A DNA stretch of 64,000 bases from Deltaproteobacteria bacterium. GTDB taxonomy: Bacteria > Desulfobacterota > Syntrophobacteria > Syntrophobacterales > Syntrophobacteraceae. Shown here in pieces: positions 1-64,000 of the stretch; the first letter of the stretch is position 1, and each line of letters begins with the position of its first letter. The position numbers and the translations under genes were made by a program. Location of the stretch: the NCBI GenBank assembly GCA_021777755.1, contig JAJYDE010000017.1, positions 1-64,000 of the forward strand, written 5' to 3'. The notes under the pieces are model-generated. The model saw only the letters and a program-made list of their open reading frames with translations, was not told the origin of the DNA and searched no databases.

Positions 1-12
1 CGCCCCTTCCAA

Positions 13-40
13 TAAAAAAAGGCCTCTTTGGTGAGGCCCA
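13..40 (-). terminator. Rho-independent terminator, minus strand
   Basis: Inverted repeat GGCCTC (21-26) / GAGGCC (33-38) with a 6-base loop. On the minus strand it is followed by seven T residues (complement of 14-20). It would end leftward transcripts from the transposase remnant or mrr. Confidence 0.6.
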
Positions 41-106
41 TTTATTCCGATAACATCTGCCTGCCTGTCAATCTATTCTGAAAAAATACCCCCTCATCCT
101 GGCCGT

Positions 107-371
107 TTATTTTGACTCCCTACAACCGCTCAACAAACGGCGCATAGCTGTGGCGACGGGAACATCGCCGGTTTTAACCAAAAGATGGAAATGATTTGGG
201 AGGGAGCGCCGAAGCGTAGCACTTTGTTTTGCTTTGAGTGAGAATCTTACTAAGGCGGCTCAAGAAATCATCGCGATCATCATCATCGCAGAAAATCTTC
301 CCGCGCTAAATGCCGCGAGCAATAATGTGGTGTAACGCTCCAGGCGCATCTATTCGGGATTGTCTTGGCAT
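107..371 (-). pseudogene. Decayed IS200/REP-associated (Y1-type) transposase
   Basis: Starting from the ATG at 371-369, the minus strand reads MPRQSRIDAPGALHHIIARG, the usual N-terminus of REP-associated/IS200-like tyrosine transposases. An in-frame TAG follows directly. Further on a one-base insertion shifts the frame just before the conserved metal-binding His motif, which reads NHFHLLVKTGDVPVATAMRR in the new frame. A stop at 107-109 then cuts the gene to under half the family's length. The element is dead and no flanking repeats were recognised. Its identity rests on these two motif blocks in the right order. Confidence 0.75.
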
Positions 372-500
372 AATGGCCTTTTATCATTTTGGAACTGCCA
401 AATAAATATAAAATATAAAGGGCGTACCCTATTCAACATAGTTAATTATTTTCCGGAATTTAAGGTTTTGGATAATAAGAGTACTTCTGCTATTTCGGAC

Positions 501-1415
501 TCAAATCTCCGAAAAATAATCCGAGTCAATGCGTTTCAGTTCATAGGTGGCCGTGGTTGACACTCCGACATTGTGGTCAATCATGAACTGAGCGAGGGTT
601 TCGCCGTTTATGAGGACAACTTTCAGTTCGATCCTGGCTGCATAATCTTTTGCATCGTCTGTGAAGTCCGACGTTGTAATAAAGACGCCCTTCCGCGCCT
701 TCTGTCCTGTCAGTGCGCCAACAAACCTCTGAATCTCGGGCCTTCCAACGGTGCTGTCCCATCGTTTAGCCTGGATATAGATCGCATCCAGCCCGAGCCT
801 GTCTTCTTTGATGATTCCGTCGATACCGCCATCACCGGCTCTACCGATGGCTCTTCCGGCATCCAGTCGCGTGCCGCCGTACCCCATACCTAAGAGCACA
901 TCGACCACCAGTCGCTCGAAGAATGCAGGGGGGCAGGTCTTGAGTCTTTGGAGCAACTCAGACGCCAGGTCGTCACGAATTTTCTCATAAGCAACTTCGA
1001 GTGTTTCTTCAGGCGTCCGCTCGTTTCCTATGTCATCCGAACCGGAAACCTGCTCCGCTTCCTTAGATCGTTTACGACTTCGGAAGGCTTTGAATTCCTC
1101 GAACTGGCTTAAGAAATCGACGTTGATGCTTTGGGGCTTCGCGGCAAGGACTTCCTGCCCCCGAACTGTTATCCTGTTAAAGCCTCTCCGGGTGGGTTCG
1201 ATTAAACACGCATGCTTCAAATAAGTTCTCGCCCATCCGACCCGGTTCGAGAATAGAGCCTGCTGACCGCTTGGGAGCATTTGTTGGCGTTCTTCCTCTG
1301 TCAGTTTGTAAAAAGAGACAAGCGCTTCGACGGATTCGGAGAAGGCATGTTCATTGCCATCGCCGTAGAAACGAAGCAACGGCAACATAATTGCCTGATA
1401 ATCAGGGACTGCCAT
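501..1415 (-). CDS. mrr: Mrr-type restriction endonuclease
   Basis: 304 residues. The N-terminal half matches the winged-helix Mrr_N region (begins MAVPDYQAIMLPLLRF, ending near the 'RGFNRITVRGQEVL' segment). The C-terminal half, about 155-285, is the PD-(D/E)XK-like Mrr catalytic domain, with 'GDGGIDGII' supplying the Asp and 'YIQAKRW' the QxK motif. Family members cut modified (methylated) foreign DNA and act without a partner methylase, which fits the absence of methyltransferase or specificity genes here. It stands alone between a dead transposase and a dead secreted-protein gene, a typical accessory setting. The gene looks full length. Confidence 0.88.
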   Translation of the reverse strand: MAVPDYQAIMLPLLRFYGDGNEHAFSESVEALVSFYKLTEEERQQMLPSGQQALFSNRVGWARTYLKHACLIEPTRRGFNRITVRGQEVLAAKPQSINVDFLSQFEEFKAFRSRKRSKEAEQVSGSDDIGNERTPEETLEVAYEKIRDDLASELLQRLKTCPPAFFERLVVDVLLGMGYGGTRLDAGRAIGRAGDGGIDGIIKEDRLGLDAIYIQAKRWDSTVGRPEIQRFVGALTGQKARKGVFITTSDFTDDAKDYAARIELKVVLINGETLAQFMIDHNVGVSTTATYELKRIDSDYFSEI

Positions 1416-1697
1416 GACGACGCTCCATGAGGCATAGTTGTCCGGGGGAAATTAAGGTAATGTAATCTATCGCAATTCCATCGAACTCGCGAGCCTTATT
1501 TGCCAAAAGACGTTGGGGCTAAATTCTGGCCTTTCGGGGCGACGAAGATGATCCCCCCTCCGGGAACCACAGCCTGCCGGTTAATGCCTGAGAGAAAGGG
1601 TTCTCCGGTTCAGATAAAGAATTATCGTCCTTGCCTTTTAACCCCGAAACTCCTGTTTGAACGCATCGGCTTCGGAGACGAACCTGGCGAACTCGGC

Positions 1698-2259
1698 TTA
1701 ATCGGATTTTCGCTTTTTCAGGTCATCGAGTTCTTGCCGGGTTTCCTTCAGCTTCTGTTCAAGCCCCTTTATTTCGGTTAAAGAGATGTCCGCGCCCGCG
1801 GTTCCGGTCGGCCAGAACCTCAAGAGAGTGTTTTGAACGGCCAGCCATACCCCGCCGTCGAGCGGATCCACGACAAGCCTTCGACCACCCTGCCGCGTCT
1901 TCGTGTTCCTGATCCCCTTCATGCTGGCGCCCGTCGTCATCGCCGGGAAGCGTAACGGAAAAAACCGTCTTGCCGTCGAAACCGATGCGGAAAAGCCTCC
2001 CGCAACAACAAGCTCAAACCGTTATGCGGGCATTGGCGACCGCATTCGCCCGCACGTCCTCAATGCCGGCCGTCTGGCACGACAGGCTCCCGTAAGAGGC
2101 CGAAAGCTCAGCCAGTCCGCCGTCTCCTCCATGCCACAGCGCGCTCCACGTATCGGCGCTCGATGTCCCCGCAACCAGCCTCACAAATCTCGGCCCGAGC
2201 AGGACCGGCAGAAGAACGAAAATGGTTGTTGCAAACCCCGCCGACCTTTTTACCGCCAT
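1698..2259 (-). pseudogene. Broken secreted beta-propeller-like protein
   Basis: From ATG 2259 the minus strand encodes a hydrophobic, signal-like N-terminus (MAVKRSAGFATTIFVLLPV...) and then 'ALWHGGDGGLAEL', ending at a TGA near 2014. The same frame continues past the stop with 'LFRIGFDGKTVFSVTLPG', and after a frameshift 'LVVDPLDGGVWLAVQNTLLRFWPTG' follows (to 1698), finishing in a Lys/Glu-rich coiled-coil-like tail. These short blade-like segments resemble NHL/SMP-30-type propellers. At least one stop and one frameshift separate them. Fragments of similar composition extend toward 1500 with further stops. The family assignment is tentative; the broken state is well supported. Confidence 0.45.
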
Positions 2260-3244
2260 GACTTCCCCCCCGGGAGCCAATCATTTTTTCCCGGAATTTA
2301 ATCCCCGATGCTTTGAACTTTTACGGAAATGAGCCGGGCAGGGTGCGAATATTTCGGCCCGCCTCACCGCTTGCCTGAAAAATTGATTGAATACCGGCAG
2401 ATCATCATGGAAAAAAACGGCATCGGGTATGCGCATGCCGAACGTATTTTCCGGTTTTTCGAGCGTCTGCACGGCAGCGGCCCTTATGAAGGCACGGCAA
2501 TGGACCTTGCCGCATCCACATATCGACCCGCCATTTTCCCTTTCTGCTTGCCGTTTCCATTGCCGCCCCTATTTGCCGCTTCAGAGTGCCGCTTTGCGGC
2601 TCGAAACCCCTTTGTGATATGAAACCCGACGGGATATTCCTCCGTTGTCGCCCGCTCGGGCCTTTAGGCCTGCGGACCCGATGACAAGGGTTCTTTGAAA
2701 ACTGAATGATCGCTCAACTCATCCAGCCTACATAGGCAAATTCTTGCCGTGAGGACCCCGGATGTGTCGGCCTGCGCCTCGCACCACAACAGGGCGCGCA
2801 CCCGGCGCGTTCCAACCCGCGATTTTCATCCGCCCCCCGTTTCTATCGCCTATTTACGCGCTTCGAGCTTTGCCTTCGCTTTTCGCACTTTTTTCTCTCG
2901 CTGTTCCCATGCTGTTACCTGTGCTGTTACCTGTGCTGTTACCTATGCTGTTACCTATGCTGTTATCCATGCTGTTCCCGTGCTGTTATCCATGCTGTTA
3001 TTTTTTACCCAAAAACGCTCGAATATGCGTTAAATCGGCATGATAGAAAAATGGCCGAAAAAAAGTTTTTCAATTTCAGCAACGAGGTTGTCGCCGGATC
3101 GGACATAATCGCAAAAGCGGGGATACATCATCTTCGATGAATTTCATCCGTTTGCCCTGGATTGGCGCCCCGGTGATTTACAGCTTCAAACCTCAATCTT
3201 AGTTTGGTATGACATCAAAGTGGCAAAGAAATAAGGAAATCCGA
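2260..3244. other. Gene-poor stretch, nearly 1 kb
   Basis: No reading frame here has a convincing start, RBS and protein-like composition. The main recognisable structure is the 12-bp tandem repeat at 2901-3000. The short ATG frame at 3051-3140 looks protein-like but stops after 29 codons. The stretch probably consists of eroded accessory DNA. Confidence 0.5.
2901..3000. repeat. 12-bp tandem repeat, about 8.5 copies
   Basis: Consecutive copies of CTGTTACCTRTG, starting at 2901, 2912, 2924, 2936, 2948, 2960, 2972, 2983 and a partial one at 2995. Two copies lack one base (11 bp). Variants are CTGTTATCCATG and CTGTTCCCATG. Four central copies differ at only one position, which suggests recent slippage. 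Confidence 0.9.
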
Positions 3245-4963
3245 ATGGAAAAAAGAAATTTCAAAATCGAGACGACCGCGCAGGCATACCTTCAGTTGCT
3301 GAGCGAGCGGGGAATCGAGTATCTTTTCGCCAATGCGGGCACCGATTTCGCCCCGCTTATCGACGCCTTCGCCTATTATGCCGCGATGGGCAAATCCGTG
3401 GTCAAGCCGGTTGCGGTCCCCCACGAAAACGTGGCCGTGGCCATGGCTCACGGTTATTACCTTGCCACCGGAAAACCGCAGGCGGTGATGGTCCACGTCA
3501 ATGTCGGGACCGCCAACGCGTTAAACGGGATCATCAACGCGGCCCGTGACCGGATTCCCATCCTTTTTACCGCCGGACGCACGCCGGTCTTCGAGCGTGG
3601 CCCCCACGGAGCCCGCGACCTTTGCATCCATTGGGCGCAGGAGTCCTTCGACCAGGCCGGCATGGTGCGAGAGTACGTGAAATGGGACTACGAGTTGCGC
3701 GATTTCAGGCAACTGGAGACGGTGGTGGACCGGGCACTGGAGATCGCGATGAGCGAGCCCAGGGGGCCCGTCTATCTGACGCTGCCACGAGAAGTGCTGG
3801 CCCAAAGCCACGATGAGTTCACCATTTCGGCCGCTCCCCGAAGACACATCGGGGGGGCACTGCATCCCGGCCCCGGGGACATCGAGGCCGCGGCCGGGAT
3901 GCTTGCCGCCTCGAAAGCACCCTTGATAATCACTTCTTCGCTTGGCGCGGGGGCCGTCGAGCCCCTTGCCCGCCTTGCCGAAAGTTTTGCGATTCCCGCT
4001 GTGGCGTTTAATCAGCGCACCCTCTGCTTTCCCACAACCAGCCCCATGCACGCCGGATTTTCCCCGACACCCCTTTTGGAGGAGGCCGACACGGTTCTCG
4101 TCGTGGAAAGCGATGTGCCCTGGTATCCGAGCCTGACGAGCCCTTCCGAGGACTGCAAGGTCATTCAACTGGGGATCGACCCGCTCTACTCCAGGTATCC
4201 CGTTCGCAGCTTTCCGCGCGACCTGGCCATTCGCTCCGATGCCGCCACGGCCATCGAGATGCTTCATCAAGCTCTCGCCAGGCGCTGTGCCAACATGGGG
4301 CAGGAGATTGCACAAAGATTTGCCCGAATCGAAACCTTGCACAATACCCTGCGAGCCGGGTGGCGAGGCGAGATGGAAAAGGCTTGCGAAAGCTCCCCCC
4401 TTGATCCGGTCTGGGTCTCGCACTGCATAGGTGCGATAAAGGACGGTGAAACGGTCATTGTAAACGAGTACGATCTGGTGCCGGGCCAAGTGGAATTCGA
4501 TCGGCCAGGCGAGTATTTTGGCGGTAGCACGGCGGGCGGGTTGGGCTGGGGGCTCGGCGCGGCCCTTGGCTTAAAGCTTGCCTTGCCGCACAAAACGGTG
4601 GTGGCCGCGGTCGGGGACGGCAGCTACATGTTCGGAAACCCCACGCCTTTTCACTTCGTATCCCGGGCGCTGGGGCTGCCCACCCTTACCGTTATTTTCA
4701 ACAATCACTGCTGGAACGCGGTGCGCCGCGCCAACAGGCTCCTCTATCCCGAAGGCTGGGCAAAAAAGGCGGGCAATTATCCGCTAACCGACCTGTCTCC
4801 TTCTCCGGATTTCGAGCGGATCGTTTCAGCAAGCGACGGCTACGGTGAGCGGGTCGATAAGCCTTCCGAGGTTTTGCCGGCCCTCGGGCGGGCTTTGCAC
4901 GCGGTGCGGGTGGAAAAGCGCCAGGCCGTGCTGAATATGGTCCTGAAAGCCCCGGCGGATTGA
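3245..4963 (+). CDS. Thiamine diphosphate-dependent enzyme (acetolactate synthase/decarboxylase superfamily)
   Basis: 572 residues from the ATG at 3245, chosen over an upstream ATG at 3209 because AAGGAAA sits just upstream of it. It has the three-domain layout of the POX/ALS/benzoylformate decarboxylase group: an N-terminal PYR domain with the catalytic Glu in 'VPHENVAVAMAHG', a central domain, and a C-terminal PP domain with the Mg-ThDP motif 'GDGSYMFG...NN' near the end. Substrate cannot be read from sequence, since branch members include sulfopyruvate and oxalyl-CoA decarboxylases, carboligases and ALS-like proteins. No regulatory-subunit gene is adjacent, so it is unlikely to be the biosynthetic acetolactate synthase. 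It is followed 41 bp later by a serpin gene. Confidence 0.85.
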   Translation: MEKRNFKIETTAQAYLQLLSERGIEYLFANAGTDFAPLIDAFAYYAAMGKSVVKPVAVPHENVAVAMAHGYYLATGKPQAVMVHVNVGTANALNGIINAARDRIPILFTAGRTPVFERGPHGARDLCIHWAQESFDQAGMVREYVKWDYELRDFRQLETVVDRALEIAMSEPRGPVYLTLPREVLAQSHDEFTISAAPRRHIGGALHPGPGDIEAAAGMLAASKAPLIITSSLGAGAVEPLARLAESFAIPAVAFNQRTLCFPTTSPMHAGFSPTPLLEEADTVLVVESDVPWYPSLTSPSEDCKVIQLGIDPLYSRYPVRSFPRDLAIRSDAATAIEMLHQALARRCANMGQEIAQRFARIETLHNTLRAGWRGEMEKACESSPLDPVWVSHCIGAIKDGETVIVNEYDLVPGQVEFDRPGEYFGGSTAGGLGWGLGAALGLKLALPHKTVVAAVGDGSYMFGNPTPFHFVSRALGLPTLTVIFNNHCWNAVRRANRLLYPEGWAKKAGNYPLTDLSPSPDFERIVSASDGYGERVDKPSEVLPALGRALHAVRVEKRQAVLNMVLKAPAD

Positions 4964-5004
4964 AGACAAGCGAAAAAACCCGAGAAGCCAACGGAGGCGG
5001 GAAA

Positions 5005-6213
5005 ATGAAAAGCGCATTTGCAACTCTGGCGATTACCGTGCTTGCGGCCGTATTGGTCGCGCCCGCGGCCCCGGCCCTTGAGCCCCAGTCTACTCCTTCA
5101 GTTTCTTCGGGCCAAGCCCTTGCGCGGGGCAACAACGCCTTCGCGGCCCGGCTCTACGGTGAACTCGCCCAAAGCAAAGGCAATCTTTTCTTTTCCCCCT
5201 ACAGCGTTTCAACAGCCCTCGGAATGGTCTACACCGGGGCAAGAGGGGATACGGCAACCCAAATCCGCAAGGCGCTTGACTTTGAACTCGATCAGGCCCG
5301 CTTGAACAAAGCCTTCAAGAAGATGAACCAAGATTTGGCTTCTTTTGCCCGCAAGGACAATTTCAAGTTGAATATCGCCGACGGACTTGCCCTGACCGGA
5401 GGCAAAGTGAACAAGGAGTTCGAAGCAGCGCTCGAAGAGGACTACGATGCCCGGATTTTCTCCGGCGGAGCCGGGCGGATAAACGCCTGGGTCCGGCGGA
5501 AAACGGAAGGCAGGATCGATAGGATCATCGACCGGCTCAACCCCGATTCGGCTTGTGTCATCCTCAATGCGATTTACTTCAAGGGGCTGTGGATGTGGCC
5601 CTTTTCAAAAAAGCGCACCCGAAATGAGCCCTTCAACGTCTCTTCGACCAGGCGGGTTACGGCTCCAATGATGTATCGGCGTGACAAGCTGAAAGTGCTG
5701 GATGGAAAAGATTTCCAGGCCGTTTCCATTCCCTACGCGGGGGGCGAACTCTCCATGGCCGTTTTTCTTCCGCGAAAGCCGGACGGGCTTTCCGGCCTGG
5801 AAAAGCGGCTGAACGCGGCAAAGCTCAGCGGATGGCTCGAAAAACTCGATGGCGGGCCGGTCCGGGAAATAGATCTGTACCTGCCGCGATTTACGATGCG
5901 GACGAGCTACGATCTCAAGCCCTCCTTCGTGAAGATGGGCATGACCAAACCCTTCGAGCAAGGCGCCGATTTTTCGGGCATAAAAACGCCTGCGGGCGCT
6001 CTTCGCATAGGCCGGATCAACCACAAAGGGTTCCTGGATGTTAACGAGAAGGGAACGGAAGCCGCCGCGGCCACGGCTATCGAGATGCCGGCGCTCGCCA
6101 TGCGCAGGTATCCCGTTTTTCGGGCCGATCACCCGTTTTTATTTCTCATAAGGGACAACCGAAACTCCCTGATTCTTTTCATGGGCAGGCAAGCCGATCC
6201 GACCAGCAAGTGA
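5005..6213 (+). CDS. Secreted serpin (serine protease inhibitor)
   Basis: 402 residues, starting at ATG 5005, which has GGAGG 8 bases upstream. The N-terminal signal peptide is MKSAFATLAITVLAAVLVAP with a likely AxA-type cleavage site near 'APALE'. The serpin fold follows, with 'GNLFFSPYSVSTALGMVYTGARG' near the N-terminus. The reactive-centre hinge EKGTEAAAAT begins at E348, a match to the consensus of inhibitory serpins, so it should be able to trap proteases. Counting from the hinge with the usual 17-residue spacing places P1 at L364 and P1' at A365, suggesting a chymotrypsin-, elastase- or subtilisin-like target. The strand after the loop (FRADHPFLFLIRDN...ILFMGR) is intact. Bacterial serpins are sporadic. 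Confidence 0.93.
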   Translation: MKSAFATLAITVLAAVLVAPAAPALEPQSTPSVSSGQALARGNNAFAARLYGELAQSKGNLFFSPYSVSTALGMVYTGARGDTATQIRKALDFELDQARLNKAFKKMNQDLASFARKDNFKLNIADGLALTGGKVNKEFEAALEEDYDARIFSGGAGRINAWVRRKTEGRIDRIIDRLNPDSACVILNAIYFKGLWMWPFSKKRTRNEPFNVSSTRRVTAPMMYRRDKLKVLDGKDFQAVSIPYAGGELSMAVFLPRKPDGLSGLEKRLNAAKLSGWLEKLDGGPVREIDLYLPRFTMRTSYDLKPSFVKMGMTKPFEQGADFSGIKTPAGALRIGRINHKGFLDVNEKGTEAAAATAIEMPALAMRRYPVFRADHPFLFLIRDNRNSLILFMGRQADPTSK

Positions 6214-6399
6214 GCCGATAGTTTGTCCGCCAAGAATGCGTCTTCTAAAGCCCATTCCAATTTTTTCCGATAACATGAACGTTTCCGGCTCATCTATTGG
6301 ATTGTTCCGCCCGATCGGATCGGGTATCTTATGCGCCGCCGGGGGCATTGACCGGTTTGCCACGGGTATTTCCAAAAATGACTCCGGGAGACGTACGGA

Positions 6400-6993
6400 T
6401 TGGAAAGAATTCTCCTGCACTGGGTTTCGCAGTACGGATACTTCGGGATTTTCCTCCTGCTCATGTTGGGAATCGTCGGCGTGCCTCTGCCCGATGAAAC
6501 ACTTCTTGTGCTTACGGGATACCTGGTTTTCAAGGGGCGCCTCCAGATGGCCCCGGCTCTTGCCGCGGCCTATTCGGGCAGTTTCTGCGGCATCACGCTG
6601 TCCTACCTTATCGGCCGCAGCGGAGGGTACTACCTGATCCACACCTACGGGCACAAGGTGGGCATGACCGCGGAAAAACTCGAGCAGGCAGGCCTTTGGC
6701 TGGACCGTACCGGAAAATGGGCACTGGCCATCGGATATTTTATTCCGGGCGTAAGACACCTGACCGCTCTGACCGCGGGAGCGGGCGGCATGAAGTACCC
6801 CGTTTTCGCCACCTTCGCCTATGCCGGGGGAGTGCTCTGGGTTGCCAGTTTCATCACGGCGGGCTATTTTTTCGAAAAAGAATGGATCGGCTCATCCGAC
6901 TCCATTCACCGGTGGGTTTTTATCGCGGGCGGCGCGATCGCCTGTTTTCTGCTCCTGTACTATCTCACCATCCGCGGGCGCGGGAAAAATTGA
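6400..6993 (+). CDS. DedA family membrane protein
   Basis: 197 residues from a TTG start at 6400 with CGGGAG upstream. The sequence carries the family's re-entrant motifs: 'GIVGVPLPDETLLVLTGYL' near the N-terminus and the conserved 'GYFIPGVRHLTALTAGAGGM' in the middle, followed by a Gly-rich helix and a final transmembrane helix ending in RGRGKN. DedA/SNARE-associated proteins are inner-membrane proteins linked to lipid-carrier (undecaprenyl phosphate or phosphatidylethanolamine) flipping and to membrane potential. The role of this paralogue is unknown. It stands alone. Confidence 0.88.
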   Translation: MERILLHWVSQYGYFGIFLLLMLGIVGVPLPDETLLVLTGYLVFKGRLQMAPALAAAYSGSFCGITLSYLIGRSGGYYLIHTYGHKVGMTAEKLEQAGLWLDRTGKWALAIGYFIPGVRHLTALTAGAGGMKYPVFATFAYAGGVLWVASFITAGYFFEKEWIGSSDSIHRWVFIAGGAIACFLLLYYLTIRGRGKN

Positions 6994-7042
6994 ACAATCA
7001 ATGCCCAATGCGCAACATCGGACAACGAGTGGCTGAATTGTT

Positions 7043-7070
7043 TTGACAACGATTCCGGTTCTGATAATAG
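7043..7070 (+). promoter_or_regulatory. Probable sigma-70 promoter for the ECF module
   Basis: TTGACA at 7043-7048 and TAATAG at 7065-7070 with a 16-bp spacer, about 40 bp before the S-component ATG. The leader is too short for a thiamine or cobalamin riboswitch, and none was seen. Confidence 0.45.
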
Positions 7071-7110
7071 AGACATAGCGCTTTCACCCGCAGCCGCCAA
7101 GGATGAGACA

Positions 7111-7695
7111 ATGAGAGCCAGCCCTTTCAAGATATCATTCATTGCATTTTGTGCCGCTCTGAATGTCGGAGTTTCCTCCCTCGTTCATCTGTTGAAATTA
7201 CCGATCTATCTCGACTCGGTCGGCACCATCCTGGCCTCCGTTTTGATCGGCCCATTGGAAGGAGCCGCCGCGGGCGTGCTGGCATTGCTCATAATCAGCC
7301 TCACCGTCGTGCCAACAGCGATTGCCTATTGCGCTACGGCCATCGCAATAGCCTTTTGCAGCTCATTTTTTACCAGATTCAAGTACCTGGCCACGATGCG
7401 GGCTTCCATCCTGGGCGGGGTTTTGCTGGGAGTCATCGCCGCGCTGCTCTCGGTTCCCGTGACCGTCTATGTCTTTCATGGGGCTTCCTTGGTCGGGGCG
7501 GACGTTGTGACGGCTTTTTTCCACCGGGTTACCGATCGCTCACTGCTCGAAAGCGTATTCTTGGGAGGCTTGTCCACGGACTCCATCGATAAAGTGGCGA
7601 CATCACTGTTATGCTTTTTCCTGATCAAGGCCATGCCCGTAAGGCTCACAAGCCACTTCGCCGGCGCCAGGATATTGTCGGTAAAACCGGAGTAG
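7111..7695 (+). CDS. ECF transporter substrate-binding membrane subunit (S component)
   Basis: 194 residues, about six hydrophobic segments and no signal peptide. The segment 'LLKLPIYLDSVGTILASVLIGPLEGAAAGVLALLI' is characteristic of ECF S components, where the helix-1/loop region binds the vitamin-like ligand and small-residue (AxxxA-like) motifs contact the T subunit. The RBS AAGGA lies 8 bases from the ATG. The T subunit follows after 5 bp and the ATPases after that, so this is a dedicated group I-type importer. The substrate cannot be assigned from sequence; likely classes are vitamins, precursors or nucleobase-like molecules. Confidence 0.82.
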   Translation: MRASPFKISFIAFCAALNVGVSSLVHLLKLPIYLDSVGTILASVLIGPLEGAAAGVLALLIISLTVVPTAIAYCATAIAIAFCSSFFTRFKYLATMRASILGGVLLGVIAALLSVPVTVYVFHGASLVGADVVTAFFHRVTDRSLLESVFLGGLSTDSIDKVATSLLCFFLIKAMPVRLTSHFAGARILSVKPE

Positions 7696-7700
7696 AACTC

Positions 7701-8402
7701 ATGCATCCGGCCGCTCGAATCATGCTGGCTTTCTGTTTTGTTTTGGCCGCCTTGAATGCCAAGGCGCCGGTAAATTACAGCATTGCGGGTCTGGGAATTC
7801 TCTATTCGTTTTCCATCAAGAGCCGAAGCGGCTTTAATCCAGCCAAAATTTTCGCCAAGATGCTCCTCTTCGGGATAGTGATACTTTTTCTCATGCACGG
7901 GCTGAATTTTCACACCCGCGCACTCAGCACGAAGGGCCTGCGGGTTGTCGCGGACGGGGCGTTGCGGTTTGCCTCCGTATTCGCCGCTACCTTGTGGCTC
8001 GTCAAAGGCACGACCAAAGAAGAGCTCTATGCTCTAATGCTCTCTGTCAGGATGCCGATAGCGGCCATCCTGGTTGTTTTTCGCGCAATCTGGTTTCTTC
8101 CCCACATTTTCAAAAGAGTCCGGGATGTACTCCTGGCTCATCGGCTAAGGGGGCTCGATTCGTCCAATTTTTTCAGACGCTGCCTGGCGCTTGCCCCGGC
8201 GCTCCATGCGATTTTTGCCTCAATGGTCCTGGAAATCTGTGAAAGCTCGGTCGTGATGGTTTCAAAAGGCATCTGGATAGGAGGACCCAAATCCTCTTCT
8301 CTCCAATTACGGTGGTCATGCAGGGATTGGATAGCCGCGGGAGCGGCCGGCCTGGTTATCGTCATTTTGTTATTCAAGGGAACTCATCTTGCTCGAGGCT
8401 GA
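7701..8402 (+). CDS. ecfT: ECF transporter T component (EcfT/CbiQ family)
   Basis: 233 residues beginning at ATG 7701, immediately after the S-component stop. The N-terminal half has several transmembrane helices. The central segment 'MPIAAILVVFRAIWFLPHIFKRVRDVLLAHRLRGLDSS' matches the coupling-helix region of EcfT, with the Arg-Gly motif here written HRLRG. The last helix (AAGAAGLVIVILLFKG) ends in a 14-bp overlap with the ATPase gene. It transmits ATP-driven movement from the ATPases to the S subunit. A dedicated T gene next to S and A genes marks a group I ECF system. Confidence 0.87.
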   Translation: MHPAARIMLAFCFVLAALNAKAPVNYSIAGLGILYSFSIKSRSGFNPAKIFAKMLLFGIVILFLMHGLNFHTRALSTKGLRVVADGALRFASVFAATLWLVKGTTKEELYALMLSVRMPIAAILVVFRAIWFLPHIFKRVRDVLLAHRLRGLDSSNFFRRCLALAPALHAIFASMVLEICESSVVMVSKGIWIGGPKSSSLQLRWSCRDWIAAGAAGLVIVILLFKGTHLARG

Positions 8403-10695
8403 TAATCTCTGCCTGTCTTTTGCTTCCGCCGAGGGAGAAATCGCTTCGTTTCGCGGAGTTTCCTTCCGTGCCAAAGGGGGCGAACTCATCGGGGTGACGG
8501 GCCAGTCCGGCAGTGGGAAAACCGGTCTGCTGATGGCCCTGGGGGGGTACCTGCCTTATTGGGCTCCGGCCTGCGAACTGAGAGGGTCCCTGTCCTTTTC
8601 CGGGCGGCCCGTAAGGCAGGGCGAGCCCGGAAACGACACCGCGATCGTTATCGAAAATCCATACAACCAAAACACCGGCTTCAAATCGGGCGTTTTCGAA
8701 GAGCTGTTGGTTCCGCTTGAAATGAGGGGAATCGCGCCCGAAATCATGAGGGCCTCGGCGCGTTGCCTGGCGAATCGATTCGGGTTGTCGCATATTCGCG
8801 GATCAAAGCTCGAAAGCCTTTCGGGAGGCGAACTGCAGCGGCTCCACATTGCCTCGGCCTTGATTGCACGGCCAAACCTGCTGCTGTTGGATCAGGTATT
8901 GGCCGAACTGGACCAGGGTTTTCAGCAAAGGCTTTTCACGATACTCAGGAGCTATGCCGGGGAGCGAAAGGCGGTTATTTTGCTTTCATTCAATCCGGGC
9001 GAGACCGATTTGGACAGCTTCGACACGGTGGTGAATCTTTCCCGGGGGGTGAGTGAAACAGTTTCAAAACCTGTTTGCAAAATCCCGGCTTATTTGGACA
9101 AAACAGCTCCGACTCCCGCAGGGCAAAAACCCGCCATAAGGCTCCGCGACCTCTCTTTCCGGTATTCACCGCGGCGTCCCTGGTTATTTGAAAGTCTCAA
9201 TCTCGAAGTTTCGCAGGGGCGGGGCTGCCTCATCCTGGGGCCCAACGGAAGTGGCAAATCAACCCTTGGCAAGCTGATTCTGGGTATTCTTAAACCCGAT
9301 GGGGGAAGCATCGAAGTCTCGGGACGGGATTTTGCGCGCCAAAGAAAGCCTCGGGCCGGTAGCGCCGTTAACTGCGCGTTTCAGAATCCCGACCTCTATT
9401 TTTGCAAACGCAGTGTAAAAGAAGAGCTTGAATTCGGTACCGATAAGGAGTTGGCGTACAAATTGGCCAATCTTACCGGCCTGTCGGACCATTTGGATAA
9501 AAATCCCTACGACCTGCCAAGGGGACTGCGAAAGCGGCTCTCCTTTGCGATCGCGGGAAGCTCCAGGCCGGAGGTGCTTTATTTGGACGAACCCTCCCAG
9601 TACCAGGACGCGACCGGAGTGGAAGCTCTTATCGAGGCGATGAGGTTTTTACTCGACCAGAAGACGGCCTTGCTGTGCTGCAGCCATGATCGCAGAATCG
9701 TTGACGAATTTTCGGACTTTCCCCGGCTCGTGCTGGGTGGCGAGTCCCGCGCCACGAAGGTTTCGCATGGGGTACAGCCACAGGAGGGCCGCCCCGCCGT
9801 TCAGCCCCTGGGGCTTTTCGGCGGTAAAACGGATGTCGGTGACGCCCGGGCCTGGTTTCAGAATACCTGGCGCGAGGCGATCGAGGGTTGGATCGATATC
9901 GGCAGGCAACGTTCCAGGCACGATGAGGATATCCTTCAAATTTTGATTGAAAAAATCCGAGGGGATTTGTCCATCGATCAGGATTGCCGTATCCTGGATT
10001 TGGGCTGCGGCGACGGCATTTGGTTGATGCTTCTTGGAAAATGGTTGGATGAAAACGGCCTGACAAAGGCCCGGCTTTTGGGAATCGATGTGCAGCAAGC
10101 ACTCATAGATCATGCTCGATGGCGATCTATTGGTCGGGCAAATACCCACTTCGAGGCCGCGGACCTGGCCGAGGGGGAACTGATTGGCGCGCTTTGCGGA
10201 AAAACTCTGGGCGGCAAGGCCACCCTTGCAACCTGCGCCTATGTTCTCCACGACGAACCGGAGCTTACGCCCATGCTGAGGACCATCTCCGACAATGTCG
10301 AAAAGAACGGACTCCTGGTCTGCATCCTGGCGCACCCGGAGTGGGCCAGTGCACTGGCATCCAAAGGGTTTGTCAAAATCGTTCAAAGGGCGGGACAAAA
10401 TGGAAGCGGCCACTGGGGCCGTTCGACCCCGGACTGGCGCTGGCTCGGCCTTTATCCGCTAATGGAGGTTCAAGGGCGCACGGTCTATTTGCCCCACGCG
10501 TTCAGGATACTCGACGATTATGAAAAAGCGATTGCAGCCGCTGGCTTCAGTATCTTATCCGTTTCACCCCTTCTCGCGGACGGGGGAAAGGCGAGCGACC
10601 ACCCGGTTGATGTCACGTGTGTCGCGGCTGCCGAACAGAACTTTATCGCCCATGATAGCCCGCCCTCGGTTCTCATTATCGCCAGGAAATTGTAA
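8389..10695 (+). CDS. Fused ECF ATPase pair with C-terminal SAM methyltransferase
   Basis: 768 residues. A TTG start at 8389, 8 bases after AAGGG and overlapping the T gene, implies translational coupling. Domain 1 (1-225) is an ABC ATPase: Walker A GQSGSGKT 38-45 and signature LSGGELQ 144-150, but Walker B ends LLLLDQ with Gln at 169 and the H-switch position reads SFN (200-202). Domain 2 (248-450) is a second ABC ATPase: Walker A GPNGSGKST 284-292, Q332, Walker B LYLDEP with E401 and H433, but its signature is DLPRGLRKR. Residues about 485-768 form a class I methyltransferase: motif I ILDLGCGDG 535-543 and acidic GIDV 565-568. The tandem ATPases should power the S-T pair. Methyltransferase fusion to an ECF ATPase is not an arrangement I know, and its substrate is unknown. 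Confidence 0.88.
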   Translation: MLEADNLCLSFASAEGEIASFRGVSFRAKGGELIGVTGQSGSGKTGLLMALGGYLPYWAPACELRGSLSFSGRPVRQGEPGNDTAIVIENPYNQNTGFKSGVFEELLVPLEMRGIAPEIMRASARCLANRFGLSHIRGSKLESLSGGELQRLHIASALIARPNLLLLDQVLAELDQGFQQRLFTILRSYAGERKAVILLSFNPGETDLDSFDTVVNLSRGVSETVSKPVCKIPAYLDKTAPTPAGQKPAIRLRDLSFRYSPRRPWLFESLNLEVSQGRGCLILGPNGSGKSTLGKLILGILKPDGGSIEVSGRDFARQRKPRAGSAVNCAFQNPDLYFCKRSVKEELEFGTDKELAYKLANLTGLSDHLDKNPYDLPRGLRKRLSFAIAGSSRPEVLYLDEPSQYQDATGVEALIEAMRFLLDQKTALLCCSHDRRIVDEFSDFPRLVLGGESRATKVSHGVQPQEGRPAVQPLGLFGGKTDVGDARAWFQNTWREAIEGWIDIGRQRSRHDEDILQILIEKIRGDLSIDQDCRILDLGCGDGIWLMLLGKWLDENGLTKARLLGIDVQQALIDHARWRSIGRANTHFEAADLAEGELIGALCGKTLGGKATLATCAYVLHDEPELTPMLRTISDNVEKNGLLVCILAHPEWASALASKGFVKIVQRAGQNGSGHWGRSTPDWRWLGLYPLMEVQGRTVYLPHAFRILDDYEKAIAAAGFSILSVSPLLADGGKASDHPVDVTCVAAAEQNFIAHDSPPSVLIIARKL

Positions 10696-10714
10696 AATCT
10701 TTTGGCGCCGCTTT

Positions 10715-11386
10715 TCAGAGCAGGAAATGGGTGAATAGTCCGCAGAATATTTCCACCTTCTTAATCGCCTGGGCAGGTTCCAGGAAGCTCACTCCAATTC
10801 GGGCGGCTTCCCTGGCATTGAGGAGTTTCACATTCATAACGGCACAGCACAGGTTGTCCACATATTGGCCATCGGGCAGTGTGAATGACAGGTGAAGCCT
10901 GGTGCCTTTGGACACGCGAAACAGCTTTGGCAATAGCAACCGGCATCCGCCCGCGCTCACGTCTTCGATAACGGCAGTAAATACCCCCTCTTTTGTCCCC
11001 GTGAAGACCTCCGTTTCGAATGTAACGGGAATCCTCGGATGGGCGCGAAATTGGACCAACTCCACATCTTTTGGGTATTCAAATCCAATCACATTGTCAA
11101 ATAGATGCCTGACAAACCGGCTCTTGAATTTGATGAGATGGATATGATGCCTGTAGGCACAATCAAACTGTTCGGTAAGGATCGAGAAGGAGTCGTCTTC
11201 CAAGGGAAACCGGGGTTCTTCGATGACGATCATCCGAGAGGGCACGGCGCCGTAAACGGTGGTCATCGCCTTCATCAAGGGCCTGGTAATGGATTTTACG
11301 GCGAGTTCGGCTCCCAGGGTGAAGGGAATAATAAAGGGATCGTCCTTTTCGATCTCAGTATCAATTTTCGAGGAGGAATCGCACAT
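10715..11386 (-). CDS. PilZ-domain protein (YcgR-like c-di-GMP receptor)
   Basis: 223 residues. The N-terminal half (about 1-110) resembles the YcgR-type flagellar-brake N-domain. The C-terminal half is a PilZ domain with the two c-di-GMP contacts 'RAHPRIPV' (RxxxR) and 'DVSAGGCRL' (DxSxxG), both intact. It is expected to couple c-di-GMP to motility or surface behaviour. The gene is convergent with the ECF module, 19 bp apart. Flagellar genes (fliS/fliT-like), pilins and another PilZ protein occur elsewhere in the window. Confidence 0.85.
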   Translation of the reverse strand: MCDSSSKIDTEIEKDDPFIIPFTLGAELAVKSITRPLMKAMTTVYGAVPSRMIVIEEPRFPLEDDSFSILTEQFDCAYRHHIHLIKFKSRFVRHLFDNVIGFEYPKDVELVQFRAHPRIPVTFETEVFTGTKEGVFTAVIEDVSAGGCRLLLPKLFRVSKGTRLHLSFTLPDGQYVDNLCCAVMNVKLLNAREAARIGVSFLEPAQAIKKVEIFCGLFTHFLL

Positions 11387-11591
11387 CTCTTTTTCCTGTC
11401 ACATTCAAGATGCAGAGGAAAAATTCGGTCAAACCTCCCGATTTTCGCCTCTAAAAGGTCAATCGGCAAAAACCCTCGGATCTTAAAGAGAAAAACACGC
11501 AAAGTGAGCTTTGCGTAAAAAATTTTCAGCATAAAAACATATGTGCGGGTCAAAATCAACTTTCAATTGGATGCACGCCAATTCGAGGCAA

Positions 11592-12389
11592 TCACCCGGG
11601 CCGGGGTTCGTCTTCCACGATGGCCAAGGGCCGGCACCAGGCCGCGCTTGCATTTTTTATCTTCACGGGAAAACAGCAAACCGCAAATCCGGTCGATCCG
11701 CCCGCGGAAGATAGCTTCGCCATCTTCTCCACGTGGCAGCAGCCGATGTCGATGCCCGCAAAATGTGCTCCCCGGATGACCCCGGGGTCCGCGGTCTTTC
11801 CAAATTCCCGGGCAAGAAAGGGTAGCGGCCTGTCCGGGCTCCAGCCATCGATCCCCACCATCTTGACCCCTTTTTCAGTCAGATGGAGCGTGCTTTCACC
11901 GGTCATGCCCGCTCCCTTGACCAGGTACTCCGGCCGCCCCCAAAAGGCGTCGGCGCCGGTTTGCATCAGTACGATATCCAAAGGCTTTATTTCATAACGG
12001 ATGCGGTCCAACTCCGCTTCGAGATCTTCTGTCGTGATACCTTCACCTTAGGCCTCATGGCGGAAATCGAGAATGACGCCTTGGCCAAAACACCACTCGA
12101 GGGGTATGTTGTCCACTGTGAGCGAGGGGGCCCCCCTATCCCTGGTGGGGTGATAGTGATAGTGGGCATCCAGATGCGTACCGCTGTGGGTTGTGAGGCT
12201 AAGGAGTTCCAAGGCCCACCCGAGCCCGCCGGGCAGCTGCTCTGAAGTGAGGCCGGGGAAGAATTCCTTCATCTGTTCGGCCCCCGCCGCATGATCCGCG
12301 TGCTCGATCCGGGGAATCATCATGGGGGGATCACTCGCAATGTCGGCTTCAATGCTGATGCTCAGATCGACGAAACGTCCGCGGCCCAC
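11592..12389 (-). pseudogene. Cyclase family (PF04199-like) hydrolase interrupted by an in-frame TAA
   Basis: From a GTG start at 12389 (GGAG upstream) the minus strand encodes a kynurenine formamidase-like metal hydrolase. The metal motif 'HSGTHLDAHYHYHP' is present. The frame stops at TAA (12050-12048) after '...ILDFRHEA', then continues unchanged in the same frame with 'GEGITTEDLEAELDRI...DIVLMQTGADAFWG' to 11592, which is the expected C-terminal half. One codon has become a stop and nothing else is visibly damaged. TAA is neither a selenocysteine nor a pyrrolysine codon, so this is a recent nonsense mutation, a sequencing error, or two separate polypeptides. It lies 50 bp downstream of a DUF169 gene on the same strand. 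Confidence 0.8.
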
Positions 12390-12439
12390 AACATCTCCGT
12401 TATTTCATTCGAAGGCGGCAACAACCTGCATGGCGCCAC

Positions 12440-13231
12440 TCAATCGATCCCGATATCCTTGCCCAGTATTTTGTAGGACTCGGGGAACTCCGGCTGAAAA
12501 TTCTGATAGGGAGTCACCGGATATCTTGCGCCTATGGTCTTTCCGGCCGCCTTCAACCCCTCGGCGAGTTGGGCAAGCGACCCGATCGGAGCGGCGAAAG
12601 TGATCTCGTCATCCTGTGTGCCGGCAAAAATACGCTCACCATTTCCCGGTATCACGATGCGAGCCGACCGGGTTTTGTAGGGAGCAATCAGGTATTCGTC
12701 ACATTCCACCTTGCCCCCGAAATATCCGGTACTCCGCTCTCCGGTCATGTAAGACCATGCTTGGGCAAGCCTCATCACCTGCGCCGGATTTGCATAAATG
12801 AGCACGGTGTCCGGTTCAAAGGAAACCCGCTCCACCGGCGCCATGACGATCCCCCTGATTTCGCCGTTGTCAAACCGGCTCATGGAGGAAACCTCCTTTG
12901 CGGCAAGTTCTTCGCCGGCTGCGAAGGCAGCCCCGCGGAAGAGCTTGGAAAGACTTGCCCGCGGGTCCGATGAGTCGCTGAAGCCAAAAACGATGGCTGC
13001 GGGAACGCAGTTGACATCCTCCCTGGTAAGCCCCACTGTCCAGCCGTAATTCCTTGCCATCGTAACGCCCTGGCAAATGGCGACCTTCTTTTTCATCGCC
13101 ACCGAGGGCCGTCTGGTCTTTTCAGGAAAGTCCTCCTTGCCCTTGAGAAATTTCACGGCAACCGGAAAGGTCTTGAGTCTCAGATCGTCCCGGATAAATG
13201 CGGCGGAATCCTTTAAGCTCGTCTTTTCCAT
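12440..13231 (-). CDS. DUF169 family protein
   Basis: 263 residues, matching the DUF169 pattern: N-terminal 'LRLKTFPVAVKFLK', the 'ICQGVTMARNYGWTVGLTREDVNC' Cys region, and 'VLIYANPAQVMRLAQAWSYMTG' in the middle. DUF169 proteins are common in methanogens, sulfate reducers and syntrophs. Their biochemical function is not established; the conserved Cys residues suggest a metal or redox role. It is probably co-transcribed with the interrupted cyclase gene downstream. No signal peptide, so cytoplasmic. Confidence 0.85.
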   Translation of the reverse strand: MEKTSLKDSAAFIRDDLRLKTFPVAVKFLKGKEDFPEKTRRPSVAMKKKVAICQGVTMARNYGWTVGLTREDVNCVPAAIVFGFSDSSDPRASLSKLFRGAAFAAGEELAAKEVSSMSRFDNGEIRGIVMAPVERVSFEPDTVLIYANPAQVMRLAQAWSYMTGERSTGYFGGKVECDEYLIAPYKTRSARIVIPGNGERIFAGTQDDEITFAAPIGSLAQLAEGLKAAGKTIGARYPVTPYQNFQPEFPESYKILGKDIGID

Positions 13232-13474
13232 CAGATTTGCTCCTCAGATTGTGCGAGGGTCGGTAGGACCTGCAAGGTCGGCCCCGAAAGGGCGCCATAC
13301 AATAGCTCAGGAAAATGCTGCACAAAAAAATCGAGGTCATGTAGACGAAATTAGATTACTACCACGTCTAGGATCGCAAATAAACGAAAAGGAGGTGGAC
13401 GGAAATTTTGGGTGTTTTTTCAGGAGGCCGGGATAGTCGATGAGTTTTGCCAATTCAAAAATGGAGATTCAAGG

Positions 13475-14056
13475 ATGAAAAAGTTGTCAATCTTAACCGT
13501 CGTTGCTTCCGTAATTATTTTTTCCGCAAGCCTTGCTGTGGCCGGGACGCAAAATATCCCGGTTTGCACCCAGGCCAGTAAATCCTCCCCCATGGTGTGC
13601 GGGGGCCAGGGCACGATCAACATGCTTGCAAACGGCGCCTCCTCGCTCATCCAGGTTCAAGACGTGGTTCTCACGCTGACAAATGTCAGCCCGACTCCGG
13701 GAATGGGGGAACCCGCCAATTTCTGGACCGGTACCCTTAGGTTTCCAAGCAATCCGCCCAGCGGGACTTCGTCCATTTTCGCGGGGCTGACAGTGAACCT
13801 GTCGAGTCTAAAAGATCCCTGGTTTAGTGAAGACCCCCATTATTTCCATGATATCGCGGGCGCCAATGCTTCGACAAACCCGGTGGCCGCAAACACTCTC
13901 ACACTGATAGCCGACGGATGGAGCAACGGCCACGCGGCAAATCCCAACGGCCAGAGCACCAAGCCGGTGCCTTGTTTTTTCCTGCGCGGCAAGATCTTTG
14001 ACGGTTCAACTTTCATCGGCACCTTCAAAGGCCTGTTTTTCCCGCAGGCCTCGTAA
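13475..14056 (+). CDS. Secreted protein of unknown function
   Basis: 193 residues from ATG 13475 (GGAG 8 bases upstream). A classical signal peptide MKKLSILTVVASVIIFSASLAVAG is followed by a mature domain rich in Thr, Ser, Asn and Pro, with Cys at the mature N-terminus ('VCTQASKSSPMVCGGQG') and one near the C-terminus ('PVPCFFLRG'). Segments such as 'IQVQDVVLTLTNVSP' and 'GSTFIGTFKGLFF' suggest a beta-sandwich fold. I do not recognise the family. It stands alone between divergent DUF169 and convergent parvulin genes. Confidence 0.7.
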   Translation: MKKLSILTVVASVIIFSASLAVAGTQNIPVCTQASKSSPMVCGGQGTINMLANGASSLIQVQDVVLTLTNVSPTPGMGEPANFWTGTLRFPSNPPSGTSSIFAGLTVNLSSLKDPWFSEDPHYFHDIAGANASTNPVAANTLTLIADGWSNGHAANPNGQSTKPVPCFFLRGKIFDGSTFIGTFKGLFFPQAS

Positions 14057-14067
14057 GACTTTTTTGC

Positions 14068-14097
14068 CTCCCCCGGTCTGCCGGCGGGCCGGGGGAG
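14068..14097. terminator. GC-rich stem-loop between convergent genes
   Basis: Perfect 9-bp arms CTCCCCCGG / CCGGGGGAG with a 12-base loop, placed between the convergent secreted-protein and parvulin genes. No T-run follows on either strand, so it may act as a pause or mRNA 3'-end stabiliser rather than a classical terminator. Confidence 0.4.
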
Positions 14098-14128
14098 TGA
14101 AGAGCAACGCGGCCGCCCCGATTTTCGG

Positions 14129-15106
14129 CTATTTTCCAGCAATCACACTGTTGGCCGAGGTCTTTTGTTGATCGGTGGAGGCCGGAGCATGTTGGCCGCT
14201 TTGCTCGATTGCGGCCAACCGGTCGCTAAAGATTTTCAGCCCGGCATTTTTCTCGATATTTTGGACGATCTGCTTGAATGAGTCATGGGCCTTTTTTCGA
14301 AACAGTTGCTCACGGATATCGTTTGCCACCACTTCGTAGGGTTTGAAGCCGGGCGGATAGAGTTGGTCGGCTCTAAAGATCGCGTAGCCCGCCTTGGTCG
14401 TGATGATGTCGCTTGTCTCCCCCCGGGCCAGGAGGAAAAGGACTTTGCCAAGGGCGCTGGGTTTTTTGCTCTCCGATATCGTACCGATCAGGCCGCCCCG
14501 CTGCCCGGTTGGCAAATCGATCGAGTATTGTTTTGCGAGTTGGGCGAAATCGGCGCCCCCCCGGAGCTTTTTTTGCACCATTTCAGCCTCGCCCCTGGTC
14601 CTCAAAAGGATATAGCTTGCCTTCACCCGGGGCGGGGTTCTGAACTCCTGGCGGTTATTTTCATAGTAGGTCCTTGCCTCCCGGTCGGTTACCCGCACCT
14701 TGGAGCGGATTTTATCCTCGGCCCAACGGGCTACGATCAGGGTGTTTTCGTAGTCATTGACCTTGGCGACAACTCCGGGGTCCTTTTTGTAGGCCTTGAC
14801 CGCCGCGATCCGCAGAAGCAGGTGCCGTCTGATCAGATCTTCCAAAAGACCCGCAATTTCCGCCTTGCTGAGTTCATCCTTTTTCTTGGCCGCCTTATAG
14901 GCGAGCTCCGCCTGCTCCAATTCCGACCTGGTGATGACCATCTTGTCGGCAACCGCCACTACGTCGTTTGCGGCCGAAGCCGTCTCGACCCGCGGGGTGC
15001 AAGGGGCCCCCAGGGCGCGCAGCGCGGGCGGGGGTGCAACAAAGGTCATGGAAAGCCCCAGCAGAGATAGCAACACCGTTTTGCCAACCTTTCGGGAACC
15101 AAACAT
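14129..15106 (-). CDS. Periplasmic parvulin-type peptidyl-prolyl isomerase (SurA/PrsA-like)
   Basis: 325 residues. The N-terminus has a signal peptide (positively charged start, then VLLSLLGLSMTFVAPPPALRALG). The region about 48-135 is a SurA/PrsA-type chaperone helix domain ('VVAVADKMVITRSELEQAELAYK'). The rotamase domain, about 155-255, includes 'VKASYILLRTRGEAEMVQKKLRGGADFAQLAKQYS' and 'GLIGTI'. Such proteins help outer-membrane or secreted proteins fold. It lies 13 bp downstream of a membrane-anchored HEAT-repeat gene on the same strand, so the two are likely co-expressed. Confidence 0.88.
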   Translation of the reverse strand: MFGSRKVGKTVLLSLLGLSMTFVAPPPALRALGAPCTPRVETASAANDVVAVADKMVITRSELEQAELAYKAAKKKDELSKAEIAGLLEDLIRRHLLLRIAAVKAYKKDPGVVAKVNDYENTLIVARWAEDKIRSKVRVTDREARTYYENNRQEFRTPPRVKASYILLRTRGEAEMVQKKLRGGADFAQLAKQYSIDLPTGQRGGLIGTISESKKPSALGKVLFLLARGETSDIITTKAGYAIFRADQLYPPGFKPYEVVANDIREQLFRKKAHDSFKQIVQNIEKNAGLKIFSDRLAAIEQSGQHAPASTDQQKTSANSVIAGK

Positions 15107-15119
15107 TGGAGAGCTCCTT

Positions 15120-16448
15120 TCAATTCAAGCTGGAAAGATATTGGCGGGCCTTGTCTTTTATGAAAGTGTCCTCGCTTTGCGCCGCCTGCTCAAGGGCGCC
15201 GCGATCCGAGGCGCCGTAGAATTTGCCGATCATAAATATCGCCATTCTTCTTGTCTGCGGGTCCTGGTCGTCCAGGAAATCGAAGAGATACTTGTAGTTG
15301 TCCGCGGCTGTGAATTTCATGTAGGAAAAGAAGGCGTCTTTTCGCACCTCGGGGTCCTCCGAGGAGAGGAAAGGTTTGATGATGCCCGCGACTTTTTTCC
15401 CTCCCGAATTTCCCATCATCGTGATGGCTTCAGCCTGCACTTTGGCATCTGCGGAATAGACGAGGGGGGCCAGGGCCAGGGCCAGTTTTTGCCGGTCGGG
15501 ATTGCCCTGCAGGCCGGGGGCGATCTGCTTTAGTATGTCGAGCTGTTTTGCGGGGCCCAGTCCGCTCAGCACTTTCCCGAAGATATCCGGGGCCGCGGGC
15601 ATCATGGCAAGCATCGCCACGGCCTCCTTGCCAAGCGTTCCGTCCTGGATGGCGCCCGCGATCCACCGGCTGATCTTGGGGTCTTTGGATTCGGAGAGCG
15701 CGGCCGCGCTGTAGGCCTGGTTTTTCCCCGCACTCGTTTGCGCCTGTTTTTCGAGGATGGAAAAAGCCTCGGGCGTTCCGGCTTTTGCCAGGGCGGCAAA
15801 CGAGTGGCCGCGCACATCCGGATCGCTCGTCTCGCAGAGAAGCTTTTCTATTATCGGAACGCTCTGCGGGGTGGCGATCATGCCAAGGGCCCTTGAAGCC
15901 CATCCCAGCATGGCGACATTTTCCTGCGTCTTGTTGCCTCCTCCCTGGAGGAAGGCGGAAATCACGGGCAGGGCTTTGTCCTTTTCCAGGATCGCGGTCA
16001 CCAGCAGGGCCTCGCCCCGGGAGGGGAAATCCTTGTCCAGGGCTTTTCGGGCCAGCAGCTTGGAGGCCTTCTCGGAATCAACTCCGTGCTGGGCCAAAAC
16101 GCCCAGGGTGTTCAGCGCTTCGGAAAGAACGGCCGTGTCCTTGTCGGTATCGAGCAGGGCGAACAGCTTCTTCATGTTTGCCGGGGTCGGATGCAGCCTG
16201 GTCAGGCGCACCTCGTCGATGGCCCCGGCTCTTTGCTGCCCGGAGCGCCCTTCGGGGGCCGCGGGCGGTGCCAGGCTGGGGACCGGCGGCGGAAAACTCT
16301 TTTTTGCCGCAACGGTCCGTCGCCCCTTGGTCCCGGCTTTCAGGCCGTTTTTAGATTTGTGAGCGCCCAGGAGCATGACCAGGCAGGCACCGGTGAAAAC
16401 CAGCGCCAGAAAAGCCCAAAATGAGAGTTGCAGCTTCTTTTTGTCCAT
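15120..16448 (-). CDS. Membrane-anchored HEAT-repeat protein
   Basis: 442 residues. A single N-terminal transmembrane anchor (FWAFLALVFTGACLVMLLGA, about 10-30) is followed by a Pro/Ala-rich linker to about 75 and then a long helical solenoid with HEAT-like repeats, for example 'TPQSVPIIEKLLCETSDPDVRGHSFAALAKAGTPEAFSIL' and 'DPEVRKDAFFSYMKF'. There is no catalytic motif. It probably acts as a periplasmic protein-binding scaffold. Tight linkage to the parvulin gene suggests a shared role in envelope protein handling, which is inference. Confidence 0.75.
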   Translation of the reverse strand: MDKKKLQLSFWAFLALVFTGACLVMLLGAHKSKNGLKAGTKGRRTVAAKKSFPPPVPSLAPPAAPEGRSGQQRAGAIDEVRLTRLHPTPANMKKLFALLDTDKDTAVLSEALNTLGVLAQHGVDSEKASKLLARKALDKDFPSRGEALLVTAILEKDKALPVISAFLQGGGNKTQENVAMLGWASRALGMIATPQSVPIIEKLLCETSDPDVRGHSFAALAKAGTPEAFSILEKQAQTSAGKNQAYSAAALSESKDPKISRWIAGAIQDGTLGKEAVAMLAMMPAAPDIFGKVLSGLGPAKQLDILKQIAPGLQGNPDRQKLALALAPLVYSADAKVQAEAITMMGNSGGKKVAGIIKPFLSSEDPEVRKDAFFSYMKFTAADNYKYLFDFLDDQDPQTRRMAIFMIGKFYGASDRGALEQAAQSEDTFIKDKARQYLSSLN

Positions 16449-16662
16449 CTGTCATTCCTTCGCGAGGCCGCACGAAGTCGCCCGAAAACGGCTTCATCGG
16501 CATGTCCCAAACTTGGTCTACAGTCGCTTTCGGACCGGAAGACCGGGCTTGCAAGCCGCCCTCCCGAAGAGGGCACAAACTTTTTTGACACCGCATTGAT
16601 TGCGAAACGCCCCCCCCGCCGGCGCGGGGCAAAAGAGCCCCGCCCCGCGGGTTTTTTCAAGC

Positions 16663-16688
16663 GCCGCCCCGCAAGAACAAGGGGCGGC
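16663..16688. repeat. Inverted repeat downstream of the 371-codon secreted-protein frame
   Basis: GCCGCCCC (16663-16670) / GGGGCGGC (16681-16688), 10-base loop, 12 bp beyond the stop of the minus-strand secreted-protein gene. A second stem, GCGGGGC/GCCCCGC, lies at about 16624-16643. There is no T-run on the minus strand, so its role as a terminator is uncertain. Confidence 0.35.
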
Positions 16689-16699
16689 TTTGAGAGTTC

Positions 16700-17779
16700 T
16701 CAGGGATCCACGCCGCCGCCCGTGACACCCGTTCCGGTCATCCCGATGTACTTCACAAACACGTTGTCGGGGCCGAAGTAGTAATCATTGGGGTTGGTGG
16801 ATTCCGGAATGCCGATCGAGATGTCGATCATGTCGCCGCCGGTAAGGGTGAAGCCCGGAGCGAAGTTGCCGATGGGGAAGGGGCCCGCCGCGGTCTGGGG
16901 CATGGCCACAACGATCGCTTCGTCGAAGAAGGCCTTGGAGACGAAGGGCAGATCGAAAAGCGGATAGATCGTGGAAGTGGTTTCAGGTTGAAGCCGCGCA
17001 TAGAGCTGTTGAATCGTGGAAAACCCCAGAGAGGCATTGGGGCCGGGGATCGCCACGGCGGTCATGGTGGGCAGGGTGGCCTGCCAGAAGAGCAGGTAGG
17101 GACCCAGGTTGAAAAAGCCCGTCTCGCCGGGGGTGGTGAAGATTCCCGTGGGGCAGTTGACCGATTCGGTCAACACGCAGTCTTCTATGTTGATGTCGAT
17201 ATCCGAGGTGGGTTTCTTTTGCAGCACGATGCGCCAGCGATAGATGGCCCCGTCTCTTTCAGGGGTGTAGATCGACATGTAGGGGAAATGGGAGGTGTTG
17301 CCCACCGCATTGGACGAAAAGGTGAAGCAGGGGTCGGTGACCGCCTGGAAATTTGTGCCCGCGACGGTGAAAAATTCCGCCGGCTGGCAGGGCACGGCGA
17401 CCACGTTGGCGCCGGCACTGACCACACAGGCGCTTCCCGGGCCCGCTCCGGCGCCCCCCGCCACGGGGAGGTTGCCGAAAGGCAGAAGGCCCGCCACTCC
17501 CGGCTGGACAGCATCGGGGTAGACTATGCCGTGAACGGCTATCTTGGGGTTGAACAGAACGCCGGAGGTGTAGGTGGTGAAATCGCTCGCGGCCTTGAGA
17601 GTGGAATCGAAACTGACGATCTCGGCTAGGACGTTGTCTACGAAAATGTTGGCCGGGTCGAGCCCCACGGCGTCGAAATCAGGGTCGTAGCAGCTCGCGT
17701 GGGCCGTCGAGAGCAGCGCGGTCGCCGGAAGAGCGAACAACGCGGCCCCAAAAAACAAAGTCATGAGTTTCTTCAGCAT
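16700..17779 (-). CDS. Secreted protein of unknown function
   Basis: 359 residues from the ATG at 17779, preferred over an upstream start because AGGAG lies directly ahead of it. The signal peptide MLKKLMTLFFGAALFALPAT...STAHA is followed by a mature protein starting SCYDPDFDAVG. The mature part is rich in Pro, Gly, Thr and aromatic residues and has several Cys ('DPCFTF', 'EDCVLTESVNCPTG'), suggesting disulfide-bonded beta structure. It has no charged repeats, no lipobox and no recognisable catalytic motif. I do not recognise the family. Confidence 0.7.
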   Translation of the reverse strand: MLKKLMTLFFGAALFALPATALLSTAHASCYDPDFDAVGLDPANIFVDNVLAEIVSFDSTLKAASDFTTYTSGVLFNPKIAVHGIVYPDAVQPGVAGLLPFGNLPVAGGAGAGPGSACVVSAGANVVAVPCQPAEFFTVAGTNFQAVTDPCFTFSSNAVGNTSHFPYMSIYTPERDGAIYRWRIVLQKKPTSDIDINIEDCVLTESVNCPTGIFTTPGETGFFNLGPYLLFWQATLPTMTAVAIPGPNASLGFSTIQQLYARLQPETTSTIYPLFDLPFVSKAFFDEAIVVAMPQTAAGPFPIGNFAPGFTLTGGDMIDISIGIPESTNPNDYYFGPDNVFVKYIGMTGTGVTGGGVDP

Positions 17780-17818
17780 ACTCTTCTCCTTGAATTCACA
17801 ATTTATGGTATCCAACTC

Positions 17819-17840
17819 TTTTCCAAACCCCCTTGGAAAA
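17819..17840. promoter_or_regulatory. Perfect palindrome upstream of secreted-protein gene
   Basis: TTTTCCAA-ACCCCC-TTGGAAAA, 8-bp arms, 40 bp upstream of the minus-strand ATG at 17779. The position suits an operator over the promoter. No T-run follows it. Confidence 0.35.
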
Positions 17841-18570
17841 ACCTCAAAGAAGATATCGACGCCTCGCCATCACCTCCTTTCTCAATGAAAAGTCGCAGTC
17901 GATCCCGGGACGTGTTCGCTTTTGAGGACCCTGAGGCCGCCTGAGGTGTCGGGAGCAGAACCCCGTCCGCGGCGGCAGGCGCAGGCAAAAACCATCGTGG
18001 AGCGGGTTTTAAACCCGCGAGCCGGCAAGACTCGAAGAAGCTGAAAACTTTGGCCTCATGCTCTTGCCTCCTATTTCCAAGGTGTACGGGAAAATGGAGA
18101 TGAATACGGCTCAAATGGTTTTTTTCGTCGATGCGGCTCCAAAATGGGCAAGGGACTTTTCCCGACCCTTTCTGGTACCACCGCCCGGATGCGAAACCGC
18201 TCGTATCGGATACCTTGTCCCGGCACCCCCCCGGGGCGTTCGGTGCGGAACACGCGTGGAGCTCTTGGCCTGAAAAACGGCATAAAGCAGGGTCCGGGGG
18301 GAAGCTTCCTTCGGACCGACCCCGGCCCGATCCGCCGGAAGGCGAAAAAAAAGGCCGCGATCGTCCGCTCCCGGATGGTCGCCTCTGCAGTTGTCATGGC
18401 AAGGGCCGTGCCAACTTATTCATGATGCCGATTTGTTTGAATAAATCGATCTTGCTGCAAATGGCGGAAGCTTCGTTGCCGCTCTTTGCGATTTGTCTAC
18501 GAACAAGGCGGGGGAGCGGGGCACGGGTAATTTGACAGCTCATGGGGCGATGTGAGCCGGTCTAATTCGT
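17841..18570. other. Intergenic stretch without a convincing gene
   Basis: About 730 bp between the divergent secreted-protein gene and the promoter at 18571. Open frames exist on both strands, but none has a good RBS with protein-like composition. Nothing else was identified. Confidence 0.45.
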
Positions 18571-18600
18571 TTGACAATCCGCGAATGCAAGGTCTAAAAT
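18571..18600 (+). promoter_or_regulatory. Strong sigma-70-type promoter
   Basis: TTGACA (18571-18576), 18-bp spacer, TAAAAT (18595-18600). A direct repeat GGTCTAA occurs at about 18559 and again at 18591, overlapping the -10 element. It would drive the small frame at 18647 and the NtrC-type regulator. Confidence 0.55.
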
Positions 18601-18646
18601 TGTAGACGAGAGTTTTTTCCCGCTTAATCGGTATGTTGCAACTCGT

Positions 18647-18859
18647 TTGGATTCATCTGGCCCCATGCCGGGTCAAAGTATCAAGACCCGATCAAAACAA
18701 CGATTTTTCAAGGCGCCACAGGTTCTTCAAAGGGCGCTGTCGCTCGTGCAATCCTTTTGCCTCCCCCGACGGCTCTGGCGCGGAAATTGCCCTCAATCGC
18801 CCGAAGAGTCGGTGTTGGAATTGCCCCTGGACGGTACGGCAAACGCGATCATGGAGTGA
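18647..18859 (+). CDS. Possible small protein upstream of the NtrC-type regulator
   Basis: 70 codons from a TTG (or 64 from the ATG at 18665), stopping 3 bp before the regulator's ATG. The C-terminal part 'SPEESVLELPLDGTANAIME' looks like real protein and its end overlaps the downstream RBS, the usual geometry for translational coupling. The N-terminal part is basic and unremarkable. There is no clear RBS. It may be a leader rather than a functional protein. Confidence 0.3.
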   Translation: MDSSGPMPGQSIKTRSKQRFFKAPQVLQRALSLVQSFCLPRRLWRGNCPQSPEESVLELPLDGTANAIME

Positions 18860-18862
18860 TTG

Positions 18863-20269
18863 ATGAATTCTGGCCGATTGCTGGTGGTCGAGGACGACAA
18901 GGTCGTTGCGGTCTCTTTGAAGATGTTTCTTGAAAATCTCAATTTCGTAGTTGACGTGGCGCCCAACGGGACCCGGGCATGGGAATTGATCCAGGCGCGC
19001 GACTACCAGATCATTCTTTCCGACATCAATCTGCCGGGGCTCCATGGAAAGGAGATCTTGAAGCTCATAAGGCAACACGGGCTCGAGGTGGAGTTGATAC
19101 TTTTCACCGGTTACGGCAGTGTGAGCGACGCGGTGGAGTGTATAAAGGGGGGGGCCTACGACTATTTCACCAAGCCGATCGACAATGAGAGGCTGTCCTT
19201 TTCGATTCGCCACGCCCTGGAGCGAAAAGCGCTGCGCGACGAAAACAAGGGGCTGCGGCACGAACTGGACAAATCCAATTCCAACCACGTCTATTTCAGG
19301 TCCAAGTCGATGGAGTTGCTGGTGCAAAAGGCGCGCATCGCGGCCGAGACCGAAGCCACCGTTCTTATCACGGGCGATAGCGGAACGGGCAAGACGCTTC
19401 TGGCCAAGTTCATTCACGGCTGTTCGAAAAAAGAGGGGCGGCCCTTCGTGGAGGTGTCCTGCGGAGCCTTGTCCGAGGGGCTTTTGGAGTCCGAGTTGTT
19501 CGGACATCGAAAGGGTTCTTTTACGGGTGCCGACAGGGACAAGAAGGGGAGATTTGAAGTCGCCAGGGACGGGACGGTCTTTCTCGACGACATCAATTCG
19601 GCCTCCATCGGCCTTCAGGCCAAACTGCTGAAGGTGATAGAGGAAAAGACCTACGAGCGGGTCGGAGAGACCCGTCCGATGCATACGGCCGCGCGGATAG
19701 TGGCGGCCACCAACCGCGACCTGCGCGAACTGAGCGGAAAAGGTCTTTTCAGAGAGGACCTTTTCCACAGGCTGAACGTGGTCAGCCTTGCAATCCCCAA
19801 GCTAAACGACAGAAAGGAAGATGTTCCGATCCTGGTGCAACAATTTTTGCGGAAGTTTTCCCGAAAGCACAACAGAGAGGTCAAAAAATTCGACGAATGG
19901 GTACTGAGCGCCCTGTGCCACTACAATTGGCCGGGAAACGTGCGCGAGTTGGAAAACGTCATGGAAAGAGCCGTCATATTCTGTCGCGATGGTGAGATCG
20001 GGTTGTCCGATCTTCCCGAGGAGATATCGGGGCTTGGAAAAGGACTCGGCCTGCGGACTTCCATGATGAATTTGTCGAGGCAGATGCAAAAATTCGAACA
20101 CCATCTCATCCTCCAGGCTCTCGATCTCAACAAGGGCAACAGGGACAAGACGGCCAGGGACCTCGGGATAAGCAGGGCCACTCTTTTCAACAAGATGAAA
20201 AAATGGTCCGTTGCTTTCGGGGAACAAGACGGCGCTCCGTCGGGCGGGGCGGGCACAGGGGAAGGCTAG
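18863..20269 (+). CDS. NtrC-family sigma-54-dependent response regulator
   Basis: 468 residues from the ATG at 18863 (GGAGTG upstream). The receiver domain (1-120) has acidic 'VVEDDK', the phospho-acceptor Asp in 'LSDINLPGLHG' and Lys in 'FTKPID'. The AAA+ domain (about 145-375) has Walker A GDSGTGKT, the sigma-54-contacting loop GSFTGA (usually GAFTGA) and Walker B 'GTVFLDDIN', with Asp-Asp where Asp-Glu is usual, plus the R-finger region 'LFREDLFHRLNV'. The C-terminal Fis-type helix-turn-helix is '(N)RDKTARDLGISRATLFNKMKKW'. No sensor kinase is adjacent. It could act at the sigma-54 promoters found at 21.4, 43.3 and 44.1 kb, but that is untested inference. Confidence 0.93.
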   Translation: MNSGRLLVVEDDKVVAVSLKMFLENLNFVVDVAPNGTRAWELIQARDYQIILSDINLPGLHGKEILKLIRQHGLEVELILFTGYGSVSDAVECIKGGAYDYFTKPIDNERLSFSIRHALERKALRDENKGLRHELDKSNSNHVYFRSKSMELLVQKARIAAETEATVLITGDSGTGKTLLAKFIHGCSKKEGRPFVEVSCGALSEGLLESELFGHRKGSFTGADRDKKGRFEVARDGTVFLDDINSASIGLQAKLLKVIEEKTYERVGETRPMHTAARIVAATNRDLRELSGKGLFREDLFHRLNVVSLAIPKLNDRKEDVPILVQQFLRKFSRKHNREVKKFDEWVLSALCHYNWPGNVRELENVMERAVIFCRDGEIGLSDLPEEISGLGKGLGLRTSMMNLSRQMQKFEHHLILQALDLNKGNRDKTARDLGISRATLFNKMKKWSVAFGEQDGAPSGGAGTGEG

Positions 20270-20646
20270 GCCGAGTTGAGCTTCATGGACAAGGGTTCGA
20301 GAAAGCCCACTCCCACTCCCATTGATGCCCCCGATGCGCCGGGCCGGCTGTGCACGATCGCGGCGAGTCCCCCCATGGGAAGCCTCTCGCCCGAATCCAT
20401 ATCCCTGTTTTCAAATGGCAGGCTGACATCCAGCTCGATGCGCAAAATGTCGCCCGGATCGAGTCGCTTGGGACCCCCGTATTCGAAATAGGCGCCCAAA
20501 TGGCTTATATTTATCAAACTCGCCATCTCCACCCATTCCTCCTCCCGGGCGCCCTTCGATTTGGAGAGGGTCTTGGCGATTTTTATCCCCAGCTCGACCT
20601 TGATTCTCCTTGCCCGGCGCCTTTCATTTCCTCTCCCATTCATCAT
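20266..20646 (-). CDS. Single-domain PilZ protein
   Basis: 126 residues. It has the RxxxR c-di-GMP motif in 'ERRRARRIKVELGI' and the second contact in 'INISHLGAYFEY' (NxSxxG instead of DxSxxG). Binding is plausible. Single-domain PilZ proteins usually act as small adaptors in motility or secretion. The gene ends 4 bp inside the 3' end of the NtrC-type regulator (convergent). Confidence 0.75.
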   Translation of the reverse strand: MMNGRGNERRRARRIKVELGIKIAKTLSKSKGAREEEWVEMASLINISHLGAYFEYGGPKRLDPGDILRIELDVSLPFENRDMDSGERLPMGGLAAIVHSRPGASGASMGVGVGFLEPLSMKLNSA

Positions 20647-20785
20647 GCCCGGTTCCCCACGATCTGTGGCGCCACGACCACCGGCTCCGATCGGAAATTC
20701 CCGGCCCGGTGATCGAAGGACCGTTTACATACAGCCATTCGGAAGACCATCCGAAAGGAAGAATCTTTATCATGACTGATAAGGA

Positions 20786-20950
20786 TTGCTCCACCTGGAC
20801 CAAATTGCCAAGATCAATGCCCTTGAAAATTTGCGAAATAATATGGAAAGCGCGAGCATTCTTTCGCAAGGACCTCTCAAGCACGGTTCTTTTGGTCAGA
20901 ACCAAGAGGTGTCTGGGCAGGAAGAAAAGCAATTTCCGGGCCAAAGATGA
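20786..20950 (+). CDS. Possible 54-residue protein
   Basis: From a TTG at 20786 the frame reads LHLDQIAKINALENLRNNME... and stops at 20948-20950. The composition is hydrophilic, helical and protein-like, unlike the neighbouring frames. AAGGA abuts the TTG too closely for a good RBS. It could be a fragment of a lost gene. No family recognised. Confidence 0.25.
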   Translation: MLHLDQIAKINALENLRNNMESASILSQGPLKHGSFGQNQEVSGQEEKQFPGQR

Positions 20951-21454
20951 CCGATGGCGGGGTCGAATCGACCGGCTTTTTCGGGCGCGGTCCGCGACTC
21001 GCCCGCGGGGGTGGAAAAGGGAGAGCCGGCTAGTGGAACCGGGCTCCCCCGGGGGGTGGAAAGAGGTGCTTTCCAGTTTGATCATCCTTAAATTATCGAG
21101 ATATCTCAATGGAAAAATCTCTCCGAGGTCCTCAAATCGTGCTGATCTGAAAGCTTCACGGCACGCCCGGGGCATCCCGGAAAAATCGGGATCGACCGTC
21201 CGCCTTGCCTCAGTTCCCCGGGACTCGGTTCATCGGCCCTGGTCGGCGGCCTGTTTCACCTTGTTCACGATTCCATAGCCCAAAGGCGGAACTGCATCTT
21301 CTTCGAAGCGCGAAAGCAGACCGGGTGCAAGGCCCGCCTTATGGAGTCAGCTTCTTCAATCTTTTGACGCTGCCGGTCGCTTGATCCCGTGCCTGGAATC
21401 TGCTCGAAGGCGGCGGCGCCCGCTGAAATCGCGGCGAAACCCCAGGGATGGTCA
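20951..21454. other. Intergenic stretch, nothing firm
   Basis: No supported gene on either strand. Minor structures are a stem-loop ATCCCG/CGGGAT at about 21174-21192 and the palindrome GAGATATCTC near 21101. Neither has a T-run. Confidence 0.4.
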
Positions 21455-21470
21455 TGGCATGAAAACTGCT
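21455..21470 (+). promoter_or_regulatory. Sigma-54 promoter
   Basis: TGGCATGAAAACTGCT matches the -24/-12 consensus TGGCACGNNNNTTGCW except at two positions, with GG and GC separated by exactly 10 bases. Transcription should start near 21481. The next gene on this strand is the zinc-ribbon protein at 21709. Confidence 0.7.
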
Positions 21471-21612
21471 ACGTTATAGCTGTAATTGCATCCGGAGGTC
21501 CGAAAGCTTTCCCTTTACTTTCCATCGCTTTTGGGCCATAAACCTCGATTCAAGTGATTGCGAAAAGGGGTATACAATCGTGGCTAGCGAGCAGGCGGCA
21601 AATATGGCGGCA

Positions 21613-21636
21613 GTTCCTTCCAAAGATGGAAGGAAC
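21613..21636. repeat. Perfect 9-bp stem-loop in the leader of the zinc-ribbon gene
   Basis: GTTCCTTCC (21613-21621) / GGAAGGAAC (21628-21636), 6-base loop, about 130 bases into the predicted sigma-54 transcript and 73 bp before the ATG at 21709. It favours the short form of the protein, with this segment untranslated. Confidence 0.5.
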
Positions 21637-21708
21637 GGGGTCGGGCAGGGCCTGGAGGCCGCCCGGCGGGTGCATACGATGCAAGCCGGCGCGGCGAGGA
21701 GAGACCAA

Positions 21709-21873
21709 ATGAGTGCTGAAGACGCCATCACCCGGGTTCGAGGAATGCTTCTGCGCAGACGGTGCGATTCCTGCGGAACACGAATCGACATGCTTGGAGA
21801 ATTGGACGACCGAGTCTTCATGAAGTGTCCCGAATGTCTTCGGGAATACGTTTTTTATCAGCGCCCCGAATAG
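21709..21873 (+). CDS. Small zinc-ribbon protein
   Basis: 54 residues from ATG 21709 with GAGGAGAG about 6 bases upstream. The core is two CxxC knuckles, 'CDSCGTRID' and 'KCPECLREY', about 20 residues apart: a zinc ribbon. A GTG at 21580 (preceded by AAAAGGGG) would add 43 residues of low-complexity sequence over the leader stem-loop and seems less likely. Function unknown; such proteins often bind nucleic acid or act as adaptors. The predicted sigma-54 promoter 240 bp upstream suggests regulated expression. Confidence 0.55.
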   Translation: MSAEDAITRVRGMLLRRRCDSCGTRIDMLGELDDRVFMKCPECLREYVFYQRPE

Positions 21874-22014
21874 AACCCTGCTTTTGCAAGCCCCCTCCTT
21901 TCGGTTCGTGAACCCTCCTCGGGTCTGCGGACTGCCATCTCGAACACCCTTCTAAAATCGGCTGAGAGGCAGAGCAGATAAATCTGTTGCTTGGCACCGC
22001 TTTTCGCGGCTCCC

Positions 22015-22030
22015 GTGACCATCCGGTCAC
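22015..22030. promoter_or_regulatory. Upstream copy of the TetR-type operator
   Basis: GTGACC-ATCC-GGTCAC, palindrome with core TGACC-N4-GGTCA, ending 8 bp before the -35 element. The same core recurs at 22066. Confidence 0.55.
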
Positions 22031-22038
22031 TTAATCGT

Positions 22039-22068
22039 TTGACACCTCGGGGGGCGATTTTCTATAAT
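22039..22068 (+). promoter_or_regulatory. Consensus sigma-70 promoter of the tetR-mqn operon
   Basis: TTGACA at 22039-22044 and TATAAT at 22063-22068, both perfect, with an 18-bp spacer. An operator-like palindrome overlaps the -10. Confidence 0.75.
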
Positions 22069-22083
22069 GACCACCTGGTCATT
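22066..22083. promoter_or_regulatory. Operator palindrome overlapping the -10
   Basis: AATGACCA-CC-TGGTCATT, a perfect 18-bp palindrome containing TGACC-N4-GGTCA. It covers the end of the -10 element and the expected start point, 22 bp before the tetR ATG. Its centre is 52 bp (about five helical turns) from the upstream copy. Confidence 0.65.
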
Positions 22084-22104
22084 TCCTTTTCGGGCGAGGT
22101 CCCC

Positions 22105-22797
22105 ATGGCTGCACGAGACAGATTCAACAAACTCGACGAGAGCAAGAAAACAAGGATATTGGATGCGGCGGTGGAAGAATTTTCCCGCCACGGGTTCCGG
22201 CAGGCGAGCGTTAATCGGATGGTGGAAAGTATCGGGATCGCCAAGGGATCGCTTTTCCAGTATTTCGGCAGCAAGGAGGGGTTGTTCACCGTTATTTTCA
22301 ACCATGCGGTGGAACTGGTGAGACAGTCTTTGCGGCAGGTGAAAAAGGAGACCCGCGAGGAGGACTTCTTCGGGCGGATAAGGCGGAGTCTGCTGGCGGG
22401 AATCGGCTTTATCGAACGTCACCCGAGGGTGTACCGGATCTACCTCAAGATGATTTTTCAGGAAGACTTTCCGCTGCGAGCCGAGTTCTTGCAGCAGGTG
22501 CATCTTTTTTCCGCCGAATATTTGCAGCCGGTGGTGGAGGCTGGAATCGAGCGAGGAGATCTCAGGGCGGATACGGACAGGGAGATGGCCGTGTTCATGC
22601 TCGACGCTCTCATGGACAGGTTTCTGCAGGCGCACTGCGTTCCTTTTCTCGATGCGGGGGCTGGTATATACAAGGCCTCCGCCGGTGAACTGGAGCCAAA
22701 GGTCGAGGAATTCATAAAATTGCTTCGCTACGGGATGGGTGGACTCGACTCCGCCCGGTTCGGAGGACGAGAGGATGTTCGAGCCACGGTATTATAG
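22105..22797 (+). CDS. TetR family transcriptional regulator
   Basis: 230 residues from ATG 22105. The N-terminal helix-turn-helix 'KKTRILDAAVEEFSRHGFRQASVNRMVESIGIAKGSLFQYFGSKEGLF' is canonical TetR. The C-terminal ligand domain is helical and ends with a long tail (to 'EDVRATVL'). It begins the operon carrying four menaquinone genes, and its 3' end overlaps mqnE by 23 bp. The palindromes at 22015 and 22066 around its own promoter make autoregulation, and so ligand-responsive control of the mqn genes, likely. The ligand is unknown. Confidence 0.88.
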   Translation: MAARDRFNKLDESKKTRILDAAVEEFSRHGFRQASVNRMVESIGIAKGSLFQYFGSKEGLFTVIFNHAVELVRQSLRQVKKETREEDFFGRIRRSLLAGIGFIERHPRVYRIYLKMIFQEDFPLRAEFLQQVHLFSAEYLQPVVEAGIERGDLRADTDREMAVFMLDALMDRFLQAHCVPFLDAGAGIYKASAGELEPKVEEFIKLLRYGMGGLDSARFGGREDVRATVL

Positions 22798-23887
22798 GAA
22801 CTTGGGCCTCGAGGAGATCGCCCGCAAGGTTTCCGAGGGCGAAAGGCTTACGATCGATGACGGGGAAAAGCTTTTTGCCTGTCCCGAGGTCACAGCCGTT
22901 GGAGCGCTTGCGCACCTGGCGAGGACCAGGCTGCACGGGAAATCGGCCTATTACGTCGTAAACCGGCATATCAATTATTCCAATATTTGCGTCAACGGGT
23001 GCCGTTTCTGCGCTTTCAGCCGAAAAAAGGGCGATCCGCTTTCCTTCGAATTGTCCGAGGAGCAGATCCTCGAAAAGGCCGGCGCGGGGGGCAGGGCTTT
23101 GACGGAAATCCATGTTGTCGGCGGCTGTCACCCCGACTTGCCCCTCTCATTTTTTGAAAACATTATCGGCCGGATAAGGGAGGTGCAACCGCACGCTTTC
23201 ATCAAGGCTTTTACCGCTGTTGAAGTCGCGCATTTCGCAAAAAAGGAAGGTGTCTCGGTGGGGGAAGTACTTGCGCGGCTTAAGTCCGCCGGGGTGAGAA
23301 TGCTTCCGGGCGGAGGTGCGGAGGTTTTCAGCGACCGTGTCAGAAAGCTTTTGTGTCCTGAAAAGCTCGACGCCGCGGGCTGGCTGGATGTTGTGCGCCA
23401 GGCCCATGAAACAGGCATCAGGAGTAATGCGACGATGCTCTACGGGCATATCGAGACCCCGAGGGAAAGGGTGGAACATATGGCGGCCCTGCGGGAACTC
23501 CAGGACGGCACCGGGGGATTTGTCTGCTTCATACCCCTGGCTTTTCAGCCGTCCAATACCCCGCTGGGGCCGATGGCGCCGACAACGGGCGTCGATGATC
23601 TGAAGACAATTGCCGTAAGCCGGCTGATGCTCGATAACATCGCGCACATAAAAGCCTACTGGGTGATGTTGACTGTCAAACTGGCCCAGACCGCGCTTTA
23701 CTTCGGCGCCGATGATTTCGACGGCACGGTGGTGGAGGAAAAGATAGGGCACATGGCCGGGGCGCGGTCCCAACAGGGGATGACGCGCGGGGAGATCGAA
23801 AGGATTATCCGGGAGGGGGGCTTTGAGCCCGTGGAACGTGACAGCCTTTTCCGCCCGGTTTCAGGCAACGCTGCACGGCAAGGTTGA
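22775..23887 (+). CDS. mqnE: Aminofutalosine synthase MqnE (radical SAM)
   Basis: 370 residues. The radical-SAM [4Fe-4S] motif CxxxCxxC is C72-C76-C79 in 'ICVNGCRFCAFSRKKGDP'. 'TEIHVVGGCHPDLPL' and 'PGGGAEVFSDRVRKLLCPEK' are hallmarks of the MqnE/MqnC/CofH family, and 'RKKGDP' with 'GGCHP' points to MqnE. It joins the MqnA product to SAM, giving aminofutalosine in the futalosine route to menaquinone. The start at 22775 (GAGAGG upstream) lies inside the tetR 3' end. mqnC follows after 7 bp. Confidence 0.93.
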   Translation: MFEPRYYRNLGLEEIARKVSEGERLTIDDGEKLFACPEVTAVGALAHLARTRLHGKSAYYVVNRHINYSNICVNGCRFCAFSRKKGDPLSFELSEEQILEKAGAGGRALTEIHVVGGCHPDLPLSFFENIIGRIREVQPHAFIKAFTAVEVAHFAKKEGVSVGEVLARLKSAGVRMLPGGGAEVFSDRVRKLLCPEKLDAAGWLDVVRQAHETGIRSNATMLYGHIETPRERVEHMAALRELQDGTGGFVCFIPLAFQPSNTPLGPMAPTTGVDDLKTIAVSRLMLDNIAHIKAYWVMLTVKLAQTALYFGADDFDGTVVEEKIGHMAGARSQQGMTRGEIERIIREGGFEPVERDSLFRPVSGNAARQG

Positions 23888-23894
23888 CTCAATC

Positions 23895-24956
23895 ATGACC
23901 AAAAACAGCAGGCTCACCATCGACCAGGCGCGGGATCTGTATTTGAACGGCGACTTTTATGAACTGGGCCGCAAAGCCCGGGAAGTACGTCTTGGAAAAC
24001 ACGACAGCCCTGTTGTCACCTATGTTGTCGATAGAAACATCAATTATTCCAACGTATGCGTGTGCGGTTGCCGTTTCTGCGCCTTTTTCCGGCCTCCGGG
24101 ACACAGCGAATCCTATGTTCTCGATCGGGAGGAGCTTTCTGTAAAAATCGAGGAAACTCTGGCTTTGGGCGGCACGCAGATCCTTTTGCAGGGCGGCCAC
24201 CACCCCGAGCTTCGCCTTGCCTTCTATGAAGACATGCTGAGATTCATAAAATCCCGGTATCCGATTCACATACATGCTTTCTCGCCCCCGGAGATCGTGT
24301 TTTTTGCCGCCCTGGAGGGTATCGGGGTGGCCGAGGTTATTGCCAGGCTTAAGAACGCGGGACTGGATTCGATTCCGGGCGGAGGGGCCGAAATTTTGGT
24401 CGATTCGGTAAGAAGCCGGGTTTCTCCGCGAAAATGTACGGCCTGCGAGTGGCTGGCCGTCATGGAGGAGGCGCACGCCCAGGGGCTTCGCACAACCGCC
24501 ACGATGATGTTTGGCCACGAGGAGACGGTCGAAGACAGGCTCGCCCACCTTTTCGCCCTGCGGGAGCTTCAGGACCGTACCGCTGGGTTTACGGCCTTCA
24601 TTCCGTGGACTTTCCAGCCACAGAACACGGCCATAATCCGGGAGCCCGAAACCGCGGTGTCCTATCTGCGGCTTTTGGCCCTGTCGCGGTTGGTGCTGGA
24701 CAATTTTGACAATATCCAGGCCTCCTGGGTGACGATGGGCCCCAAGGTCGCGCAACTGGCGCTCTTTTTTGGCGCAAACGACTTTGGCTCGACGATGATC
24801 GAGGAAAACGTCGTGGCCGCGGCGGGCGTCAGTTTTCGTCTTTCGGTGCAGGAGATCCGCCGGATAATCGAGTCGGCAGGCTTCGAGCCTCGGCAGCGCA
24901 CGATGGCTTATGACCTCTTTGAGGCCGCGCCGGTCAGCGGGGAGCAAGCCCGATGA
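23895..24956 (+). CDS. mqnC: Dehypoxanthine futalosine cyclase MqnC (radical SAM)
   Basis: 353 residues. The radical-SAM motif is C55-C59-C62 in 'VCVCGCRFCAFFRPPGHSESY'. 'GGTQILLQGGHHPELRLAFYEDML' and 'HAFSPPEIVFFA' are diagnostic for MqnC. It closes the spiro-ring to give cyclic dehypoxanthine futalosine. Its last four bases (ATGA) overlap the start of the amidohydrolase gene, so translation is probably coupled. Confidence 0.93.
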   Translation: MTKNSRLTIDQARDLYLNGDFYELGRKAREVRLGKHDSPVVTYVVDRNINYSNVCVCGCRFCAFFRPPGHSESYVLDREELSVKIEETLALGGTQILLQGGHHPELRLAFYEDMLRFIKSRYPIHIHAFSPPEIVFFAALEGIGVAEVIARLKNAGLDSIPGGGAEILVDSVRSRVSPRKCTACEWLAVMEEAHAQGLRTTATMMFGHEETVEDRLAHLFALRELQDRTAGFTAFIPWTFQPQNTAIIREPETAVSYLRLLALSRLVLDNFDNIQASWVTMGPKVAQLALFFGANDFGSTMIEENVVAAAGVSFRLSVQEIRRIIESAGFEPRQRTMAYDLFEAAPVSGEQAR

Positions 24957-26191
24957 AGAGGCTGACTGAAGCCTCGGGGCCGGTCGAAATTCACAGGGCC
25001 CGGTGGCTGGTCCCGGTTTGCGCCCCATCGATCGAGAACGGCGCCGTTCTGGTTTCCGGAGGCCGGGTTATCGCGGCGGGGCCCTTTCAAACGGTGAAAA
25101 AAGAGTCCTCCCCGGGCGCGCGGACCTTCGACCACGGGCAGGCGGCCCTCATGCCTTGCCTGGTAAATTGTCACACCCATCTGGAACTGAGCGGCCTCAA
25201 AGGCAAGATATCTTTTCCACAGCCGGGCTTTGGCCCGTGGGTGAAGCGGCTGTTCGAGCTTCGAGCCGCTCTGGGACCGGAATTTGCCACTGAAGGGCTC
25301 AGGCTTGGAGAGGAAGAAATATTAAGAAGTGGAACCGGGCTTTGCGGGGATATCACAAATGGGGGCGCAGTGGCCCCTTTGTGCTTAACGGGGCTGGAGC
25401 GGCTGGTTTTTGTCGAGTTGCTGGGGTTTAATCTGAACTCGCTGGAAGAGGCGCTGCCGCCCGGCATGAAAATCGAGGAGGTCGGGGCGATTCCCGCTCC
25501 TCACTCGGTGTATTCCGTTTCTTCCTCGATCATTTCCCGCGGCAAGGATTGGACCCGTTCGCGCGGTATGCCTTTCACCATGCACGTGGCCGAACATTTT
25601 GAAGAAATCGAGTTTTTGAATACCGGGAAAGGTTTTTGCCGGGAATTGCTCGAGGGGCTTGGACGCTTCGACCCGTCATGGAAGCCTCCCGGCAAGACCC
25701 CCGTGGAGTATCTCGACGGGTTGGGCGTGCTCGATGCGAACACGCTTCTTGTGCACGCCGTGCACATGTCCGATTCGGACTGGAGGCTTGCGGCCGCCCG
25801 AAATTGTCGGGCGGTGTTTTGTCCGAGGAGCAACCGAAATCTTGGCGTCGGCCGGCCTGGAATCGAGAAGGCGCTGTCCGCGGGGCTCAATTGTTCTCTT
25901 GCCACCGACAGCCTGGCCAGCAATGAAGACCTGGGGCTTTTTGGGGAAGCAGGCCACGTTCTGGACAATTATCCATCGATCGACCCTCGGGAGATCCTCG
26001 AAATGATCACGGTGAACCCCGCCCGCTCGCTTGGCCGCGCGGGGGAGTTCGGTTGTATCGAGCCGGGGGCGGGAGCCAAAATGCTTGCAGTGGGGCTCGG
26101 GCGCGGCGTAAGCCGGTCGAGTCTTCCCGGAGCCCTTATTGAAGCCGGAAGAGAAGGAGCATGGAAATGGGTGAGCAATCTGCCGACCTGA
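24953..26191 (+). CDS. Amidohydrolase, probable aminodeoxyfutalosine deaminase (MqnX-type)
   Basis: 412 residues. Amidohydrolase-superfamily metal ligands are visible: HTH at H74/H76 in 'NCHTHLELSGL', His in 'FTMHVAEH' and 'LLVHAVHMSD', and Asp in 'SLATDSLASNEDL'. The fold matches the S-adenosylhomocysteine/aminofutalosine deaminase branch. Its place between mqnC and mqnA strongly suggests it deaminates 6-amino-6-deoxyfutalosine to futalosine. No futalosine hydrolase gene is in the window. Confidence 0.85.
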   Translation: MKRLTEASGPVEIHRARWLVPVCAPSIENGAVLVSGGRVIAAGPFQTVKKESSPGARTFDHGQAALMPCLVNCHTHLELSGLKGKISFPQPGFGPWVKRLFELRAALGPEFATEGLRLGEEEILRSGTGLCGDITNGGAVAPLCLTGLERLVFVELLGFNLNSLEEALPPGMKIEEVGAIPAPHSVYSVSSSIISRGKDWTRSRGMPFTMHVAEHFEEIEFLNTGKGFCRELLEGLGRFDPSWKPPGKTPVEYLDGLGVLDANTLLVHAVHMSDSDWRLAAARNCRAVFCPRSNRNLGVGRPGIEKALSAGLNCSLATDSLASNEDLGLFGEAGHVLDNYPSIDPREILEMITVNPARSLGRAGEFGCIEPGAGAKMLAVGLGRGVSRSSLPGALIEAGREGAWKWVSNLPT

Positions 26192-27024
26192 GGCTTGGAA
26201 GGATCAATTTTCTCAATGTTCTTCCTATCTATTATGCGTTGGAAGCCGGCATTCTGACCAATCCTTTCGAAATCGTCCCTGGAGATCCCTCCCGCCTGAA
26301 CGCGCTTTGCGCCAACGGCGGCCTTGACATCAGTCCGGTTTCATCCATCGAATATGGTCGCAGAGCCGATCTCTATCACATCGTGCCGGACCTCTCCATC
26401 AGTTCGTCGGGTGAGGTCAAAAGCGTTCTGCTTCTTAGCCGCATGCCGGTCGAAGAGCTTTCGGGGAAAAAGATTCTTACCAGTTCCAAATCCCAGACTT
26501 CGGTCGGGCTGCTAAAGGTTCTGTGCAAACTGCGATACGGGGTTTTTCCGAGGTTTGAAACCGGATCCTGCCTGGAGTGTTTTCAAGAGGGCTTGCTGCC
26601 TGACGGCTGTTTGGCCATCGGAGATGAGGCCCTGAAGCTTGCCGCGAGCGGCCTGTTTGCACATGTGCTCGACCTGGGCGCAACCTGGCTCGAATGGACC
26701 GGGCTGCCGTTCGTTTTTGCCGTCTGGGTGTTGCGAAAGAAGGTTGTGGCGGAAAAAAACGGACTATTGCGCCAGGGGCTCGAGGCGCTTCTTTCCTCGA
26801 AAAGATGGGGACTTGGCAATATCGGCAGAATTTGCGAGGCGGCCGCCGCGTCCGGCTTGATGCGGGTGGGGCAGTTCGAGCAATATTACCGTTGTCTGCG
26901 CTACGATTTCGACGAACCCGAGCAAAGAGGGCTGGAGCTTTTCTACTCCTCGCTCCATCAGGCCGGCGAACTGGAGCGCGTGCCGCCCCTCGACATTTAC
27001 ACCCCTCTGGCCTCCGTTGCATGA
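26167..27024 (+). CDS. mqnA: Chorismate dehydratase MqnA
   Basis: 285 residues from ATG 26167, with AAGGAG 7-8 bases upstream; the ATG at 26161 is too close to it. 'LRLGRINFLNVLPIYYALE', 'ALCANGGLDISPVSSIEYGRRAD' and 'ATWLEWTGLPFVFAVWVLR' are typical of MqnA, a periplasmic-binding-fold enzyme that dehydrates chorismate to 3-enolpyruvylbenzoate, the first futalosine step. It overlaps the deaminase gene by 25 bp and is the last gene of the operon. Confidence 0.92.
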   Translation: MGEQSADLRLGRINFLNVLPIYYALEAGILTNPFEIVPGDPSRLNALCANGGLDISPVSSIEYGRRADLYHIVPDLSISSSGEVKSVLLLSRMPVEELSGKKILTSSKSQTSVGLLKVLCKLRYGVFPRFETGSCLECFQEGLLPDGCLAIGDEALKLAASGLFAHVLDLGATWLEWTGLPFVFAVWVLRKKVVAEKNGLLRQGLEALLSSKRWGLGNIGRICEAAAASGLMRVGQFEQYYRCLRYDFDEPEQRGLELFYSSLHQAGELERVPPLDIYTPLASVA

Positions 27025-27123
27025 CAGTCGATCGGCACTACTGCGAAAACCTCCCGGTGCACGCAAAAGTCGCAACATCGGGAGGCTCGTGGCCGCCCCC
27101 CTTCCTCTCACTAAAGATTATCC

Positions 27124-27151
27124 TCAAGTTTGGCTCCCGTTATTCCGACTG
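27124..27151 (+). promoter_or_regulatory. Possible sigma-28 (FliA) promoter for the chemoreceptor
   Basis: TCAAGTTT (27124-27131), 12-base spacer, TCCGACTG (27144-27151). Compared with TAAAGTTT-N11-GCCGATAA, the -35 is good and the -10 keeps the CCGA core. It lies about 95 bp upstream of the MCP start. Confidence 0.3.
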
Positions 27152-27245
27152 TTCAGGTGAGCATTTACCCGAATTTTGGCGGCAATAGTCTGTCTTCAAG
27201 ACCCTTGAGGGCCTTCCGCAATGGAAAGGCCAAGGAGATACTGGA

Positions 27246-28595
27246 TTGAATCTCAGGACGAAGATATTGCTGTTTTTGTTGTTGTCGATCTCCACGATCC
27301 TTGCAGCCTCGATCGACAATTTTTCCGGTGCGGGTAGCGAAAGGTTGAGCGTCGCCGTGCTTGCGTGCGCATTACTGATCCTTTGGACGGTTTACTTGTT
27401 TCGCAGCACGGTGGTCCCTCTGAAATCTTCGGTGGAGGAGCTGGCAAAAGCGGTCGAGGAGGCGGAAAGCACCTCCGTCAAATATTACACCAACGCCAAG
27501 GCGCTCTCCGAAGGCGCGGGCACCCAGGCGGCCAACCTGGAGGAAACCGCGGCGAGCATCGAGCAGATCACGGGCGCCACGGTACAAAATGCTGAAAACG
27601 CCGAGAACGGCCGCATGCTGATAGAAGAAGCCCAGGGCGTGGTGAATCGGGCCGGGGCATCGATGAAGCAGACCAGTCTTGCCATGGAGGACATTTCGGC
27701 GGCCAGCGAAAAGATCAGTAAAATCATCAAGGAAATTGACGGAATAGCCTTCCAAACCAACTTGCTGGCGCTCAATGCGGCGGTCGAGGCTGCCAGGGCC
27801 GGGGAACACGGGGCCGGGTTCGCCGTGGTGGCCGAAGAGGTGCGCAATCTGGCAAAAAGATCGGCGGCCGCGGCCAAGGGCACACAGGAATTGATTCAAA
27901 GCGCCATCACCAAGACGGAAAGCGGTGTGGCTCTCATGAAGAGAACCGAGGGCGATTTTTCGGACATGCTGGAATTTTTCGAAAAATCTGTCACCCTGAT
28001 TAGAGAAATCGCCCATGCTTCCGCCGAGCAGCGAATCAACCTCCAGGAGGTTTCCAAGGCGATCGTTCAGGTCGATACGATTACCCAGACGAATGCGGTG
28101 CGTGCGAGTGAGAGCGCCGAGGGGTCCGAACAGATGGAAATGGAGGCGGAAAAGCTGCGGGCAATCTCGGCAACCCTGCAGGAGGTTTTAAGCGGCAGTA
28201 ACAGGCAAAAACAGGCCATCGCCCTTGTTAAGAAGGGTTTGGCCATGGCGAGGAAGAAAGGCTTGCGTGCCGTGATCTCCGCGGCCCAGGATAAGAACGG
28301 CCCGTTTTGCACCGGCGATGAATTCTACATCTATATCGGGACCACGAAGGGCCGGCTCACTCTGCTCGCCCATCCTCATCAACCCGAAAAACTTGTTGGT
28401 CCCGACCTGTCGCAACTCGAAGACATTCGGGGCAGGAAATTTTTCAACGACCTGGTGGATACGGCGGTTGGCGGAGGCGGATGGGTGAACTACTGGTGGC
28501 CGAAACCCGGACAGGCCAATTCCTCACTGAAGAGCACCTACCTGGAGAAGGTCCCGGGCGAGGACGCCTACCTGGCCTGCGGCATCTACATCTGA
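27246..28595 (+). CDS. Methyl-accepting chemotaxis protein with C-terminal Cache domain
   Basis: 449 residues from TTG 27246 (AAGGAG 8 bases upstream). Two short N-terminal hydrophobic segments (about 5-22 and 35-52) leave almost no periplasmic domain. The signalling domain about 75-310 contains the invariant hairpin tip '[43 protein letters not shown]'. After it, residues about 325-449 form a single Cache_2-like domain ('[28 protein letters not shown]...[12 protein letters not shown]...YLACGIYI'). No membrane helix separates the two, so the sensor should sit in the cytoplasm, the reverse of the usual order. Confidence 0.9.
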
Positions 28596-28652
28596 TGGAT
28601 TGAACATTGCCGGCCGCCACGGCTGCAATGGCGAGAAGCGGACTGGCCCGGC

Positions 28653-29054
28653 TTATCTATCGGGGAAATCGAAAGGTCTTATCCGGCCGCCGCCCCCGTT
28701 TTCGACATAGTCGGGGGACTGGAAGATGACTTCATCTTTGCCAACCCAGCCCAACTGCCGCCTGACAAGTCTTTCCCGCGCCTTGGGGTCCGTCTTGATG
28801 GACTGAATACGTTCGAAAAGCTTCTGATTTTTGATCCGAAGATTGAGGACGGTATTTTCCAGTTTTCTTACCTGAAGGTTTTGGAGCCTGTAGCCGGGAA
28901 GTCCGCTCGGCGAATAGATGACGGTCAGCACAAGCGCCATATCCAGGGCAAGGAGCACGCCGACCAGAAGCCGCACGACATAGATCCCCCTGATCGTAAA
29001 ACCGGCCTCGCCCGTCTTTTGCTGATATCTATTCGACTGTGTCGGTCCGCTCAT
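28653..29054 (-). CDS. FtsB/DivIC-like septum protein
   Basis: 133 residues from ATG 29054 (GGGAGG upstream). A single transmembrane helix 'IYVVRLLVGVLLALDMALVLTVIY' is followed by the coiled coil 'GYRLQNLQVRKLENTVLNLRIKNQKLFERIQ' and a short tail with 'RERLVRRQLGWVGKDEVIF', as in septum-formation-initiator proteins that link FtsL and FtsQ at the division site. It lies 34 bp downstream of the RACo-like gene on the same strand. Confidence 0.8.
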   Translation of the reverse strand: MSGPTQSNRYQQKTGEAGFTIRGIYVVRLLVGVLLALDMALVLTVIYSPSGLPGYRLQNLQVRKLENTVLNLRIKNQKLFERIQSIKTDPKARERLVRRQLGWVGKDEVIFQSPDYVENGGGGRIRPFDFPDR

Positions 29055-29088
29055 TTTCGCCTCCCGGGGCCATATGTCACCTGGCCGC

Positions 29089-30663
29089 CTATGGCAACCG
29101 CACGGATGGGAAAAGTCCGGGATCGGTGTGGGGGATAAAAAGCGCCCCTCGAAATTCATTCATTAATTCAACATTAACGTTCAATTCGACATAAGTGATC
29201 CTGTTGCGTATCATTTCGATTTCGCTCAGGAGCCCGCGGTCGCAAAGCAGCATGGAGGCGCCCGAAAGACTTGAATTGCCTATTCCGTGGTACTTGTCAA
29301 GGGGTAAATCAGGAATCATGCCGATACGCACGGCCATTTCGGGATCGATGTGGTTTCCGAAATTGCCGGCGATATAGATGTCTTCCAGATCGGCGAAATC
29401 CAACCCCACTTTTCGACAGATGATCGATAGTATAGTGTACATCGCCGCTTTTGACTTCAAAAAAACTCCAATATCGATTTCGGATACAAGTATTTCCCCC
29501 CCATCGACGCTTTGGGATGAAAGCGCAAGAGCGTAGGCTTTGCCGTCGGTGGTTTGGCGAAAGCGTGGACAATCGACTTCGGTGCTGAATTTGCCCTGGA
29601 TTGTGAGTATTTTGGACGAAAACATCTCGGCCACCAGCTCTATCAGGCCCGAACCGCAAATGCCCGCGGCTTTGAGACCCCCGAGAATCCGCAAATCGGG
29701 TTCCAAGGTTTGCCGGTTGATCCTGACACGGTCGATGGCCCCCGGAGCGGCCTGCATTCCCCGTTCGACCACTCCGCCTTCCAGGGCCGGACCCGCGGCG
29801 CCCGCGCAGGCGAGCAACCACTCGTTATTGCCAAGCACCACTTCGGCGTTGGTTCCGACATCGATAAGCATTTGCGGTTGCGCAGATCTGTTCAGGCCTG
29901 CGGCAACAATACCGGCCATGATATCGCCGCCCACATAGGAGCCAACGTTGGGGAACAGATAGAGAAGTGCGGCGGGTAAAAAATCGAACCCCAGCTCCGA
30001 GGCGTAGACCGTGGGGAAACTATTGGCCGCCGGAATGTAAGGTTCTCGGCAAATGTTTGAAGGATCGAGTCCCCAGAAAAAGTGACTCATTGCGGTGTTG
30101 CCCGCACAGGAGACCGCGTGGAGGCTGGAGGCGGGGACCGCGCAATCTTCAAGCATTTTTTTCATGGCCTTCGAGCAGGCGTCCATGAGGGCGCTTCGAA
30201 GAACCGACAGCGATTCCCGGTTTCGGGCGAAGACGATGCGGCTGAGGATATCTTCGCCCCATTTCACTTGAGGATTGGCGACGGTCGCCTGATTAAGGAT
30301 TTTCCCGCGGCCGATATCGATTAGCCTCAGGACCAGGGTGGTCGAGCCAAGGTCCAGGGCGAAGCCGAAAACCGCCCCGGCCTCAGGTGAGCTTGAAACC
30401 AGATCGAGGATTTCCCAATGAGTACCGGCGTAACCCAGCACAGCTCGAAAACTCGGGCCTTCCCGGCGCATTTTTCTAACGGCCTCGTCCATTCTTCCCG
30501 GCGCGATCCGGGTTGGAGCAAAGCCCATCCGGCCAAGCTCCCGGGCGAGTCTGTCAAGATCGGCGGTATTGTCGCTAAGACTCGCGGCCGGCAGGCTAAC
30601 AGGGACGGTTTCGACAAGGGGCCGGCTTTCGACGCTGACCGGAATATCAGGATTTTGGATCAT
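29089..30663 (-). CDS. RACo-like ASKHA ATPase (DUF4445), lacking the ferredoxin domain
   Basis: 524 residues. From about 100 on, the protein matches the C-terminal ASKHA part of reductive activators of corrinoid proteins: 'FALDLGSTTLVLRLIDIGRG', 'SCAGNTAMSHFFWGLDPSNICREPY', 'LIDVGTNAEVVLGN' and 'AAGICGSGLIELVAEM'. RACo proteins normally start with a [2Fe-2S] ferredoxin domain; the first 100 residues here contain no Cys, so an external reductant or a different role is implied. No methyltransferase or corrinoid gene is adjacent. A GGAGGT lies about 14 bases upstream. Confidence 0.87.
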   Translation of the reverse strand: MIQNPDIPVSVESRPLVETVPVSLPAASLSDNTADLDRLARELGRMGFAPTRIAPGRMDEAVRKMRREGPSFRAVLGYAGTHWEILDLVSSSPEAGAVFGFALDLGSTTLVLRLIDIGRGKILNQATVANPQVKWGEDILSRIVFARNRESLSVLRSALMDACSKAMKKMLEDCAVPASSLHAVSCAGNTAMSHFFWGLDPSNICREPYIPAANSFPTVYASELGFDFLPAALLYLFPNVGSYVGGDIMAGIVAAGLNRSAQPQMLIDVGTNAEVVLGNNEWLLACAGAAGPALEGGVVERGMQAAPGAIDRVRINRQTLEPDLRILGGLKAAGICGSGLIELVAEMFSSKILTIQGKFSTEVDCPRFRQTTDGKAYALALSSQSVDGGEILVSEIDIGVFLKSKAAMYTILSIICRKVGLDFADLEDIYIAGNFGNHIDPEMAVRIGMIPDLPLDKYHGIGNSSLSGASMLLCDRGLLSEIEMIRNRITYVELNVNVELMNEFRGALFIPHTDPGLFPSVRLP

Positions 30664-31028
30664 GGGGCGGGTAAAAACCTCCTCTCCATTGGGTAGATGG
30701 AGTATCTATTCAATAACTTGGTTTTCTTCAACCTCTTTTTTTATCCCCCCCGACAGGTTTTAATTATCGCATTAGCGCATAGCCGGGTGCGGGACGGCGA
30801 TCGGTTCCAGGATGATAATTGATCGAAATCTATTGACACTCCAACCTATTTTTCATAACTTCTCACGGCTTGAGCATTTTTGCTGCCAGATTTCGTTTTT
30901 CCCGCTCCCGCGAAAAGGCGCTCAGCTTTTTTCTTCCATTTTCGCCCGGACTGGCGCGCGGTTCATTTTGGCAATCCCGGGGATTGCCGGACCCTTCAAC
31001 AGACGGCATCAACATGGAGCCTGTATTT
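30664..31028. other. Divergent intergenic region
   Basis: Separates the RACo-like gene (minus) from khpA (plus). TTGACA at 30833-30838 could be a -35 for khpA, but the -10 (CATAAC/ATAACT, 30854-30860) is poorly spaced. Apparent frames through 30870-31028 are not supported as an N-terminal extension of KhpA. Confidence 0.35.
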
Positions 31029-31274
31029 ATGGAAGATATCCAGATCAAAGAGCTTGTTGAATACATTGCGCGTTGCCTTGCCGAACATCCGGAAGATGTT
31101 GTCGTAAAAGAGATTACCGGGCAGCAGATATCGGTGATAGAACTGCGGGCGGCAAAAGACGACCTTGGAAAAATCATCGGCAAGGAAGGTCGCAATGCCC
31201 ACGCCATGCGAACGATTGTGAACGCCGCGGCAACCAAGCTGAAAAAGCGTGCGGTGCTTGAGATACTCGAATAG
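31029..31274 (+). CDS. khpA: KH-domain RNA-binding protein KhpA
   Basis: 81 residues from ATG 31029 (GGAG 9 bases upstream), close to the family's usual 75-80. A single KH domain with the RNA-contacting GxxG loop in '[26 protein letters not shown]'. KhpA proteins bind RNA, often with KhpB/EloR, and influence cell length and translation. The usual rpsP/rimM neighbours are absent. It is followed 22 bp later by a Cys-rich small gene. Confidence 0.9.
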
Positions 31275-31296
31275 TGCGCTTTTGCGGAGAGCGTGA

Positions 31297-31569
31297 ATGC
31301 AAGACGATTTATCCGGGCCCGGCGCGTGCGACAGCGTAGGGCCCCCGAAGTGCTTCGGAGACGGGAACACGGTCTGCCCGGTGGACCAAGAGGGCATAAT
31401 GCAACCGCGCAAGGAGTGCGTTCCCTGCCCCTACCTGAGGGAGTGTCTGCGGCGGGTCATGGTCGAGCGCGGTAAAATTGAAATAGTTGAGCAACCCGTG
31501 TCGAAAGTCACCGGTTTTTTTAAAAGGTGGTCGGATAGAAAGCTCAAGAAGACGGGCGGAGCGGCTTGA
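31297..31569 (+). CDS. Small Cys-rich protein of unknown function
   Basis: 90 residues, with GGAGAG upstream of the ATG. The N-terminal half has six Cys in CDS, KCF, VCPV, ECVPC and ECL contexts ('ECVPCPYLRECLRR' resembles half of a metal-binding ribbon). The C-terminal half is basic and helical. It follows khpA by 22 bp and is probably in the same operon, suggesting an RNA- or metal-related role. Family not recognised. Confidence 0.65.
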   Translation: MQDDLSGPGACDSVGPPKCFGDGNTVCPVDQEGIMQPRKECVPCPYLRECLRRVMVERGKIEIVEQPVSKVTGFFKRWSDRKLKKTGGAA

Positions 31570-31593
31570 GCGCCGCCCCGGGGTTCGCTTTTT
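31554..31593 (+). terminator. Probable terminator of the khpA operon
   Basis: GGGCGG (31554-31559) pairs with CCGCCC (31573-31578), with the stop codon of the upstream gene in the loop region. Five T residues follow at 31589-31593. Convergent with the FliT-like gene. Confidence 0.4.
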
Positions 31594-31626
31594 GCCAATA
31601 CCTGGTCCCTGCGCGGCCCATCTTCC

Positions 31627-31986
31627 TCACGGGTGATTATTTTGCCGAAAACCGTAGGCGTTGACAGCCTGCTTGGTTTTGGACAGATGTTGGAGTCTGG
31701 CGGCCACCGCGTTGCTTTTGCGATGCAGGACATCCAGACAGGTCTGTGTGCGGACATACAGGGCGTGCATCTTATCGAGGACCTCGCCACCCGTTTCCGC
31801 GGAGTCTTTAAAATCATCCGGCAGGATCCGCTTTAGCGCTTCGGTGCGCTTTGCGCATTCCTCCGAAAGCCTCCTTATGTCGACCTTCGGGTCGTTTTCG
31901 AACTCTGCGAATGTCGCGGCGAATTGCAGGAGCTGGTCCAGGATTGTCTCAGCCTCCACAGCCCAATGAGATCCGTTGCTTTCCAT
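31627..31986 (-). CDS. FliT-like flagellar protein
   Basis: 119 residues, entirely helical, with a start 12 bp after the fliS stop. Sequence similarity to FliT is not evident by eye. The call rests on size, helical character ('ETILDQLLQFAATFAEFEN', 'MHALYVRTQTCLDVLHRKSNAVAARLQHL') and position directly downstream of fliS, where export chaperones such as FliT usually sit. Treat as hypothetical if the context is not accepted. Confidence 0.5.
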   Translation of the reverse strand: MESNGSHWAVEAETILDQLLQFAATFAEFENDPKVDIRRLSEECAKRTEALKRILPDDFKDSAETGGEVLDKMHALYVRTQTCLDVLHRKSNAVAARLQHLSKTKQAVNAYGFRQNNHP

Positions 31987-31998
31987 TTGATCATCCTG

Positions 31999-32427
31999 CT
32001 ATGCGGAAGCTTGCCATTGTTTCGGGAGCAGCCCCCCGCCGGCTTGCATTTGCCCGGGGGTCAGCCTGATCATTACCCAACCATCCCTCAGATTGGAAAG
32101 AATTCCGATCAGATCGTCATAGAGCGAGACATCCTGGCGGCTGTTTATGCCGATGAGCTGGCGCAGAACGAAATTATAAATGCGGTTGAGATTTCCGGCA
32201 ATCTCGCCTCCCCTTTCATAGTCGAGTCCGACCAGCAGTTCGGTGACTATGTCCTGGGCGCGCCTGATTCTGCGGTAGGCCTCGGTCATCTCTGATTTTT
32301 GGTGCAGCTCTTTGGCCTTCCTGATGTCTTCGATCGCCCCGTCGTAACACAGGATAATCAACTGGAGGGGATCGGCGGTTTGAATCGCCGTTTGGTGATA
32401 GAAATTTGACACTTGTCTTGCAACCAT
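31999..32427 (-). CDS. fliS: Flagellin export chaperone FliS
   Basis: 142 residues from ATG 32427 (AGGAG upstream). 'FYHQTAIQTADPLQLIILCYDGAIEDIRKAKEL' and 'RRAQDIVTELLVGLDYERGGEIAGNLNRIYNFVLRQL' are characteristic of FliS, which caps the C-terminal helices of flagellin before export. Divergent from lptF. Indicates a flagellated cell, with the rest of the flagellar genes elsewhere. Confidence 0.92.
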   Translation of the reverse strand: MVARQVSNFYHQTAIQTADPLQLIILCYDGAIEDIRKAKELHQKSEMTEAYRRIRRAQDIVTELLVGLDYERGGEIAGNLNRIYNFVLRQLIGINSRQDVSLYDDLIGILSNLRDGWVMIRLTPGQMQAGGGLLPKQWQASA

Positions 32428-32587
32428 TTGAAATCTCCTGACCTGGGGTTTGGGCTTCCTGTGGCTTGCCTTTACCCTTATATCGTCGTGGAGGGGCAAA
32501 ACCTTTACCTGTTTTTTAAAGTCCGGTTTTGCGGGCGGCCATCTTTGTAATTGACCTCGGCGGCTTTCATTGGATAGATTACCGGGC

Positions 32588-33769
32588 ATGAAAAGAACCA
32601 TCTCCTTCTACCTGATCAAAGAACAGTCCGTTCCTGTGCTGATATGCCTGGCCGGGTCGGTTTTCGTGCTGATTACGGGGCAGCTTCTGCAGCTGATGCG
32701 AATCCTTTTCGCCTCTTCATGCAGTGTGACCGATATCGCCCAGTTGGTCCTTTACGCCGTGCCGAGGCTCTTTTTGTACGCCACCCCCATGGCCTCCCTG
32801 CTCGGAGTCATGCTCGCCTTCGTCCGCATGAACAGCGATAATGAATTGATCGCATTCCGGGCGGCCGGGACCGGCTTTCTCGAATTTTTGCCCTCGGTGC
32901 TGGCAGTACTGATCTTTGTGACCGGGCTTTCCTTGATAAACGCGGTCTGGCTCCTTCCCGCATCCAACCGGGCCTTCGAAGGCAAGTTGAGATCTCTCGG
33001 GCGAACCTCCATCCCCTCGATGCTCGAAGAGGGAGTCTTCATATCCACCATTCCCAAACTGGTTCTTTTCTTCAGGTCGGTCGATCACACGGATTATGTG
33101 ATCCAGGGCATTTTCATCCAGGACCAGAGGGAACCCAAACAACAGGTGACCATAGCTGCAAAGAGCGCAAAGATCGATTTCCCCGAGAATTCGGATGCGA
33201 TTGTTTTCAAGCTCTACGACGGCATGATCACTCGAACCTCAAAGAACATGAAAGATGCTCAGGCCGTTTCGTTCAAAAAATATGATTTTACTCTTTCGAT
33301 GGATGAAATCCTTGGCGAGGCCAAGAAAATGTTGCACAGCAGAGGCGAGATGAGTATCTCCCAGATTTACAGCAAGGTCAAAACGGCGGTTAGCAAGGCC
33401 GCCATGATATGGTGGAGTCTGGAGTTGGAGCAGCGGCTTGCTTTCCCCGCGGCCTGCCTCTTTCTCGGCCTTCTGGGACCGCCCCTTGGCTCCATGTTCC
33501 GCCAAAGAGGCCGGATGACGGGAATCACCGTGGGCATCGGTGTCTTTCTGGCCTACTATGTCTTGCTCTCCGCGGGCAGGACCTTCGGGTACAATAACAT
33601 TATTTCGCCTTTTTTGGCCGTCTGGGCGCCCAATCTCCTGTGTATCGTCCTTGCGATCTACCTGTGGACCAAACTCCAACGGGAAACTCCATTTTTTGCC
33701 GGCCGCCTTTTGTCCCGTCTGCGCTTGTACGCCTTGCGCCGCAACAAACAAAGGGCGGTCGAGCCTTGA
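32588..33769 (+). CDS. lptF: LPS export permease LptF
   Basis: 393 residues. Three N-terminal and three C-terminal transmembrane helices flank a periplasmic beta-jellyroll, the YjgP/YjgQ layout ('PRLFLYATPMASLLGVMLAFVRMNSDNELIAFRAAGTG'; C-terminal 'LEQRLAFPAACLFLGLLGPPLGS'). With LptG and LptB it extracts lipopolysaccharide from the inner membrane. Stop TGA overlaps the TTG start of lptG. Confidence 0.9.
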   Translation: MKRTISFYLIKEQSVPVLICLAGSVFVLITGQLLQLMRILFASSCSVTDIAQLVLYAVPRLFLYATPMASLLGVMLAFVRMNSDNELIAFRAAGTGFLEFLPSVLAVLIFVTGLSLINAVWLLPASNRAFEGKLRSLGRTSIPSMLEEGVFISTIPKLVLFFRSVDHTDYVIQGIFIQDQREPKQQVTIAAKSAKIDFPENSDAIVFKLYDGMITRTSKNMKDAQAVSFKKYDFTLSMDEILGEAKKMLHSRGEMSISQIYSKVKTAVSKAAMIWWSLELEQRLAFPAACLFLGLLGPPLGSMFRQRGRMTGITVGIGVFLAYYVLLSAGRTFGYNNIISPFLAVWAPNLLCIVLAIYLWTKLQRETPFFAGRLLSRLRLYALRRNKQRAVEP

Positions 33770-34848
33770 AGATAATTACAAGGTACGTTCTCAAACATTT
33801 TCTCCCCATTTTTTTCCTGGCCAACGTCGGTTTCGTGGGGATTTACCTGGTCGTCGATTTTTTCGAGCGCGTAGACCGCATGCTGGAGCATCACCTGGGC
33901 TTCAGGGAGATCTATCTCTATTTTTTGTGCAAGATCCCCATGGTGTTGACACAGGGCATCCCGATGTCGGCAATCATCGCGGCCATCATAGCCCTGGGCA
34001 TAATGAAGCGAAACCGGGAACTTATAGCCATGGAAACCGCCGGCATAAATCCGTCCTACTATGTCGCGCCTATTGCACTGGCCGGACTTTTCTTTTCAAT
34101 ATTCCATTTTTGCCTTGCAGAGTTTGTGGTTCGCCCTCTCAATCAAAAGCTCTACAACACCTGGGAGGTCAAGATCGAGGGCAAAGCGCCGCCGGTTTGG
34201 ATGAATCCGGAGAATATCTGGTATCGCGACAAGGACACGATTTATCAAATCGGGCTCTACGACAGGAAGCACCAGGTGATGCACATCGCCTCCATATTCT
34301 TCCTGGGGACCGATTTTCACCTGATTCGCAGAATAGATGCAAAAAGCATAACCTGGACTCCTCGGGGATGGCTTGCAAAGGGGGGACTCATTGTCACCTA
34401 TCACCCGGGCAAGACCGATCAACAGTGGTTCGACCAGGAAATACTGAATTTAAAAATCACACCGGCCGACTTCAAGTCCGGGGAAAGTCTGCCCCACAAC
34501 CTTGGATGGATGGATCTGTACCGTTACACGGAAAAAATAGAGCGGGAAGGGTTTAGTGCGACCCCCTACACCGTCGATCTCAATATGAGAATTGCATCGC
34601 CTCTCGCCACTTTCATCCTCACCTTGCTCGGCGTACTCATAGCCCTCAGGCAGGGACTCCACGGAGGAATTGCCGCGGGAGTCGGCTGGTCGCTCATAGT
34701 GGCCTTCCTCTTCCTCGGGGTATCCAATGTGGGAAGTTCCCTTGCCTCGGCCGGCACTCTGCCCCCATTCCTGGGGGTCTGGACCGGCAACATCATCTTC
34801 GGGGCGCTGGCTCTTTATTTCTGGCTCACACACACTTCGAGCAACTAA
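33766..34848 (+). CDS. lptG: LPS export permease LptG
   Basis: 360 residues from TTG 33766, overlapping the lptF stop (TTGA). The YjgQ-type layout repeats that of LptF: N-terminal 'ITRYVLKHFLPIFFLANVGFVGIYLVVDFFERVDRML' and C-terminal 'IASPLATFILTLLGVLIALRQGLHGGIAAGVGWSLIVAF'. It forms a heterodimer with LptF in the inner membrane. LptB and the bridge proteins are not in the window. Confidence 0.9.
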   Translation: MKIITRYVLKHFLPIFFLANVGFVGIYLVVDFFERVDRMLEHHLGFREIYLYFLCKIPMVLTQGIPMSAIIAAIIALGIMKRNRELIAMETAGINPSYYVAPIALAGLFFSIFHFCLAEFVVRPLNQKLYNTWEVKIEGKAPPVWMNPENIWYRDKDTIYQIGLYDRKHQVMHIASIFFLGTDFHLIRRIDAKSITWTPRGWLAKGGLIVTYHPGKTDQQWFDQEILNLKITPADFKSGESLPHNLGWMDLYRYTEKIEREGFSATPYTVDLNMRIASPLATFILTLLGVLIALRQGLHGGIAAGVGWSLIVAFLFLGVSNVGSSLASAGTLPPFLGVWTGNIIFGALALYFWLTHTSSN

Positions 34849-34859
34849 GACTGCCGGGC

Positions 34860-35390
34860 TCAGGCGGTGGTCCCCCCCAGGATGGTTGTGCCGGGAAGAG
34901 GTGTGAAGACCCTTTTGCCCAATTCCTGGTCTATCATGTAAAGACCGCCTCCATCGCTTCCGATCAGCTTCAGCTTTTGCACGATATTGTCCGCGCTGGT
35001 TTCCTCCTCAACCTGCTCGGTGACAAACCATTGGAGAAAATTGACCACCGCATGATCTTTTGCGTCCGTAGCCAAATTTACCAGCTCGTAAATCAGCCCC
35101 GTCACCTTGACTTCATGCTCGTAGACGGCCTGGAAAACCCCAAGCGGTGAATCCCAGGATACTGGAGGGCCCGCGATGGTTTTCAGCTCCACTTTCCCGC
35201 CCCGTTCGTTCACAAAATTAAAGAACTTGGTTGCGTGGGTCAATTCTTCAAGAGCCTGCACTTGCATCCATCGGGAGAACCCTTCCAAATTGAGCCGCTT
35301 AAAGTAGGCGGCCATGGAAAGGTAAAGATAGGAAGAATAAAGTTCGGCATTTATCTGGCCGTTCAGAGCACCGCTCATTGTTTCATTCAT
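34860..35390 (-). CDS. ftn: Bacterial ferritin (FtnA-type)
   Basis: 176 residues. Ferroxidase-centre residues appear in order: 'NAELYSSYLYLSMAAYF' (Glu, Tyr), 'ALEELTHATKFF' (Glu, His), 'HEVKVTGLIYELV' (Glu) and 'EQVEEETSADNIVQKL' (Glu). It lacks the haem-ligand pattern of bacterioferritin. Stores iron and removes Fe(II), useful to an anaerobe facing brief oxygen. GGAGGAG precedes the ATG, and a long inverted repeat sits in its leader. Confidence 0.93.
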   Translation of the reverse strand: MNETMSGALNGQINAELYSSYLYLSMAAYFKRLNLEGFSRWMQVQALEELTHATKFFNFVNERGGKVELKTIAGPPVSWDSPLGVFQAVYEHEVKVTGLIYELVNLATDAKDHAVVNFLQWFVTEQVEEETSADNIVQKLKLIGSDGGGLYMIDQELGKRVFTPLPGTTILGGTTA

Positions 35391-35413
35391 GATTTTCTCC
35401 TCCAGAACCTGCC

Positions 35414-35455
35414 CCCCGAAACCGGCAGGAGTTGATCCAACCGGCCGTTTCGGGG
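35414..35455. repeat. Long inverted repeat in the ferritin leader
   Basis: CCCCGAAAC (35414-35422) / GTTTCGGGG (35447-35455), with a nested CCGG pair in the loop, 24 bp upstream of the ferritin ATG (minus strand). No T-run follows, so it may be an operator or an mRNA control hairpin rather than a terminator. Confidence 0.4.
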
Positions 35456-35531
35456 CCGGGAAAGCCCTTAGCCGAACAATAATAAGCAGCGCTTACATGA
35501 TTTCAAGTCTGAAAGAGGGCGAAAAGCGCCT

Positions 35532-36491
35532 TCACCTTCTCAGTAACAGCAGCAGGGCAACTATCAGCAGTGCCACCAGCACCGCCCCGCCGTAGATCAG
35601 CAGGTTGTTTTGAGCTGTGGGAAGCACCGCGGCAAGCGGAGGGTCGGGTTTATCGAGCCAATCGAGTTCCGCCTTTTCAGGGAATCGAAGATCGTTTGCC
35701 ATTTGCTCGGCGGAATCGTATCGTTCTTCCTTTCGCCGCCGCAAAGCCCGGCTGACCGCCGCCCGTATTCCGGGGTGCAGTCCTTTTATCGAGGTTAGCG
35801 AGGCGGGATCTTTGGTCATATGTTGGTACATGACCGTCAGAGGGTTATCGCCGGTAAAAGGGGGCGAACCGCTGAGGAGGTGATAGAGAAGACAGCCTAC
35901 CGCGTAAACATCGCTTCTGGCGCAACCGCGCTCGCCCTTGATCTGCTCGGGGGCCATATATTCCGGGGTTCCCATGAGGCCCGAGAAACCCCGCCAGGTC
36001 ACCCGAGGCGCCCCCTCCATGAGGGCTATGCCGAAATCGAGTATCTTTAAATGGCCATCCGGGGCCAACACGAGGTTCTCCGGTTTTATGTCCCGATGGT
36101 AAACTCCTCGTTCATGACAGTAGTGAAGGGCATCGAGCAGGTTGGCCACCATTTTGGCCGCCTGTTCGGCCGGGAGCCTGCCCTTGTCTGCCAAAACAGT
36201 GGCCAGCGACTCGCCCTCGGCGTACTTCAAGACGAGGTAGGGCGGATTGTCTTCGGATATCGCCACGGCCACGGGGACGTCCGAATGATTCAAAAGCTTG
36301 CCTATGGCCACTTCCCTCCTGAAACGTTCATAGACCGCCGGGTCTCCGAGCTGTGCGATATGCGGCACTTTCATCACCACTTTGGTGTTTGTTTGAAGGT
36401 CTTCGGCCAGGAAGGTGGCGCCGAATCCCCCCTGGCCAAGATAGGCAAGGATCTTGTACCGGTCCTGAAAAACCGTGCCTGTTTCGAGCAT
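35532..36491 (-). CDS. Serine/threonine protein kinase with C-terminal membrane anchor
   Basis: 319 residues. Hanks-type kinase: Gly loop 'LGQGGFGATFLAED', Lys in 'VVMKVP', catalytic loop 'HRDIKPEN', 'DFG', and APE in 'MGTPEYMAPEQI'. After residue ~290 a single transmembrane helix (LLIYGGAVLVALLIVALLLLLRR) ends the protein with no extracytoplasmic sensor domain. Substrates unknown; the gene stands upstream of ferritin on the same strand. Confidence 0.92.
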   Translation of the reverse strand: MLETGTVFQDRYKILAYLGQGGFGATFLAEDLQTNTKVVMKVPHIAQLGDPAVYERFRREVAIGKLLNHSDVPVAVAISEDNPPYLVLKYAEGESLATVLADKGRLPAEQAAKMVANLLDALHYCHERGVYHRDIKPENLVLAPDGHLKILDFGIALMEGAPRVTWRGFSGLMGTPEYMAPEQIKGERGCARSDVYAVGCLLYHLLSGSPPFTGDNPLTVMYQHMTKDPASLTSIKGLHPGIRAAVSRALRRRKEERYDSAEQMANDLRFPEKAELDWLDKPDPPLAAVLPTAQNNLLIYGGAVLVALLIVALLLLLRR

Positions 36492-36539
36492 CTTCTCTCA
36501 CCTGTTTTGAGTGTGTGGCGCGGCGCCAAATGAGGTGGT

Positions 36540-36884
36540 TCAGCCGAAAATGTGCTGACCGAACTGGATGATCAGGCCGCCCGCAACAATAACGAACAGT
36601 CCCAGCCATGTCGCCTTCGGGATGCTTTCAGCGAAGACGAACTTGCCGGCCAGGACGCTCACGATGGCGAACACGGCGACATAGACGCCCAGAAGCTTTG
36701 AAAAATCCCACCGCACGGTGTTTACGAGCAGTCCGTAGCAGGCGAGCATGAGGCCTCCGGCCAAGATGACAACCACGCTCGCACCTCGAAGACCCTTGCG
36801 GACTACGGCGTCTCCTCCCACTTCAAGCAAAGCCGACCCGACAAATACAAGCCATCCCCCCGGGGGCAAACCCCAATTTCCCAT
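36540..36884 (-). CDS. Small DMT/EamA-type membrane protein
   Basis: 114 residues with four transmembrane segments, an SMR/EamA half-transporter: 'GSALLEVGGDAVVRKGLRG' (membrane-embedded Glu) and a last helix 'LGLFVIVAGGLIIQFGQHIF'. Proteins of this size act as dimers. Substrate unknown. A second DMT-type small gene lies 350 bp upstream on the same strand. Confidence 0.65.
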   Translation of the reverse strand: MGNWGLPPGGWLVFVGSALLEVGGDAVVRKGLRGASVVVILAGGLMLACYGLLVNTVRWDFSKLLGVYVAVFAIVSVLAGKFVFAESIPKATWLGLFVIVAGGLIIQFGQHIFG

Positions 36885-37233
36885 TTTCTCCTCTTTTCAA
36901 TAAGAGAATTAACATGAATCTTGCGGCGCAAGACCCCGCACCACGGCTGGAAACTTCCCGGGAAGGCGATTTTCAGGATTGCTTCCCGGTACAACCCTTC
37001 CTCGTCGTGGCGGTCCACTCTTGTCCGGCTTATCAAAGCAATATTTATGCTCGGGGCATAAAATCTCGATCATCGGGAAAACATACTCGCGTGCAAACCC
37101 CTTGCACGGCGCAGGAGGCGGCTTCCTGGCCAGCCCCGTCGACTTAAACGCCAAATCGACCGAGCCATCTTAGTCCGGATTTGAGACAAGATCGAAATAT
37201 TTCGCGCCCCGAAGGCACAAAAATGTTTATTTC
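36885..37233. other. Intergenic region between two small transporter genes
   Basis: About 350 bp. A minus-strand frame near 37068-36909 begins MIEILCPEHKYCF, resembling a zinc-ribbon start, but loses this character at once and has no second knuckle. No supported gene. Confidence 0.4.
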
Positions 37234-37653
37234 TTATTGGTGTGAAATGAGAAAAATCGAGATGAGGGCGAGAATCACTCCGGCAAATTGCATCATGTTG
37301 ATTTTTTCCTTGAGGAAGGTAAGAGCCAGGGCAATGGTCACCAGAGGGTATAGGGCGGTAAGGGTGGCTATTACGCTGATCTTCTGACCCTGGCGCACCG
37401 CGTACATGAAAAAAATCAGCCCCAGGTAGCCGGCAACGCCCGTGAAAAAGGCCGGTATTATGCCTGTCAATTGCGCTCCGGCGAATCGGGGGCGAAGAAT
37501 GAGGGTAATCAGAAGGGCCGCTGAAACACCTCCCAGTGCTTCGAAGACAAGAGCCGTTCCGGGATCGAGGAAGCCCAGGGCCACTTTAGGCAAAAAGCCC
37601 CACAGCCCCCAGGCGAGAAGCGCGAGTATCGAATACAGGAGCCATCCCTGCAC
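37234..37653 (-). CDS. EamA family small membrane protein
   Basis: 139 residues, five hydrophobic helices: a single EamA repeat ('WGLWGFLPKVALGFLDPGTALVFEALGG', 'LTALYPLVTIALALTFLKEKINMMQFAGVILALISIF'). Full-size DMT exporters have two repeats, so this likely dimerises. Lies 2 bp downstream of the PBP1A stop on the same strand. Substrate unknown. Confidence 0.75.
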   Translation of the reverse strand: MQGWLLYSILALLAWGLWGFLPKVALGFLDPGTALVFEALGGVSAALLITLILRPRFAGAQLTGIIPAFFTGVAGYLGLIFFMYAVRQGQKISVIATLTALYPLVTIALALTFLKEKINMMQFAGVILALISIFLISHQ

Positions 37654-37655
37654 GG

Positions 37656-40085
37656 CTAGTACATCTCCGATTTAAAGTAGGAATCATCCGTTGCGGGCTG
37701 CCCCGCTTTTAGCGCGGACGCCCCGTTGACCGTTTGAGTTTCCCCCGACGCATCGGTCTCCCCCTGCTGCTCCTGTTGATTTTCAGGATTGGAACCGGGC
37801 GCCGGGACCTTGTCGGCAAAAGCCGCGTAGGTCCCCCCCGAGTTGTCGGAGCTGGCAACGGCTCCGCCGCCGGGTACGCCTATTTTGGCGAAAATGATGC
37901 CCTCGGGGACTGTAAAGGTTTCCACGGGCTTATCCTGCAGGTACTGTTTCATGAAATCGACCCAGATCGGGCAGGCGGCGTGGGCTCCCTCTTCGCCCCT
38001 GCCTAGTGAGGAGTGGTCGTCATAGCCCACCCAGACCCCTGTTAGCACCGAAGGGGTGTAGCCGATAAACCATGCATCATTAAAATCGTTGGTGGTTCCC
38101 GTTTTCCCGGCGCACGGCCTGTCAAGTGCCCGCGCGGCCATTCCGGTGCCGTGTTGCACCACTCCCTGGAGTATGTCGGTCATCAAATAGGCGGTTTTGG
38201 CCGAGATGGCTTCTTCTCTTTTGACCTGGTGCTGTTCGATCAGGTTGCCGAATCGGTCGTAAACCTTCTCTATGAGATAGGGTTGGACTCTCCAGCCAAG
38301 GCCGGGGAAGGTGGAGTAGGCCGAAAGCAGTTCCTGCAGGGTGACTTCCGAAGCCCCAAGGCCAAGGGCCAGGGAATGGGTCAGGGGGGTCGTTATCCCC
38401 AGATTTCTGGCATAGTTTATGGCGTAGTCTATTCCGATGGCTTTAAGCAGTCTTACTGTGGGAACATTTCGCGAATGAATGAGGGCATTTCTCAGCAGCA
38501 TCGGTCCCAGGAAACGGCGATCGTAATTTTCCGGGGTCCAGGAGCCTTTGGCGCTGTGGTCGGGGAAGGTGATCGGCGTATCCATGAGCGTCGAGGCCTC
38601 GGTATAGCCCTTGTCCAGCGCCGCGGCGTAGATGACGGGTTTAAAGGATGACCCCGGCTGTCGGGCCGCCTGGGTGCACCGGTTGAACTGGCTGGTTTTA
38701 AAACTGCGCCCGCCAACCATGCAGATCACCCTGCCCGTAAGAGGCGAAATGGACATGATGGCCCCCTCCATTCCGGGGTCCTGCTCCACGCCGGCAATCC
38801 ATTCCCCCCCCTTCGTGTCGTTTAGCCTGAGCCTCAGAACGTAGCCCCGGCGAAAGACCTGCTGCGCCCGCCTGGTGGGAATGCGCACCCACCTCCAGCC
38901 CGATTCGGGAACGATCGCCTTCCCGGTTCCCAGGTCCGCCGCGATGGTCTTGGTTACGGGGTCGAAAGCCGTTATCAGCCCTTCGACCACCTTGCCTTTT
39001 GCCAGCTTGCCGTTGGACTGGGTGAGAATTTTCAATGTGTTGGGCCGGTCGCCGGAGGGGACGTAAACATGCAGCCCGCGGTATTTCCCGTGTCGCTTCG
39101 CGATAGCCGAAAGCCCGAGGTCAAGAGCGCCTTCGGCCATCTGCTGCGCCTTGTAATCCAGGGTGGTGTCGATTGTGAGCCCCTCTTTATAGAGCATCTC
39201 CCGCCCGAAGCGCGCTTCGGCTTTGCGACGGACTTCCTCGCTGAAATAATCCATGGCGGCCGGGGCGAAGCGCACGGGTTTGGCAACCACCCGCAACGGT
39301 TCGGCCAAAGCCTTCTGCGCCTGGGCGTCGGTTATGAAGTGGGCCTCGACCATTCTTTGCAAAACGTAGTGCTGCCTTTGACGAGCCTGGGCCAGGTGGG
39401 TGGCCGGGGAAAATTTGTTGGGCGCTCTTGGAAGCCCGGCCAAAAGGGAGGCTTGCGCAAGGTCGAGTTCACTTGCATGTTCGTCGAAATAGGTCCTGGC
39501 GGCGGCCTCCACCCCGTAGGCGCCCGAGCCCAGGTAAATCTGGTTCAAATAAATGTAGAGGATCTCGTTTTTGCTGAGGGAGCTGTCGATCCGATGAGCC
39601 AGAATCGCCTCTTTGATTTTTCGGGAAAATGTCTTCTGCGGGGTTAGAAGCAGCGATTTTACCACCTGCTGGGTGATCGTGCTGCCGCCCTGTACGATTT
39701 GGCCTGCAGCCAGGTCCTTTATGGCAGCGCGGAAAATACCCAGAAGGTCCACTCCGCCATGTTCGTAGAACCGCGCGTCCTCAGCCGCGAGGAAGGCCTT
39801 GACCACATAGGGCGGAAGCTCGTTTAATGGAACCAGGTATCTTCTTTGCACAAAAAATTCGGCTATCAATTTCCCGTCGGCGGAGTAGACGCTTGTTACC
39901 AGCGGGGGATGATAATTTCTCAGTGCCTCGACACTTGGAAGCGACTGGTCGATTTGCACATAGAATGCGAAAACCACTATGGAACCGATCAGGGAAATAC
40001 AGATAACGATAGAAAACAGGACGAAGGCAAACCAGCCGAGCGTGCCGCCACGCTGGTTGCGGTCCTGTAAACGGGGCTTTTTCAT
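37656..40085 (-). CDS. Penicillin-binding protein 1A (class A, bifunctional)
   Basis: 809 residues from ATG 40085 (an earlier TTG would add 17 residues). N-terminal transmembrane anchor, then glycosyltransferase family 51 motifs 'AAEDARFYEHGGVDLLG' and 'GGSTITQQVVKSLLL', a linker, and a transpeptidase domain with active-site SxxK in 'QPGSSFKPVIYAAAL', 'SRN' and 'KTGTTNDFNDAWFIGY'. The C-terminal 60 residues are a Ser/Gly/Gln-rich tail. Polymerises and crosslinks peptidoglycan in the periplasm. Confidence 0.95.
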   Translation of the reverse strand: MKKPRLQDRNQRGGTLGWFAFVLFSIVICISLIGSIVVFAFYVQIDQSLPSVEALRNYHPPLVTSVYSADGKLIAEFFVQRRYLVPLNELPPYVVKAFLAAEDARFYEHGGVDLLGIFRAAIKDLAAGQIVQGGSTITQQVVKSLLLTPQKTFSRKIKEAILAHRIDSSLSKNEILYIYLNQIYLGSGAYGVEAAARTYFDEHASELDLAQASLLAGLPRAPNKFSPATHLAQARQRQHYVLQRMVEAHFITDAQAQKALAEPLRVVAKPVRFAPAAMDYFSEEVRRKAEARFGREMLYKEGLTIDTTLDYKAQQMAEGALDLGLSAIAKRHGKYRGLHVYVPSGDRPNTLKILTQSNGKLAKGKVVEGLITAFDPVTKTIAADLGTGKAIVPESGWRWVRIPTRRAQQVFRRGYVLRLRLNDTKGGEWIAGVEQDPGMEGAIMSISPLTGRVICMVGGRSFKTSQFNRCTQAARQPGSSFKPVIYAAALDKGYTEASTLMDTPITFPDHSAKGSWTPENYDRRFLGPMLLRNALIHSRNVPTVRLLKAIGIDYAINYARNLGITTPLTHSLALGLGASEVTLQELLSAYSTFPGLGWRVQPYLIEKVYDRFGNLIEQHQVKREEAISAKTAYLMTDILQGVVQHGTGMAARALDRPCAGKTGTTNDFNDAWFIGYTPSVLTGVWVGYDDHSSLGRGEEGAHAACPIWVDFMKQYLQDKPVETFTVPEGIIFAKIGVPGGGAVASSDNSGGTYAAFADKVPAPGSNPENQQEQQGETDASGETQTVNGASALKAGQPATDDSYFKSEMY

Positions 40086-40258
40086 CTCCAACCTCACTTT
40101 CGAGCGTATAATAGGCTTCCGAGGGCGCCTTTTCAATATGAAAGCTTTTCTTGCCCGCGCGGCTTGAAATTATTCACGGCGGCTTTAGGTAATGTCCGAT
40201 CCGCAAGTTCGATCTGCCTCAAGCGGGGCGGCTCTTGCCGCCCGGGAAAGGACCGAAG

Positions 40259-41287
40259 ATGAAAGCCCTTTGTTTTTACAAACACGGTGAACTCGATGTT
40301 TTACGCTACGATGAAGTGGCCGACCCCGTTCCGGGCAACGGCGAGGCACTGATAGAGGTCAAGGCCTGCGCTCTTAATCACCTCGATATCTGGGTTATGC
40401 GGGGATGGCCCGGTCTTGAACTGCAGATGCCCCACTGGGGTGGCTCGGATATTTCCGGCGTTGTGGTAGGCCTGGGCGAAGGGGTTGAAGGAGTTGCCAC
40501 CGGCGAGCGGGTGGTGGTCGATCATGGTCTCAATCCGGTCGAAGACGAGTTTACTCTTAAGGGCGAGCACTCCATGAGTCCGCGCTACATGATCCTGGGC
40601 GAACATGTTCGGGGAGGATTTGCGCGCTATGTCAAGGTGCCGGCCAAAAACCTGGTGAAAATACCCGATGAAATCGATTTCCCCCGGGCCTGCGCGCCTC
40701 TTCTGGTAACCCTTACCGCCTGGAGAATGCTTATCCGAAGAGCTAAACTGCGGGCCGGGGAAACGGTGCTCATAGTCGGTGCGGGAGGAGGCGTCAACTC
40801 GGCCTCCATACAGATCGCAAAGCTTGCCGGGGCCGTCGTCTACGTGGTGGCGAGCAACGCCCTGAAGGGGCAAAAGGCCCTCGAACTGGGAGCCGATTCG
40901 GTCATCGACCGGTCGCGGGCCGATTGGGGAAAAGAGGTTCAAAGGCTTACCCAAAAGCGCGGCGTGGACTTGGTTGTCGATAACGTAGGGGCTGCCACCA
41001 TTGCCACCAGTATGTCCGTTACCGCCAGGGGAGGGCGAATCGTGATCGTTGGCAACACCAGCGGTCCGAAGACCCAAATCGACCTGCGGCTGATTTTTGG
41101 TAAGCAGATAAGCCTGATCGGAAGCACCATGGGAACCCCGCGGGATTTTCGAGACATCACCCGCCTGCTCTGGAGCGGCAGGATCGGCACGGTGATAGAC
41201 GAGATCATACCGCTGGCAGAGGGAAGGCGCGGGTTCGAGATGATGGAGAGCGGTAAGTTGTTCGGCAAGATTGTGCTCGTTCCGTGA
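40259..41287 (+). CDS. Zinc-type/quinone MDR oxidoreductase
   Basis: 342 residues. Medium-chain dehydrogenase/reductase fold: N-terminal GroES-like domain ('KACALNHLDIWVMRGWP', 'GGSDISGVVVGLGEGV'), Rossmann motif 'VLIVGAGGGVNSASIQIAK' (GxGxxG-like), and C-terminal 'GTVIDEIIPLAEGRRGFEMMESGKLFGKIVLVP'. The catalytic-Zn ligand set is not complete and a structural-Zn Cys cluster is missing, so it is closer to NADPH:quinone/crotonyl-CoA-reductase-like members. It is followed 51 bp later by a LUD protein. Confidence 0.82.
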   Translation: MKALCFYKHGELDVLRYDEVADPVPGNGEALIEVKACALNHLDIWVMRGWPGLELQMPHWGGSDISGVVVGLGEGVEGVATGERVVVDHGLNPVEDEFTLKGEHSMSPRYMILGEHVRGGFARYVKVPAKNLVKIPDEIDFPRACAPLLVTLTAWRMLIRRAKLRAGETVLIVGAGGGVNSASIQIAKLAGAVVYVVASNALKGQKALELGADSVIDRSRADWGKEVQRLTQKRGVDLVVDNVGAATIATSMSVTARGGRIVIVGNTSGPKTQIDLRLIFGKQISLIGSTMGTPRDFRDITRLLWSGRIGTVIDEIIPLAEGRRGFEMMESGKLFGKIVLVP

Positions 41288-41338
41288 GTTCATTTTGCGG
41301 GCACGCTTTTTAAAAACCATCTCAAGGGGAGAACACGG

Positions 41339-41983
41339 ATGGATAAAAACCAGGCAAGCTGGAATCAAAGGGTGGCCAGGGGAATCATTGAAAACCTCGA
41401 AAAGCGCCGCATGACGGGAAGCTATGCCGAAACCGCGGCCCTGGCACTCGAAGAGGTGCTGGCGATGGTTCCCGAAGGCGCCTCGGTTTATCGCTGCGGT
41501 TCTGTTACCACCACCGCCATCGGAGTTTGGAAAAGACTTGAGGATCGAACCGGGGTGAAGGTGATCGATCCCTATCTGCACGGCCTTGGCCGCGAGGAAA
41601 GCCTCGAACTCAGGCGCCGCGGGGTTGGTGCCGACATCATGATATCGAGTTGCAACGCCATTACGCTTGACGGCAGGCTGGTAAGCCTGGACGGTCTTGG
41701 AAACCGGGTGGCGGCCATGATGTTCGGTCCCGAAAAGGTCATTCTCGTGGTGGGAATGAACAAGGTGTGCGCGGATCTCGATTCGGCCATCTCCCGGGTC
41801 AAGCACTACGCCGCCCCGGTAAACGCCGTCCGCCTGGGTGTGGACACGGCCTGCGCCAGCGACGGGCTTTGCCGTGACTGCCATTCGCCCAACCGCATCT
41901 GCAACATGTGGAGCATTATCGAAGGCCATCAAACCCGGGGGCGCATCCACGTGAAACTGGTGGGGGAAAACCTGGGGTATTGA
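41339..41983 (+). CDS. LUD-domain protein (DUF162)
   Basis: 214 residues, AAGGGGAG upstream of the ATG. 'GASVYRCGSVTTTAIGVWKRL', 'VGADIMISSCNAITLDGRLVSLDGLGNRVAAMMFGPEKVILVVGMNKV' and the C-terminal Cys cluster 'ACASDGLCRDCHSPNRICN' are the LUD pattern. Family members (LutC/LldG) take part in lactate or related 2-hydroxyacid oxidation, though stand-alone copies such as this are of unknown function. The four-Cys cluster may bind metal. Confidence 0.85.
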   Translation: MDKNQASWNQRVARGIIENLEKRRMTGSYAETAALALEEVLAMVPEGASVYRCGSVTTTAIGVWKRLEDRTGVKVIDPYLHGLGREESLELRRRGVGADIMISSCNAITLDGRLVSLDGLGNRVAAMMFGPEKVILVVGMNKVCADLDSAISRVKHYAAPVNAVRLGVDTACASDGLCRDCHSPNRICNMWSIIEGHQTRGRIHVKLVGENLGY

Positions 41984-41992
41984 AAGCCGGTG

Positions 41993-42862
41993 CTACCCGC
42001 GGTTTCTGAAATACTTCGCAAACAGGAAGCCTGCCGTTTGAACGGCAAAGCTCGTTGCCAGCAGTAAAAGAATGAGCGGAAACCTCCGGTCGTGCAGATT
42101 GTATTTGATCACGTTTTTGGTGGACCAGAGTCTCAGGGATACGTATTTGCTCTTTCGGGGAACTTTTTCGGCGAAAATCATGCTGCTGACCCCTCTTTGG
42201 AACTGCCAGCGCAAGAAGTCGAAAAAAGATTTTCTTGCCGGGTGGAAGGCCACGATCTCGGGCCGGTACTTTATCCGGTAGCCGGCCTCCAGGAGCCGGT
42301 GGGCGAGGAAACTGTCCTCGCCTCCCGCATAGGGGAAGGATTCGTCGAAGCCGCCCAGCTTTAAAAAAATATCGCGCCTGATGGCAAAATTACACGAACT
42401 GAGGCTGGAGGTGTATCCGTCCTCTGTTACCCGCCACATTTTTTCAAACCCGAGCGAACCCCCCGCAGGAAATCCGAGGGCCGAAATCCCATCCCCCATG
42501 AGGGTGGAGGGAAGCAAAACGAGCTTTCCCATTATCACCTCGCAGTCCCCCGGCCCAAGCGCCCGATCGAAGGATTGGAGCCAGTCGGCGGAAACCGTGC
42601 AGTCGCTGTCGGTAAAAACCAAAAACTCTCCCGCGGCTTGCGCCGCCCCCAGGTTTCTGCACCTGGCGGGGCCCTTGTTTTTCGCACAGCATGCCAGCCC
42701 GCATCCAAAGCGGCGACAAATCTCGGTCGTCGAATCGGTGGAGCAATCATCGACCACGATCACCTCGAAATCTTCCCTGTATCCCTGACGGGCCAGGGAA
42801 TCGAGGAGTGCGGGCAAGGTGGACTGTGCATTGTAAGCGGGTACGATCACAGAGAATTTCAT
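41993..42862 (-). CDS. Family 2 glycosyltransferase
   Basis: 289 residues. GT-A fold: 'FSVIVPAYNAQSTLPALLDSLARQGY', 'VIVVDDCSTDST' and the metal-binding 'VFTDSDC' (DxD-like). A single C-terminal hydrophobic helix (PLILLLLATSFAVQTAGFLF) anchors it. Probably transfers a sugar to a lipid-linked acceptor; near the pilin and GT-C genes but on the opposite strand. Confidence 0.88.
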   Translation of the reverse strand: MKFSVIVPAYNAQSTLPALLDSLARQGYREDFEVIVVDDCSTDSTTEICRRFGCGLACCAKNKGPARCRNLGAAQAAGEFLVFTDSDCTVSADWLQSFDRALGPGDCEVIMGKLVLLPSTLMGDGISALGFPAGGSLGFEKMWRVTEDGYTSSLSSCNFAIRRDIFLKLGGFDESFPYAGGEDSFLAHRLLEAGYRIKYRPEIVAFHPARKSFFDFLRWQFQRGVSSMIFAEKVPRKSKYVSLRLWSTKNVIKYNLHDRRFPLILLLLATSFAVQTAGFLFAKYFRNRG

Positions 42863-43140
42863 GTTTCAACAATCCCGAAGAAATTGTCCCTCGCAACTCC
42901 ATGGCATCTATTTACGGACGCCCGCTGTCATGGCCGCCCCGGCCTTGAGGCGTCCGGAGGATCTCGAAGGGTGCCTCCGAGTATCCGCCCCGGTCCTCGG
43001 GCGGGTCGATTGACACAAGATAATGCCACCGGATTCGGTCTCAGACAATACCAATGCGCATGCCAATGCGCGACTCATGCGGCGATGGGCCCGCCATGTG
43101 TCCTTCAATCAATTTTAAAATACCAACAATTGTTGCAATG
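42863..43140. other. Upstream part of the pilin control region
   Basis: No gene on either strand. A stem-loop CGGAGG/CCTCCG at about 42957-42988 and the palindrome AACAATTGTT near 43128-43137 are present. Contains the promoter for the divergent glycosyltransferase gene, not located. Confidence 0.4.
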
Positions 43141-43155
43141 TGACACGAATTGTCA
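43141..43155. promoter_or_regulatory. TGACA-N5-TGTCA inverted repeat, candidate enhancer site, first pilin
   Basis: TGACA-CGAAT-TGTCA, centred about 155 bp upstream of the predicted sigma-54 start of the first pilin gene. The identical arms recur at 43973-43987, at nearly the same distance from the second sigma-54 promoter. Confidence 0.6.
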
Positions 43156-43189
43156 GCCCTGCGCGGGTAATCTTTTCTTCAGGGGCAAC

Positions 43190-43203
43190 CGGGTCATGAC
43201 CCG
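43190..43203. promoter_or_regulatory. Perfect palindrome upstream of the first pilin
   Basis: CGGGTCATGACCCG, a 14-bp perfect palindrome centred about 107 bp before the predicted start, within the usual range for an activator site at a sigma-54 promoter. No equivalent is at the second pilin. Confidence 0.4.
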
Positions 43204-43276
43204 AGGAAGGAGGGGAAGCATATTGGCCCCTGTTTCCATGGCAATTTTCATCCCTCAAACCAAATGGTACGCACCT

Positions 43277-43292
43277 GGGCACAACTCTTGCT
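43277..43292 (+). promoter_or_regulatory. Sigma-54 promoter of the first pilin
   Basis: GGGCACAACTCTTGCT fits TGGCACGNNNNTTGCW with two mismatches, GG and GC 10 bases apart. Predicted start near 43303, giving a leader of about 118 bases. Confidence 0.75.
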
Positions 43293-43420
43293 CAAGACGT
43301 TTTCGCAATAATTCGGAATTGTTTCGGACCGGGGTTGAGTGTCGTTTTCGGGTTTCAATGTGAAGCGACACCTTTGCATATTCCATATGGGGGCGCCACA
43401 ATCGGACAGGGGAGAACGCC

Positions 43421-43867
43421 ATGTTTGCAAAACTCAGGGAAAATGAAGCTTTTACCCTCGTTGAATTGATGGTCGTTGTGGCCATCATCGGAATCCTTGC
43501 CGCCGTGGCAATCCCTTACTACCAAAGGTACATACAGAAATCCCGCCTGGTGAGCCTTGTTTTCCCCGGAGTCCATACCATCGAATGCGATCTGGCGACT
43601 TACTACGCCATGCAGTTGAATTTTCCTTCAGCTTCCTCTTTCTATTCATACACCGCCGACGCGGATACCCAATATTTCACCCCGACCCTTTCAGTTTCAG
43701 GGGCCACGGTCAACTTCACAATCAATGCTTCGGGAGCGACCAGCCCGCTTCATGACTTGGACGGCCAGGTGCTGAGCGCCCACCCGATCACCAGCAACGG
43801 CAAGATTCAAGGCTGGGCTCTGAGCGGAACCCTTGCGCAAAGCCTCGGCCTGCAAGGCGAAAGGTAG
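43421..43867 (+). CDS. Type IV pilin, first copy, with Ala at the cleavage site
   Basis: 148 residues, GGGGAG before the ATG. Short leader [10 protein letters not shown] then the pilin N-terminal helix '[33 protein letters not shown]', including the conserved Glu at mature position 5. The residue before the cut is Ala, where prepilin peptidase normally needs Gly. No Cys pair near the C-terminus. The mature body is Ser/Thr-rich. It has its own sigma-54 promoter and is followed 391 bp later by a closely related pilin gene. Confidence 0.9.
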
Positions 43868-43961
43868 AGCGGACGAAATGGCTTATGCAGCTGTTACAAA
43901 TAGCGTCATCACTATGTTGTTGCTTAATTGCACATTCATCGCTATATTAGGGCCGCTTTCC

Positions 43962-43976
43962 GTCATTACCAATGAC
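43962..43976. promoter_or_regulatory. Palindrome GTCATT-ACC-AATGAC
   Basis: Perfect 6-bp arms at 43962-43967 / 43971-43976, overlapping the TGACA-N5-TGTCA repeat by a few bases. May extend or overlap the activator site of the second pilin promoter. Confidence 0.35.
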
Positions 43977-43987
43977 AGATTTTGTCA
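43973..43987. promoter_or_regulatory. TGACA-N5-TGTCA inverted repeat, candidate enhancer site, second pilin
   Basis: TGACA-GATTT-TGTCA, centred about 151 bp upstream of the predicted sigma-54 start of the second pilin. Arms identical to the copy at 43141. Confidence 0.6.
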
Positions 43988-43992
43988 CTTTT

Positions 43993-44015
43993 GGCCGCCA
44001 TCAGGTTGGGCGGCC
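43993..44015. repeat. Stem-loop downstream of the first pilin
   Basis: GGCCGCC (43993-43999) / GGCGGCC (44009-44015), 9-base loop, followed by TTGTC. Could end or protect the first pilin transcript. T-run weak. Confidence 0.35.
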
Positions 44016-44104
44016 TTGTCGGTCTCCTTCCGCCGCTTCTCTCAATCCTTGCTCTGGGCGGTTCGGGCTCGCCTGGAAGCAATTGGTGTTAGCGCTCTTA
44101 TTCC

Positions 44105-44120
44105 AGGCATCAATTTTGCT
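44105..44120 (+). promoter_or_regulatory. Sigma-54 promoter of the second pilin
   Basis: AGGCATCAATTTTGCT: GG-N10-GC spacing exact, with CA and TTGCT also matching the consensus. Predicted start near 44131, leader about 128 bases. Confidence 0.7.
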
Positions 44121-44258
44121 CTTTTAAATCGCCGCAGGGCGAAAGAAAAAAGTTTAATGAGGCGGGAAAAATGTGACGATAGCTCAAGCATGGCATGCAC
44201 GAAAATCCCCGTCGCGAAATATGGCGAGTGTGAACCAACAACCAAAAAGGAGAAGCAA

Positions 44259-44723
44259 ATGTTTATCAAGATGAAGGAAAGCAAAGGTTTCACCCTTGTG
44301 GAATTGATGATCGTCGTCGCGATCATCGGAATCCTGGCCGCTGTCGCGGTGCCCTTTTATCAAAGATACATCCAGAAGGCGAGGCTGGTCAGCAAGGTTT
44401 TCCCCGGAATGCATGCCATTGAAACCAATCTGGCGACCTACTACAGCTTTAAATCGGCGTTTCCTGCCGCTGGTCAAACCGCTTCATTTGAAGATGCGGA
44501 CACAAAATGTTTCACCCCCTCTTGGGGTACCTCAGTCTTGACTATTACGATCAGCGGCACGAGCGCCATCTCGGGGGCTGGTACGTGTCCTATGCTCCAG
44601 GCGCTCTCCGGTCAGACTATTTCTGCTACGCCTATGCTTTCCGCGGATAACGATAAGATCTCCGGATGGATGATTGGCAGCGGCCCCCTTGCCATTCAAC
44701 TTGGCTTGGCTGGCGAACACTAA
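44259..44723 (+). CDS. Type IV pilin, second copy
   Basis: 154 residues, AAAAAGGAG before the ATG. Leader MFIKMKESKG, then mature '[33 protein letters not shown]' with the normal Gly at -1 and Glu at +5. About the first 60 mature residues are nearly the same as in the first pilin ('SKVFPGMHAIETNLATYYS'), and the C-terminal halves diverge in sequence, pointing to tandem duplication. Two Cys (in 'TKCFTPS' and 'AGTCPML') might form a disulfide. Probably the main pilin. Confidence 0.93.
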   Translation: MFIKMKESKGFTLVELMIVVAIIGILAAVAVPFYQRYIQKARLVSKVFPGMHAIETNLATYYSFKSAFPAAGQTASFEDADTKCFTPSWGTSVLTITISGTSAISGAGTCPMLQALSGQTISATPMLSADNDKISGWMIGSGPLAIQLGLAGEH

Positions 44724-44750
44724 TCTTCCATGGAATATGATCGCTGCTGA

Positions 44751-44775
44751 GAATGCCGGCCGAAGGCCGGCATTC
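44751..44775. repeat. Perfect 11-bp stem-loop before the GT-C gene
   Basis: GAATGCCGGCC (44751-44761) / GGCCGGCATTC (44765-44775), 3-base loop. It begins 28 bp after the second pilin stop and ends 28 bp before the next ATG. No clear T-run; it may trim readthrough from a highly expressed pilin gene, or stabilise the pilin mRNA 3' end. Confidence 0.65.
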
Positions 44776-44803
44776 TTGATTCATGCAACACTTGGGAATT
44801 GTT

Positions 44804-47479
44804 ATGAACTCCACAGGTTCAGGAGCGCCAAGACGATGGATTGGAGCGCTTCCCGCCATCCTAGGCGTTTTCATAGCACTGGTGATTTTTTCCTCCTACT
44901 CGAACACTTTCAGCTCGCCTCCCTACCTGGATGATTTTCACTCATTCATAAACGTAAGAGCCTTTTATCCCCATTCGATTTCGTTTTCCGAAATTACGGC
45001 CCTCTCACGTACCCAGTTCGGGTGGGCGAGATTTCTTCCCGATTTGACATTTGCGTTGAACAACTATCTCGGCGGGAGCCTGCTGGTTTATTTCCACGCG
45101 GTTAACATCCTCATTCATATGTTGGCATTTTTCGCCTTTTTATGGTTTGCAAGGCTGACCCTTGCGGCCGGGGAATTCCAGAGCGCCCTTCCCGTTTCAA
45201 ACAATCAAGACTCTCCCGCTGACCGGTCAGAGTCAACCAAAGCCGGCGAGACCCCGGGGCTCTTGTGGCATTCGGACGATGACGGGGCAGGGAATAATAT
45301 ATTTTTCGGCCTTTTGTCTGTTTGCATTGCCGCCATATGGGCGGTAAGCCCCGTACAGACCAGCGCGGTGACCTACCTTGTCCAGCGAATGGCTTCAATG
45401 CAGGCGCTTTTCTTCACGCTTAGCGCGGCGTGCTTTATCAAGGCGCGCTTTCTTTCCCGGCCGCGGCTCGAAGCTGCTTCTGAAAGGACCATTTCTGTAG
45501 CAAAACGGAGGAAGGCCACCGTTTTTTACTTTCTATGCGTCCTTAGCGGGCTTTGCGCAGCCCTTTCGAAAGAAAATTCCGCTATGCTGCCGGTTGTGCT
45601 CGCCGTCATCGACATCTGGTTTTTCGACTCGGCTTGGGTCAAAAAGGCTGTGGGGCTGTTCCACAAAACCGGCTGGAAGCTCCGCGTGTTTGCTTCTGTC
45701 GCCTTGGTTTCATTATTTTACTATTTTTTTTACCAAAAGCTCTTCACCATATTCAGCCAATACGATACACGGAATTTCACGATGGGTGAGCGTTTGCTCA
45801 CCGAAGCGAGAGTGGTTGTATGGTATATGTCGTTGCTTCTCTGGCCTGCGCCCTCCAGGCTATCGATGCAGCACGACCCTCGAATCTCCACCTCGTTTTT
45901 TCACCCGCTCACCACCTTTCCGGCTATCCTTTTTATCTGCGTCCTTTTTCTTCTGGCGGTAAGGTTCCGAAAAAGTTTTGCGGTCATAACTTTCGGCATC
46001 ATATGGTTCTTTTTGAACCTTATTATAGAATCGACGGTCATTCCCCTTGAACTGGTCTTCGAGCATAGGCTTTATCTGCCCTCGATGGGCTTTTACCTTG
46101 CTGTTGTCACACTTTTCGCGTTTCTTTTGCGCAAGGCCGCCAGGCGCATGCCAGGGGCGGAATTTGCAAAGGCGCTCTTTTCCCTGCTCCTCGTCTGCGT
46201 ATCCCTTTTTGCAATCATGACCTTCCTGCGTAATAACGTCTGGAAGGATACGATAAGCATCCACCTGGATACGGTGGAAAAGGCCCCCGACAATGCAAGG
46301 GCCAACGCCGATTATGCTAGTAACCTGTTCGTGCTGGGCCAGCATGAGGAGGGGTTGAAATATGCCAATAGAGCCCTTGAACTCGCGAAAACGGGAGTCG
46401 AGTACGATGGTCTGGCTCAAAACGTCGTTATCTTGGCGCTCAAACAGGAGGGGAAAAGAGCCGCAGCTGTTGAAAGAGCCACAAAATTTTTACAGGCCGA
46501 TGTGGCAAAAAGTGTAAATATGGACTTCCTTCCCTGTCTTTGCGGAAATGTGGCCAGGATCTGCCTTTCCGAAAGCAAGCCTAAAGAGGCTTACAAATGG
46601 GCGCTGACCAGTCTGATGTTCACTCAGGCGAGCGCGCCCGGCTCGTTTTACAAAGTACACTTTGCCGAATGGGTCCTGGTTAGGCTTTTTTCACGCTATA
46701 ACCTCGTTGAAATCGATCCGACACTCGCAGCCTCCTTGGCGCCTTATTTGCCTGCAAGGTATTTGACAGCAGGGGAGAAAGGGACCACTTGCAGCCTGCC
46801 TGAGGCCAAAAATGAAGTGCTTGGACTGAAGGCCCCGGGGGTCTGCTCCGTTTCTGCCAGGCCGCCTGCCTCCGTTAACCCCGGAGTCCTTGCCGCAATC
46901 GTCTTGGACGCTCACGGTGAGGAAGGTTATGCGCGCATGATCTTGCAGCGCGAGTTCCAAAAGAATCCCGCGGACCCGCTGATAAAAGCCGAACTTGCCA
47001 AGCTTGCCGAAGAAGACGCTAAAAACCTGGTCCAGCGAAAATGCTGGAACGTTTTTGACAATTATGAGTGGCATCCTTTTTCCTGGTTTAATTTCAACAT
47101 GGCGGTGGCATATTTGGTGCAAACTCATCAGCCGAAGTTTTTCCTGCGTATCGGTGAAAACCGGCTGGATGCTGCCCTGAGGATGGCTCCGGAAAACCCT
47201 GATGCTCGACTGCTCAAGGCCTGGTATCTGTTTGGCCAAAACAAAGCCGCCAAGGCCGCCATGGAGGTTCAAAAGCTCCTTGCCGCCAATCCGCAAAATT
47301 CGAAGTTGTGGTTGGCGTCGGGCTTCTTTTTGGCTCAAGCGGGAGACAAGAACGGGGCCGAGGCGGCATTGAAAAAGGTCGTCGAACTCTACCCCGGCTA
47401 TCCGCACCGCTATTTTGTGCAAGATTTCCGAAGTCGTCTGCGAACGGGAAAGAGCATCCTGGCCGCTGCGGTTCAGTAA
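44804..47479 (+). CDS. Large GT-C-type membrane glycosyltransferase with C-terminal TPR repeats
   Basis: 891 residues from ATG 44804 (TTGGGA upstream). About ten transmembrane helices in the first 480 residues, the first periplasmic loop carrying an acidic motif 'PYLDDFHSF' as in PMT/Tmtc-type GT-C transferases, then a soluble region from about 500 with TPR-like pairs ('ARANADYASNLFVLGQHEEGLKYANRALELAK', 'NSKLWLASGFFLAQAGDKNGAEAALKKVVELYPGYPH'). Its place between pilin and pilP genes suggests it glycosylates pilin or another pilus protein at the periplasmic face; that is inference, as no activity is known. Confidence 0.72.
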   Translation: MNSTGSGAPRRWIGALPAILGVFIALVIFSSYSNTFSSPPYLDDFHSFINVRAFYPHSISFSEITALSRTQFGWARFLPDLTFALNNYLGGSLLVYFHAVNILIHMLAFFAFLWFARLTLAAGEFQSALPVSNNQDSPADRSESTKAGETPGLLWHSDDDGAGNNIFFGLLSVCIAAIWAVSPVQTSAVTYLVQRMASMQALFFTLSAACFIKARFLSRPRLEAASERTISVAKRRKATVFYFLCVLSGLCAALSKENSAMLPVVLAVIDIWFFDSAWVKKAVGLFHKTGWKLRVFASVALVSLFYYFFYQKLFTIFSQYDTRNFTMGERLLTEARVVVWYMSLLLWPAPSRLSMQHDPRISTSFFHPLTTFPAILFICVLFLLAVRFRKSFAVITFGIIWFFLNLIIESTVIPLELVFEHRLYLPSMGFYLAVVTLFAFLLRKAARRMPGAEFAKALFSLLLVCVSLFAIMTFLRNNVWKDTISIHLDTVEKAPDNARANADYASNLFVLGQHEEGLKYANRALELAKTGVEYDGLAQNVVILALKQEGKRAAAVERATKFLQADVAKSVNMDFLPCLCGNVARICLSESKPKEAYKWALTSLMFTQASAPGSFYKVHFAEWVLVRLFSRYNLVEIDPTLAASLAPYLPARYLTAGEKGTTCSLPEAKNEVLGLKAPGVCSVSARPPASVNPGVLAAIVLDAHGEEGYARMILQREFQKNPADPLIKAELAKLAEEDAKNLVQRKCWNVFDNYEWHPFSWFNFNMAVAYLVQTHQPKFFLRIGENRLDAALRMAPENPDARLLKAWYLFGQNKAAKAAMEVQKLLAANPQNSKLWLASGFFLAQAGDKNGAEAALKKVVELYPGYPHRYFVQDFRSRLRTGKSILAAAVQ

Positions 47480-47546
47480 ATTATTTTGCCATTTGTCACG
47501 ATATTGACGTATATTGATCCCAAAAAAGAATCATGAGGGGGAACAT

Positions 47547-48335
47547 ATGAAAAAAGCTTTGGCGATTGTGAGCCTCCGTCGGTTTCTCCTGGTTTCCGTC
47601 GCGCTGTTTGCAACAGCGGCTTTTCTGGTTTCCGTTGCAGCCGCCGATGAGCCCTCGGCTCAAAAATCCGGACAAACCGTGGTAAAACCTCTTCCGGCTG
47701 CTCCCGCGCCCCACGCTGTCGCCCCCGCGGCGAAAGTTCAGCCCAAGGCCAATGTTGCTGCAAAACCGGGGCAAGTCGGCCCTACGCCGTCCGTGGCGCC
47801 TTCCGGCAGCCCCAAAGCCGCGGCCCAGCCTCTTATACCTCAAGCCGCCCTGCCATTCTGGTTGCAAAAAAGTGCCGAGTCAACCGAGGTGCCTTTGACG
47901 GAAAAAGACAGGGACCGATCGGCCATAGTAAAGAAGATAGGCGCTCTCATCGATTCTCCCAAATTTACTTTCCTTCCGGACAAGGGCCTTGATCCCTTCG
48001 TGCCCTTCGTTACTCCTCAAGCACCTGCGAACGCTCCCGGAATTGCCGGTCCACTCACGCCGTTGCAGAGAATGACACTGGCGGAAATGGAAAGAGGGCT
48101 CAAGGCAATCGTATGGGGTGACATGGGCAGGATGGCGGTTATCGAAGATTCAACCGGCAAGGGCTTTATTGTCGGAGTCGGGACGCCGGCGGGCCCCAAC
48201 GCCGGGGTCATTACCCAAATCCAGCAGGATCGCTTGGTGATTCGGCAACAGGTGTGGAACTCCAAGACAAGAAAAAGGGCGGCGGAGAATTTCTCGATCA
48301 AATTGATCAAAGCCAAAAACAACGGTCAACTCTAG
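47547..48335 (+). CDS. pilP: Type IV pilus assembly protein PilP (PilP-like)
   Basis: 262 residues from ATG 47547 (GAGGGGG upstream). Hydrophobic signal-type N-terminus (FLLVSVALFATAAFLVSVAAA), long Ala/Pro-rich linker, and a C-terminal beta domain 'GLDPFVPFV...LTLAEM-type, 'GLKAIVWGDMGRMAVIEDSTGKGFIVGVGTP', the PilP HR-like fold that docks to the PilQ secretin. Normally encoded with pilM, pilN, pilO and pilQ; here it stands without them. Convergent with lspA. Confidence 0.78.
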   Translation: MKKALAIVSLRRFLLVSVALFATAAFLVSVAAADEPSAQKSGQTVVKPLPAAPAPHAVAPAAKVQPKANVAAKPGQVGPTPSVAPSGSPKAAAQPLIPQAALPFWLQKSAESTEVPLTEKDRDRSAIVKKIGALIDSPKFTFLPDKGLDPFVPFVTPQAPANAPGIAGPLTPLQRMTLAEMERGLKAIVWGDMGRMAVIEDSTGKGFIVGVGTPAGPNAGVITQIQQDRLVIRQQVWNSKTRKRAAENFSIKLIKAKNNGQL

Positions 48336-48349
48336 CCCGGGTTGAATTT

Positions 48350-48835
48350 TTACCGGTTGCGCAAAAGGGAGATCAGCAACATCGCGGCGCCGGTGGAAAT
48401 GGCGATGTCTGCCACATTGAAAGCAGGCCAGTGAAGCCGGCCCGCATGGAAATCCAAAAAATCGGTCACTTCCCCCAGACGTATGCGGTCGATTAGGTTG
48501 CCCACCGCACCGCCCGCGACGCATATATATGCCACCTTGCTCCAATTATCCCCTTTGCGGGTCTTGCCGTAGGCATAGGCTATGGCGCCCACCACAGCGA
48601 CGCTGATCGCCGCCAGAGCGTATACCGCCCAATGGTGTGATGAGGCCGCGAAAAGGCTGAAAGCCCCTCCCGTGTTGTGGACATAGACGATGTTAAAAAA
48701 ACCGGCGATCACCGTCCTGCCGGTATTTACCGGGATGGAGCGGGAGATGAGACCCTTGGTCAACTGGTCCAAAACCACCAGAAGGCCCAGCGGGATGACA
48801 AAGAATGTTGTTTTACGGACAATCGAAGGTGCCAT
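48350..48835 (-). CDS. lspA: Lipoprotein signal peptidase LspA
   Basis: 161 residues, four transmembrane helices. Catalytic Asp pair in 'NLIDRIRLGEVTDFLDF' and 'FNVADIAISTG', with the conserved 'VHNTGGAFSLF'. Removes signal peptides of prolipoproteins in the inner membrane. Its 3' end is 14 bp from pilP (convergent), and it lies 81 bp downstream of the HesB-like gene on the same strand. Confidence 0.95.
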   Translation of the reverse strand: MAPSIVRKTTFFVIPLGLLVVLDQLTKGLISRSIPVNTGRTVIAGFFNIVYVHNTGGAFSLFAASSHHWAVYALAAISVAVVGAIAYAYGKTRKGDNWSKVAYICVAGGAVGNLIDRIRLGEVTDFLDFHAGRLHWPAFNVADIAISTGAAMLLISLLRNR

Positions 48836-48916
48836 TGGAATTTCGTCGATCGGGTCCCCCCGAAACTGCCGGGAGGACCGAATAGAAAGCGGATCTGTTA
48901 GAAACCGGATGGCCTG

Positions 48917-49240
48917 TCAGCAGCTGCACGAGGAGCCGCATCCGCCTCCACCAGCACCTGCGATCGGAATTTCAGAAGCCACCCGGAAACCCGAACCCAT
49001 GCCGTAGGAGACATAATCGACGGTTATATCCTTGGTTTTTTCGTGAAGCTCCTTGTCGACCATCATGGTAAAGCCGTTTATCTTGTATACGTCATCGGTC
49101 GCTTTTGGTTCGTCCAGAACCATTGCCAGGGATGGCCCCGCTCAGCCGCCGGTTTGGAGGAAAATCCGGATCGGGGTGATTTCCTTTTCCTTGAAATAGT
49201 CTTTCAAGACGTCCTCTGCCTTTTCCGACAAGTGAATCAT
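48917..49240 (-). CDS. HesB/IscA-like selenoprotein (in-frame UGA = selenocysteine)
   Basis: 107 residues from ATG 49240 (AGGAG upstream). After 32 codons (...PIRIFLQTGG) an in-frame TGA lies at 49144-49142, then the same frame continues AGPSLAMVLDEPKATDDVYKI... to the true stop at 48917. The TGA aligns with the conserved first Cys of the GGC motif in HesB/IscA proteins, and HesB-like selenoproteins are a known class in anaerobic bacteria. A candidate bSECIS hairpin starts 2 bases after the TGA. The C-terminus has a Cys-rich 'GGCGSSCSC'. Role: iron-sulfur related or redox. Without recoding it would be a truncated dead gene. Confidence 0.85.
49116..49139 (-). promoter_or_regulatory. Candidate bacterial SECIS hairpin
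   Basis: On the minus strand, directly after the UGA, GGGGCCAU pairs with AUGGUUCU (8 bp including G-U pairs) around loop CCCUGGCA. Position and size suit a selenocysteine insertion element. Alternative folds are possible. Confidence 0.5.
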
Positions 49241-49560
49241 TTGGATAAATCTCCTTTCGTTTTGACCGCTAACTCTGCACTCGCTATATCGATGAGCTGA
49301 CCTGATTTTCGAATAAACCAACCCCGCCACGCTTTTACAGAGCATGGAAGCAAAACTAACATAATTATTTTTGCCGGGAAAGATAGATATCGCTTCTGAG
49401 GCAAAAAACGGCCCGAAGAATCCGCGCAAGATGCCGTTGGCCCCCCCGAGTATCGGATGGACTTTCGCTTCGGGGCCGGGTTGCTTAGATTGGAAGCAGG
49501 AGTGTCAATACAGTCCCGACCCGCACGAAGGCGGGCGGACAGGTCCGAAGGAGGGCTGCA
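49241..49560. other. Divergent intergenic region
   Basis: 320 bp between the selenoprotein gene (minus) and the 49561 gene (plus). AT-rich in the middle (ACATAATTATTTTTG about 49357-49371), consistent with promoters for both genes. No clear -35/-10 pair or operator identified. Confidence 0.4.
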
Positions 49561-50139
49561 ATGACCAGGTTGGAACTTATACGGGATAACCTCATGGATG
49601 TGCTCGGGGTGGAGCAGAGCGTCCTGCAGCGCATCGATCGGCATTACAAGGATGCGAGGGTGAAGCGATTCGACCGCGCCCTCGCGATGCTCCACAAAAT
49701 CAGGGAGGTTCTTTCCTTGCGTGTGGGCGAACTGGAGCGGCATCTTTCAACCGTTGACGGCGGCTTTGAAACCAGGTTGAAAAAAACCGCGACATCCCTT
49801 GCGGGCTCGGTCGCATACATCTACGGGAGGTTGCGAACAAACGAACCGGTCTCCAGGAACCTTCGAGACGATTACACGTTACTCAACCACGCGGTCATAA
49901 GCTGCGGTATGCTGCATACGGCCATGCTCGCCATAAACGAAAACGACATCGCCGACATGGCCAGGGTTCACATGAGCGACTTCGCGCAACTCGTTGTCGA
50001 GCTGAGCGAGGTGATTCCCTTCGTGCTTGCCGGCGAACTTGCCGAAGAGGCCGGCATCGAGGATGAGCAGTCGGTTGCCCGGCAGGCGGTCGTACAATAT
50101 AAAGAGGCGTGGGCGAGCAGGGCGAGCCAGGATCATTGA
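49561..50139 (+). CDS. Helical protein of unknown function
   Basis: 192 residues, strong GGAGG before the ATG. Wholly helical and hydrophilic, with no signal peptide or membrane helix. 'QSVLQRIDRHYKDARVKRFDRALAMLHKIREVLSLRVGELERHL' and 'AVISCGMLHTAMLAINENDIADMARVHMSDFAQLVVELSEVIPFVLAGELAEEAG' suggest a four-helix bundle of ferritin-like size, but the metal-binding ExxH motifs are not evident. Family not recognised. Convergent with rng. Confidence 0.7.
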   Translation: MTRLELIRDNLMDVLGVEQSVLQRIDRHYKDARVKRFDRALAMLHKIREVLSLRVGELERHLSTVDGGFETRLKKTATSLAGSVAYIYGRLRTNEPVSRNLRDDYTLLNHAVISCGMLHTAMLAINENDIADMARVHMSDFAQLVVELSEVIPFVLAGELAEEAGIEDEQSVARQAVVQYKEAWASRASQDH

Positions 50140-50167
50140 TCCGGGCGCCCTGCTCGCGGCTCCGCCC

Positions 50168-51649
50168 TCAACTCTGCAGTTCGTGGGGCGTCGTTTCCAT
50201 GTATCCTTCATGAGACAGGGCCGTTAAAGACGACTCAATAATAATGGAGGCCTTGTAGGTATTTTCCAGGTTGGCAATTTCGGCCCTTTTGCGGTTCAAA
50301 AGATAGTCGGCGGCCGCGGCCGGCAGAACGGCTCTTAGAACAGCGGGCTTTTTATGCACCAGGGTGGTCCAGATCTTGCGGAAATAGTCGAGGGCGGTTG
50401 CCTCCGTCGAGCGCACCAGTCCGCTTGCCTGGCAAACGGGACATTCCTTGTAGGAGCCGCGCAAAATGTTGAGGCCAAGATGCTGGCGGGAAAGTTCGAG
50501 CAGACCGAACTTCGAGATGCGCCCGACGGTGATCTTCGCCTTGTCCTTCTTGATCTCCTCTTTGAGACGCCGCTCGACCTCGCGCGCATGCCTCTGTTCG
50601 CGCATGTCGATGAAATCGATTACCACAAGGCCGCCCAGGTCGCGTAGCCTCAATTGTTTGGGGATTTCCACCGAGGCTTCAAGATTCACCTTGAGGGCCA
50701 TTTCTTCGACCGCCCCTTCGGCGCTCGTGCGCCCCGAGTTGACATCAATGGACACCAGGGCTTCGGTCGGATCGAAAAGCAGGTAGCCCCCGGACTTCAG
50801 CGGCACTTTGCGTCGAAAGATCTGGGCGACCTGCTCTTCGAGGTTGAATTTGGAAAAAATCGGTCCTTCATCTTTATTGAGCCTGACCGTCTTCTGGTTT
50901 CTCGGACTGATTATGCCCAGGAAATCCTTGACCCGTCGATAGACATCCTTGTCATCGACAAGGATGCTCTTGATTCCGGCGGGGAAATAATCACGAATGA
51001 TCCTGATGGCCAGGTCCTGCTCTTTGTAGATAAGCGCGGGGGCCGGCGTTTCCTGGACCCGTTTCTTTATCTCCCCCCATATTTTCACCAGGTGGTCCAG
51101 GTCCTTGTTGATTTCGCGCTTAGTGCGGTCTTCGGCCGCGGTCCTGAGAATCACGCCAAAATCATCGGGGACCTTGAGGCTTCTTGCCAGTTCCTTCAGC
51201 CGATCGCGTTTGTCTCCGTTTTCGATCTTTCGGGAAACTCCGCGCTGGTCCTGGCCGGGCATAAGCACGATGTCGCGGCCGGCAAGAGAGACATAGGTGG
51301 TAAGAAGGGCGCCCTTGGCGCCAAGTTCCTCTTTTACCACCTGCACCAGTACTTCCTGGCCCGGATGAATGACGTCCTGGATTCGGGCACTATCCGAGGT
51401 GTCGGAGTCGTAGTAATCGGGATGGATTTCCGATGAAGGCAAAAACCCGTTGCGCTCGACCCCGTAATTGACGAAGGCGGCCTGCAGACTGGACTGGATA
51501 TGGGTAATCGTGCCCTTGTAGATGTTGCCCGCAATCTTGCCGCGCGTGGCGGTTTCAATGAAAAAGTGTTCGAGATTATGACCCTCGACTACCGCGATCC
51601 GGAATTCCTCGGGATGGATCGCGTTTATTATCATGGTTTGATATGACAT
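50168..51649 (-). CDS. rng: Ribonuclease G/E
   Basis: 493 residues. N-terminal S1 domain ('RGKIAGNIYKGTITHIQSSLQAAFVNYGVERNGFLPSSEI'), then the RNase E/G catalytic domain with DNase I-like Asp residues in 'LVSIDVNSG' and 'LGGLVVIDFIDM', and the Zn-link 'CPVCQASGL'. No long RNase E-type degradosome tail, so RNase G-like. Cleaves single-stranded RNA 5' ends, including 16S rRNA precursor. Start overlaps the end of the upstream activase-family gene by 19 bp. Confidence 0.93.
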   Translation of the reverse strand: MSYQTMIINAIHPEEFRIAVVEGHNLEHFFIETATRGKIAGNIYKGTITHIQSSLQAAFVNYGVERNGFLPSSEIHPDYYDSDTSDSARIQDVIHPGQEVLVQVVKEELGAKGALLTTYVSLAGRDIVLMPGQDQRGVSRKIENGDKRDRLKELARSLKVPDDFGVILRTAAEDRTKREINKDLDHLVKIWGEIKKRVQETPAPALIYKEQDLAIRIIRDYFPAGIKSILVDDKDVYRRVKDFLGIISPRNQKTVRLNKDEGPIFSKFNLEEQVAQIFRRKVPLKSGGYLLFDPTEALVSIDVNSGRTSAEGAVEEMALKVNLEASVEIPKQLRLRDLGGLVVIDFIDMREQRHAREVERRLKEEIKKDKAKITVGRISKFGLLELSRQHLGLNILRGSYKECPVCQASGLVRSTEATALDYFRKIWTTLVHKKPAVLRAVLPAAAADYLLNRKRAEIANLENTYKASIIIESSLTALSHEGYMETTPHELQS

Positions 51650-53019
51650 TTTGCTGCCTTGCCGTTTCTGTTGCCCGAGTTCCGGGATTGGAGGCGTTGT
51701 TTGGCCTGGTGAAGAAAGGTGCGCAACGCTATCTCCCGGTTGGGCTGAATAGCCCCATCATAAGGCGCATCGATGTAGGGCATGCGAATTTTGTTTAAAA
51801 GCGGCTTGAGAATTGCGGTGCAAACTGCGCTGGGCATGCAGGTGAAAGGGTATACGTTCACTATGCCGCTATAGCCTTCGTGCAAATGTTCCAGTGCGGC
51901 TCCGATACTCAGAGCCGATTCGGTGCCAATATCAAAGCTGTATAGCCTATCCTTGTCCATCCTTTTTTCCAGCATCGATATGGCGTGATCCTTTTGAATG
52001 TCCAAATGTTTTAGAGCTCGATTGTAAACCTGTTTCTGACGTCCCATTTGATAATATTTCTCGATCTGCGTTGGAATAAGGTCGTTCAGGGCTCCCCTGA
52101 GCGATGCCACATCCCAATTGACCATGGCCAGCTTCACTCGCCGCTTGTAATCCCTGGCCATGTCATAAGTTATGTAGTTTATCCACTCGCCGATCGAGGC
52201 CACCACCACTTCGGCCCCGTAGCGTTCGAGCACCCTCACGATGTTCTGGTTCGAATCCGGATGGGTGCGAACGTAGATCTCCCCGACGATCCCGATTAGC
52301 GGTCGCCTGGGCTGACGGGTGTCGATAAACGTCCTGGCCGTGGCGGCCGTATCTTCGACAATGTCGAAAAGTCCTTTGAGCTCCAAGGATGCGCCTTTTT
52401 GTTCGACTTGCTCCAGCAACGCTTCGAGCGCCTTTTGGATAAAAGAATCCGTAATACCGGGGCGAAGTTCATAGGGGCGCACCCGCCAGCAGATGCGATC
52501 GAGCACATCAGCTATAATTATAGTAACATAGCACAGTTTTCTGAATACCGAAGCCGCCTCGGGCGGCATGATGTCCACCGTCGAATAGGAATTTCGGGTC
52601 GAGACATAGGTTATCGGCACATCCCGAAATTCCTCGAGCCTGTCTAAAACCAGGCGCTGCATCTTGTTGTACATCCCGAAACGGCAGGGACCGTCGGCTT
52701 CGGGCAAAAAATAGACATACTTGGTCGGTGAAAAGGACTCTCCCAGCCTTTCTTTTTCCTGCCGCAGAAAGTAGAGAATATCACCAAGAGTCACCTGGCA
52801 GGGAAAACATTCCTTCCCCGAGGTAAACTCCTTTCCCAGGGAAAGCCCCTTATAAGTTTCCATCACCAGAGCATTGACGCCAACGGCGTGGAAACAGGAA
52901 GCGAGCAACCTGGAGGCCAGCGGCGCCATGTCCGGGATGAGAAGCGTCTTGCCTGTTACGTCAAACTGTTTGACCTGATCATAGAAGCGTCCGAAATCCT
53001 GTTTTACCGGAACCGCCAT
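51631..53019 (-). CDS. Acyl-CoA dehydratase activase-associated protein (DUF2229/COG3581-like)
   Basis: 462 residues, similar in type to the C-terminal, non-ATPase part of large CoA-substrate activases: 'FTSGKECFPCQVTLGDILYFLRQEKERLGESF', 'PEADGPCRFGMYNKMQRLVLD' and 'PRRPLIGIVGEIYVRTHPDSNQNIVRVLERYGAEVV'. Conserved Cys (CFPC, GPCRFG, FTCMPS) probably hold an iron-sulfur cluster. It pairs with the activase gene 73 bp upstream on the same strand. Confidence 0.82.
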   Translation of the reverse strand: MAVPVKQDFGRFYDQVKQFDVTGKTLLIPDMAPLASRLLASCFHAVGVNALVMETYKGLSLGKEFTSGKECFPCQVTLGDILYFLRQEKERLGESFSPTKYVYFLPEADGPCRFGMYNKMQRLVLDRLEEFRDVPITYVSTRNSYSTVDIMPPEAASVFRKLCYVTIIIADVLDRICWRVRPYELRPGITDSFIQKALEALLEQVEQKGASLELKGLFDIVEDTAATARTFIDTRQPRRPLIGIVGEIYVRTHPDSNQNIVRVLERYGAEVVVASIGEWINYITYDMARDYKRRVKLAMVNWDVASLRGALNDLIPTQIEKYYQMGRQKQVYNRALKHLDIQKDHAISMLEKRMDKDRLYSFDIGTESALSIGAALEHLHEGYSGIVNVYPFTCMPSAVCTAILKPLLNKIRMPYIDAPYDGAIQPNREIALRTFLHQAKQRLQSRNSGNRNGKAAKCHIKP

Positions 53020-53092
53020 TTTTTGTCCATATCCTCAAAAAAAAAGAGCCTGGTGCATACGAAGGGGCGACATAGGAAACGATTGCCGCTCC

Positions 53093-56000
53093 TCATCCAA
53101 CCTGTTCGAGCGAGTGGGCCTTGTCGGGTTCGAACCCGCCGGACAGCCGCTTTTGCTGAAGATTTTTCACAACGTTGCGGTAGGCTTCCACGCGGGTCAA
53201 AAGACCGGCCACGGCGCTGTGCTCGTCGAGTTCCAGAATTAGCGAAGGCTTATCGGCCAGCAGGTGACGATAAAAGTGCTCGATGAAGGAATCGGCCCCG
53301 CAACTGAAATTGGTCAGGTGCACCCCGTACCAGTTGGGGGTGCGAAGAATCATCTTGGCAGTCCTTATGATCCTTGCGCCCAGCCCCCAGAACATGCGTT
53401 TGAAATCGGACATGTCCTCGGAATCCGAATCGATCATGTCCATTGGAACAGCCTTTATTCCGAGTTTTGCAAGCTGCTTTCCAAGCTGAAGGTTAAGGCG
53501 ATCGTCATAGAGATTGTAGGGACGTCCCGTGATGATCCAAACCGGCTCCCCCTCATCGATGGCTCCCAAAGCCTTTTTGCCGGTCTCAACAAGTTGGCGG
53601 CGAAACTGCGCCTGCCTGGAGAACGCTTTTAAAAGCGCCCGTTCAAGCTCGCTTCTCTTGGGCTTCAGGGCGTGCGGAAAAGCCCTGCTAAAGGCGTAAA
53701 CCTGGTTTTGCAAGCTTTCCTTCAAATAGAGCGAAGGCCTGATGATTCTGTTGTCGGGTATGCTGAGAGCCGACCTGCTCATGAACTGGGAACTTTGAAC
53801 CAGCGGGCAGAAGTATCCCGTTTCGTCCTGTTGGGGAACGGGGGCGTTCACCACATTGGGCAAAAAAAGGTATTCGGCCCGGTCCATAAGGTAGCGCACA
53901 TGTCCATGGAACACCTTGAGCGGAAAACAGACTTCGGAAACCACGTTTTCCACGCCAAGAAAGGCGAGTTTGTTGGTGGTCCGCGGGCTTAGCAGCACCG
54001 GAAAGCCAAGTTCGGAGAAAAGGTGCGCCCAAAGCACTCCCCACTCGAGCGAGTGCAGAGCAAGAGGGATTCCTATCACCGGTCTGGGCTGGCGCCGGGC
54101 CTCGGCTTCGGTCAACAGATTTCCGGCCTCGCAGAGGGCCTGTTCGAAAATAGTCTGCCTTACCTGGAAATAGTCCTCCTCACGGCCCCCCGCGATCCGG
54201 GTTTCATAACGGCCGCAATCGCCTCCCCAAACGCTTTTGCGCTCGCCGAAGTTATAGACTTTGAGCTTGCATTCGTTGTGGCATTTTTTGTCCGCGCCGC
54301 AGATGCTTTCGGTAAAGTTCACATCCATGGAGGCAAGCTGCTCGAGATCCCTCCTCCGGTATTCCATTCCTTCCTTTTTGAACAGCTCCATGACGGACAG
54401 GGCCGCCCCGAACGCACCCATGACCTCCCTGTGCTCCGGGACCATCACCTCGCGTTTCAGCACCCTTTCGAAGGCCGCAACTATTCCCTTGTTAAGCGAC
54501 GGCCCGCCAAGAAACATGACGCGTTTGCCTATGCGTCTTTTTTCCACCACCCGGTTGAGGTAATTGTAAACTATGGCGTAGCAAAGCCCCGCAATGAGGT
54601 CCTGCCTCTCCCCCCCCCTTTGAAGATAGCTCACCAGGTCCGATTCCATGAAGACCGTGCAGCGCTCCGCAAGATGGATCGGGGTGTTTGATGCAAGGGC
54701 TATGTCCTGGAACTCCCCCACAATATTGATCTTCATCTTGCTGGCAAGCTCGTGCAAAAAACTGCCCGTTCCCGCGGCGCACACCTTGTTCATGGCGAAA
54801 TCGAACGGATGGGTATTCTCGATCATGATGTACTTCGAGTCCTGGCCGCCGATTTCGAAAATCGTATCCACTTCCGGGTCGATTTGAACCGCCCCGCGGG
54901 CATGAGCCGTAATTTCATCGATTACCAGATCCGAGTTCAAAAAATCGCCCACCACATTGCGTCCGGACCCGGTGGTCGCAATCGCCATGAGCTTGACTTT
55001 GCCGCCCGCTTCCAGCTGAAGGGTGCGCAGAAGCTCCTGGGTGACCTCTATGGGTTTTCCGCGCGTGGGGACATAGCACTTGTGAAGAATTTGGGCCTTG
55101 TCGCTTATGAGGGCGTATTTGGTCGATGTTGAGCCGATATCCACCCCGAGATAGGCTTCCACCGGTTTTCCCTTTTTCCAGCCCCAGGGTGCCAAACCGT
55201 TGCCAGACTCGAAGCGGGTCATTTTCAGCTCGAGTCGCTCTGCGCGCGGGAAGCTGCGTGCCGATTGCGAATCGGCACGCAGAAGGACCGAAAGGTCAAC
55301 CTCGTTTCGCCATTTTTGCTTGCGGGCCTGGATGGCCACACCAAGGGCGCCTATCGAAGTATGATGGGCCGGTACGCTCAGGGAAGGAAAATAGTGTTTG
55401 AAAGCCCTCACCTGAAGTCGATTGGAGGCCATTCCGCCGATGAAAATGACCGGTTCCAGAAGCTCCCGGTTGCCTATGATGGTGCTCACATAATTGGCGG
55501 CGTTGCCGAAATGCAGGCCGGCAATTATGTTGGCTAGACTCTCTCCCTTGTTCTGAAGATGAATCATGTCCGATTTGGTAAAAACCGTGCAACGGCATGC
55601 CACGGGCGCGGGGTAGGTGCTCTTGAGGCCCAGTTCGATGAAGTCGTCCAGGGTCTGCTGCAGTTTTTGCTGATCCATCGAAAACTCGGCGCCGTAAATC
55701 GACCGGGCCAGTCTTTCCGCCTGCTGATCAATGAAGGAACCCGTTCCGGACGCGCACGGGCCATTCATGTTGAAAGACTCGAGCTGCCAGTGGCCCCCGC
55801 TGTGTGCCAACTGGAAAATAGCCGCATCCTGGCCGCCCATCGTAATGATGGACCCTACCCCCGGCGCGGCGTGGATCGCTCCCTCCACCTGTGCTATAGT
55901 CTCGACTTCAGAAGGCGCACCCAGCTTTTCGGCCAAAAGCTCCCCGTGAACTCCCGTAAAACTCACCGATCGGATCTCGCCCCCGCTTTGTGTCCCGATG

Positions 56001-56155
56001 CCTCGGATGATATTGTCCAAAACCTTATAGGTTTCCTTATACACCAGGCCAAAATGTCTCAAATAGGGAGCTTCCAGGACGATACGTCCATCTTCGTCCA
56101 AAATAATGCAGTTGATGCTGACAGATCCTACGTCAACTCCAACATCATAAGCCAT
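53093..56155 (-). CDS. Two-headed acyl-CoA dehydratase activase (BadF/BcrD/HgdC family)
   Basis: 1020 residues from ATG 56155. Two ASKHA ATPase domains in tandem: the first at 1-300 ('YDVGVDVGSVSINCII', cluster Cys in 'GPCASGTGSFIDQQAERL' and 'CRCTVF'), the second at about 325-600 ('YLGVDIGSTSTKYALI', 'KVCAAGTGSFLHELASKM', 'ERCTVF'), then a DUF2229-type region with Cys (about 620-1020). Such proteins use ATP to push an electron to radical 2-hydroxyacyl-CoA dehydratases or benzoyl-CoA reductase-like enzymes. No dehydratase genes are in the window, so the partner is unknown. Confidence 0.92.
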   Translation of the reverse strand: MAYDVGVDVGSVSINCIILDEDGRIVLEAPYLRHFGLVYKETYKVLDNIIRGIGTQSGGEIRSVSFTGVHGELLAEKLGAPSEVETIAQVEGAIHAAPGVGSIITMGGQDAAIFQLAHSGGHWQLESFNMNGPCASGTGSFIDQQAERLARSIYGAEFSMDQQKLQQTLDDFIELGLKSTYPAPVACRCTVFTKSDMIHLQNKGESLANIIAGLHFGNAANYVSTIIGNRELLEPVIFIGGMASNRLQVRAFKHYFPSLSVPAHHTSIGALGVAIQARKQKWRNEVDLSVLLRADSQSARSFPRAERLELKMTRFESGNGLAPWGWKKGKPVEAYLGVDIGSTSTKYALISDKAQILHKCYVPTRGKPIEVTQELLRTLQLEAGGKVKLMAIATTGSGRNVVGDFLNSDLVIDEITAHARGAVQIDPEVDTIFEIGGQDSKYIMIENTHPFDFAMNKVCAAGTGSFLHELASKMKINIVGEFQDIALASNTPIHLAERCTVFMESDLVSYLQRGGERQDLIAGLCYAIVYNYLNRVVEKRRIGKRVMFLGGPSLNKGIVAAFERVLKREVMVPEHREVMGAFGAALSVMELFKKEGMEYRRRDLEQLASMDVNFTESICGADKKCHNECKLKVYNFGERKSVWGGDCGRYETRIAGGREEDYFQVRQTIFEQALCEAGNLLTEAEARRQPRPVIGIPLALHSLEWGVLWAHLFSELGFPVLLSPRTTNKLAFLGVENVVSEVCFPLKVFHGHVRYLMDRAEYLFLPNVVNAPVPQQDETGYFCPLVQSSQFMSRSALSIPDNRIIRPSLYLKESLQNQVYAFSRAFPHALKPKRSELERALLKAFSRQAQFRRQLVETGKKALGAIDEGEPVWIITGRPYNLYDDRLNLQLGKQLAKLGIKAVPMDMIDSDSEDMSDFKRMFWGLGARIIRTAKMILRTPNWYGVHLTNFSCGADSFIEHFYRHLLADKPSLILELDEHSAVAGLLTRVEAYRNVVKNLQQKRLSGGFEPDKAHSLEQVG

Positions 56156-56384
56156 TAATTCAACCTTTCGATCAGCCGTTTTTGCGCCAGAGCCGGAATG
56201 CACGTTCGAAGACGCGCTTAATATAACGAGTCCGTCCGAGTTGTTCAATGATAAGAAGCGGAGAGGCAATACTTTGTACCCGACCACGATCCGGTTTGAA
56301 AAAAAATTGTTCGAGGAAAACTGCGGACAAAAAAGGAATCTTTATCGAGTTTCCGCCAATATGGCCAAATCACTCACAAAATAT

Positions 56385-57410
56385 TCAAGGGCGGGGGATT
56401 TCTCCAAATCGGGACCTCGAAAGGCTTCGGGTAAGAAGCCGGACAAGTTCGCGCAGCCCTTCTCTTCGCAGCGCGGAGACCAGTAAAACGGGGGAGCCCA
56501 GTTCAAGGTAGTCCTTATGAATCTTGGCCAGAAGAGTTTGGTCCTCCAGCAGGTCGGTTTTGTTCAAAACAATGATACGTGGCTTTTTGAGCATATCCTC
56601 GGAATAGCTCCGTAGTTCATGCTCGATCTGTTGGAAGGGTTCCAGGGGGTTGTCGGCGGGGGCCTTTGATGCGTCAATTACGTGAACCAGGAGCCCGGTT
56701 CTTTCGATGTGCTTCAAGAACCGAACCCCAAGGCCTGCGCCGAGGTGAGCGCCCTCGATCAGGCCGGGGACATCGGCAATGATGAAAGGGGGCGCATCGT
56801 CATACTGGACCACGCCAAGGTTGGGCGTAAGGGTGGTGAAGGGGTAGTCGGCTATTTTGGGGCGTGCGGCCGAGATTGCCGAGATGAGGGTTGATTTTCC
56901 GGCATTGGGGAGTCCGACCAATCCCACGTCGGCAATGAGTTTTAGTTCGAGTTTCAGTTCGCGCTGCTCTCCGGGCTCGCCTTCCTGGGCAAAACGGGGG
57001 GTCCTGTGGGTCGAGGAGACAAAGTGGGCGTTTCCCTTGCCGCCCCTGCCGCCCTTGGCCGCGATGCTGCTCTGACCATCTTCGGTAAGATCGGCAATAA
57101 TTTCTCCGGTAGCGGGGTCTTTCAAGACCGTGCCAACCGGCGTCTCCACGATCAGGTCGCTTCCCGAGTGGCCTTTTCTGTTCTGGCCCGAGCCGTTTTT
57201 TCCCGCTTCAGCCCGGAAGAGGTTTCGATAACGAAAATCTAGGAGGCTGTGCTTTCTTTCGGTGGCCTGGAAGATGACGCTGCCGCCGTGTCCGCCTTCT
57301 CCGCCGTCGGGGCCGCCTCTCGGGACATACTTCTCCCGTCTGAAACTGACGCAGCCGTTGCCGCCCTTGCCGGCCGAGACCGTAATTGTTACTTCGTCGA
57401 TGAATTTCAT
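56385..57410 (-). CDS. obg: GTPase Obg/CgtA
   Basis: 341 residues from ATG 57410. Gly-rich Obg fold 'SAGKGGNGCVSFRREKYVPRGGPDGGEGGHGGS', G1 'GLPNAGKSTLISAIS', G3 'DVPGLIEGAHLGAG', G4 'NKTDLL'. The C-terminal OCT domain is absent or short, as in many bacteria. A 50S assembly factor. Downstream of rplU-rpmA on the same strand, the standard order. Confidence 0.96.
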   Translation of the reverse strand: MKFIDEVTITVSAGKGGNGCVSFRREKYVPRGGPDGGEGGHGGSVIFQATERKHSLLDFRYRNLFRAEAGKNGSGQNRKGHSGSDLIVETPVGTVLKDPATGEIIADLTEDGQSSIAAKGGRGGKGNAHFVSSTHRTPRFAQEGEPGEQRELKLELKLIADVGLVGLPNAGKSTLISAISAARPKIADYPFTTLTPNLGVVQYDDAPPFIIADVPGLIEGAHLGAGLGVRFLKHIERTGLLVHVIDASKAPADNPLEPFQQIEHELRSYSEDMLKKPRIIVLNKTDLLEDQTLLAKIHKDYLELGSPVLLVSALRREGLRELVRLLTRSLSRSRFGEIPRP

Positions 57411-57507
57411 TTTTTCATGATGGTCGGAAAGCTCCAGAACACCGCTCCCCTCGCACTTATGAGGTGGAGGGGAGCATACAGGCACGGCGCCTTGTAATTC
57501 CGGGAGC

Positions 57508-57774
57508 TTATTGGAGGGCTTCCACCGGATAGACGCTGATTTTCTGGCGCGTCTTGTCCTTGCGCTCGAAGGTTACCCGCCCGTCAGTGAGAGCAAAAAG
57601 CGTGTAATCCCTGCCCATTCCCACGTTGTTGCCGGGGTGGAATTTGGTGCCAAGCTGGCGAACGATAATATTGCCGGCACTCACGAATTCTCCGCCGTAT
57701 TTTTTGATGCCTCTGCGCTGGCCAGCGCTGTCACGTCCGTTGCGGGAACTGCCGCCCGCTTTTTTATGTGCCAC
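57508..57774 (-). CDS. rpmA: 50S ribosomal protein L27
   Basis: 88 residues, standard length. '[65 protein letters not shown]' is unmistakable. No N-terminal extension needing cleavage. Between rplU and obg. Confidence 0.98.
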
Positions 57775-57861
57775 GATATTCCTCCAAAAAGATGGAAGCG
57801 GTGAGACAGGAGCAGGGAGCGAACATCATAAATGCGTCTTACTCTCCGCCGCCCGCACCGT

Positions 57862-58170
57862 TTAACCGATATTTTCGACTCGCACGGCGGTAAAGCCCTG
57901 CCGGTGCCCGGTTTTCTTGCGATAATCCTTGCGGCGTTTATGCTTGAAAATCACAATCTTGGGGCTGCGGCCCTGCTCGACGATGGTGGCCTTTACCGCA
58001 ACGCCTTCGACTAGAGGACGGCCCACGCGCAGCTGGTCGCCTTCAGAGACAAGCAGCACTTCATCAAGAGTCACGTTTTCCCCGATTTGGCCGGGAAGCT
58101 TCCCTACTTTGATAATCTGGCCCGGCTTGGCTTCGTATTGCCTGCCGCCGGTTTTGAAGATGGCGTACAT
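57862..58170 (-). CDS. rplU: 50S ribosomal protein L21
   Basis: 102 residues, standard length and sequence: 'MYAIFKTGGRQYEAKPGQIIKVGKLPGQIGENVTLDEVLLV' and 'FKHKRRKDYRKKTGHRQGFTAVRVENI'. First gene of rplU-rpmA-obg. A terminator for an upstream small gene lies about 65 bp before its ATG. Confidence 0.98.
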   Translation of the reverse strand: MYAIFKTGGRQYEAKPGQIIKVGKLPGQIGENVTLDEVLLVSEGDQLRVGRPLVEGVAVKATIVEQGRSPKIVIFKHKRRKDYRKKTGHRQGFTAVRVENIG

Positions 58171-58239
58171 GAGCTGTTTCCTCCTGGTCTGCCGCCGGTT
58201 TTACCCTTTAAAATATAATTAGACCGCCCGACAAAAAAA

Positions 58240-58258
58240 GCGGCCATGGCCCGGCCGC
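58240..58258 (-). terminator. Rho-independent terminator between the Cys protein and rplU
   Basis: GCGGCC (58240-58245) / GGCCGC (58253-58258), loop of 7, followed on the minus strand by seven T residues (58239-58233). It separates the 42-residue Cys gene from rplU, so the two are probably separately transcribed or attenuated. Confidence 0.75.
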
Positions 58259-58281
58259 TCGCGAAGGGCTGACGCCCGCGT

Positions 58282-58410
58282 TCACATGGTGGCGTAAATT
58301 CCCTGCTTGAGAATCATCTCCTGGTATTCCTTGAGCCGCTCACATTTGTCCAAACATTTGTTCTTGTCTTCACTGGCTCGATCACAGTTGATGCACGGGC
58401 TCTTCAACAT
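58282..58410 (-). CDS. 42-residue Cys-rich small protein
   Basis: ATG at 58410 with AAAGGAGGCG about 10 bases upstream, stop 58284-58282. The sequence starts MLKSPCINCDRASEDKNKCLD and continues 'KCERLKEYQEMIL'. Cys residues fall as CxxC then CxxxC, a metal-binding knuckle pair. The strong RBS, clean composition and terminator after it support a real gene. Family not recognised. Confidence 0.7.
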   Translation of the reverse strand: MLKSPCINCDRASEDKNKCLDKCERLKEYQEMILKQGIYATM

Positions 58411-58491
58411 CCTAGACGCCTCCTTTGAAGGGAAAATATTTGCAACTTCCTCATATACCTAAGTGCGGCGGCCGGTGTCAAGGACTTTTTG

Positions 58492-61191
58492 TCAAGAAGG
58501 CGCAAGCACCGGTTCTCGCAGCAGCAGGTGAAGAGCGTCGGCCGCGGTTGCCGCCAGTCCGGGATGGGTTTCGAAAAGAGATTCGAACTGGCGCAGGTGG
58601 TCGGCCGTGCGTAAAATGATCATCGCCAGGTCGCCTTCATCCATGCCCGATATTTCCCGCACCTGATCCCAGGAAAATCCCTTCGCCCAATGATAGACGG
58701 TAACAACGGCCCAGAAGGGAAGCGGGGGCGTTTCGAATCCTTCCGCCTGCAGGCGCTCTTTGAGTCTTTGCAAGTCTTTGAGCATCTGGAAAAAAGGGCT
58801 GGCCAATTCGGGATATTTCCAGACAAAAGTTGCCAGTTGAACGTCTCCCTGTTTGTCCCGGTCGGTGACAAAGGGCGATATGAGGGCCGCCAGCAGCTCC
58901 GGGTCACTCTGGGGGAAGAGGTTTTTGCGGATTCCCTCGGAGATGAGAAGGGGCTGATCGAGCCTTAGCTTGGAAGCCCATAGGCCGTCGCTGGTGAGTT
59001 GTCCGTCCTCGCCCACGTAGTCTTCGGACTGAAGCATTCGGTAATGTTTAAGAAATGAGCGCCAGAGCTGTTCCTGTGTCGAATCGACTCGGGCGAACAG
59101 ATGAAAATAGCGTCCAAGCGCGGAAGAAAATGGATGGGAAGTTTCCTGCAGGCAGGGTCCAAATAGCCTGCACCCGCCGCAAGGATAGCTTCTCAGCCTC
59201 TGGGCTGTTGCGGCCAGTTCTTCCGAGGCCAGGTCCTCGCGGGCGCCCGAGGGTCCTTGCGAATCGGCCGGTTTGAATTCGCCCCGGTCCGCCCGTGCGA
59301 TCAACTCCTCCCACTCCTTCTTCGCTCGCGGTTCCGGGAATGAGTCGAGCATGAGGCTCGATGCGCGCACTCGATGGAACGCGACCCGGAGTGTGCGGAT
59401 GCTGTGGCGGCGCATTCTCGTCGGGTGAGCGAGCCGGACGGCTTCCACGTTGCCAAATTCCAGATCCGGCCAGGCCACGCAAAGATAAGGGGTTCCCCTG
59501 CTGCTGATGAAAACCCGGCCCGGAGCGAGCTGGTCGATCACCTGTTTGAACCTTGGACGCCGACGAAGCGTCTTGCGCATCTTGCGCAACTGTTCGATGG
59601 CCCCCGTATAGGCCGGGCGAATCTCCGAGAGGGCATCGAGGGAGCCGCAGCCCATCATATGTCTGAACTGTTCGAGCTCCGTGCGGACTTTATCGAGTTC
59701 CTTAAAAGATTTGGAATCGCTCTTCAGGTTTTGAAAAGTGGCCAGGGAGGCCACGAAAAGGTCTCGAATTTCATCGGGGCTGTGGGAGAGCAGCAGGTTC
59801 AAAACCATGGAGAAATTTACCCGGATCTGAGAACGAATCGGGTCGGGGTCGGACTTTAGCAGGTCGTTTATAAGCCTCGGGTCCTGATGCTGCCCCGGGA
59901 CTACCAACACAAAACCGATTTCGTCCATGCCTCGGCGTCCCGCCCTGCCCGTCATCTGCAGCAAATCGGTCGCGCATAGAGACACGAAGTCCTTGCCGTT
60001 AAACCGATCGCTTTGGAAAACAACCACTGTGCGGGCGGGGAAATTGACTCCGGCCGCAATTGTCGAGGTTGAAAAAATTGCGTCCAGCCGTCCGGCCTGC
60101 ATCATCTTTTCCAAAAAGAGCTTCCAGTGTGGGAGCTGTCCGCCGTGATGGGAACCGACCCTGCAACTCTTGAGCACTTCAAGATGCTGATGGGTCGCAA
60201 GAAAAGGATAGAGTTCGAGCAGTTGTTCGAGTGTGGCCTCGAATCCGGAGTCCTCCCGCTCGTTGGCGCCCTGCCAGCTAAGACACATTTCCACCGCCCT
60301 GTCACAGTCGGCCCTGGATTTTAGAAAGAATATGGCGGGCAGAAGGTTTGCGGTCCTCAGGACGTCAAGAATTCGCGGGATTTGACCAAGCTCGCTTCTG
60401 GGAAGTGCCCCGCGGTCGATTTTATCGATTCTGGGCAGTAAGCCCCTGCGTGTTCCAAGGGGTGCAAGCTCGCCTTCGGGGAAAAGAAACAGAGGGAAAA
60501 GCGGCACTGGGCGATCATAGGTCTCCACCCACTTGCACTCGGCTCCCCGCATCCAGGTGAGCCAGCCGCAGATGTCCCGGCCGTTCAAGATGGTGGCCGA
60601 GAGCAGCAGCAGCCGCACCCGGGGGGGAAGATAGATCAGCACTTCCTCCCACACCACACCCCTGTCGGCGTCACCCAGGTAATGAGCCTCGTCGAGTACC
60701 ACCAGATCGATTTCCATGTCCTCGCCCCTGTGCATGGTGTCATACAACTGGTTGCGAAGAATTTCGGTGGTGCCCACGATTACCTGCGCGTGGGGATTTT
60801 CCTTCCTGTCCCCCGTAAGGATCCCGACGTTTTGCGGGCCGAAGATTTCGCCGAATTCATGATACTTGGCATTCGACAAAGCCTTGAGGGGAGATGCATA
60901 CCAACTTTTGCCCCCCTTGCGAAAAACCTTGTCAATGGCACCCACGGCGATATAAGTTTTCCCCGCTCCGGTCGGGGCGGTCACCAGCACGTCCGATGTT
61001 TCGATAAGAGACAACGCCTCGGTTTGAAACGGGTCCGGCGCGAAGGGGACCGGTTCGGGCGTTCCTATTCGGTCGAGCACGGGGCGCAGGCTCTTGTAAA
61101 TTTTAAGAGAAAAAGGACCTACCTCGGGCTTGACTGGCGCCCGGTGTCCGTAATGTCTGGAATGATGTCGCTTATGATTGGAATTGTTCAT
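58492..61191 (-). CDS. Ski2-like DEAD/DEAH helicase
   Basis: 899 residues from ATG 61191 (a TTG at 61209 is possible). Motif I 'TAPTGAGKT', motif II 'DEAH' in 'LVVLDEAHYLGDADRG', motif III 'LLSATILN', and motif VI 'QMTGRAGRRGMDEIGF' with 'STSTIAAGVNFPARTVV', typical of the Ski2/Mtr4/HelY branch of superfamily 2. The C-terminal 350 residues are helical, with one Cys cluster ('YPCGGCRLFGPC'). Probably an RNA unwindase; target unknown. Rare outside actinobacteria and a few other lineages. Confidence 0.87.
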   Translation of the reverse strand: MNNSNHKRHHSRHYGHRAPVKPEVGPFSLKIYKSLRPVLDRIGTPEPVPFAPDPFQTEALSLIETSDVLVTAPTGAGKTYIAVGAIDKVFRKGGKSWYASPLKALSNAKYHEFGEIFGPQNVGILTGDRKENPHAQVIVGTTEILRNQLYDTMHRGEDMEIDLVVLDEAHYLGDADRGVVWEEVLIYLPPRVRLLLLSATILNGRDICGWLTWMRGAECKWVETYDRPVPLFPLFLFPEGELAPLGTRRGLLPRIDKIDRGALPRSELGQIPRILDVLRTANLLPAIFFLKSRADCDRAVEMCLSWQGANEREDSGFEATLEQLLELYPFLATHQHLEVLKSCRVGSHHGGQLPHWKLFLEKMMQAGRLDAIFSTSTIAAGVNFPARTVVVFQSDRFNGKDFVSLCATDLLQMTGRAGRRGMDEIGFVLVVPGQHQDPRLINDLLKSDPDPIRSQIRVNFSMVLNLLLSHSPDEIRDLFVASLATFQNLKSDSKSFKELDKVRTELEQFRHMMGCGSLDALSEIRPAYTGAIEQLRKMRKTLRRRPRFKQVIDQLAPGRVFISSRGTPYLCVAWPDLEFGNVEAVRLAHPTRMRRHSIRTLRVAFHRVRASSLMLDSFPEPRAKKEWEELIARADRGEFKPADSQGPSGAREDLASEELAATAQRLRSYPCGGCRLFGPCLQETSHPFSSALGRYFHLFARVDSTQEQLWRSFLKHYRMLQSEDYVGEDGQLTSDGLWASKLRLDQPLLISEGIRKNLFPQSDPELLAALISPFVTDRDKQGDVQLATFVWKYPELASPFFQMLKDLQRLKERLQAEGFETPPLPFWAVVTVYHWAKGFSWDQVREISGMDEGDLAMIILRTADHLRQFESLFETHPGLAATAADALHLLLREPVLAPS

Positions 61192-61280
61192 TTGAGGAAA
61201 GATTGCCAAAAACCACCTCTGATGTCAAAGATTGAAATGCTTTTAATATCATTTTATTTATTTTAACAAGGAGTCTGCCG

Positions 61281-61778
61281 ATGAGCGAGCCTTTGCACAA
61301 AAAGATATTCACCCCCTCCGAGGCGTCGGACAATATTTCGTACCACATTACCCGCCTCCGGGTCCCGCTCTTCGAGGTCGATTTGGGCCAGGCGGTCTAT
61401 CACGGCAACTATTATCACCTCTTCGAACTCGCGCGCGAGGAGATGCTTCGAAAAACCGGGTTTCCCTACCGGGAGTTCATGAATCGCCAACTCCATCTGA
61501 GCGTGGTCGAGGCCCGTTGCAAATATCGCAAATCCCTGCGCTACGACGATCAGATCGAGCTCCACACGGCCATCACCTCCCTTCGACGAAGAAGCCTCAC
61601 CTTTTCACAGCTCATTTACAGACCGATTTCAACTGCCCGAAACGATCCTTCCACCCCCCGGGGTTTGGAGCTTTGCACCGAGTGCCGCATGGAAATGGTT
61701 TGCGTGCAGTTTGGCGGACGTCCGACCCTTTTGCCCGAAGACTTCCTGCAGGCGGTCCAAGCCCTGGAAACAAGGTGA
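61281..61778 (+). CDS. Acyl-CoA thioesterase (YbgC/4HBT hotdog family)
   Basis: 165 residues, AAGGAG before the ATG. Hotdog-fold active site 'FEVDLGQAVYHGNYYHLFELAREEML', where Asp and His are the YbgC catalytic pattern, followed by 'VVEARCKYRKSLRYDDQIELHT'. Likely hydrolyses acyl-CoA or acyl-ACP. Followed 6 bp later by trmO; the two are probably co-transcribed. Confidence 0.85.
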   Translation: MSEPLHKKIFTPSEASDNISYHITRLRVPLFEVDLGQAVYHGNYYHLFELAREEMLRKTGFPYREFMNRQLHLSVVEARCKYRKSLRYDDQIELHTAITSLRRRSLTFSQLIYRPISTARNDPSTPRGLELCTECRMEMVCVQFGGRPTLLPEDFLQAVQALETR

Positions 61779-61784
61779 AAGACG

Positions 61785-62222
61785 ATGAAAAATGAAAAGG
61801 ATTCCGTGGCAACAACTCCTTTGGAAATCATACTGAGACCGATAGGTGTCATTCGAAGCCCCGTCACCGAGCCCGCCCAAGCCCCCCGGCAGGGTGAGGA
61901 AGCGGCCGTCCGAGGACAGTTGATCGTTGAGGAGCGCTATCGGGAAGGATTGCTCGGTATCGAGGAGGGCAGTAAAGTCGTTATTGTCTACTGGATGCAT
62001 CTGGCCGGGCGGGATGTGCTCCAGGTCCACCCGAGAGGAGACCCGGGACGCCCGGTGCGCGGAGTTTTCTCGACTCGAAGCCCCCAGCGGCCCAACCCGG
62101 TTTCGCTCCAGGTCGTGGAGGTGACCCGCGTCCGGGGGGCGGTGATAGACGTGATCGGTTTGGACGCCGTGGACGGCACGCCTCTGCTGGACATCAAATG
62201 CATCCTTGGAGATTCGGTTTAA
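61785..62222 (+). CDS. trmO: tRNA (t6A37) methyltransferase TrmO (TsaA family)
   Basis: 145 residues. 'LRPIGVIRSPVTEPAQAPRQG', 'VFSTRSPQRPNPVSLQVVEV' and 'GLDAVDGTPLLDIKCIL' are the TsaA/TrmO pattern, a SAM-dependent enzyme that N6-methylates t6A at tRNA position 37. Usual length. Convergent with the next gene, 19 bp apart. Confidence 0.88.
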   Translation: MKNEKDSVATTPLEIILRPIGVIRSPVTEPAQAPRQGEEAAVRGQLIVEERYREGLLGIEEGSKVVIVYWMHLAGRDVLQVHPRGDPGRPVRGVFSTRSPQRPNPVSLQVVEVTRVRGAVIDVIGLDAVDGTPLLDIKCILGDSV

Positions 62223-62241
62223 AAATTTTTGGCGGGCATGA

Positions 62242-63042
62242 TTAAAATCGGTTGGACAATCTCACCTTGACATGGACGCCGGTTTTTTCATCGTCTAAGA
62301 CTTCTTCGACTTTTGCGATCAGGTGCTCTTCGTCGGCCAGGGGGCCGGTGGTCCTGACCACGATTTCGCCCTCTTCCACGCTCACCTTGGCCGTAGGAAT
62401 GGTTTCGACGAGGCAGGCCTCCACCTGGGCCGCCAGGAAAAGTGTCCGCATGGCCTCGATCGACTCGGGGGTGGATTGAAAACAGGGCTGTTTGGCCGCT
62501 TCCGCTATAACTTCTACCGCATCGTCGGTGCTCATGCGTTTGATGTGGATCACCAGGTCGTACAGACCGGGATCCGCGGTGTCCATGCCGTAGAGTTGCC
62601 TGCTCCAGCCGCGTCGTTGCTCGTCATCTCTTTCAAGCAGCTTTATTGCCTCTTCATCCGAGGCGGTGCACAGTCGGCTTTTTTCCACCCTTACACGGTC
62701 TTCGAGATCGGCGATGATCCTGACCTTCAGGGCATGAGGAAGACCGGTTACGAAAAAATGGCCGGCCAGGCCGTGGTAGACCACGTTGTCCTTCAATAGA
62801 TAATGGAGCAGTGCCTCGCGAAAATATGCCACATACCTTTCCCTGCCGTGCACAAAACGATCGAGAATGGAGGGGGCGTCGTGGATGGCGCGTATGAGTT
62901 TGATTTCAGGAATATTGAAATGTCGGGACGCCTTCAAGATGACTTCCCGGGAGACGCACTCGTAGCCGAGCCTGGCGCAGAGCTTTTCGGCCACTTCCCT
63001 CCCGTGACTGTAAGAACCTCTGGAAATCGTGATTATGGGCAT
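62242..63042 (-). CDS. Cytidylate-kinase-like protein with a C-terminal BON-like domain
   Basis: 266 residues. Residues 1-185 match the cytidylate-kinase-like family: 'MPIITISRGSYSHGREVAEKLCARLGYECVSREVI' (atypical P-loop), 'VVYHGLAGHFF' and 'DLVIHIKRMSTDDAVEVI'. From about 200 the sequence resembles a BON-type fold ('TAKVSVEEGEIVVRTTGPLADEEHLIAKVEEVLDD...GVHVKVRLSN'). The fusion and the degenerate P-loop make the substrate doubtful. Stand-alone gene. Confidence 0.72.
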   Translation of the reverse strand: MPIITISRGSYSHGREVAEKLCARLGYECVSREVILKASRHFNIPEIKLIRAIHDAPSILDRFVHGRERYVAYFREALLHYLLKDNVVYHGLAGHFFVTGLPHALKVRIIADLEDRVRVEKSRLCTASDEEAIKLLERDDEQRRGWSRQLYGMDTADPGLYDLVIHIKRMSTDDAVEVIAEAAKQPCFQSTPESIEAMRTLFLAAQVEACLVETIPTAKVSVEEGEIVVRTTGPLADEEHLIAKVEEVLDDEKTGVHVKVRLSNRF

Positions 63043-63193
63043 TTCCCGCCGTTACTCCGTTTAAAGTAGAGTCGTCAGGCCTCCCTCGACCGGGCGGCAT
63101 ATAAATCCAACATAAAAGAATTTTGAGCGCAGATCAATGTGGCAACCGTGAGGAGGGGCACGGACGTCCAAGCCCGGAAGGCCTGCGAAGCCG

Positions 63194-63239
63194 AAAAAAA
63201 ACAGGCCCCGGTCTCAACACCGGGTGCGAGACCGGGGCC
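63194..63239 (-). terminator. Strong rho-independent terminator of the MFS gene
   Basis: GGCCCCGGTCTC (63204-63215) / GAGACCGGGGCC (63228-63239), 12-bp arms, followed on the minus strand by TG and eight T residues (63201-63194). Confidence 0.85.
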
Positions 63240-63254
63240 CGTGGCTGAAGAAAA

Positions 63255-64000
63255 CTAGGCGGAAGCTTCGGCTTCCTTGGCGGCGGCAATCGCCTCTTCA
63301 TCCAGTTCGGTGGTCTGCTTGAACGCTGAGAGCAGCGAGGCTGCAACGTTCATTACGAGAAGCACGCCGATCACTATGATAAAACCGCGCATGAATGCGT
63401 GGTCCTTCATCGCCAGCGGGATGCGTCCGTCCTGGAAAACGTGGGTCACATGTTTGTATCCGTGGGTGGAAAGGTACTTATGTTCCAGGGAGGTAAAAAC
63501 AAGCCCGGAGATGTCTACGCCGAAGATCAGGCCGAGGGACCTCATCATGTTCAAAACGCCTCCGGCCAGGCCCAGTTTTTCCCTGGGGGCCGCGCCCATG
63601 ATGGCGGAGTTGTTCGGAGGCGTAAACATGCCCATCCCGATGCCCAGTACAATCAGTTCGATCACCAGCAGCCAAACGCTCGCATGATGTCCTACAAAGA
63701 GTAGAGCAAAACAGGCGAATCCGCAGATCAGCATCCCGCCGGAAGTCATGAGCCTGGTTCCCGCACGGTACTTGTCGGAAACCCAGCCCGAAAAGGGAGC
63801 AACGATCGCCATGGCCAGCGGAATGGGGGTAAGAAGGCTTCCCGTAAGAGCCGGGCTGTAATCGAGTACTCTTTCGCAATAGAAGGGCATCAGGAAAAGG
63901 ACCGCGAACAGGACGTAGTAGGACATCATGCCGGTGAGATTCCCGATGAGAAATGTCGGGTTTCTGAACATGTTTATATCGAGCAGCGGTGCTTCAACCT
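63255..64000 (-). CDS. MFS exporter, DHA2/EmrB-type, C-terminal part (runs off the window)
   Basis: The frame is open to the window edge: 'VEAPLLDINMFRNPTFLIGNLTGMMSYYVLF...' precedes an internal Met at 63971. Transmembrane helices, the loop 'APFSGWVSDKYRAGTRLMTSGGML' (the conserved MFS motif A-like) and the end 'KQTTELDEEAIAAAKEAEASA' fit the last third of a 14-helix DHA2 drug exporter. An adjacent periplasmic adaptor, if any, lies outside. Confidence 0.85.
   Translation of the reverse strand, partial: VEAPLLDINMFRNPTFLIGNLTGMMSYYVLFAVLFLMPFYCERVLDYSPALTGSLLTPIPLAMAIVAPFSGWVSDKYRAGTRLMTSGGMLICGFACFALLFVGHHASVWLLVIELIVLGIGMGMFTPPNNSAIMGAAPREKLGLAGGVLNMMRSLGLIFGVDISGLVFTSLEHKYLSTHGYKHVTHVFQDGRIPLAMKDHAFMRGFIIVIGVLLVMNVAASLLSAFKQTTELDEEAIAAAKEAEASA

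Follow-up and report, generated by a model that had tools for sequence, protein, structure and literature searches.

The locus described here raises the question of why the two ATPase domains of an ECF importer should be joined in one polypeptide to a methyltransferase, and whether the molecule that is taken up is also the molecule that is methylated. ECF importers take up vitamins and other scarce compounds, and many S-component families are without known cargo. An attached enzyme would offer a direct handle on this problem, as the acceptor of the methyltransferase would be a candidate substrate of the S component and might hint at the cargo of the CD3073 family in general. An earlier note on the window (the whole stretch of 64,000 nucleotides that was analysed) had proposed that the S, T and ATPase genes form one overlapping module, that the ATPase chain ends in a class I methyltransferase, and that the cargo may be methylated on arrival or transport gated by SAM. 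The features on which the following discussion depends are:

7111..7695, + strand: S component, 194 aa, CD3073-family ECF substrate-binding membrane protein, below curated cut-off (NCBIfam NF045596)
7701..8402, + strand: T component (EcfT/CbiQ-like), 233 aa, probable start ATG 7701 (Pfam CbiQ)
8376..8381, + strand: AAGGGA, likely ribosome-binding site of the fusion gene, within the 3' end of the T gene (sequence)
8389..10695, + strand: fusion gene EcfA-EcfA'-methyltransferase, 768 aa, TTG start (Pfam and homologues in four genomes)
8389..9063, + strand: NBD1, EcfA-like, residues 1-225 (Pfam, alignment, motifs)
9121..9723, + strand: NBD2, EcfA'-like, residues 245-445 (Pfam, alignment, motifs)
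9724..9843, + strand: linker, residues 446-485, poorly conserved (dN/dS, identity)
9844..10695, + strand: class I SAM-dependent methyltransferase (MT) domain, residues 486-768, SAM motifs all present (Pfam, dN/dS)

Architecture of the cassette

The S component matches the NCBIfam model of the CD3073-family ECF S component (NF045596) with an E value of 1.6e-26 and 93 bits, short of the curated cut-off of 180 for an equivalog. It is 71-75% identical in three genus members and about 30% identical to plasmid-borne ECF S components, and no relative was found among PDB sequences. The T component scores above the Pfam CbiQ cut-off (28.1 bits, E 1.9e-6), is 60-69% identical in three relatives and retains the first of its Arg-Gly elements (LRG), the second being SKG. 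An S-family membrane protein, an adjoining EcfT and two ECF-type ATPases clustered with both place the cassette among the dedicated (group I) ECF importers, in the CD3073 S-component family, and its ECF part is otherwise ordinary. No riboswitch was found in the window at Rfam gathering thresholds.

The T frame as listed starts at 7611, but the conserved MHPA start of three relatives corresponds to ATG 7701, and it is most likely that T begins there. The S and T genes would thus lie 5 nt apart, and only the second of the two overlaps that had been claimed, that between the T and ATPase genes, is retained, at 14 nt. The fusion gene begins, still within the terminal part of T, at a conserved TTG (8389) that AAGGGA precedes by a few bases, and the same arrangement is seen in two relatives (G045 and G044).

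The fusion frame (8389-10695, + strand) is open throughout its 768 aa and contains two ABC_tran stretches (Pfam, E 5.2e-41) as well as methyltransferase families, confirming that ABC-ABC-methyltransferase is encoded as one chain. TIGR04520 and cbiO models were the top matches of the ATPase domains, though below their cut-offs. NBD1 has a Walker A motif (38-45), an LSGGE signature (144-148) and a Walker B motif LLLLDQ (164-169) in which Q169 replaces the catalytic Glu, and the switch His is absent (LLSFNP, 198-203). NBD2 has Walker A (284-291), Walker B LYLDE (397-401) and His433, together with a degenerate signature, LPRGL (376-380). These motifs predict two composite ATP sites, one canonical, built from the NBD2 Walker motifs and the NBD1 LSGGE signature, and one degenerate. 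Among the subunits tested, the highest NBD1 score was with the Haladaptatus A subunit; for NBD2 the best-scoring partners were the A' subunits of Enterococcus and Haladaptatus. Since the signature is degenerate in the A' subunits of the S-component relatives too, and the Haladaptatus A subunit likewise lacks the catalytic Glu (LQQ), the asymmetry of the sites probably predates the fusion to MT. In a group II ECF module an engineered Glu-to-Gln exchange in both Walker B motifs traps ATP (PMC10368641); one such Gln occurs naturally in NBD1 of the fusion.

The C-terminal domain is, to judge by its Rossmann SAM motifs, a class I SAM-dependent methyltransferase, and in the reading favoured below it is one of the small-molecule type. 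Pfam Methyltransf_23, _12 and _31 exceed their gathering thresholds over residues ~529-723, and Methyltransf_23/31/12/25 are matched in all four homologues. ILDLGCGDG (535-543) and GIDV (565-568) lie exactly where the earlier note had placed them, and are joined by EAAD (589-592) and TCAYVLHDE (615-623). In the presumed acceptor half, W683-P690, L701-P702, R706 and Y711 are invariant in all four proteins. Family and PDB profile searches for a named MT family or an acceptor gave generic class I matches only. The dN/dS ratios, which are rough as third positions are near saturation, are about 0.12-0.24 for the NBDs, 0.27-0.35 for MT and 0.45-0.7 for the linker of ~40 residues, which is 27-44% identical among the homologues. 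By these ratios MT, while evolving faster than the NBDs, is a maintained domain under purifying selection, and the linker is a loose tether. The only start codon in the linker is a GTG (9730) with no Shine-Dalgarno sequence and at a residue that is not conserved; no conserved internal start for separate translation of MT was found in the window protein or its homologues. AlphaFold2 models of the whole fusion and of the MT domain, built with the only four homologues, had pLDDT values of 38-39, too low to place MT relative to the membrane.

Distribution and neighbourhood of the fusion

The concern that no other genome might show the fusion was not borne out. The MT domain is present in four of the 55 class genomes, all four belonging to the genus of the window (4 of its 11 members), and each time lies inside an open frame of 770-786 codons. 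The fusion proteins come from different species and align end to end with 58-65% identity, and S and T are directly upstream in every carrier, the cassette S-T-(A-A'-MT) being one contiguous cluster that is always fused. The three relatives are separate MAG records (JARLHP010000068.1, Syntrophobacteraceae; JAJYTC010000100.1; JAJXYD010000033.1). S and MT are jointly absent from the seven other genus members, neither was found elsewhere in the family, and within the family S was never seen without the fusion. There is also no stand-alone copy of MT in the 55 class genomes, which suggests that MT is dedicated to the transporter.

Searches further afield gave little. The MT profile found no relative beyond the genus in 247 sampled phylum genomes (E<=1e-12) and none among viral contigs, and its one match among plasmids was weak and partial, to an ordinary stand-alone methyltransferase of a haloarchaeal plasmid. 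The search for this domain order next to EcfT and an S component, which had been recommended, succeeded in three further genus members and found none elsewhere in the class and phylum genomes or plasmids. A contig scan of 84,980 species likewise returned the three genus members only; as its queries were two short peptide patterns, it could miss fusions elsewhere that have diverged further. As far as can be searched, the fusion is restricted to one genus, so that it represents a rare variant and not a new class of wide occurrence.

This distribution is consistent with the cassette having been gained or lost as a single unit. A VTT/DedA gene is found near the cassette in all four carriers. In another genus member (G048; locus L045, G048:C35, 8796-9482) the same VTT gene is accompanied by a ~30-residue cyclase remnant and no ECF cassette, and it looks as though this site either never had the cassette or lost it along with most of the cyclase. 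The putative cyclase of the window itself (PF04199, arylformamidase-like; 11592-12389, - strand) has one in-frame TAA, at codon 114; an uninterrupted copy adjoins the cassette in G045 and there is a full-length match in G047. The window also contains a serpin gene (4960-6213, E 9e-105), in an anaerobic bacterium, that adjoins a TPP enzyme gene, and the order TPP-serpin-VTT is kept in G044 and G046.

Cargo and role of the methyltransferase

The reading that we favour, with a probability of about 0.5, is that of a dedicated ECF importer whose fused MT methylates the released cargo. The S component would capture a scarce micronutrient and topple towards the cytosol, the one canonical site would bind and hydrolyse ATP to reset the module, and MT, tethered beneath the membrane by the flexible linker, would methylate the released substrate with SAM. 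Methylation could then commit the substrate to a pathway and/or prevent its escape (metabolic trapping). Toppling of the S component and ATP-driven reset are the import mechanism of ECF transporters (PMC10368641), and for BtuM/BtuR, a vitamin transporter and an intracellular enzyme with neighbouring genes, such trapping has been proposed (PMC6072759). The direction of transport would, by family membership, be inward, and the imported molecule would be the methyl acceptor.

The operons of S-component relatives, which on plasmids are dedicated ECF operons, are informative in this respect. In Enterococcus raffinosus (L032) the order is S-T-A-A'-nucleoside hydrolase, the hydrolase following the ATPases directly with a 4-nt overlap; in Haladaptatus (L031) it is T-AA'(fused)-nucleoside hydrolase-S, with the hydrolase between the fused ATPases and S; and in Lacticaseibacillus (L028) a nucleoside hydrolase gene lies just before S. 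As the salvage enzyme gene of Enterococcus occupies the place where MT is fused here, the best-supported reading is that MT would be the first enzyme to act on the imported compound, at the cytosolic mouth. That MT processes the cargo is also suggested by a fusion that is intact in four separately assembled genomes, by S and T being always adjacent, and by the constraint on MT. Of the earlier proposal, then, the importer architecture is conserved and stands; methylation of the cargo, which we infer, fits the fusion, the constrained MT and the nucleoside hydrolase genes that adjoin related ECF systems.

Our best guess is that the cargo is nucleoside- or base-like, a hint that comes only from relatives of about 30% identity. 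Against it, the S component belongs only distantly to the CD3073 family, and other S-component relatives, in Salmonella and Paracoccus, have a PCC-domain gene instead (PCC gene-S-T-A-A'). No match to the nucleoside hydrolase family (PF01156) was found in any of the 11 genus genomes. The cassette accordingly does not qualify as a hydrolase-linked ECF uptake system, and another enzyme would have to perform the intracellular step; the absence can equally be read against a nucleoside cargo. Queuosine is salvaged by the ECF components QueT/QrtT with the nucleoside hydrolase QueK (PMC11130926), and was considered as a cargo and rejected, there being no direct match to support it and no such hydrolase in the genus.

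Some further S-component records may be mentioned. In G243 (L021, 6210-7668) a CD3073-family S gene without adjoining T or ATPase genes overlaps a gene of the SBP_bac_3 solute-binding family, and its product may be a receptor and not a transporter. In the Salmonella record (L029, 4550-7602; NZ_LN868944.1) a complete ECF S-T-A-A' operon follows the PCC-domain gene, with epd and tkt on either side. The S gene is present in an E. coli record (H27) as well; E. coli has been described as being without ECF modules (PMC6072759).

Other explanations of the fusion have to be weighed against methylation of the cargo. Every carrier genome is a draft assembly, and the earlier note had raised the possibility of two genes joined by a frame error; an artefact of sequencing or assembly, or a read-through fusion in decay, is nevertheless rejected as having a negligible chance, as the same open fusion recurs in three other separately assembled genus genomes from different species at 58-65% identity, the dN/dS of MT is about 0.3 and even the divergent linker stays in frame. 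A regulatory role is a more serious alternative, in which the MT fold would mainly sense SAM, or the SAM/SAH ratio, and open or close the ATPase dimer, in line with the SAM gating that the earlier note had offered. Accessory C-terminal domains regulate other ABC importers (MetN, MalK, ModC and OpuA), MT sits after NBD2 at what is generally the site of such domains, and its SAM motifs are conserved. However, the presumed acceptor half is also invariant, beyond the needs of a pure sensor, and the variable linker speaks against tight allosteric coupling, so that we regard this role as unlikely.

It is also conceivable that the target of MT is some other molecule of the cell with no relation to the cargo, the fusion merely setting its expression or membrane location. 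That MT matches no family with a named acceptor, and that it evolves faster than the NBDs, would agree with this, but every carrier has strictly kept the fusion, S and MT are jointly absent from the remaining genus members and no separate MT copy was found in the class genomes, all of which makes it improbable. True vectorial coupling, with methyl transfer to the transporter-bound substrate as one event in the manner of a group translocation, would make sense of a motor and a modifying enzyme that are physically tethered, yet the length and variability of the linker suggest a loose tether, and we think it very unlikely. The broader notion of primary-active import in which the cargo is methylated during or right after translocation, a SAM-dependent group translocation in one polypeptide, is doubtful. 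If uptake and methylation were coupled, ATP and SAM would together drive a machine for uptake plus modification, for which the literature searched offers no precedent; open-access searches returned nothing relevant on a fusion of an ECF or ABC ATPase with a methyltransferase, which does not in itself prove absence.

Comparison with known systems

The cassette most resembles the CD3073-related group I ECF systems of Enterococcus raffinosus, Haladaptatus and Salmonella/Paracoccus, in which S, T and two ATPases are likewise adjacent, and among the subunits tested NBD1 matches A subunits best and NBD2 A' subunits. The ATPases of these relatives, however, are not joined to an enzyme, their accompanying gene encodes a nucleoside hydrolase or a PCC protein rather than a methyltransferase, and the similarity is limited to about 30% identity in S and hardly extends to T. 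Two NBDs in one chain are found also in the fused double ATPases of ECF modules, as in Haladaptatus (L031); the YkoD and MtsB types are of this kind. Those proteins are without a methyltransferase, whereas here the linker and MT replace the usual C-terminal extension after NBD2.

In Wzt O-antigen exporters the NBD protein has a C-terminal carbohydrate-binding module (PMC11231755), and the fusion would share with them an NBD polypeptide whose C-terminal domain handles the transported molecule. Wzt differs in being part of an exporter, in having a binding module rather than an enzyme, and in belonging to a different ABC family. A link between uptake and intracellular chemical modification, as proposed here, has parallels in BtuM with BtuR (PMC6072759) and in PTS group translocation, but those systems employ separate proteins or phosphorylation, while in the present case methylation by a covalently fused enzyme is proposed.
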